This document shows, piece by piece, positions 1-24,923 of a stretch of 24,923 bases of DNA. Each line of letters begins with the position of its first letter. Positions within the stretch are counted from its first letter, which is position 1. The notes beneath the pieces are model-generated. The model had not been told where the DNA came from. It ran no database searches and saw only the letters and a program-made list of their open reading frames with translations. The DNA is taken from IMG/VR virus record IMGVR_UViG_3300042484_000046, positions 1 through 24,923 of that record; one strand, 5' to 3'. The position numbers and the translations under genes were made by a program. The stretch is from a virus.

Positions 1-1506
1 ATGATGGCACCAGCGCCCAAGATGGACCTGTCCTTGTGGCCCAGTGTCATTGCCCGGCGGGCCACCGAGGTCGGGGAAAGTGTGGGCTGTGACCCTTTGG
101 TGCCACTCTTTGCAGGCTTATCGGCTGTCTGCGGGGTGGTGGATGCTCGGAGCCGATTAGAACTGATCAAGGGCTTCCTGGTGCCTCCTGTGCTGTGGTT
201 AATGACCATCGGCGCCCCGGCTGACAAGAAGACCCCAGGATCAAGCCCCATGATGTCAGTTCTGCGTAAGCTAGAGCTTGAGGACCTGCCCAGGCACAAG
301 AAGGAGATGCTCGATTGGGAGGGCAAAGAAGCGGCCTATGCATCATCAAAGAAGGCTTTCCTCGACTTCGCTCAGAGCGCTGACGGTATGCTTAGCATGG
401 ACGGTGCCCCAATAGTCAACGAGATGCCACCCATGCCGGCCAATCTGCGGATCACTGTCAAGGACGTGACCAGCCAGAAGCTAGTACGCTTGGCAGCAGA
501 CCGGCCACGCGGCCTGCTCTGTTACCTGGACGAGATGAACTCCTGGGTCAAAAAGATGACCGATAAGACCAGCGGCGAGGACAGGTCGGCATGGGTCCAG
601 GCTTACGAGTCGGCCAGCTACGAGATGGACCGGGTAGGCAGCGGGTCAATCTTTGCGGAAAACTTGGCCATCAGCATCTACGGCAATATCCAACCTCGCG
701 TCTTTAGGGAACACCTGCACAATCTCAGTGCTGACGGCCTGATTCAACGGTTCATCCCCTGCGTACTCAATGGCGACCTGACCACGGTTCCCCGTGAGAT
801 ACCCGACTTCCTGACAAATGAAGCAGCATGGGAACAGACCCTGCGAGTCGTGTACGCACTGCCACCCATGACCTATACGCTTAGTCCAGAGGCCAAGGCA
901 CTCTACCAAGAGTTCCAAGTATGGTACGACAACAAGCGCAGAGACGAGCGCCTGCTTCAGTCGGATGATGTATTCATGACGGCATTCGGCAAGGTTGAAG
1001 GGCTCACCGGGCGCATCGCGCTCATGTTCCACCTGCTAGAGTCACCCTTCAGTCCCACGGTATCGGCTGACCTCATGGCACGGGCTATCATCCTAACCAA
1101 AACCTACTTTATCCCCGTTTTCCGATACGCGCTCTCGGACCTGGGCGGCGTCAGCACGTTTGAATTGTGGTTGAAGGAATACATCATCCAATATGCAAAC
1201 GAGGACACGATTAGCCTCTCAGAGATCAAGCGCTCAGCTAGACGCCAGCTTGACAAGTCAACGCCCCACCAGGCGGACCAGGCAGTGATTAACGCCATAG
1301 CACCACTTGAGGATGCGCGGTGGGTCATCAGGATAGATGACCGGACCCAAGAGCATAAGCATATCGCTCAGTGGGCTATTAACCCCGGCTTAATCACTTA
1401 CTTCAGCGACTACCGGGCCAAGGTTATAGCGGCCAAGCAGCGCCAATTAGACGAGATATATAAGCTCAGCACCAAAGAAAAGCCCAGGGTCCACGGCAAC
1501 AAATGA
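1..1506 (+). CDS. DUF3987-type primase/helicase-like protein (5' end possibly outside window)
   Basis: I recognise the overall pattern of DUF3987 proteins, phage and mobile-element ATPase-like proteins usually placed with replication genes. A P-loop-like segment GAPADKKT lies at about residues 71-78, after a hydrophobic strand (VLWLMTI). A Walker B-like strand LLCYLDE is at about 172-178 and a possible sensor strand ISIYGN at about 224-229. The last 120 residues look like a winged-helix region. The P-loop departs from GxxxxGK[ST]: a Lys stands where the last Gly is expected. I believe this variant recurs in phage members of the family, so it need not mean loss of function. The reading frame is open from base 1 and no ribosome site is visible, so the true start may be upstream, perhaps with a primase domain. 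Role in DNA replication is inferred. Confidence 0.7.
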   Translation: MMAPAPKMDLSLWPSVIARRATEVGESVGCDPLVPLFAGLSAVCGVVDARSRLELIKGFLVPPVLWLMTIGAPADKKTPGSSPMMSVLRKLELEDLPRHKKEMLDWEGKEAAYASSKKAFLDFAQSADGMLSMDGAPIVNEMPPMPANLRITVKDVTSQKLVRLAADRPRGLLCYLDEMNSWVKKMTDKTSGEDRSAWVQAYESASYEMDRVGSGSIFAENLAISIYGNIQPRVFREHLHNLSADGLIQRFIPCVLNGDLTTVPREIPDFLTNEAAWEQTLRVVYALPPMTYTLSPEAKALYQEFQVWYDNKRRDERLLQSDDVFMTAFGKVEGLTGRIALMFHLLESPFSPTVSADLMARAIILTKTYFIPVFRYALSDLGGVSTFELWLKEYIIQYANEDTISLSEIKRSARRQLDKSTPHQADQAVINAIAPLEDARWVIRIDDRTQEHKHIAQWAINPGLITYFSDYRAKVIAAKQRQLDEIYKLSTKEKPRVHGNK

Positions 1507-1530
1507 AAAAGCCCCTTCAAGGGGCTTTTT
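1506..1530. terminator. Bidirectional rho-independent terminator
   Basis: AAAAAGCCCC, loop TTCAA, GGGGCTTTTT: a perfect 10-bp stem with an A-run before it and a T-run after it, so it can end transcription on both strands. It overlaps the stop codon of the rightward helicase-like gene and lies about 20 bases past the stop of the leftward XRE gene, where a terminator between convergent operons is expected. Confidence 0.9.
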
Positions 1531-1551
1531 AACGTCTGGGCTATGGTGGGC

Positions 1552-1797
1552 TTAGTCAATAGGTAAACCCTCCTCCACGGGGCTATCCGGTGCCACGCTG
1601 GGCATCATATGGGCATGGATAGCAGGCGCCATCACTTCGAGGGTCTGCATTACCTCGATTAGGCGCAGCAGAGCGCCCCCAGGTTGCCGGGTGCCATTCT
1701 CGTATTTGATGATCGTATGGGCGCTTACGCCCAGGTAATAGGCTAGTTGGGGTACTGATAGCCCTAGGCGGGCGCGTAGGTCAATTATTTGGTTCAT
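1552..1797 (-). CDS. XRE-family helix-turn-helix regulator (81 aa)
   Basis: Small DNA-binding protein. Residues about 6-48 form a Cro/CI-type helix-turn-helix: LRARLGLSVPQLAYYLGVS followed by recognition-helix-like SAHTIIKYENGTRQP. The rest is a short hydrophobic tail with no separate dimerisation or peptidase domain, so it is Cro-sized rather than LexA/CI-sized. It is the last gene of the leftward group, just before the shared terminator. No strong Shine-Dalgarno precedes the ATG (CCCTACC), so translation may be coupled or weak. As the only regulator gene in the window, it is the obvious candidate to bind the palindromes at 3.1-3.7 kb, but that link is an inference. Confidence 0.85.
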   Translation of the reverse strand: MNQIIDLRARLGLSVPQLAYYLGVSAHTIIKYENGTRQPGGALLRLIEVMQTLEVMAPAIHAHMMPSVAPDSPVEEGLPID

Positions 1798-1810
1798 GGT
1801 AGGGGTAGGG

Positions 1811-1867
1811 TTACAGATTAAGTAATGCGGCCAGCACGGCCACGATAAGTAGGGCGATAGTCACCAT
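1811..1867 (-). CDS. Possible 18-aa hydrophobic peptide
   Basis: A very short reading frame, MVTIALLIVAVLAALLNL, fills the gap between the 81-aa coiled-coil gene and the XRE gene. It overlaps the end of the former by 7 bases. Almost every residue is hydrophobic, fitting one membrane-spanning helix. It has no clear ribosome site of its own, so it would depend on re-initiation from the upstream gene. The tight fit supports it; the length means chance cannot be excluded. Confidence 0.3.
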   Translation of the reverse strand: MVTIALLIVAVLAALLNL

Positions 1868-2106
1868 TCAGCCCTGCGGTGCTGCGCGAGTTCAACAGCC
1901 AAGCTCTCAGCATGGCTAATCGCGTCCCGTTTATCGGCATGGGCGGTTTCCAACTCAGAGCGCAGGTCTTCTATCTCTTGATCTAGCATGGCTTGGGTTG
2001 CTTCCAGGTCAGCTACCCGGGCGAATAGGGTAGCGGTACGGGTGAAGCCCTCAGCATAGGCCAAGCGTTCGGCCTCAGTAGCGGGGATTGTCATTAAATC
2101 GATCAT
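1861..2106 (-). CDS. Hypothetical coiled-coil protein (81 aa)
   Basis: Function not recognised. The start chosen is the ATG at 2106, preceded by GGAGG nine bases upstream; a longer frame reaches 2157 but lacks a ribosome site and would overlap the upstream gene further. The N-terminal part is MIDLMTIPATEAERLAYAEG; from about residue 25 to the end it is highly charged with heptad-like spacing (VADLEATQAMLDQEIEDLR), consistent with a coiled coil. No cysteine or histidine cluster, signal peptide or membrane segment. It is co-directional with the other small leftward genes and starts 4 bases after the stop of the 84-aa gene. Confidence 0.7.
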   Translation of the reverse strand: MIDLMTIPATEAERLAYAEGFTRTATLFARVADLEATQAMLDQEIEDLRSELETAHADKRDAISHAESLAVELAQHRRAEW

Positions 2107-2110
2107 GATG

Positions 2111-2365
2111 TTATTCCTCCGAATATGTGTTATTCCATACAAACGCATAATCGCCATTGGCTAACTGACCCCCCAATAGTGAACCATAGAAGGGCGTATC
2201 CCATTCGCACTTCAGGGCCAGGGCCTCAGCGGCTGCACGGTGGCACGCTTGGCCCGATAACTCGTGTGGGTAAGGGATAGTGATTGATCCAGCAGCAGCC
2301 CAGGCCTTGATACGCGAGCCGCGAGAGTTGGTGGGAGAGAGGTAGCGGGTTTGAATAGCTTGCAT
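2111..2365 (-). CDS. Hypothetical small phage protein (84 aa)
   Basis: Function unknown. It begins MQAIQTRYLSPTNSRGSRIK, a start I recognise from uncharacterised proteins of phages and prophages of Gram-negative bacteria. The middle carries ITIPYPHELSG and a helix HRAAAEALALKCEW; the end is GDYAFVWNNTYSEE. The ATG at 2365 has AAGGACA upstream in the leader CGTAAGGACAATTTATC, which is nearly identical to the leaders of the 74-aa and 77-aa genes. It is probably an early protein of the leftward operon. Confidence 0.75.
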   Translation of the reverse strand: MQAIQTRYLSPTNSRGSRIKAWAAAGSITIPYPHELSGQACHRAAAEALALKCEWDTPFYGSLLGGQLANGDYAFVWNNTYSEE

Positions 2366-2401
2366 GATAAATTGTCCTTACGTTGCCGGGAATAGCCCCG
2401 C

Positions 2402-2424
2402 CACTGCCCACATCATGGGCAGTG
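2402..2424 (-). other. Intercistronic hairpin
   Basis: CACTGCCCA, five-base loop, TGGGCAGTG: a perfect 9-bp stem just downstream of the stop of the 74-aa gene and upstream of the ribosome site of the 84-aa gene, in leftward transcription. No T-run follows, so it looks more like an mRNA-processing, stability or partial-attenuation element than a simple terminator. Confidence 0.55.
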
Positions 2425-2430
2425 ACTGGA

Positions 2431-2655
2431 TTACTTAACAAACAAATTGTCTGACAGTTTACCGATATAGCACGTTCCAATATTGGAATAAATGCAACAG
2501 TAGACACGGCGCCACTTGCCACGGTATTGCACCATGGTGGCAGTGGCGATGCGCTTACCGTAACCCGTGGCAGTTTGCATTAAACCGTGCGCGTGGCAGT
2601 ACAGGGGAGCGTGTTTAGCTAATACGGTTTCGTTTGCAATGGTGAAAGTTTGCAT
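2431..2655 (-). CDS. Hypothetical small phage protein (74 aa)
   Basis: Function unknown. A basic protein with a central RGKWRRVYCCIYSN stretch and several aromatic and Cys residues (CHAHG at about 20-24, CC at about 53-54, C at about 62). It resembles uncharacterised phage proteins of similar size that share the TGYGKR...WRRVY pattern, from memory only. The ATG at 2655 follows leader CGTAAGGAAAATTTATC, shared almost exactly with the 84-aa gene. A zinc-binding role from the Cys/His residues is possible but not shown. Confidence 0.7.
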   Translation of the reverse strand: MQTFTIANETVLAKHAPLYCHAHGLMQTATGYGKRIATATMVQYRGKWRRVYCCIYSNIGTCYIGKLSDNLFVK

Positions 2656-2681
2656 GATAAATTTTCCTTACGGGTTACAGG

Positions 2682-2819
2682 TTACAGAATATCGAAATAG
2701 GCCAATGCCAGGGCAGTCAATGCCAGCCCCACGGCCAAAGCAGTGAGGTAGTCTGCTACGGCCTGGGCGCGTTTGCCAATGCGATGGTGGCGGGGAGGGG
2801 TGTAGTGTTCGCGATTCAT
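2682..2819 (-). CDS. Small membrane protein (45 aa)
   Basis: A short frame with a basic N-terminus (MNREHYTPPRHHRIGKRAQ) and one long hydrophobic helix (DYLTALAVGLALTALALAYF), giving a typical single-span inner-membrane topology with the positive end in the cytoplasm. Its ATG sits three bases after the stop of the 77-aa gene, suggesting coupling; there is no clear ribosome site of its own. It fills the 166-base gap between the 74-aa and 77-aa genes. Function unknown; early phage membrane peptides can affect exclusion or lysis timing, but nothing here decides that. Confidence 0.55.
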   Translation of the reverse strand: MNREHYTPPRHHRIGKRAQAVADYLTALAVGLALTALALAYFDIL

Positions 2820-2821
2820 GG

Positions 2822-3055
2822 TTAGATCAATTCAAGTGAACGGACCATGCTCGCACGGGTAAAGGTTTGGCCCATGTGCAAAGTAAACCCGATATAGCCA
2901 CGCTTGGCACACTCACGCGTCGCAATGTCAATGTGGGTCTGTGGACGTTGACGAGCGTCCAGCACGATAACTGCTCGGTCCCCACAAGCTTCGATAGGCG
3001 ATAGGTCAGACTGACCGTAGTTGACGGGGTGTTGATAGAAGGCTGCAAAATGCAT
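2822..3055 (-). CDS. Hypothetical small phage protein (77 aa), first gene of leftward operon
   Basis: Function unknown. The sequence begins MHFAAFYQHPVNYG and contains VIVLDARQRPQTHIDIATRE, then CAKRGYIGFTLHMGQTFTRA. I associate similar DARQ...A..EC.KRGY patterns with uncharacterised phage proteins. The ATG at 3055 is preceded by TTAGGACAATCCATC, a variant of the leader used by the 74- and 84-aa genes. It is the first gene after the leftward promoter at 3100-3127, about 40 bases from the predicted transcription start, so it is likely the most strongly expressed of the group. An overlapping 73-aa frame on the same strand lacks these features. Confidence 0.75.
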   Translation of the reverse strand: MHFAAFYQHPVNYGQSDLSPIEACGDRAVIVLDARQRPQTHIDIATRECAKRGYIGFTLHMGQTFTRASMVRSLELI

Positions 3056-3075
3056 GATGGATTGTCCTAACTGTT

Positions 3076-3095
3076 ACATGGCGATGTTGCCATGT
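3076..3095 (-). other. 5'-leader hairpin of leftward mRNA
   Basis: ACATGGC, loop AACATC, GCCATGT (read leftward): a 7-bp stem at the predicted 5' end of the leftward transcript, before the ribosome site of the 77-aa gene. A 5'-terminal stem of this kind often protects mRNA from decay; that role is inferred. Confidence 0.45.
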
Positions 3096-3099
3096 GTGT

Positions 3100-3127
3100 A
3101 TTCTAGCCCATTGGGTTACTGTGTCAA
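3100..3127 (-). promoter_or_regulatory. Leftward sigma70-type promoter with operator in spacer
   Basis: Read leftward: a perfect -35 TTGACA (3122-3127), a 16-base spacer, and -10 TAGAAT (3100-3105, 5 of 6 to consensus). The palindrome CCCAATGGG (3107-3115) lies in the spacer beside the -10, so a protein bound there should block RNA polymerase. Predicted start is near 3093. It would drive the 77-, 45-, 74-, 84- and 81-aa genes and the XRE gene. Confidence 0.8.
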
Positions 3128-3281
3128 CAACTATTTGTGAACTATTTTGTAGGGATAACCCTATGGGTTGAGCACATTGTCAAGTGTGACACCAGTGACT
3201 AGAAATGGGGGTACTGATTCTGGAGATTCTGAAAAGGCACAAGAAAAGATAGAAAGTATATATTTTTTGGGCTCCTGTGGA

Positions 3282-3454
3282 GGCCATTTGTCACATCTAG
3301 TAAAAACACCTCGAAAACTGACCCGTTGGGTCAATAAACCCATGTTTTACCCCTCGAAAACTGACCCAATGGGCTACTTTTGACCCGATTTTGCTTAAAA
3401 AAGAGGCACTTTTCACGTTTCCAACTGTGACAGGGTTTTTGGCCATTTGTCACA
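3282..3454. repeat. 14-bp direct repeat and TGTGACA/TGTCACA sites
   Basis: GGCCATTTGTCACA occurs exactly at 3282-3295 and 3441-3454. TGTGACA (3426-3432) and TGTCACA (3448-3454) form an inverted pair whose centres are 22 bases apart, two helical turns. Another TGTGACA is at 3185-3191 and a TGTCACA lies just inside the TerS gene. This is a second candidate binding-site family, distinct from CCC-N3-GGG. Confidence 0.5.
3309..3367. repeat. 16-bp direct repeat CCTCGAAAACTGACCC
   Basis: Exact copies at 3309-3324 and 3352-3367, 43 bases apart. Each copy runs straight into a CCC-N3-GGG palindrome (centres GTT and AAT), so unit and palindrome were duplicated together. Confidence 0.75.
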
Positions 3455-3496
3455 CTCGATGCCCATTGGGTCAATTATGCCCATTGGGTCATTGGA

Positions 3497-3531
3497 CATT
3501 GGGTTGATTGATGCCCATTGGGTTGATTGAT
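3497..3531. repeat. 16-bp direct repeat CATTGGGTTGATTGAT
   Basis: Exact copies at 3497-3512 and 3516-3531, 19 bases apart. Each contains the right half of the CCCATTGGG palindrome; the first copy has lost the left half. Iteron-like arrangement. Confidence 0.75.
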
Positions 3532-3550
3532 ACCTAGGTTACTAGGGATT

Positions 3551-3603
3551 GAATCATTGATACATGGATAGTTGACACATGAATCATTGATGCATGGATA
3601 GTT
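3551..3603. repeat. 23-bp direct repeat, 22 of 23 identical
   Basis: GAATCATTGATRCATGGATAGTT at 3551-3573 and 3581-3603, 30 bases apart, differing only at R. TTGACA at 3572-3577 lies at the junction, but no good -10 stands at the right distance. The repeat ends in GATAGT, a hexamer that recurs in the probable late promoter at 3783-3788. Confidence 0.75.
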
Positions 3604-3740
3604 TAGGCTTGAGGATTTTAGGTGTCCGGGTCAAGGGGGTGGGTAGGGCCGAGCGCCGATGGGCCACGGCTACGGAGGACTCAGATGAAATTTTTATTTT
3701 TTATTCATTTTTCATTTACACAATAACCCATTGGGTTCAC

Positions 3741-3767
3741 TTATTCCACTTATTCCATTTATTCCAT
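3741..3767. repeat. 9-bp tandem repeat, three copies
   Basis: TTATTCCAC, TTATTCCAT, TTATTCCAT in direct tandem between the 13-bp palindrome at 3725-3737 and the probable late promoter. Possibly a binding site or a replication slippage product. Confidence 0.7.
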
Positions 3768-3781
3768 TGTTCTGCCTGTTG

Positions 3782-3799
3782 TGATAGTATCTAGACACT
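3782..3799 (+). promoter_or_regulatory. Probable rightward late promoter with extended -10
   Basis: TGATAGTAT at 3782-3790 reads as an extended -10 (TG, one base, TAGTAT). No good -35 is seen. The expected transcript start, about 3797-3799, is directly before the TerS ATG at 3800, which has no Shine-Dalgarno, so the first late mRNA may be leaderless. The palindrome AACCCATTGGGTT ends 44 bases upstream of TG. Confidence 0.4.
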
Positions 3800-4372
3800 A
3801 TGAATAATGAATTCACAGGCGCACCTGTCACAGATCAGGTAACACATCAATCAGCATATCCAGTCGAATTGCCTGATTGGCTCAGTGCGCCCGAACAAAC
3901 TATCCCAATCTCCCCTATTGTCATCAAGGCTCAAACTGACTTGATGCTTACGCAGTACGAAATCGTGTTCATGCGTGCGCTTGAGCAGATTGCGTCGGGC
4001 CGAACGTTCCAGTCAGTGATTAACCAGGACTTCCGTGAGTTTGAGTATGGTGCGTTCCTTCGGTGGATCAAGAAAGACCCGATACGGCACCAGCTATATA
4101 AGGAGGCCAAGGAGCTTCGCACGGAGACATGGGCCAACGAGATGATTGCGATTGCCGATGCTAACGACTCGTTGGAGGACGTTAATCGGTCCAAGCTGCG
4201 GATCGACACTCGGAAGTGGCTGATGGGCGCTGACAATCGTAAGCAGTACGGTGAGGTCAAGACTATTGACGTCGGTGGTCAGATCAGTATCCTAGGTGCA
4301 CTGGCGCAGGCTGACGCCCGGGTGATCGACCTAGCTGACATAGAAGATGTAACTCCAAGGATCGACGACTGA
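3800..4372 (+). CDS. Terminase small subunit (TerS, Sf6 gp1-like)
   Basis: TerS recognises the phage DNA packaging start and delivers it to TerL. The diagnostic part is the C-terminal segment SKLRIDTRKWLMGADNRKQYG (about residues 131-151 in slightly longer context), typical of the Sf6 gp1/P22-like small terminase family. Residues about 50-90 form the predicted DNA-binding helical region (TQYEIVFMRALEQIASGRTF...FLRWIKKDP). An N-terminal arm of about 45 residues is rich in Pro and Thr. Length 190 aa is somewhat longer than usual because of this arm. The stop overlaps the TerL start by one base (TGATG), a standard coupled terminase pair. No ribosome site precedes the ATG; see the promoter entry. 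Confidence 0.9.
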   Translation: MNNEFTGAPVTDQVTHQSAYPVELPDWLSAPEQTIPISPIVIKAQTDLMLTQYEIVFMRALEQIASGRTFQSVINQDFREFEYGAFLRWIKKDPIRHQLYKEAKELRTETWANEMIAIADANDSLEDVNRSKLRIDTRKWLMGADNRKQYGEVKTIDVGGQISILGALAQADARVIDLADIEDVTPRIDD

Positions 4373-5898
4373 TGCAGAAGCCTATATATAGTGGTGAGGA
4401 GGAGCAGACTCTCATGTCGAAGTTGTGGAGTCCTCAGATCAAGGATGACCCTGAGAGCTTCGTATTGTTCATGTTTCCATGGGGCGTGGAGAACACACCG
4501 CTGGCTAACTTCAAGGGGCCGCGCAGGTGGCAGCGCAGGGTGCTGCGTGAGATCACGACCCACATCAAGGCCAACAAGGGTGTGCTGGACATGGAGGCGC
4601 TGCGGATAGCCGTGTCTTCTGGCCGGGGGATAGGTAAGTCGGCACTGGTGGCGTGGCTGATACTGTGGATGCTGAGCACCAGGATAGGCAGTACCGTCAT
4701 CGTATCGGCTAACAGCGAGAACCAGCTTCGCACGGTGACATGGGGTGAGTTGACTAAGTGGGCCACGATGGCGGTGAACTCGCACTGGTGGGAGGTAAGT
4801 GCTACGAAGCTGGTACCTGCCACATGGCTGACTGACCTAGTGGAGCGTGACCTCAAGAAGGGCACCCGGTACTGGGCAGCCGAGGGTAAGCTGTGGTCGG
4901 AAGAGAACCCAGACGCCTACGCGGGTGTCCACAACCATGACGGCATGATGGTGATCTTTGACGAGGCGAGTGGCATACCTGATGGCATCTGGAGCGTGGC
5001 GGCGGGGTTTTTTACAGAAAAGATATTGGACAGGTACTGGCTGGCGTTCTCGAACCCACGGCGTAACACTGGGTACTTCTTTGAAACGTTTCACGGCAAG
5101 CGGGCGTTTTGGAACGGGCAGATGATTGATGCCCGGACGGTGGAGGGCACCGATCAGGCTGTGTACAACCAGATCATTGCTGAGTATGGGGACGACTCGC
5201 GTGAGGCGCGGGTAGAGGTCTATGGTGAGTTCCCGGCCACGGGCGAGGACCAGTTCATATCGCCCACGCTGGTCGAGGATGCGTTCAAACGGCCGAAATA
5301 TAAGGACATGACTGCGCCTATCGTTATCGGCGTTGACCCGGCGCGTGGTGGCATGGACAGCACCGTGATCTGTGTTCGCCAGGGGCGTGACATCATTGCG
5401 ATCAAACGATACAAGGGTGAGGATACCATGTCCGTAGTGGGCCACGTCATCGACGCCATCGAGGAGTACAAACCCCTATTGACCGTGATCGACGAGGGTG
5501 GTCTGGGCTACGGGATACTTGACAGGTTGACCGAGCAGCGGTACAAGGTGCGGGGTGTGAACTTCGGCTGGAAGGCGAAAAGCCCCATAATGTGGCAGAA
5601 TAAACGTGCTGAGATGTGGGGCGCAATGAAGGACTGGCTTAAAACGGCCAGTGTTTCGGCAGATAGGCAGTTAAAGGCCGACTTGGTTGGCCCCATGCGG
5701 AAAACGAACTCGGCAGGTGCCATTTTGCTGGAGAGTAAGAAGGAGATGAAGGCTCGAGGGCTGGCCTCACCGGACGCCGCAGATGCACTTTGTGTAACTT
5801 TTGCCTTTCCCGTGGCGCATCGTGACTATAATGCGAAAACTGAACGCCGTGTAAACGCGCAATCCGGCAGCGCAGCAACATCATGGATGGGGTCTTAA
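4372..5898 (+). CDS. Terminase large subunit (TerL)
   Basis: The ATP-driven packaging motor and headful nuclease. ATPase motifs: Walker A GRGIGKS at about 84-90, Walker B MVIFDEAS at about 193-200 (D197, E198), coupling motif SNPR at about 227-230. Nuclease domain: [14 protein letters not shown] at about 318-331 (acidic D322), [11 protein letters not shown] at about 371-381 (D374), and the C-terminal acidic pair in SPDAADAL at about 466-473. All key residues are present, and 508 aa is normal for a P22/Sf6-type enzyme. AAGGA lies ten bases before the ATG, inside the end of TerS. Packaging from a pac site, rather than defined ends, is inferred only from family resemblance. Confidence 0.95.
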
Positions 5899-5899
5899 T

Positions 5900-6043
5900 A
5901 TGCCACTCGTCAAATCCAAAAGCCCCGCAGCATTTCGCAAGAATGTTGCTGCTGAAGTAAAAAGTGGCAAACCCGTCAAGCAGGCCGTAGCAATTGCCTA
6001 TTCGGTGAAGCGTGAAGCTGCCAAACCAATGAAAAAGAAATAA
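5900..6043 (+). CDS. Small basic phage protein (47 aa)
   Basis: A 47-residue, strongly basic protein: [20 protein letters not shown], then [20 protein letters not shown], ending KPMKKK. The [15 protein letters not shown] pattern is one I know from many phages, where such small proteins sit beside terminase or portal genes; no function is established to my knowledge. It fills the gap between TerL and portal exactly, starting one base after the TerL stop and ending one base before the portal ATG, which argues strongly that it is translated. Nucleic-acid binding is plausible from its charge. Confidence 0.8.
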
Positions 6044-6044
6044 C

Positions 6045-8237
6045 ATGGCTGACGTAACAGGCATCGTAGCCGCCGCAGCCGTTGCTGTTGGCGGTTCATC
6101 CAAAGACAAGAGCAACGCTGATGTGCTGGCTACCGCCCGTGCCCGGCTGGACTTGGCTATGTCGGCACTGTCTGAATCCCGTGAGGACGAGATTGACGAT
6201 CTGAAGTTCTACGCTGGTTCCCCCGACAACCACTGGCAGTGGCCCTCAGATGTCTTGGCAACTCGTGGTGCTGTGCAGGGCCAGACCATCAACGCCCGGC
6301 CCTGTTTGACCATCAACAAGCTGCCACAGCACGTTCGCCAAGTCACCAACGACCAACGGCAGAACCGTCCTGGTGCTAAGGTCATCCCGGTGGACGACAA
6401 GGCTGACGTTGAGATTGCTGACATTTTCAACGGCATGATCCGGCACATTGAGTACATCTCTGACGCTGATGTGGCCTATGACACCGCTTGCGAGAACCAG
6501 GTATCCTACGGTGAAGGCTACATACGTCTGCTGACTGAGTATTGCGACGACAACACGTTTGACCAAGACATCAAGATTGGCCGGGTGCGTAACAGCTTCT
6601 CCGTCTACATGGACCCTACGATCCAAGACCCCACGGGCGCGGATGCGAAGTGGTGTTTTGTTACAGAAGACTTGACAAAGGCTGAATATGCCCGTTTGTA
6701 CCCTGACGCAGCGCCTATCACGACTCTCCAGTCTCTGGGTGTTGGTGACCAGTCTATCTCTAATTGGCTCAATGAGGACACGATTCGCATTGCTGATTAC
6801 TACTACGTTGACTATGACCGCGCCACGCTGAACTTGTATCCCGGCAATGCCACAGCATTCGTGGGCACACCAGAGGACAAGCAACTCAAGGCGTTTTACG
6901 GCAAGCCGCTAAAGTCGCGTGAGTCTGATCGTGCAAGGGTCAAGTATTGCAAGATCAACGGCTACGAAATACTGTCCGAAAACGAATGGGCCGGCAAATG
7001 GATTCCAGTGATTCGGATTGTTGGCAATGAGTTTGAAGTCGATGGCCGTCTGTACGTTTCTGGCCTAGTTCGTAACGCCAAAGATGCCCAGCGCATGTAC
7101 AACTATTGGGTTTCACAAGAAGCCGAGATGTTGGCCTTGGCACCCAAAGCGCCATTTATTGGCTATGGTGGTCAGTTTGAGGGTTATGAGAACCAGTGGA
7201 AAACCGCCAACACGACCAACTGGCCGTATCTGGAGGTCAATCCGGACGTTACAGACGGCCAAGGCGCTGTTCTGCCACTACCCCAGCGCGCCCAGCCCCC
7301 GATGGCCTCCAGTGGGCTGTTACAGGCTAAGGCTGGTGCTTCTGAGGACATCAAGTCCACAACAGGCCAGTACAACGCTTCTCTGGGCATGGGAAGCAAC
7401 GAACGCTCAGGAAAAGCCATTCTTGCGCGTCAGCGTGAGGGCGATGTCGGCACATATCACTACGGTGATAACTTGGCTCGTGGCGTCCGTCACATTGCCC
7501 GCCAACTCGTGGACCTGATCCCCAAGATTTACGATACCCAGCGTATTGCCCGGATCATTGGTGAAGATGGTGAGACAAAAATGGTCAAGATTAACCCTGA
7601 CCAAGCTGAACCAGTCAACAAGATTGTGGATCAGCAGGGTGTCGTGCTTGAGAAAATCTACAATCCGGGCGTTGGCAAGTACGATGTTGTGGCGACCACC
7701 GGTCCAGGCTACGCTACCAAGCGCCAAGAAGCTCTGGAAGCAATGGCCCAGTTGCTGCAAGGCAACCCACAGTTGTGGCAAGTTGCCGGTGACCTGTTTG
7801 TCAAGAACATGGACTGGCCGGGCGCCCAAGAGATGGCTAAACGCTTTGCCAAGACCATTGACCCCAAGCTGATGTCTGATGGCGAAGACAATCCTGAGTT
7901 GCAAGCTGCACAGCAGCAGATGCAGGCGATGGGTCAGGAGATGGAGCAGATGCACCAGATGATCCAGAATGTCGGCAAGTCGATTGAGATGCAGGACATG
8001 AAGCGCAAGGACTACGAAGCTGAGATCAAGGCGTACCAGGCTGAAACACAGCGTATCTCCGCTGTGCAGGCCGGCATGACCGAGCAACAGATTCAAGACA
8101 TTGCGATGGGCGTAGTTGCTGCTGCAATGGAGCAAGGTGGTATTCCTGAGATGCGTGAGCCACAGGAAATGCCGCAAATGGAAGAACAAGGTATGGAGCA
8201 AATGCAACCACAAGGAATGCCAAATGAAATGCAGTGA
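6045..8237 (+). CDS. P22-type portal protein
   Basis: Forms the dodecameric ring through which DNA enters and leaves the head. The P22 portal family is recognisable from AYDTACENQVSYGEGYIRL (about 145-163), the nearby VRNSFSVYMDPTIQDPTGAD (about 180-200), and the long helical part with TTGQYNASLGMGSNERSGKA (about 440-459). The C-terminal 120 residues are rich in Met, Gln and Glu with coiled-coil character (QAAQQQMQAMGQEMEQMHQM), matching the barrel or tail extension of this family. Length 730 aa is normal. The first 20 residues are Ala/Val rich (MADVTGIVAAAAVAVGG). The ribosome site is weak, suggesting coupling to the 47-aa gene. Confidence 0.95.
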   Translation: MADVTGIVAAAAVAVGGSSKDKSNADVLATARARLDLAMSALSESREDEIDDLKFYAGSPDNHWQWPSDVLATRGAVQGQTINARPCLTINKLPQHVRQVTNDQRQNRPGAKVIPVDDKADVEIADIFNGMIRHIEYISDADVAYDTACENQVSYGEGYIRLLTEYCDDNTFDQDIKIGRVRNSFSVYMDPTIQDPTGADAKWCFVTEDLTKAEYARLYPDAAPITTLQSLGVGDQSISNWLNEDTIRIADYYYVDYDRATLNLYPGNATAFVGTPEDKQLKAFYGKPLKSRESDRARVKYCKINGYEILSENEWAGKWIPVIRIVGNEFEVDGRLYVSGLVRNAKDAQRMYNYWVSQEAEMLALAPKAPFIGYGGQFEGYENQWKTANTTNWPYLEVNPDVTDGQGAVLPLPQRAQPPMASSGLLQAKAGASEDIKSTTGQYNASLGMGSNERSGKAILARQREGDVGTYHYGDNLARGVRHIARQLVDLIPKIYDTQRIARIIGEDGETKMVKINPDQAEPVNKIVDQQGVVLEKIYNPGVGKYDVVATTGPGYATKRQEALEAMAQLLQGNPQLWQVAGDLFVKNMDWPGAQEMAKRFAKTIDPKLMSDGEDNPELQAAQQQMQAMGQEMEQMHQMIQNVGKSIEMQDMKRKDYEAEIKAYQAETQRISAVQAGMTEQQIQDIAMGVVAAAMEQGGIPEMREPQEMPQMEEQGMEQMQPQGMPNEMQ

Positions 8238-8586
8238 TTTTATGGGAATGCTATTCCTAGCCCGTGATGTGACCCACAGTGTTCACTTGAACACCCGCAG
8301 TTACTCCAAGCACGTTGCTCTCAATATCTTTTATGACCGCATTGTTGGCGCGGCCGATGACTTTGCCGAGGCTTACCAAGGCAGACACGGTATGATTGGG
8401 CCAATTAGCCTGATGTCTGCCAAGAAAACGACCAATGTGATTGAATTCTTGCAGGACCAGCTTGACGAGATCGAGAAGTGCAGATATGAGGTGGTTGACA
8501 AATCAGACTCATCGCTGCAACAATTGATTGACAATATCATTGAAATTTATTTGCGTACCTTGTACAAATTGCGCTTTCTTGCGTAA
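8224..8586 (+). CDS. DUF5856-type protein with ferritin/Dps-like helix pattern (120 aa)
   Basis: The ATG at 8224 is chosen because AAGGA lies seven bases upstream; it overlaps the portal end by 14 bases. The frame is open further upstream, but that part is antisense-like Lys/Cys-rich sequence inside portal. The protein resembles the uncharacterised viral family DUF5856 (LARDVTHSVHLNTRSYSKH...AYQGRHG). Residues 18-54 have a two-helix pattern reminiscent of Dps/ferritin-like bundles: H21, H30, D45 and E49, where the H30-to-D45 spacing of 15 and D45-x3-E49 match the Dps pattern. No iron-binding function is shown. The C-terminal half is helical (LQDQLDEIEKCRYEV). Confidence 0.75.
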   Translation: MKCSDFMGMLFLARDVTHSVHLNTRSYSKHVALNIFYDRIVGAADDFAEAYQGRHGMIGPISLMSAKKTTNVIEFLQDQLDEIEKCRYEVVDKSDSSLQQLIDNIIEIYLRTLYKLRFLA

Positions 8587-8595
8587 AGGAAAATT

Positions 8596-8898
8596 ATGGA
8601 ACTCCTGAATCCTTTGTCCAAAGCGGACTACCCTGCCAGATTGGTTACCTACACCGATACCGCTGGTAACACCGGCACATGGACCGCTGGCCCCCAAGGT
8701 GTTGTTGTTTGGTCTGACCAAGCCTGTTACATTGAAGTTGGTGAAGGCGCTGTGGCAACTGCGGCCAGCACACCAATCCCACCGTTTACACCAATTCCAT
8801 TTAAAGTGCCACAGGGCTCTGGTGGTCAATGGCGGGTCAGTGCACTTCGCGTGTCTACTAATGGCACAATCTACTGCAAACCCATCAACTCGCAATGA
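8596..8898 (+). CDS. Hypothetical structural protein (100 aa)
   Basis: Function not recognised with certainty. Starts MELLNPLSKADYPARLVTYT and has a beta-rich composition (Thr, Gly, Val) typical of virion surface proteins. The segment GPQGVVVWSDQACYIEVGEG and a Pro-rich turn (TPIPPFTPIPFKVPQGSGG) suggest a compact beta sandwich. TAAAGGAAAATT before the ATG gives a good ribosome site. Its stop overlaps the next start by four bases (ATGA). It lies at the head of the adhesin cassette and may be a minor head or fibre component. Confidence 0.7.
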   Translation: MELLNPLSKADYPARLVTYTDTAGNTGTWTAGPQGVVVWSDQACYIEVGEGAVATAASTPIPPFTPIPFKVPQGSGGQWRVSALRVSTNGTIYCKPINSQ

Positions 8899-9059
8899 GT
8901 TACTTCGGCATCCCCATTCGCAACGGCATAGCCATTGGCTTGGGTGCCGTCATGTCGCTGCTGTCTGGCTATGCTGATGCCACGGTGCAGGGCAATTTGC
9001 TGACTGAGATCGGCGACAACCTCGTCCAAGAGGACGGTGGTTTGATTCTTCTGGAGTAA
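8895..9059 (+). CDS. Hypothetical small phage protein (54 aa)
   Basis: Short protein beginning MSYFGIPIRNGIAIGLGAVM, then SLLSGYADATVQGNLLTEIG, ending DNLVQEDGGLILLE. The Gly/Ile/Leu-rich first 25 residues could be a membrane-associated or beta segment; the LxxEIGDNLVQEDGGLILLE ending resembles repeats seen in small phage structural proteins. It starts within the stop codon of the preceding gene (ATGA overlap) and its stop precedes the next ATG by four bases, so it is tightly packed in the cassette. Function unknown. Confidence 0.65.
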   Translation: MSYFGIPIRNGIAIGLGAVMSLLSGYADATVQGNLLTEIGDNLVQEDGGLILLE

Positions 9060-9063
9060 TTTG

Positions 9064-9567
9064 ATGACAACTGTAACTCTTTCGATATTTGCAGGAGTTG
9101 GCGCACAGTTGTTTGACAACAACGGCAACCCGCTTTCTGGTGGAAAACTTGAAACATATCAAGCGGGCACATCAACACCGTTGGCTACGTACACATCAAA
9201 CACAGGCAACACGGCGCATACAAACCCTATTGTGCTAGATTCTGCTGGCCGGGTGCCTGGCGGCGAAATTTGGTTGAATTATGCGTATTTGTACAAATTT
9301 GTTGTAAAAACATCAACAAATGTTTTAATTGCGACATACGACAATATTGGTGGTAGCTTTAACGCATTTTCAATTATTGCCAATTTCACAGGTAACGGCT
9401 CTACTGTTGCATTTACGCTGGCAAGCGCACCAGCAGGCGAGAACGCAACCAATGTGTACATCAATGGTGTGTACCAGCAAAAGAACACGTACAGCGTTGC
9501 TGGCGCTGTTCTTACATTTTCACAAGCGCCCCCAGTTACTTCGTCAATTGAAGTTAACTACGTTTAA
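9064..9567 (+). CDS. Tail-fibre adaptor-like protein with virion-binding domain (167 aa)
   Basis: The N-terminal domain, about residues 1-95, has the pattern FAGVGAQLFDNNGNPLSGGK, then AGTSTPLATYTS and NPIVLDSAGRVPGGEIWL. I know this from the N-termini of podovirus tail fibres and spikes, where it attaches to the virion. The C-terminal part FTGNGSTVAFTLASAP, VYINGVYQQKNTYSVAG and SSIEVNYV is a small beta domain also common in tail fibres. Unlike a full fibre it ends there, with no receptor-binding tip, so it may be an adaptor to which the following proteins attach. ATG at 9064 follows GGAG; a TTG directly before it is less likely. Confidence 0.75.
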   Translation: MTTVTLSIFAGVGAQLFDNNGNPLSGGKLETYQAGTSTPLATYTSNTGNTAHTNPIVLDSAGRVPGGEIWLNYAYLYKFVVKTSTNVLIATYDNIGGSFNAFSIIANFTGNGSTVAFTLASAPAGENATNVYINGVYQQKNTYSVAGAVLTFSQAPPVTSSIEVNYV

Positions 9568-9576
9568 GGAACAATT

Positions 9577-10170
9577 ATGGCTGATAAAAAGATTTCCGCG
9601 CTGACTGGCGCATCAACTCCCCTTGCTGGCACAGAAGTATTGCCAATTGTGCAGAATGGTGCAACGGTAAACGTGTCTGTTGCAAACCTGACCGCCGGTC
9701 GTGCAGTTGCGATGGCTGGTGGTTCGTTTACCGACAACATTACGCAAAGCACAGCAGCCAAAGGCATCAACTTCACCGCCAACACCCCAGCAGCAGGAAT
9801 GACAAGTCAGTTGCTGGATGACTATGAAGAAGGTACATTTACACTCACAGACCCCGGTGTGAAAGATGCTGTTTCTGGAACTTGGACTTTTGTAAGCGGC
9901 ATTTACACCAAGATCGGCAGACAGGTTACTGTCAATGCGACATTCTCAGGAACTGGACTCGGATTTTCTGCCAACACTGGATATTACAGATTTGATGGAC
10001 TGCCGTTTACTTCCGCAGCATCTTACTCTGGGACTTGGCAAGGCCCGGAAGCATTTAAGGCGACAGCGGGTTTTGTTTTCACCGCTGGTGATCGCTTATG
10101 GCTCCATGCTGCAATCAGCACTCAAACGTCTGATTCTGGAATCATTGTCACAGCAACTTACACTGTCTAA
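9577..10170 (+). CDS. Tail-fibre-like structural protein (197 aa)
   Basis: The N-terminus MADKKISALTGASTPLAGTE, followed by VLPIVQNGATVNVSVANLT, is a module frequent in phage fibre and structural proteins. Residues about 75-197 form a Gly/Thr/Ser-rich beta domain (YEEGTFTLTDPGVKD, YTKIGRQVTVNATFSG, GLPFTSAASYSG) resembling a fibre tip or carbohydrate-binding domain. Leader TAAGGAACAATT gives a good ribosome site. It lies between the adaptor-like protein and the tailspike; a joint adhesin assembly is likely but not provable from sequence. Confidence 0.7.
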   Translation: MADKKISALTGASTPLAGTEVLPIVQNGATVNVSVANLTAGRAVAMAGGSFTDNITQSTAAKGINFTANTPAAGMTSQLLDDYEEGTFTLTDPGVKDAVSGTWTFVSGIYTKIGRQVTVNATFSGTGLGFSANTGYYRFDGLPFTSAASYSGTWQGPEAFKATAGFVFTAGDRLWLHAAISTQTSDSGIIVTATYTV

Positions 10171-10180
10171 GGTATACGCC

Positions 10181-11737
10181 ATGTCGCTCACAAAAGTTAC
10201 GTTTTCGATGATTGATGGCGCACCGCTAAATGTTTTTGACTTTGGCGCAACGGGTGATGGTGTAACGGATGACACAACCGCACTGCAAACAGCAATAACC
10301 TACGCTTTCAATAACAAAATTGGAACTGTTTACCTTCCTAAAGGCACGTACAACATTTCCAAACCTTTGTATGTTTGGGGGTCGGATAACTACATTCGAT
10401 CAGGTGTTCAACTTGTTGGCGAGGGCGTTGATTCAACGGTTATCAAGAAAACAAACAACGCCACACCAAATGACGGAAGCTGGAATGCAGCGATTGACGC
10501 TGTTGTCATTATTTCACCCTACCCGGCAAACACCACTGGTGTGCAGATACCGTCAGGCACATACAACCCAGCATTGATCGACATGTCAATTCAGGGTTAC
10601 TCCACCACACCGAACACCTACGGCATCTACACCAAAGACGACTTTGGTCAAGTGAAGATGGAACGGTTGTGCATACTAGGCACCGATACTTGCTTCAGAA
10701 CTGACGCCAACATGTGGCTGTCTTCCTTCAGGAACATTAGCTTGCATCCTGTAACAAACGGCTTTTGGATGGGAAGATCTGGAACATCCATAGACCTTAC
10801 CGATGTGTACGTGCTCGGTGGTTCCGGTGTTGGTTTTAACTTGCAAGCCCTTTACTCCACGGCCAATGCGATTGCTGTTGAAGGTTTTACAGGAACACCA
10901 GTCATCATTCGGTTTGCAAATTGGACCATCAATGGTCTTGGAATCGAGTGTGCGGCAGCAACAGGTCCGGCTGTTCAAGTGTTAAACGGATCGAATGTCG
11001 TTTTGAACACTCCATTGATCTTGGCACCAAGCGCATTTTTGTGCGGTGACAATTGCAAGATGATGGTCAATGGAGCGCAACTTGGGGATGAGTTTGCTCC
11101 TAGTGCCAGAACTGGTTACTTGTGGTTTGTGGCTGGCAGCGGTGCTTTGAGCATCATCAACCTAATTAACTACGACACCTTTGCAACGGCCAACACAGGC
11201 TTTGCGATGGTCACAGACTTTGCCGGTGTAGCACCCTTCACCATCAATCGTCTTTTGGTCAACGCAATCGGAAGCTCCAACACTGACACAGCTGTTGAAT
11301 ATTTCAACTCCTCTAGTCAGCAACTTTTCAGAGTTCGTGGTGATGGTCTTATTCTTACCGGCCTAGCCGCCGGATCTCCTTACAACTTCACATCTGCCAG
11401 CGCAGCAAACCTTGGCGTTGATTCCGGTGGCATTTTGTACCGTTCAACATCTTCTTTGAAGTACAAAGAGAATGTGCAAGACGCAGTGCATGGCCTTGCA
11501 GAAGTGTTGCGACTTCGCTCTGTCACCTATAAAGGCAAGGCAGAGACAGACAGCGGAAAAACTTTTGGTGGCTTAATTGCGGAAGAAGTACATGAGGCTG
11601 GTTTGACCGAGTTTGTCATGTACGCCGAAGACGGGTCGCCAGATGCCATTGCTTATGGACAAATGGTGGCTTTGTTGGTTAAAGCTGTGCAAGAACTTAA
11701 AGCGGAATTTGACGCTTACAAGACATCGCACCCCTAA
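10181..11737 (+). CDS. Tailspike: pectate-lyase beta-helix with C-terminal S74 chaperone
   Basis: Receptor-binding, probably polysaccharide-cleaving spike of 518 aa. The ATG at 10181 follows TAAGG; the frame is open upstream but overlaps the previous gene without support. Residues about 16-36 (LNVFDFGATGDGVTDDTTAL) are the hallmark start of the pectate-lyase-3 right-handed beta-helix, which continues with aromatic- and Gly-rich turns to about 400. The last about 95 residues, from SSLKYKENVQDAVHGL (about 423) through FGGLIAEEVHEAGL and AYGQMVALLVKAVQEL, match the Peptidase_S74 intramolecular chaperone, which helps trimerisation and then cuts itself off at the conserved Ser. The catalytic substrate cannot be named from sequence. 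Confidence 0.85.
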   Translation: MSLTKVTFSMIDGAPLNVFDFGATGDGVTDDTTALQTAITYAFNNKIGTVYLPKGTYNISKPLYVWGSDNYIRSGVQLVGEGVDSTVIKKTNNATPNDGSWNAAIDAVVIISPYPANTTGVQIPSGTYNPALIDMSIQGYSTTPNTYGIYTKDDFGQVKMERLCILGTDTCFRTDANMWLSSFRNISLHPVTNGFWMGRSGTSIDLTDVYVLGGSGVGFNLQALYSTANAIAVEGFTGTPVIIRFANWTINGLGIECAAATGPAVQVLNGSNVVLNTPLILAPSAFLCGDNCKMMVNGAQLGDEFAPSARTGYLWFVAGSGALSIINLINYDTFATANTGFAMVTDFAGVAPFTINRLLVNAIGSSNTDTAVEYFNSSSQQLFRVRGDGLILTGLAAGSPYNFTSASAANLGVDSGGILYRSTSSLKYKENVQDAVHGLAEVLRLRSVTYKGKAETDSGKTFGGLIAEEVHEAGLTEFVMYAEDGSPDAIAYGQMVALLVKAVQELKAEFDAYKTSHP

Positions 11738-11808
11738 TCCGTGCCAGTGCGGAACACTGGAAACCTTAATGCTACGGTGGACGCCGTGGCTGGAAACAAG
11801 GAAATGAT

Positions 11809-12036
11809 ATGTTGGAAAAAGTTACCTCTGTTGATCTGATTGAAGTTATTGAAAACGGCTGCATTCAAGTTCGCACCAAGACCGCTATCAAAGAAGATGG
11901 CGTTGAAATCAGCAGCAAGTTTGCCCGACACGTTGTTGTGCCCGGTGCTGACGTAAGTGGTGAAGATGCCCGTGTGCAAGCCATCTGTGCTGCAACGCAC
12001 ACGGCTGCTGTAATCGCGGCTTATAAAGCTACTTAA
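11809..12036 (+). CDS. Hypothetical small phage protein (75 aa)
   Basis: Starts MLEKVTSVDLIEVIENGCIQ, then VRTKTAIKEDGVEISSKFAR and HVVVPGADVSGEDARVQAIC. I recognise this as a family of short uncharacterised phage proteins that often follow tail-fibre genes; function is unknown. Strand-rich first half, helical end (ARVQAICAATHTAAVIAAYK). Good ribosome site AAGGA six bases before the ATG. The 71 bases between the tailspike stop and this start contain no other convincing gene. Confidence 0.7.
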   Translation: MLEKVTSVDLIEVIENGCIQVRTKTAIKEDGVEISSKFARHVVVPGADVSGEDARVQAICAATHTAAVIAAYKAT

Positions 12037-12038
12037 TA

Positions 12039-12239
12039 ATGAACGCCCTCCTACAACGCTTCAAATCCAAAACTTACTGGGTAGCCATTGTTGGTGCGTT
12101 GCTGACGGCTATAGAGCTCAACAGTGGCTTCCTTGGCTCGTTCATACCAATGCCCTATCGCAATTACGTCATCCTGCTGTGGCCCGTTCTGATGGTCATA
12201 TTGCGTGAAGTTACTACATCTGCTTTGTCAGATAAATAG
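12039..12239 (+). CDS. Holin-like membrane protein (66 aa)
   Basis: Two hydrophobic segments, about residues 13-27 (YWVAIVGALLTAIEL) and about 42-56 (NYVILLWPVLMVILR), separated by a short loop, with a basic N-terminus (LLQRFKSK). Size and layout fit small two-span phage holins or holin-like proteins, which open the inner membrane at lysis. No endolysin or spanin is next to it, so the assignment rests on topology and on memory of similar phage proteins. It begins two bases after the previous stop and lacks a good ribosome site, suggesting coupled, low-level translation. Confidence 0.6.
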   Translation: MNALLQRFKSKTYWVAIVGALLTAIELNSGFLGSFIPMPYRNYVILLWPVLMVILREVTTSALSDK

Positions 12240-12296
12240 TAATACAATCAAACAACCGTACTGGCTCGGTAAACCAGGGAATCGTAGGATTCAAAA

Positions 12297-13067
12297 ATGT
12301 CAGAAGAAGTATTAGCGGAGTCACTACCCGTGCCAGAACAGGAAGCAACGGCTGCCCCTGAAGCTGAAGTTCAATCGCCGGAAATCGCTGAAGCAGCACC
12401 CAAGTCATTCTCGCAAGAGGAACTTGATGCAGCAATCGGCAAACGCCTCGCAAGAGAGCAACGTAAGTGGGAACGAGATCAAGCGCAACGCCAGTCTGAA
12501 CAACAAACGTTGAGGGCACCAGCCACACAGTCTGTTGACCAGTTTGAAAGCCCTGAAGCCTATGCAGACGCATTGGCCTACCAGAAAGCTGAAGAACTGA
12601 TTGCCAAACGTGAGTCTGCTAAACGCCAGTCGCAAGTTCTTGAGAGTTATCACGACAAGGAAGAAGAAGCACGGACGAAATATGATGACTTTGAACAAGT
12701 CGCATACAACCCCAAGCTCCCAATTACTGATGTGATGGCCGAAACGATCCAGTCCTCGGACGTTGGACCTGAGTTAGCTTACTACCTCGGCTCTAACCCC
12801 AAAGAAGCTGATCGTATCTCGCGTATGACGCCCTTCATGCAGGCAAAGGAAATCGGGAAGATCGAAGGCAAATTGTCCGATAATCCTCCCGTAAAACGAA
12901 CAACGTCTGCGCCAGCGCCGATTTCACCTGTTACCGCCCGAACCTCCGGTTCGCCAGCACATGACACTACTGACCCACGGTCTATCAAGACCATGACAGC
13001 CAGCCAGTGGATTGAAGCTGATAGGGCACGACAGGCGAAAAAGTGGGAATCGCAACGTATCCGCTAA
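12297..13067 (+). CDS. Scaffolding protein
   Basis: Position immediately upstream of coat and composition both indicate scaffold, the internal protein that guides head assembly and then leaves. The 256-aa product is acidic and Pro/Ala/Glu rich at the start (residues 1-40), then strongly helical and charged (DAAIGKRLAREQRKWERDQA; YQKAEELIAKRESAKRQSQV), with a Pro/Ser/Thr-rich link (PAPISPVTARTSGSPAH) and a basic helix at the C-terminus (QWIEADRARQAKKWESQRIR). A basic helical C-terminus is the coat-binding element in P22 scaffold. AGGA lies seven bases before the ATG. No head protease was recognised in the window. Confidence 0.8.
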   Translation: MSEEVLAESLPVPEQEATAAPEAEVQSPEIAEAAPKSFSQEELDAAIGKRLAREQRKWERDQAQRQSEQQTLRAPATQSVDQFESPEAYADALAYQKAEELIAKRESAKRQSQVLESYHDKEEEARTKYDDFEQVAYNPKLPITDVMAETIQSSDVGPELAYYLGSNPKEADRISRMTPFMQAKEIGKIEGKLSDNPPVKRTTSAPAPISPVTARTSGSPAHDTTDPRSIKTMTASQWIEADRARQAKKWESQRIR

Positions 13068-13086
13068 CTTTTTTTAGGAAATTTAA

Positions 13087-14298
13087 ATGAGTAATTCTAT
13101 CCTGACAATCGACATGATCACGCGCAAAGCGCTTGAGATTCTCGAAAACAACTTGGTCCTGACCCGTAACGTCAATCGTCAGTACGACGACAGCTTTGCT
13201 GTTGAAGGTGCCAAGATTGGTTCTACATTGCGTATTCGTCTGCCTGACCGCGCTCTGGTTACTGACGGTGCCGCCCTGCAAGTTCAGGACGACAACGAGC
13301 AGTTCACCACCCTGTCGGTAGCCAACCAAAAGCACATTGGTATCAACTTCACATCTGCTGAACTGACCATGCAATTGGACGACTTCGCAGAGCGTGTGTT
13401 GAAACCTCGTATCAGCCAGTTGGCCTCCAGCATCGACGCTGACGTTGCCAATGCCTACAAGTACATCGGTAACTCCGTTGGCACCCCAGGCACTACTCCT
13501 TCTACTTCTTTGGTGCTGTTGCAAGCCCAGCAGAAGCTGAATGAGAACGCTGCTGTTATGTCTCCACGCTACGCTACCGTTAACCCTGCCGCCAACGCTG
13601 GTTTGGTTGAAGGCATGAAGGGTCTGTTTAATCCAACAGACACCATCAGCAAGCAGTTCCGTAACGGCATGATGGGTACTGGCGTGTTGGGCTTTGACGA
13701 GATCAATATGTCTCAGTCGATCAAACAGCACACCACCGGCTCTCGTGACGCTGCTGCCTCCACTTTGGTGAAGACTCCTGGCGTGACTTCCGAAGGTGCT
13801 TCTACCATCCTGTTGGAACAAGGCTCTGTGACCACCACCATCAAGGCTGGTGATGTGTTTACCATTGCTGACAGCTATGCAGTCAACCCACAGACTCGTG
13901 AGTCTACTGGTTCTCTGTATCAGTTTGTTGCTCTGGCTGACGCTACTGCCGTGTCTGGCACCTGGACTGTGACCGTGTACCCCATGTACTCGGCTGGTCA
14001 TGCCCTGGCTACCATGAATGTGTTGCCCGTGACTGGTAAAGCTGCTACCTTTTTGGGTGCTGCTTCCAGCCAGTATGCACAGAACTTGGTGTACCACAAG
14101 GACGCCATTACGTTTGCCACTGCTGACCTGTTGCTCCCACAAGGTGTTGACATGGCTGCTCGTGCTGTGCATAACGGTATCAGCTTGCGCGTTGTTCGTC
14201 AGTACGACATTAACAACGACCGTATGCCTTGCCGTATCGACGTTCTGTATGGCTACAGCACGATTCGTCCACAAATGGCTTCCCGCATCTGGGGCTAA
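13087..14298 (+). CDS. Major capsid protein, P22 coat-type
   Basis: The shell protein. At 403 aa it is close to P22 gp5, and family features are the N-terminal helix MSNSILTIDMITRKALEILE, the RIRLPDRALVTDGAALQVQD region (about 49-68), the conserved VANQKHIGINFTSAELTMQL (about 78-97), and the C-terminal VLYGYSTIRPQMASRIWG. Residues about 220-320 probably correspond to the inserted domain of P22-type coats. Codon use is strongly biased towards frequent codons and the leader TAGGAAATTTAA has a good ribosome site, as expected for the most abundant virion protein. A UUCG hairpin follows the stop. Confidence 0.93.
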   Translation: MSNSILTIDMITRKALEILENNLVLTRNVNRQYDDSFAVEGAKIGSTLRIRLPDRALVTDGAALQVQDDNEQFTTLSVANQKHIGINFTSAELTMQLDDFAERVLKPRISQLASSIDADVANAYKYIGNSVGTPGTTPSTSLVLLQAQQKLNENAAVMSPRYATVNPAANAGLVEGMKGLFNPTDTISKQFRNGMMGTGVLGFDEINMSQSIKQHTTGSRDAAASTLVKTPGVTSEGASTILLEQGSVTTTIKAGDVFTIADSYAVNPQTRESTGSLYQFVALADATAVSGTWTVTVYPMYSAGHALATMNVLPVTGKAATFLGAASSQYAQNLVYHKDAITFATADLLLPQGVDMAARAVHNGISLRVVRQYDINNDRMPCRIDVLYGYSTIRPQMASRIWG

Positions 14299-14305
14299 AT
14301 TGAAT

Positions 14306-14325
14306 GGGGCTTCGGCCCCTTTCTT
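14306..14325 (+). terminator. UUCG hairpin 1, after coat gene
   Basis: GGGGC, loop TTCG, GCCCC, then TTTCTT. A stable UUCG tetraloop stem with a short T-rich tail: a weak or partial terminator, or an mRNA-stabilising end for the coat message. The next gene begins 30 bases later with its own ribosome site. Confidence 0.75.
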
Positions 14326-14354
14326 CGTAAATCATTCTTTTTAAGGAAATTATC

Positions 14355-14765
14355 ATGGCACTACCTAACGGCGGCGGCGGCTATCAACTTGGTGATGGCA
14401 ACCTCAACGAAATCGTGCTGGGCTACGCTCCAGCTCCTGCAACCTATACAGCTAACGCAACTGCCGCTTTGACGGTTGCTGATCTGGAAGGTGGCATCAT
14501 TCTGTACACACAAACCAATGCCAACAACCTCCAGCTTCCGCTGGTGGCCGGTGTGGGTGGCGTGGACGCAGAAATCAGCAGCGCTAAAGTTGGCAGCACG
14601 TTTGACTTTGTTGTCATGTCTACCAGCACTGGCGTGGGCACACTGACTGTCAATACCGGCTGGACTTTGGTTGGCTCTGGCCTGACCACTGCTTCTGGCT
14701 TTGGTGCTATTTTCCGCGCTCGCAAGACGGGTGATGGCACTTACACTTGCTATCGCATTGGCTAA
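14355..14765 (+). CDS. Probable head decoration or minor structural protein (136 aa)
   Basis: Begins MALPNGGGGYQLGDGNLNEI; the rest is a beta-rich, Gly/Thr/Val-rich chain (TATYTANATAALTVADLEGG-like composition; TNANNLQLPLVAGVGG; GTLTVNTGWTLVGSG; TGDGTYTCYRIG) with few charges, as in virion decoration proteins. I do not identify a specific family. Good leader TTTTAAGGAAATTATC. It lies between two UUCG hairpins directly after coat, so it is probably expressed at a high but stepped-down level, fitting a decoration protein in many copies. Confidence 0.7.
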   Translation: MALPNGGGGYQLGDGNLNEIVLGYAPAPATYTANATAALTVADLEGGIILYTQTNANNLQLPLVAGVGGVDAEISSAKVGSTFDFVVMSTSTGVGTLTVNTGWTLVGSGLTTASGFGAIFRARKTGDGTYTCYRIG

Positions 14766-14770
14766 ATCTG

Positions 14771-14794
14771 ATGGGGCTTCGGCCCTATCTTTCT
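14771..14794 (+). terminator. UUCG hairpin 2
   Basis: ATGGGGC, loop TTCG, GCCCTAT, then CTTTCT: a 7-bp stem with one G-U pair. Same design as the hairpin after coat, placed right after the stop of the 136-aa gene. Confidence 0.7.
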
Positions 14795-14805
14795 AAAGGA
14801 ATATC

Positions 14806-15123
14806 ATGCCCAATACAAAACCTGTCGGTGTTGCATTTAGCGATCCCGAACTAACTTCTGGTACCACCATTAATGGCGCTACCATCACTGGTAGCACCAT
14901 TACTGGCGCTACAGTTAGCGGCACGTTTACTTCGACTGCGACAACTGGCGCAACGATTGCAAACGGCACCGCTGGCTTGTATTTTCTCACTTCAGCTATT
15001 ACCGCAGGTACAACAACCACTACTGCTCCGGCAGGGTCGTTAGCAACGACTACCAACGCCACTGGCGCTGGTAAGCTGTTTACGTCTGTTGCGGGCAAGT
15101 GGGAATTTCCTCTTTTCGTCTAA
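14806..15123 (+). CDS. Head-fibre or decoration-like protein with pentapeptide repeats (105 aa)
   Basis: Starts MPNTKPVGVAFSDPELTSGT, followed by a repeat region (about residues 20-45) with units TINGA, TITGS, TITGA, TVSGT, FTSTA. Thr, Gly and Ala dominate the rest. Five-residue T-[IV]-x-G-x units suggest a regular beta solenoid or fibre stalk. The C-terminus VAGKWEFPLFV is compact. Leader TAAAGGAATATC is a good ribosome site. Between UUCG hairpins 2 and 3 and close to coat: probably a virion surface protein. No enzyme motif. Confidence 0.7.
   Translation: MPNTKPVGVAFSDPELTSGTTINGATITGSTITGATVSGTFTSTATTGATIANGTAGLYFLTSAITAGTTTTTAPAGSLATTTNATGAGKLFTSVAGKWEFPLFV
14866..14925 (+). repeat. 15-bp imperfect tandem repeat, four copies
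   Basis: ACCATTAATGGCGCT, ACCATCACTGGTAGC, ACCATTACTGGCGCT, ACAGTTAGCGGCACG in direct tandem, each encoding one pentapeptide unit T-[IV]-x-G-x of the 105-aa protein. Copies 1 and 3 differ at two bases, as if from recent duplication. Confidence 0.8.
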
Positions 15124-15126
15124 TTA

Positions 15127-15152
15127 AACGGGGCTTCGGCCCCGTTCTTTCT
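15127..15152 (+). terminator. UUCG hairpin 3
   Basis: AACGGGGC, loop TTCG, GCCCCGTT, then CTTTCT: a perfect 8-bp stem, the strongest of the three. The ATG of the 67-aa gene follows immediately, so read-through mRNA would carry the hairpin directly against the start codon. Confidence 0.8.
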
Positions 15153-15356
15153 ATGAACATTTATCTTGATCATCCAATACACGGTAGGAAAATTGCTACT
15201 ATGGAACTTGAAGCTGTATTTGATGAAACAAATGGCTGGTCGCGGTACAATCCCGATACGCCTGTTCCAGCTTCTGACACTGAGATTGAAGTGACAATGA
15301 ATGCGCTGGGCATCAAGCGCAAATACACGCGCAAGGCTGTAACCGAGGAAATCTGA
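15153..15356 (+). CDS. Hypothetical small phage protein (67 aa)
   Basis: The start chosen is ATG 15153; the open frame extends upstream to a GTG at 15099 that lies within the previous gene and the hairpin. The protein begins MNIYLDHPIHGRKIATMELE, has an acidic/aromatic middle (DETNGWSRYNPDTPVPASD) and a basic end (LGIKRKYTRKAVTEEI). The pattern is one I associate with short uncharacterised proteins in P22-like virion operons. No Shine-Dalgarno is visible because UUCG hairpin 3 occupies that position; translation is therefore likely low. Its stop is one base before the ATG of the gp4-like gene. Confidence 0.65.
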   Translation: MNIYLDHPIHGRKIATMELEAVFDETNGWSRYNPDTPVPASDTEIEVTMNALGIKRKYTRKAVTEEI

Positions 15357-15357
15357 T

Positions 15358-16074
15358 ATGGCAACTTACACGGCGAATGACCAGATCAACAGGGCGCTCC
15401 GATTGCTTGGCATTCTTGCCGAAGGTGAAACGCCGTCTGCTGCCATGTCTCAAGACGCTTTGATAGCGTTAAACCAGATGATCGACTCGTGGTCTATTGA
15501 GCGTTTGGCCGTGTTTTGCACCCAAGATCAAGTATTTACATGGCCTGCCGGCGAGTACATTCGCACCCTTGGCCCTTCTGGTAACTTTATTGGCCTGCGT
15601 CCTGTAATGCTGGATGACGCTACTTACTTCCGTGATCCGGGCACAAACGTGTCCTTCGGCATTAAATTTATCAACCAGCAGCAGTACAACGGCATTGCCG
15701 TCAAGACTGTAACCAGCACGTATCCGCAGGTCTGCTTTGTGAACATGGGCTTCCCCGACATCACCATGTCGATCTACCCACGCCCAACTCGTGACCTTGA
15801 GTGGCACTTTGTGTCGGTGCAGGAACTTGATCAACCCGCTACCTTGGCAACTGAGTTGCACTTCCCACCGGGTTACATGCGGGCGTTTACGTACAACTTG
15901 GCAATGGAGTTTGCCCCTGAGTTTGGCGTAGAACCCAGCCCCCAGGTGTCGCGCATCTCCATGACCAGCAAGCGTAACCTGAAGCGTATCAATAACCCTG
16001 ACGATGTGATGTCGATGCCTTACGCTATCGTGGCGACTCGCCAGCGTTTCAACATCTACGCGTCGAATTATTGA
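15358..16074 (+). CDS. P22 gp4-like tail accessory factor
   Basis: In P22, gp4 joins the portal ring and begins the tail machine. Here the 238-aa product starts MATYTANDQINRALRLLGIL, AEGETPSAAMSQDALIALNQ and MIDSWSIERLAVF, the highly typical helical N-terminus of gp4-like proteins; the middle has the conserved YPRPTRDLEWHFVSVQELDQ and the end HFPPGYMRAFTYNLAMEFAP. It is longer than P22 gp4 (about 166 aa), as in many environmental relatives. GAGGAAA lies eight bases before the ATG. Its 3' end overlaps the 3' end of the leftward homing endonuclease by 7 bases. Confidence 0.88.
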   Translation: MATYTANDQINRALRLLGILAEGETPSAAMSQDALIALNQMIDSWSIERLAVFCTQDQVFTWPAGEYIRTLGPSGNFIGLRPVMLDDATYFRDPGTNVSFGIKFINQQQYNGIAVKTVTSTYPQVCFVNMGFPDITMSIYPRPTRDLEWHFVSVQELDQPATLATELHFPPGYMRAFTYNLAMEFAPEFGVEPSPQVSRISMTSKRNLKRINNPDDVMSMPYAIVATRQRFNIYASNY

Positions 16075-16613
16075 GCGTTGTCGTATTTACTATGCTTACC
16101 CGCAACAAAGCCCTTGGTGCCTTTTACGGCTCTCAAAAGTCCTTGAGTTTTGTATGCGTCAATCGCATGCTGAATATTTTGCTGGTGCGTGACAATTTCC
16201 AGGTTATCCAATTGGTTATTAGCGCGGTCAAGGTCTTTGTGATTTATTTCCAAACGGCCTTCAATACGCCCGTTAAATGCTTCCCACATGACGCGATGGA
16301 CAACGCGGCGAGCGTACACACCGTTTCGGCACAGCGAGACTTGAAAGTACCCTTTAAGCAATTTAATTTTGCATGGTCTGTAAGCGGCATCACCGGCCCA
16401 AGTCTTGCCCAACTTGATAGAATGGGCTGTGGGTATGCTGGTGCCCAAAAAAGTAGCAACTTCTTTAAGGGTAGCGCCGTGTTCAAACATTTGTTTTGCC
16501 TTGGGAATTTTTGTGGCGTCAAGAGATTTGGCTCTGGCAATACGGCGCATATTTCCAAAGTCGCTTACCTCATACAATTCTTCAAAATCCAAAACTGGTT
16601 TCCACGTTTCCAT
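16068..16613 (-). CDS. NUMOD4/HNH homing endonuclease (181 aa)
   Basis: A free-standing homing endonuclease, a selfish gene that cuts DNA lacking it. Residues 1-25 (METWKPVLDFEELYEVSDFG) match the NUMOD4 DNA-binding motif; about 36-65 is a helix-turn-helix-like segment (MFEHGATLKEVATFLGTSIP); the HNH nuclease runs about 100-150: VVHRVMWEAFNG with H106, LEINHKDLDRANNQLDNLEI with N124, H125, D127 and N132, and NIQHA with H149. All expected HNH residues are present, so it is probably active. It is transcribed against the late operon, with a strong ribosome site AAAGGAG and its own probable promoter, and separates the gp4- and gp10-like genes. Confidence 0.9.
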   Translation of the reverse strand: METWKPVLDFEELYEVSDFGNMRRIARAKSLDATKIPKAKQMFEHGATLKEVATFLGTSIPTAHSIKLGKTWAGDAAYRPCKIKLLKGYFQVSLCRNGVYARRVVHRVMWEAFNGRIEGRLEINHKDLDRANNQLDNLEIVTHQQNIQHAIDAYKTQGLLRAVKGTKGFVAGKHSKYDNAQ

Positions 16614-16640
16614 AGTCTAACTCCTTTTAATATGAATGGT

Positions 16641-16649
16641 AGTATAGCA
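16641..16649 (-). promoter_or_regulatory. Probable promoter (extended -10) of homing endonuclease gene
   Basis: Read leftward: TGCTATACT, an extended -10 (TG, one base, TATACT; 5 of 6 to TATAAT). No good -35 is seen. Predicted start near 16634, just upstream of the AAAGGAG ribosome site. On the other strand the site coincides with the region immediately before and including the first base of the gp10-like ATG. Confidence 0.5.
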
Positions 16650-18091
16650 TGAAAACCCAGATTCTTGGTTCAGCGTATGTTGCTCGCAGCGTCAACGCTG
16701 CTGACAATCGCATGATCAATCTGTTCCCGGAACTGATCCCAGAAGGCGGTAAAGAGTCTGGATTCTTAAACCGCGCCCCTGGCCTCAATTTTCTGCAAAC
16801 TGTCGGTCTTGGCCCAATCCGGGCTTTGTGGGCACACCAGACCAATGGCTCTGACTTCTACGTTGTCTCGGGCACTGAGGTTTTTAAACTCACTAGCTTG
16901 ACAGGTACACCCGTTAAGTTGGGCAATGTGTCTGGCACCGGCCCGGTTTCGATTGCTGACAACGGCACGCAAATTTTCTTTGCCTGCAATGGCCCCAGCT
17001 ACATCTACAACGAAGTCACCAACGTCTTTGCCCAGATTACAGACGCTGACTTCCCAGGTGCTGTAACAGTTGCTTACTTGGACGGATACTTTGTATTCAA
17101 CGAGCCCAACAGCCAGCGAGTATGGGTAACCAGTCTGCTGGATGGCCTGTCCGTTGATCCTTCTGATTTTGTCAGTGCCGAAGGGTCACCTGACGGACTG
17201 GTGGCATTGATAGTTGATCACCGCGAAGCCTGGCTGTTTGGTTCTGACTCAGTTGAAGTCTGGTATGACGCAGGCAATGCAGACTTCCCCTTGTCCCGCA
17301 TTCAGGGCGCTTTTAACGAGATTGGCTGTGTAGCCCCCTACTCGGTTGCCAAGCTCGACAATGGCCTGTTCTGGCTGGGCACAGATGCGCGTGGACAGGG
17401 CATCGTCTACCGGGCCAACGGATACACAGGCACTAGGGTTTCTACTCATGCTATTGAGTACGCTATCGCCCAGTATGGCAACATCTCGGACGCCTTAGCC
17501 TACACGTACCAGCAGGAAGGTCATTCGTTCTACGTGCTGATTTTCCCCAATGCCAACGCAACCTGGGTGTATGACGTATCGACGCAAATGTGGCATGAGC
17601 GTGCTGGATTTGTGAATGGTGCGTTTACTCGCCATCGTTCTAATTGCCAGTGCAACTTTGAAGGCAACACTGTTGTCGGTGACTTTGAAACCGGCAACAT
17701 CTACACGTTTGACCTAGACATCTATGCTGACAATAGCCAGCCTCAGAAGTGGCTTCGGTCATGGCGTGCGTTGGCACCTGGGCAGAACAACCTGAAACGT
17801 ACATCGCACCACAGCCTTCAGCTTGACGCTGAGACAGGTGTTGGTCTGGTTGTGGGCCAGGGTAGCCAGCCAGAGGCCATGCTACGCTGGTCGGACGATG
17901 GTGGTCACACTTGGAGCAACGAGCATTGGCAGCTTATGGGTGCCATTGGTCAGTACGGTTACCGTACCATCTGGCGGCGTCTGGGCATGACCCTCAAGCT
18001 GCGTGACCGGGTGTATGAGGTGTCTGGTACCGATCCAGTCAAGATTGCCATCATGGGTGCTGAACTTTACGTAACCCCGACAAACGCATGA
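16649..18091 (+). CDS. P22 gp10-like tail hub / DNA-stabilisation protein
   Basis: P22 gp10 closes the portal with gp4 and gp26. The 480-aa product starts MKTQILGSAYVARSVNAADN, RMINLFPELIPEGGKESGFL and NRAPGLNFLQTVGLGPIRAL, the typical start of the Phage_stabilise family, and continues with beta-propeller-like repeats (GTEVFKLTSLTGTPVKLGNV; GIVYRANGYTGTRVSTHAIE). Length matches P22 gp10 (about 470 aa). No ribosome site precedes the ATG, unusual for a late gene here; the homing endonuclease insertion has replaced the upstream sequence. Ends in a four-base ATGA overlap with the needle/fibre gene. Confidence 0.9.
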   Translation: MKTQILGSAYVARSVNAADNRMINLFPELIPEGGKESGFLNRAPGLNFLQTVGLGPIRALWAHQTNGSDFYVVSGTEVFKLTSLTGTPVKLGNVSGTGPVSIADNGTQIFFACNGPSYIYNEVTNVFAQITDADFPGAVTVAYLDGYFVFNEPNSQRVWVTSLLDGLSVDPSDFVSAEGSPDGLVALIVDHREAWLFGSDSVEVWYDAGNADFPLSRIQGAFNEIGCVAPYSVAKLDNGLFWLGTDARGQGIVYRANGYTGTRVSTHAIEYAIAQYGNISDALAYTYQQEGHSFYVLIFPNANATWVYDVSTQMWHERAGFVNGAFTRHRSNCQCNFEGNTVVGDFETGNIYTFDLDIYADNSQPQKWLRSWRALAPGQNNLKRTSHHSLQLDAETGVGLVVGQGSQPEAMLRWSDDGGHTWSNEHWQLMGAIGQYGYRTIWRRLGMTLKLRDRVYEVSGTDPVKIAIMGAELYVTPTNA

Positions 18092-19455
18092 GTGAACCAA
18101 ACGTCATCCTCACGAATATCACGCCACCTCGGGTTCCTCTTACGGATTCCCGGACTGGCCTGATCTCGCGTGAATGGTACAGATTTTTCTTCAATCTGTT
18201 CCAGCTTACTGGCAGCGGTACTAACTATGCGTCATTGACCGACTTGCAGGTAGGGCCACCAGTTCAGGAGATTGACCTGACCACTGTTGACCCAGCCCCT
18301 GCTGGCTTTGCTGCTTATGCTGCCGGGTCTACTCAAGAATCGCAAATCGCTGAAATAGAGAAACAGCTACAAGGGTTGGCGTCTACCAACGATGTCAATG
18401 TTGTGCAGTCACAAGTGGCTGAAATTCAAAAACAATTGCAAGCACTTGGTGCAACACCGCCTTTGCTGAACAGCAATACGCTGAATACCAATTACCTTGA
18501 CTTTGAAGTTGACGCTCCCAGCACCCCTATGATGGGCCGGATGGGGTGGAACCAACTTGATCAAACGCTTAACCTAGGCATGGAATACGATGTTGTTCAG
18601 CAGATCGGGCTGGAGACATATGCTCGTGTAGCCAACTTTACCGGCGTAACCATTCCCAATGGTACCGTGGTAGGGTTTACCGGGGCTGTGCCGGACAGCG
18701 CACTGTCAGTGGCACCCTATCTAGCCAACGGTGCGACAAACACGCTGTACATCGTTGGGGTGATGACGCACGACCTGCCTGACTCAGGTGAAAAAGGCTA
18801 CTGCACCACTTGGGGCTTTGTGCGTGATGTAGACACTAGCGGGTTTACCCTTGGTGACATTTTGTACGCTTCACCAACCGTGGCAGGCGCGTTTACCAAT
18901 GTTAAACCTACTGCGCCTAATAACGTGGTGCCAATTGCTGCCGTGCTGCAAGTGGGTACGACTGATGGCGTCATCTTTGTCCGGCCAACAATTGAGCAGC
19001 AAATTTACTACGGTGAGTTTACCAAGACCAACAGCCAATCGCCTGCTGCGGCAAACACAGCCTACCCGTTGCTGTTCACCAACACAGAGATCGCCAACGG
19101 CGTATCCATTGGAACGACAACTTCTGAAATTTACGTTGACCAAGCTGGCTTGTACAACATCGCCGCTTCTGTACAGATTACTTCTAACAATAGCGCACAG
19201 AAATCTATTTGGGTCTGGTTGCGCAAAAACGGGACGACAAATTTTCCCAATTCAGCCCGAGTCGCTTCGATCACACTGAACAACGGCTACTTGGTTGTGA
19301 CATTGAATGAAGTTGCATCCTTGCTGGCCGGTGATTTCATCGAAGTCATGTACGCCGCCGACAATACCAACGTCAGCATCGCCACCGTAGCTGCTACAGC
19401 TTTTGCACCAGCGGCACCTGCCGTTATTCTTGCAGTCACCCAGACTGAACAATAG
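18088..19455 (+). CDS. Tail needle/fibre-like protein with C1q/TNF-like tip (455 aa)
   Basis: Takes the position of P22 gp26 (needle) after gp10. Residues 1-40 (ITPPRVPLTDSRTGLISREW, then YRFFFNLFQLTG) form a virion-attachment motif seen in several phages. A short coiled coil at about 83-121 contains a 13-residue duplication: SQIAEIEKQLQGL at 85-97 and SQVAEIQKQLQAL at 108-120. A middle beta domain (VTIPNGTVVGFTGA...FTLGDILYASPT) spans about 175-300. The C-terminus from about 305 (YYGEFTKTN...SEIYVDQAGLYNIAASVQIT...SIWVWLRKNG) has the pattern of C1q/TNF-like jelly rolls, as in the tip of the Sf6 needle. Whether it is the needle or a side fibre is unclear. Confidence 0.7.
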   Translation: MSEPNVILTNITPPRVPLTDSRTGLISREWYRFFFNLFQLTGSGTNYASLTDLQVGPPVQEIDLTTVDPAPAGFAAYAAGSTQESQIAEIEKQLQGLASTNDVNVVQSQVAEIQKQLQALGATPPLLNSNTLNTNYLDFEVDAPSTPMMGRMGWNQLDQTLNLGMEYDVVQQIGLETYARVANFTGVTIPNGTVVGFTGAVPDSALSVAPYLANGATNTLYIVGVMTHDLPDSGEKGYCTTWGFVRDVDTSGFTLGDILYASPTVAGAFTNVKPTAPNNVVPIAAVLQVGTTDGVIFVRPTIEQQIYYGEFTKTNSQSPAAANTAYPLLFTNTEIANGVSIGTTTSEIYVDQAGLYNIAASVQITSNNSAQKSIWVWLRKNGTTNFPNSARVASITLNNGYLVVTLNEVASLLAGDFIEVMYAADNTNVSIATVAATAFAPAAPAVILAVTQTEQ

Positions 19456-19464
19456 GAGTTACCC

Positions 19465-19800
19465 ATGACAGTTACCGTCAAAGTCCTGATCCCGGCCAAG
19501 ATTGCCGAAGCGACACAGGTCACCCAGTACACCGCCAATGGCGTCACTACGATCATCGACAAGTTCACTGCCACGAACTACAGCGCCAGTGCTGCCACGT
19601 TGTCGGTCAACTTGGTTACAGTGTCGTTTTCAGCCGGGGATGCCAACTTGATCACCAAGACCAAGACGTTGCAGCCTACCGAGGTGTACACATTCCCCGA
19701 ACTGGTGGGTCAGGTATTGTCACCGGGTGCGTTTATATCTACACTAGCAGGTACTGCCACAGCAATCAACATTCGCGCTTCTGGGCGTGAGGTTTCGTAA
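19465..19800 (+). CDS. Hypothetical structural protein (111 aa)
   Basis: Function not recognised. Beta-rich small protein beginning MTVTVKVLIPAKIAEATQVT, with alternating hydrophobic/Thr strands (TLSVNLVTVSFSAGDANLIT; GAFISTLAGTATAINIRASG), fitting a virion accessory protein. Ribosome site AGGAG lies six bases before the ATG. Its stop and the next gene's start share one base (TAATG), so it is coupled to the cupin gene. Together these two genes occupy the place of P22 gene 14 between needle and gp7, but sequence resemblance to gp14 is not apparent. Confidence 0.7.
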   Translation: MTVTVKVLIPAKIAEATQVTQYTANGVTTIIDKFTATNYSASAATLSVNLVTVSFSAGDANLITKTKTLQPTEVYTFPELVGQVLSPGAFISTLAGTATAINIRASGREVS

Positions 19801-20264
19801 TGCAAGTCACATACGGGCCTGAGTTTTACGCACCAGCGCCTGTAGACATGCGGGCAAAGGTAGAAGCGTTACAGGTAGAAGTATCCAAGCACGAGCAGTA
19901 CGAGCCACCCACTGAGCATTTGTTTCATGGTGGCATGTATTGTCGGCAAGTATGGCGTCCCGCAGGTTGCTTGATTGTCGGGAAAGTCCATAAGAAAGAA
20001 CATTTCTACATGGTCGTATCTGGAACAATTCTTGTAACCACTGACGCTGGTGTAGAACATATTACAGGCCCGAAAGTAATATGCAGCAGTCCGGGCACAA
20101 AACGTGCCGTATATGCTGAAACAGATGCTCTGTGCATGACTTTTCATCGGGTTGATTCAATTACCGTTGAAGATGTAGAATCAGAGCTAGTTGAGGATGA
20201 CCCACATTCCATGTTTGGAGTGGGTAACAAGATAAAAGACCAACTTATTGAGGTGTCGCCATGA
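19800..20264 (+). CDS. Cupin-fold protein (154 aa)
   Basis: The segment at about 55-80 (AGCLIVGKVHKKEHFYMVVSG) matches cupin motif 1 with H64 and H68 and a conserved Gly at 75 (expected: G, five residues, HxH, then E and G; the HxH spacing is altered here). Motif 2 is near 96-116 (SSPGTKRAVYAETDALCMTF, then H116). Metal binding is possible with H64, H68 and H116 but unproven. Phage proteins of this kind are usually uncharacterised, so an enzymatic role should not be assumed. Start and stop overlap both neighbours (one and four bases), tying its expression to the ejection genes. Confidence 0.65.
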   Translation: MQVTYGPEFYAPAPVDMRAKVEALQVEVSKHEQYEPPTEHLFHGGMYCRQVWRPAGCLIVGKVHKKEHFYMVVSGTILVTTDAGVEHITGPKVICSSPGTKRAVYAETDALCMTFHRVDSITVEDVESELVEDDPHSMFGVGNKIKDQLIEVSP

Positions 20265-21124
20265 GTTTTATTGCAGCAGCGTTAATTGGGGGCGGCACAG
20301 CCTTATTGGGTGGATACATGGCATCTCGGGGTGCCCAGTCTGCTGCACAGACTCAGGCAACCGCTGCACAACAACAAGGTGAAACTCAATCACAAGCAGC
20401 CAGAGAGGCTCTTGCCCTTCAGGAGAGAATGTACGAGCGGCAGATTGGTTTACAGGAACCGTACCGCCAAGCTGGCCTAACTGGTCAGAATCGACTGATG
20501 GAACTGATGGGGCTTGGTGGCAATACTGGCGCTGCTGGTTACGGCAAATATGCTCGTGATTTCGGTACTGCTGATTTTCAACAAGACCCAGGTTATGCCT
20601 TCCGATTGTCTGAGGGTCAGAAAGCACTTGACCGACAAGCCGCCGCTCGTGGTGGTTTGATCTCTGGTGGAGCGCTTAAAGCAGCAACTCGATACGGTCA
20701 AGAGATGGGTTCTCAAGAATACCAAAATGCGTTTAATCGTTATCAAACTCAACGTACAAACCAGCTTCAACCATTGGGTAGTCTAATGGCATCGGGTCAG
20801 TCTGCTGCAAGCAATCAAGGTAGTGCTGCTGGTCAGTACGGTGCTTCTGGTGGAAATTTGATTACTGGCGCAGGTCAAGCTATTGGTGCCGGTCAGTACG
20901 GTGCTGGTCAGTCTATGGCAGCAGGTCAACTTGGCGCAGGTAACACTTGGGCCAATGCTTTAGGTGGTGTCGGTAGTGCTTACCAAACAAATGCAATGCT
21001 AAATCGGTTTTACCCTGTTTCTGACTCATCTTCACAAAACATGTCAGGATTTCAAACGCCATACACTCAGCCCACGTATTCAACCACAACGCCAAGACTT
21101 GGCTCTGGTATGTACATCCCATAA
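20261..21124 (+). CDS. DNA-transfer/ejection protein, P22 gp7 position
   Basis: Internal virion protein probably released with DNA. The 287-aa product starts with a Gly/Ala-rich hydrophobic segment (MSFIAAALIGGGTALLGGYM), then a Gln/Ala coiled coil (SAAQTQATAAQQQGETQSQA), the conserved core FQQDPGYAFRLSEGQKALDR, AAARGGLISGGALKAATRYG and EYQNAFNRYQTQRTNQLQPL, typical of phage DNA-transfer proteins. Residues about 180-235 are low-complexity Gly/Gln/Ala with a repeated GQYGA. It follows the cupin gene with an ATGA overlap and GAGG ribosome site. Direct similarity to P22 gp7 is not visible; the assignment uses order, composition and the core motif. Confidence 0.75.
   Translation: MSFIAAALIGGGTALLGGYMASRGAQSAAQTQATAAQQQGETQSQAAREALALQERMYERQIGLQEPYRQAGLTGQNRLMELMGLGGNTGAAGYGKYARDFGTADFQQDPGYAFRLSEGQKALDRQAAARGGLISGGALKAATRYGQEMGSQEYQNAFNRYQTQRTNQLQPLGSLMASGQSAASNQGSAAGQYGASGGNLITGAGQAIGAGQYGAGQSMAAGQLGAGNTWANALGGVGSAYQTNAMLNRFYPVSDSSSQNMSGFQTPYTQPTYSTTTPRLGSGMYIP
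20831..20905 (+). repeat. 15-bp repeat GGTCAGTACGGTGCT (2 copies)
   Basis: Exact copies at 20831-20845 and 20891-20905, 60 bases apart, within the Gly/Gln/Ala-rich part of the gp7-position protein. Part of a degenerate internal duplication. Confidence 0.7.
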
Positions 21125-21133
21125 GGATAAATA

Positions 21134-22492
21134 ATGGCCGATTTAAACGCTCTAATCGCACAAGGTGCCCAGTTTAAGCAACCTGAGTCGCCATTGAACA
21201 TGATGGCGCAGTTGCAGACATTTCAGCAAGGTCAGTCAGCAAATCAGTTGAACCAGATGAGCATTGCTGAAAAGCAACGTGGCATGGAGGAAGCCAACGC
21301 ACTGCGCCGCCTTGACCCAACATCAGCATCGTATTTGCAAGATGTAATGAAAATTAGTCCTGAAAAAGGATTTGCTTTTGCTAAGTTGCAACGAGATGCC
21401 CAAAACGCCGGCACCGAGGGGCAAATCAAAGACGTAAAACTGTTAACCGATAAGTTATCAATGCTTCCACAAGCGTATCAATTAGCAGATACCCCAGAAG
21501 CGTACTTAGCCGTGCATCAATCTGTTCATGCTGATCCCGTACTCGGAAAATGGCTTAAGAGCATAGGTGCAACACCTGAAAAAGGGCTTGCTGCTTTACA
21601 AAACGCCGTTCGAACTGGAACGTTTGATGACTTTCGCATGAAGTCAATGCAGAGTGTTAGCCAGTTGCTTGAGGGCGCGAAGCCAATGTCGGTGGCTGCC
21701 AGTAGTTCTGTGTACGACCCCCGAACAAAAACATTTACGCAAGCACCTGCTGCTCCCGAGAAGCCAGCAGCACCGCCAGCGCCCCCTGTAAGCATTGCTG
21801 AATATGAACGCGCTAAAACAGACCCTGCGTTTATGACGTTTTTGCGAGAGCGTGCTGCTGCTCAACGTGCGCCACGTCCTGAAGCAGCGCCGCGAACACA
21901 GCAAGTAACACTGAGCGACGGAAGCATTGGAATTATAAACATGGACACCGGCGCAATCACATCCGCAACTTTAGGCGGCGCTGGTGTTAAAGGCAAGGAT
22001 TCGACAAAGACTGCCGTTTCGGAACAACAAGCCGCGTACAACATTGGGCGAGTGTTGACTGCCGCTAACGAAATCAAAAACATTAGCAGTACAGACCCGT
22101 CATCAGTGCAACCCGGCGCTGCAGAGGCTTTGGCCGCTTCTGTTGGTATGGGCGGAACGGCAAACTTAGCCCGTAGTGCAAACCGCCAAATCGTGCAGGG
22201 CGCACAACGTGATGCTCTTGATGCGCTGCTGTATTTGGCGACTGGTGCCGCGTATAACAAAGAACAGTTGCAAGGTCAAATGGAAGCGTATATCCCCGCG
22301 TACACTGACAAGCCTCCACAACTAGCTGCCAAAAAAACGCGCATGACTGAATTAATTAAAAGCGCAAAAATACGCGCAGGCAACGCGTGGACGCCGGAAA
22401 TGGACACGGCATTAAAGTCACTGATGGCACCAGCAGGCGCCGCGACACCCGCTGCCGGTGGAGCTACTGGTGAATGGAAGGTAATTAAATAA
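21134..22492 (+). CDS. Probable ejection protein, P22 gp20 position
   Basis: A 452-aa Gln/Ala-rich helical protein beginning MADLNALIAQGAQFKQPESP and ANQLNQMSIAEKQRGMEEAN, with a Pro/Ala-rich hinge at about 207-230 (APAAPEKPAAPPAPP) and a helical end (LAAKKTRMTELIKSAKIRAG) plus a Gly/Ala tail. No enzyme motif was found. It stands between gp7-position and gp16-position genes, the place of P22 gp20, and shares the composition of ejection proteins. Ribosome site AAGGATA lies before the ATG; the stop overlaps the next start by one base (TAATG). Function is inferred from position. Confidence 0.65.
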   Translation: MADLNALIAQGAQFKQPESPLNMMAQLQTFQQGQSANQLNQMSIAEKQRGMEEANALRRLDPTSASYLQDVMKISPEKGFAFAKLQRDAQNAGTEGQIKDVKLLTDKLSMLPQAYQLADTPEAYLAVHQSVHADPVLGKWLKSIGATPEKGLAALQNAVRTGTFDDFRMKSMQSVSQLLEGAKPMSVAASSSVYDPRTKTFTQAPAAPEKPAAPPAPPVSIAEYERAKTDPAFMTFLRERAAAQRAPRPEAAPRTQQVTLSDGSIGIINMDTGAITSATLGGAGVKGKDSTKTAVSEQQAAYNIGRVLTAANEIKNISSTDPSSVQPGAAEALAASVGMGGTANLARSANRQIVQGAQRDALDALLYLATGAAYNKEQLQGQMEAYIPAYTDKPPQLAAKKTRMTELIKSAKIRAGNAWTPEMDTALKSLMAPAGAATPAAGGATGEWKVIK

Positions 22493-24885
22493 TGGCAACT
22501 CAAATTTACAAGGTGCGCGACCCTAGCGGTGTTATCCGCGAAATTGAGGGGCCAGCAGGTGCTACCGACGAACAGGTCATATCAAAAGCCAAAGAATTAT
22601 TTGCAACACCTACCGCGCCAAGTAGCGGTGTGCCTGTTGGTCGTCAAGGCGTCACTGGTATTACTCAACAACCATTAACTGGTGTTAGTGGTGTAATAAA
22701 ATCTATTGGCGCACCATTTCTTCAAGCATTGTCCGAGGGCGTTATTAAAGGTGGCGGCAATGTCATGTTTGGTGGTCAGCAACTTGTCGGAAAAGGATTG
22801 TCGGCACTGGGTGCGACTGAAACAGGTCAGTCACTAATTGAAGACGCGGCGCGTCGCCAAGCTGAAACGCAAGCCCGTGTTGCACCGTTTAAACAAGAAT
22901 ACCCAATCTCTACCGGAATTGGCGAATACGGTACAGAGGCCGCAATACTAGCGCCTTTAGGTGGTGTACTCGCTAAACCAGTTGCGGCTTTAGCAACCCG
23001 CGCTCCAGCACTTGCGCCAGCACTTGCACCAGTTGCAAACGCGCTACGCTCCTCGGGTTTTAGCTCGGGACTGGTTACAAAGGGCGCTCCGTTGGCAACA
23101 CGCGCTGCCGACATAGGTGCGCGAATCGTAGGTGGTGGTGTCACAGGTGGAGCAACTGCTGCACTTACGAACCCTGATGAGATAAGCACGGGTGCTGGTG
23201 TTGGTGCGGGTCTAGCTGTTGCAGCACCCCCACTGGTAAAGATAACAGCAAAAAGCCTTGGGTTTTTGAAAGATGCGTTTACTGGTCGATTGGGTGAAGT
23301 TGGTGCCGGAAGAATTGCCCGTGATGTAGCAGGTGATCGTATCGGTGCTATTCGTGCAGCACTGCTTGCGTCACCTGCCGATGTTACGGCAGCCCAGGCC
23401 ACATCGGGCATTCAAAAAGATGCTTGGCAAGCCCTTGGGGCTATGACTAGTAAAACTGATGACATTTCATCATTGTTAAAACGTCAGGCAGCAGACGATC
23501 TAGCGCAACTGCAACGCATGGCTGAGGGTGGAAACGCCACTGAAATGCGAACGGCATATGATCAATCAATTAAACGATTGAATCAGTTAACTGCCGACAT
23601 GCGTAATGTTGAACTGCAAGCGGCTAACCAAGCTGCTCAAACAACCAATCGCTTGGCCCCACAAATGCAACAACGCGACGCAAGCATGGTCAATGCTTTG
23701 CGTGAAGGTATGCCTGCAAACTTACCATCTGGTGCCGCAGGGACTCCAGCGCCGGGGGTATCAGGAATTAATGCGGCGACTGAAGCCGCGCAACAAGCAG
23801 CAATTGCAGCTAAAGGTAAACCGGGCTTTTTGACTGCCGGTACCCGCTCGCAAGAATGGCAAGAGACATCCGATGCTTTTGCAGAGATCGCCAAGCAACG
23901 CCGTGCAGAAGCCGGGTTTATTGAACGTCAAATTGGCAGCTTGGAGGACTACGGGTTGCGCCCACTGGACGCTGGCAGCATCACCGCAGCAATTGACGCA
24001 AAACTTTCCACACCGGGACTTCGTGCAAGTTCCAATATGACCAAAGTATTGCAAGCTGTCAAAGAAGATATTGCTAATTTGACCGCCAAAGGGGGCGGCG
24101 TTATTGACGCACATGATTTATACACTCTTCGCAAGGAAGGTATCAATGAGCGAATTATGCAGATTCTTGGTCAAACTGATCCAAAAGTCAGTGCCAAAGT
24201 AACACGGGGCGTGCTTCAAGAAGTTCGCCCATTGATTGATGATGCCATTGAAAAAGCTGGCGGTACTGGCTGGAGAGATTACCTTAAGACTTACTCGCAA
24301 GGAATGCAAGCCATTGACCAAAAAGCAATGGCTGCTGAAGCTGCTAAGTTGTTTAAAGACTCACCTCAAGAATACGTGAGACTCGTACGCGGCAACAACC
24401 CAGACGCGGTGGAGGCTATATTTGGCCCTGGCAGCTATGACATCTTTAAAGAAATGGGCAGCAAAATGCCCACGTTGGAAAAACTAGCGTCCAATGTTGA
24501 ATGTACAGCGTCAATGAAGGAAGCAGCAGCAGCAGGCACAGAAAAACTGGGCGATGTTATTGGCGCTGATTCGTTTCGCTTCCGTATTCCATTTGTATTG
24601 TCTAAGGGTGCGACTGCCGCAAACTTAACATTGGACATGTTGGAAAAACGACTGGATAAAAAAATATTTAGTGAATTGCAAAAAGGCATGGCATCTGGTA
24701 AAAGTGCTTTGGAGATGCTTGATACACTACCCGCATCTGACCGTAGTGAGGTTCTTCGTGTGCTGGCCGATCCGTCATCGTGGGGTAAAACTGGCGCCGT
24801 TGCCGCAAGAGCTGTAACACGTCAAGAACAACCTAACAAATTGGCACCAAGCTCTACAAACGTTAACGCACTGACAGGTCAATAA
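22492..24885 (+). CDS. Probable ejection protein, P22 gp16 position (797 aa)
   Basis: Large internal virion protein. Residues 4-38 (QIYKVRDPSGVIREIEGPAG, ATDEQVISKAKELFA) form a small domain that I know from N-termini of phage and related injected proteins. Residues about 70-260 are Gly/Ala-rich and hydrophobic with possible membrane-inserting stretches (IVGGGVTGGATAALTNP; GAGVGAGLAVAAPPLVKI), as expected of a protein that helps DNA cross the inner membrane. The remainder is long helical (DDLAQLQRMAEGGNATEMRT; MRNVELQAANQAAQTTNRLA). No lysozyme or peptidase motif seen. AAGG lies before the ATG. Role from position and composition. Confidence 0.7.
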   Translation: MATQIYKVRDPSGVIREIEGPAGATDEQVISKAKELFATPTAPSSGVPVGRQGVTGITQQPLTGVSGVIKSIGAPFLQALSEGVIKGGGNVMFGGQQLVGKGLSALGATETGQSLIEDAARRQAETQARVAPFKQEYPISTGIGEYGTEAAILAPLGGVLAKPVAALATRAPALAPALAPVANALRSSGFSSGLVTKGAPLATRAADIGARIVGGGVTGGATAALTNPDEISTGAGVGAGLAVAAPPLVKITAKSLGFLKDAFTGRLGEVGAGRIARDVAGDRIGAIRAALLASPADVTAAQATSGIQKDAWQALGAMTSKTDDISSLLKRQAADDLAQLQRMAEGGNATEMRTAYDQSIKRLNQLTADMRNVELQAANQAAQTTNRLAPQMQQRDASMVNALREGMPANLPSGAAGTPAPGVSGINAATEAAQQAAIAAKGKPGFLTAGTRSQEWQETSDAFAEIAKQRRAEAGFIERQIGSLEDYGLRPLDAGSITAAIDAKLSTPGLRASSNMTKVLQAVKEDIANLTAKGGGVIDAHDLYTLRKEGINERIMQILGQTDPKVSAKVTRGVLQEVRPLIDDAIEKAGGTGWRDYLKTYSQGMQAIDQKAMAAEAAKLFKDSPQEYVRLVRGNNPDAVEAIFGPGSYDIFKEMGSKMPTLEKLASNVECTASMKEAAAAGTEKLGDVIGADSFRFRIPFVLSKGATAANLTLDMLEKRLDKKIFSELQKGMASGKSALEMLDTLPASDRSEVLRVLADPSSWGKTGAVAARAVTRQEQPNKLAPSSTNVNALTGQ

Positions 24886-24912
24886 AATAGTTCACTAAGG
24901 GAAAATATAATC

Positions 24913-24923
24913 ATGACACCTGA
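24913..24923 (+). CDS. Start of a further gene, truncated by window edge
   Basis: ATG ACA CCT GA. begins at 24913, preceded by AAGGG about 11 bases upstream in the A-rich leader GGGAAAATATAATC. Only the residues M-T-P are visible, so no function can be assigned. It continues the rightward late operon, 27 bases after the stop of the gp16-position gene. Confidence 0.55.

Follow-up and report, generated by a model that had tools for sequence, protein, structure and literature searches.

A cupin encoded beside the small ejection protein of short-tailed phages as a possible accessory factor for its assembly or maturation

In the viral DNA analyzed here, a cupin of 154 amino acids is encoded directly before a small ejection (pilot) protein of the P22 gp7 / T7 gp14 kind, and we propose, with a probability of about one in two, that the cupin is an assembly or maturation accessory factor dedicated to this neighbor. 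The proposal follows from the conservation of the partner across otherwise unlike genomic backbones and from the fusion of the cupin to SET domains, or its pairing with GNAT enzymes, in relatives. An ejection protein has to remain inert inside the head, traverse the portal and then enter membranes, and how phages prepare it is, to our knowledge, an open question. A partner gene that is kept in P22-, BPP-1- and T7-type phages and is tied in two ways to protein-modifying enzyme families makes such preparation testable. If true, the proposal would also correct the "short tail fiber/adhesin" label borne by many records, a point of relevance to host-range prediction. Among the papers listed in literature searches, we found none linking a cupin to ejection proteins.

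The window, that is, the whole stretch of 24,923 nucleotides (positions 1 to 24,923 of IMG/VR record IMGVR_UViG_3300042484_000046), holds a block whose gene order is that of P22 genes 10-26-14-7-20-16. This agrees with the P22 gene 14 position given to the cupin in a preliminary description made from the sequence alone. The features of the block are as follows.

16649 to 18091, + strand: P22 gp10-like head-closure protein Hc3 of 480 aa, which marks the left edge of the block (phrog_578, E 1.3e-133; relatives in 61 phage records).
18088 to 19455, + strand: needle/fiber-like protein, 455 aa, assigned by its position, that of P22 gene 26.
19465 to 19800, + strand: jelly-roll protein, 111 aa, optional and probably fiber-associated (AlphaFold2, VIA-align, presence in 40/83 window-type loci).
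19798 to 19802, + strand: TAATG stop-start overlap of the 111-aa gene and the cupin gene (sequence).
19800 to 20264, + strand: predicted cupin, 154 aa, of the phrog_12032 / phrog_24280 family (PHROG profile, AlphaFold2, Foldseek, VIA-align).
19983 to 20003, + strand: cupin motif 1, with K62 (19983-19985), H64 (19989-19991) and H68 (20001-20003) (sequence and conservation, set against the general cupin pattern).
20103 to 20147, + strand: R102 (20103-20105), at the canonical His place of motif 2, and an extra H116 (20145-20147) (same basis).
20261 to 20264, + strand: ATGA start-stop overlap of the cupin and ejection genes (sequence; a -4 overlap in 76/82 window-type loci).
20261 to 21124, + strand: small ejection protein of the P22 gp7 type, 287 aa, with a hydrophobic helix of Gly/Ala type at its N-terminus (phrog_598 DNA ejection, E 6.2e-32).
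21134 to 22492, + strand: gp20-type ejection protein, 452 aa, assigned by position in the P22 gene order.
22492 to 24885, + strand: gp16-type ejection protein, 797 aa, assigned in the same way.

The two reading frames at the center of the preliminary description, of 111 and 154 aa, are thus where it had placed them, as are H64, H68 and H116 of the cupin. Both of its proposed couplings can be read directly: the stop TAA of the first gene (19798-19800) lends its final A to the ATG of the cupin (19800-19802), and the start of the ejection gene (20261-20263) overlaps the stop of the cupin (20262-20264). Of the window-type loci, 82 have a called gene downstream, and 76 of these keep the latter -4 overlap, which is more than chance; the set is redundant, its 83 loci carrying 60 distinct cupins, with the window also counted among them as L081. 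Around the pair, the needle/fiber-like gene is often replaced in relatives, many of which share the N-terminal part only; its product gave no Pfam match and no solved relative. The two large downstream frames gave no match in the PHROG search. Elsewhere in the window, a DUF3987 protein (E 2e-47) occupies the left end (1-1506), and a spike-like protein of 600 aa (9935-11737; pectate-lyase-like, E 2e-19; Peptidase_S74, E 8e-5) is encoded between the portal and scaffold genes; the P22 tailspike gene stands at the end of its block.

The 154-aa protein is, according to its AlphaFold2 model (pLDDT 88.1, from an alignment of 75 sequences), a double-stranded beta-helix of the cupin superfamily (RmlC-like), as the preliminary description had supposed. 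Foldseek matched the model to solved cupins at E 6e-7, and VIA-align placed HP0902 first (Z 11.8, rmsd 2.2 over 86 residues) with many other cupins within 1-2 Z units of it. Pfam Cupin_2 matches weakly (E 0.035), and a single-sequence search found no solved relatives; a profile search of the PDB gave eight matches, mostly cellular cupins, with 1sfn, a cellular protein described as hypothetical, at the top (E 9e-5). The matches include a phage "Tail protein gp15", whose E of 0.94 we attribute to chance and which we set aside as a solved relative. Relatives of the cupin were drawn from 60 phage records and 334 viral-contig stretches; the best 80 of the 334 were kept, and in these the cupin is 65-100% identical. 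The types discussed below are named by best-matching query and not by taxonomy.

The protein matches two PHROG families (phrog_12032, E 5.3e-34; phrog_24280, E 4.3e-29), as do all 75 sequences of the alignment, and it is from the database names of these families, "short tail fiber protein" and "tail fiber adhesin" (PHA00672 in the VvAW1 record), that a competing reading arises, namely a short tail fiber or adhesin that binds or degrades host surface polysaccharide. Annotations of VPMS1 and VvAW1 repeat this label, and a passage on ORF 43 of phiAP1 makes the same assignment while stating that it is without validation (PMC8703784); we found no evidence for what the name implies. A receptor binder would be expected to vary while its surroundings stay constant, and the reverse is seen, the cupin being 65-100% identical where the adjoining needle/fiber often shares no more than its N-terminal part. 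The nearest conserved neighbor of the cupin is moreover the ejection gene, and the window encodes a separate spike-like protein, with a pectate-lyase fold and Peptidase_S74, at 9935-11737. A fiber or adhesin is for these reasons highly unlikely.

Evidence for a dedicated partner comes from the gene that follows the cupin. The neighborhood set comprises 326 loci, reduced to 317 by nine without a callable next gene, and 79 representatives at <70% identity, 77 of them with a callable next gene; the partner was taken as the nearest plausible gene after the cupin. N-termini were scored for a hydropathy of at least 1.3 over 15 residues within the first 30 and for at least 45% G/A/S/T in the first 40, a rule fixed after examples had been seen. 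By this rule, 64 of the 77 next genes of representatives pass vs 11 of 443 other genes in the same loci, the two groups having been called by somewhat different rules (the minimum length was 60 aa for partners and 90 aa for controls, which also had to have ATG and a ribosome site). Across all loci, 289/317 pass. Most partners share a short Gly/Ala-rich hydrophobic helix at the N-terminus (MSGxxTA..., MSWVAAAVVG..., MSFIAAALIGG...), also where BLAST fails to join the proteins. The window's own partner (the L081 copy) passes and matches the phrog_598 DNA ejection profile. In five of the 13 misses (L286, L284, L325, L316, L301) one small gene intervenes before an N-terminally hydrophobic protein; of the other eight, seven look like near-misses by eye and one, L182, has no such protein. 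In some loci of the BPP-1 type (L286, L325, L301) the intervening gene encodes a small basic protein of 64-66 aa.

Where partners are annotated in records, the terms are "DNA ejection" or "internal virion protein", and the partner in VAC_51 matches Pfam T7_gp14 at E 6e-18. A PHROG scan of seven other partners gave two matches each to "internal virion protein" and "DNA ejection", two without match, and for BPP-1 weak matches to spanin-like and unnamed families; since matches are weak or absent for BPP-1 and two others, these are only presumed ejection proteins. The surroundings of the pair change from one phage group to another. Upstream of the cupin stands a needle/fiber gene in P22-like phages (the window, BA3), a GNAT gene in BPP-1, a tail protein in VAC_51 and an RNA polymerase in Alteromonas H4/4; after the partner, a "head-tail adaptor" gene follows in BPP-1 and H4/4, and T7-type internal virion genes, including an internal protein with a lysozyme motif, lie downstream in VAC_51. 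Because these outer neighbors differ between P22-, BPP-1- and T7-like blocks, it is the pair that is conserved and not just an operon. Synteny within a type counts for little, since gene order in structural blocks is inherited; what counts is the comparison between types, which covers about eight labeled cupin types. A pattern scan of genome contigs also found cupin relatives followed by an ejection-type N-terminus in two betaproteobacterial MAGs (L493, L494; one of them Rhodoferax), a hint at a betaproteobacterial host group for the window phage.

The same arrangement would be expected if the cupin were itself a virion part belonging to the ejection or tail complex, for example a portal or nozzle ring or plug in contact with the ejection protein, or else a protein co-ejected with it. 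The cupin gene sits among the tail and ejection genes and is coupled to the latter, the copy in Shewanella phage X14 is annotated "putative structural protein" / "Unknown function structural gene", and the small T7 proteins gp6.7 and gp7.3, encoded near gp14, are reported to have turned out to be parts of the virion (PMC11784390). The profile matches in the PDB, on the other hand, are mostly to cellular cupins, the sole phage tail chain (E 0.94) being treated as a chance match, and the SET fusion and GNAT pairing described below suit an enzyme or adaptor more than a ring in the virion. On balance a virion part is less likely than an accessory factor, of which it is the main rival.

A third set of observations concerns the histidines. 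Cupins carry a first motif, G(X)5HXH(X)3-4E(X)6G, and a second in which His follows PXGXX; by this motif, positions 62, 64, 68 and 102 are the canonical ligand positions. The window cupin reproduces the spacing of motif 1 exactly (G56-X5-K62-X-H64-X3-H68-X6-G75), and the four canonical positions read K, H, H and R; the His of motif 2 is absent, R102 standing in its place. R102 weighs against a classical metal cupin and not against the cupin fold. Conservation was scored over 254 distinct cupin sequences. H64, H68 and H116 are all kept in 60/60 window-type, 68/68 L085-type and 3/3 VAC51-type sequences. The counts for the three are 25/33, 32/33 and 33/33 in the BA3 type and 19/19, 15/19 and 15/19 in the VPMS1 type; Vibrio phage 1.067 has H64 only. 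In the BPP-1 type all three are missing from 70/70 sequences, which mostly have I/T/F there. The BPP-1 type forms one branch of the cupin tree (support 100), and its His loss therefore counts as a single event; the absence of the site from this whole type also means that the three His are not the core of the family.

The preliminary description had proposed H64, H68 and H116 as metal ligands. This holds up in part: the residues are invariant in the 60 window-type sequences, and the loss in 70/70 BPP-1-type sequences and the K62 and R102 at canonical positions speak against it. A metal-ligand set conserved family-wide, when sought, failed to appear (60/60 window-type vs 0/70 BPP-1-type). The combination that the description had thought would undo its proposal, unconserved histidines together with a structure lacking the double-stranded beta-helix, did not arise.

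Could the cupin then be a metal-dependent enzyme whose substrate is a small molecule or a host surface molecule? H64 and H68 lie at canonical ligand positions of the motif, and His occurs at position 102 in three of five VPMS1-type representatives, the same fraction that has His at all of 62, 64, 68, 102 and 116; part of the family may accordingly hold a full metal site, to judge from these residues. Such an enzyme is nevertheless the least probable reading, since the gene retains its partner in the BPP-1 type even though 70/70 of those sequences have lost all three His, two canonical ligands are replaced here by K62 and R102, and a free metabolic enzyme would not need a fixed ejection-gene neighbor.

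Further support for the accessory-factor reading comes from two protein-modifying enzyme families. In Rhodoferax phage P26218, gp30 joins the cupin to a C-terminal SET-like domain whose own Pfam SET match (E 0.015) is below the cut-off. A cupin-SET query found 74 viral loci, or 76 with L414 and L492, and the NHSxxPN motif is present in 68/76; at these loci the N-terminal partner test is passed by 63 of the 68 next genes that could be called. Pfam recognizes SET in 22/23 chosen cupin-SET proteins, and their profile matches solved SET enzymes of the MLL1 type (E 9.6e-10) and of PBCV-1 (E 1.2e-6). SET also occurs in the same ORF as the cupin at 11/42 BA3-type loci, so that the fusion is found in at least two cupin types, while L490 has the cupin without SET. 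Cupin-SET fusions at loci L118-L128 and L418-L492 place SET domains within phage structural blocks. GNAT is confined to one type: its profile matches 77/81 BPP-1-type loci vs 0/329 others, at 70 of these 81 loci (L083, 8540-9004, for example) the gene lies immediately upstream of the cupin, with gaps between -40 and 60 and a -4 overlap in 58 cases, and 30/30 chosen GNAT genes from these loci match Acetyltransf_1. Profiles of GNAT, SET and DUF2824 gave no match in the window, a 24.9-kb fragment of a partial genome.

The distribution of histidines and enzymes can be set on the cupin tree, where many forks are unresolved and four changes of His state and five of SET are needed. All of H64/H68/H116 are present in 15/21 stand-alone rows, 1/27 SET-fused and 0/52 BPP-1-type, and most SET-fused cupins retain H68 plus H62 or H64. 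It is suggestive, and only that, of His loss having followed the gain of an enzyme. The fused SET or adjoining GNAT suggests covalent modification in some lineages. No clear target residue stands out in the partner, since lysine at residues 15-32 varies between types: it is present in 28/47 BPP-1-type, 8/8 BA3-type, 5/5 VPMS1-type, 2/4 L085-type and 2/4 window-type partners, a count that leaves out six misfit representatives.

Published descriptions bear on what the small ejection protein does: T7 gp14 is located at the portal and joins gp6.7 in the extended channel that forms after ejection (PMC11784390), gp14-like proteins are described as small proteins for which membrane crossing is predicted (PMC8954989), and T7 gp14 is also treated in a further paper (PMC10883804). 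The small ejection protein of the P22 gp7 / T7 gp14 kind would thus help to build the channel into the host. An N-terminally hydrophobic protein of this sort presumably needs handling in the infected cell, and the cupin, whose gene directly precedes and overlaps its own, is the best candidate handler. The overlap of the two genes would allow matched synthesis of both proteins; the cupin would bind the newly made ejection protein, perhaps by its hydrophobic N-terminus, keep it soluble, and then see to its delivery or maturation ahead of packing at the portal. Covalent modification may be one part of maturation in SET-fused or GNAT-paired relatives, and in the window type a stand-alone cupin with the H64/H68/H116 set could bind metal or another ligand. 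A bolder version, which we hold to be rather improbable, is a maturation module carried by short-tailed phages, in which the cupin recognizes the ejection protein, a SET or GNAT writer modifies a lysine or the N-terminus, the His set of stand-alone cupins does the corresponding job, and the modification prevents the membrane-active protein from acting while it is still in the head, before ejection. Among the three roles that the preliminary description had left side by side, gene context most favors the assembly helper; the virion part stays viable, and the enzyme modifying a host surface molecule gained no support.

The 111-aa protein appears to stand apart from the cupin and its partner. Its AlphaFold2 model (pLDDT 88.7) is a jelly roll for which VIA-align gave an Ena spore-appendage subunit (Z 10.1), plant HDT2 (8.9), the HFTV1 turret (8.7) and the KHP40 phage cement protein (8.3), scores only slightly above the level that the tool calls common; Foldseek gave no match at E 0.001 or better and a profile search no solved relative. 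Its pairing with the cupin, which the preliminary description had stressed, holds here through TAATG, and it is not a fixed partner: tblastn finds the gene in 40/83 window-type loci, some of which end early upstream, a profile finds it in 38/82 window-type and 4/42 BA3-type loci, and in L044 it lies 3.6 kb away from the cupin. We read the protein, from its model, as a probable optional outer knob or decoration outside the cupin unit. A relative, gp29 of Gordonia phage Samman98 (L326, 7962-8321), lies beside a tail protein gene.

Among known systems, P22 gp14 (151 aa, "head morphogenesis") occupies the same slot as the cupin, with a needle gene before it and the gp7 ejection gene after it, and is similar in size. 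It was considered as a homologue and rejected, with a BLAST E of 0.085 and an hhalign probability of 0.6% (gp14 alignment shallow, Neff 1.5), and it belongs to another Pfam family, DUF2824. The idea that gp14 might be a GNAT relative found no support in hhalign with the same shallow alignment (Neff 1.5). In P22, phiSG1 and APSE-1 the position just ahead of the ejection gene is taken by DUF2824 or a relative, and the cupin and gp14 occur together in 0/410 loci (stretches at most about 18 kb, the gp14 set being dominated by close P22 relatives). This distribution fits replacement within one slot, from which a shared function does not follow. Near the gene 14 slot, "acetyltransferase" genes of Pam1 and PBR31 had no Pfam match at E 0.1, and one PAE2 gene has a weak GNAT match (E 0.027); P22 gp14 itself (L329, 3912-4367) weakly matches a putative glyoxalase, 3ct8, in the PDB (E 0.008). 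Names given to gp14 include "Head assembly protein", in one paper (PMC4837284), and "virion stability factor", in database records.

Closer relatives by descent are BPP-1 Bbp23 and the proteins of Thalassomonas BA3 and Vibrio VvAW1, which belong to the same phrog_12032/24280 family and are encoded, like the window cupin, directly before a small N-terminally hydrophobic protein; BPP-1-type cupins differ in lacking all three His and in mostly having a GNAT gene upstream. P26218 gp30 shares the cupin domain and a next gene annotated DNA ejection, and differs by its C-terminal SET-like domain and by Q at 64 and Y at 116. Among cellular proteins, the Mn cupins of the TM1459 type (Thermotoga maritima) share the predicted double-stranded beta-helix at Z ~10 and 17-19% identity, and in both TM1459 and the window cupin the Glu of the third motif position is replaced by His. 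The metal ligands of TM1459 are H52, H54, H58 and H92. The window cupin, in contrast, has K62 and R102 at His places of TM1459 and an extra H116, its barrel is flanked on both sides by short helices in the model, and it sits in a phage ejection block.
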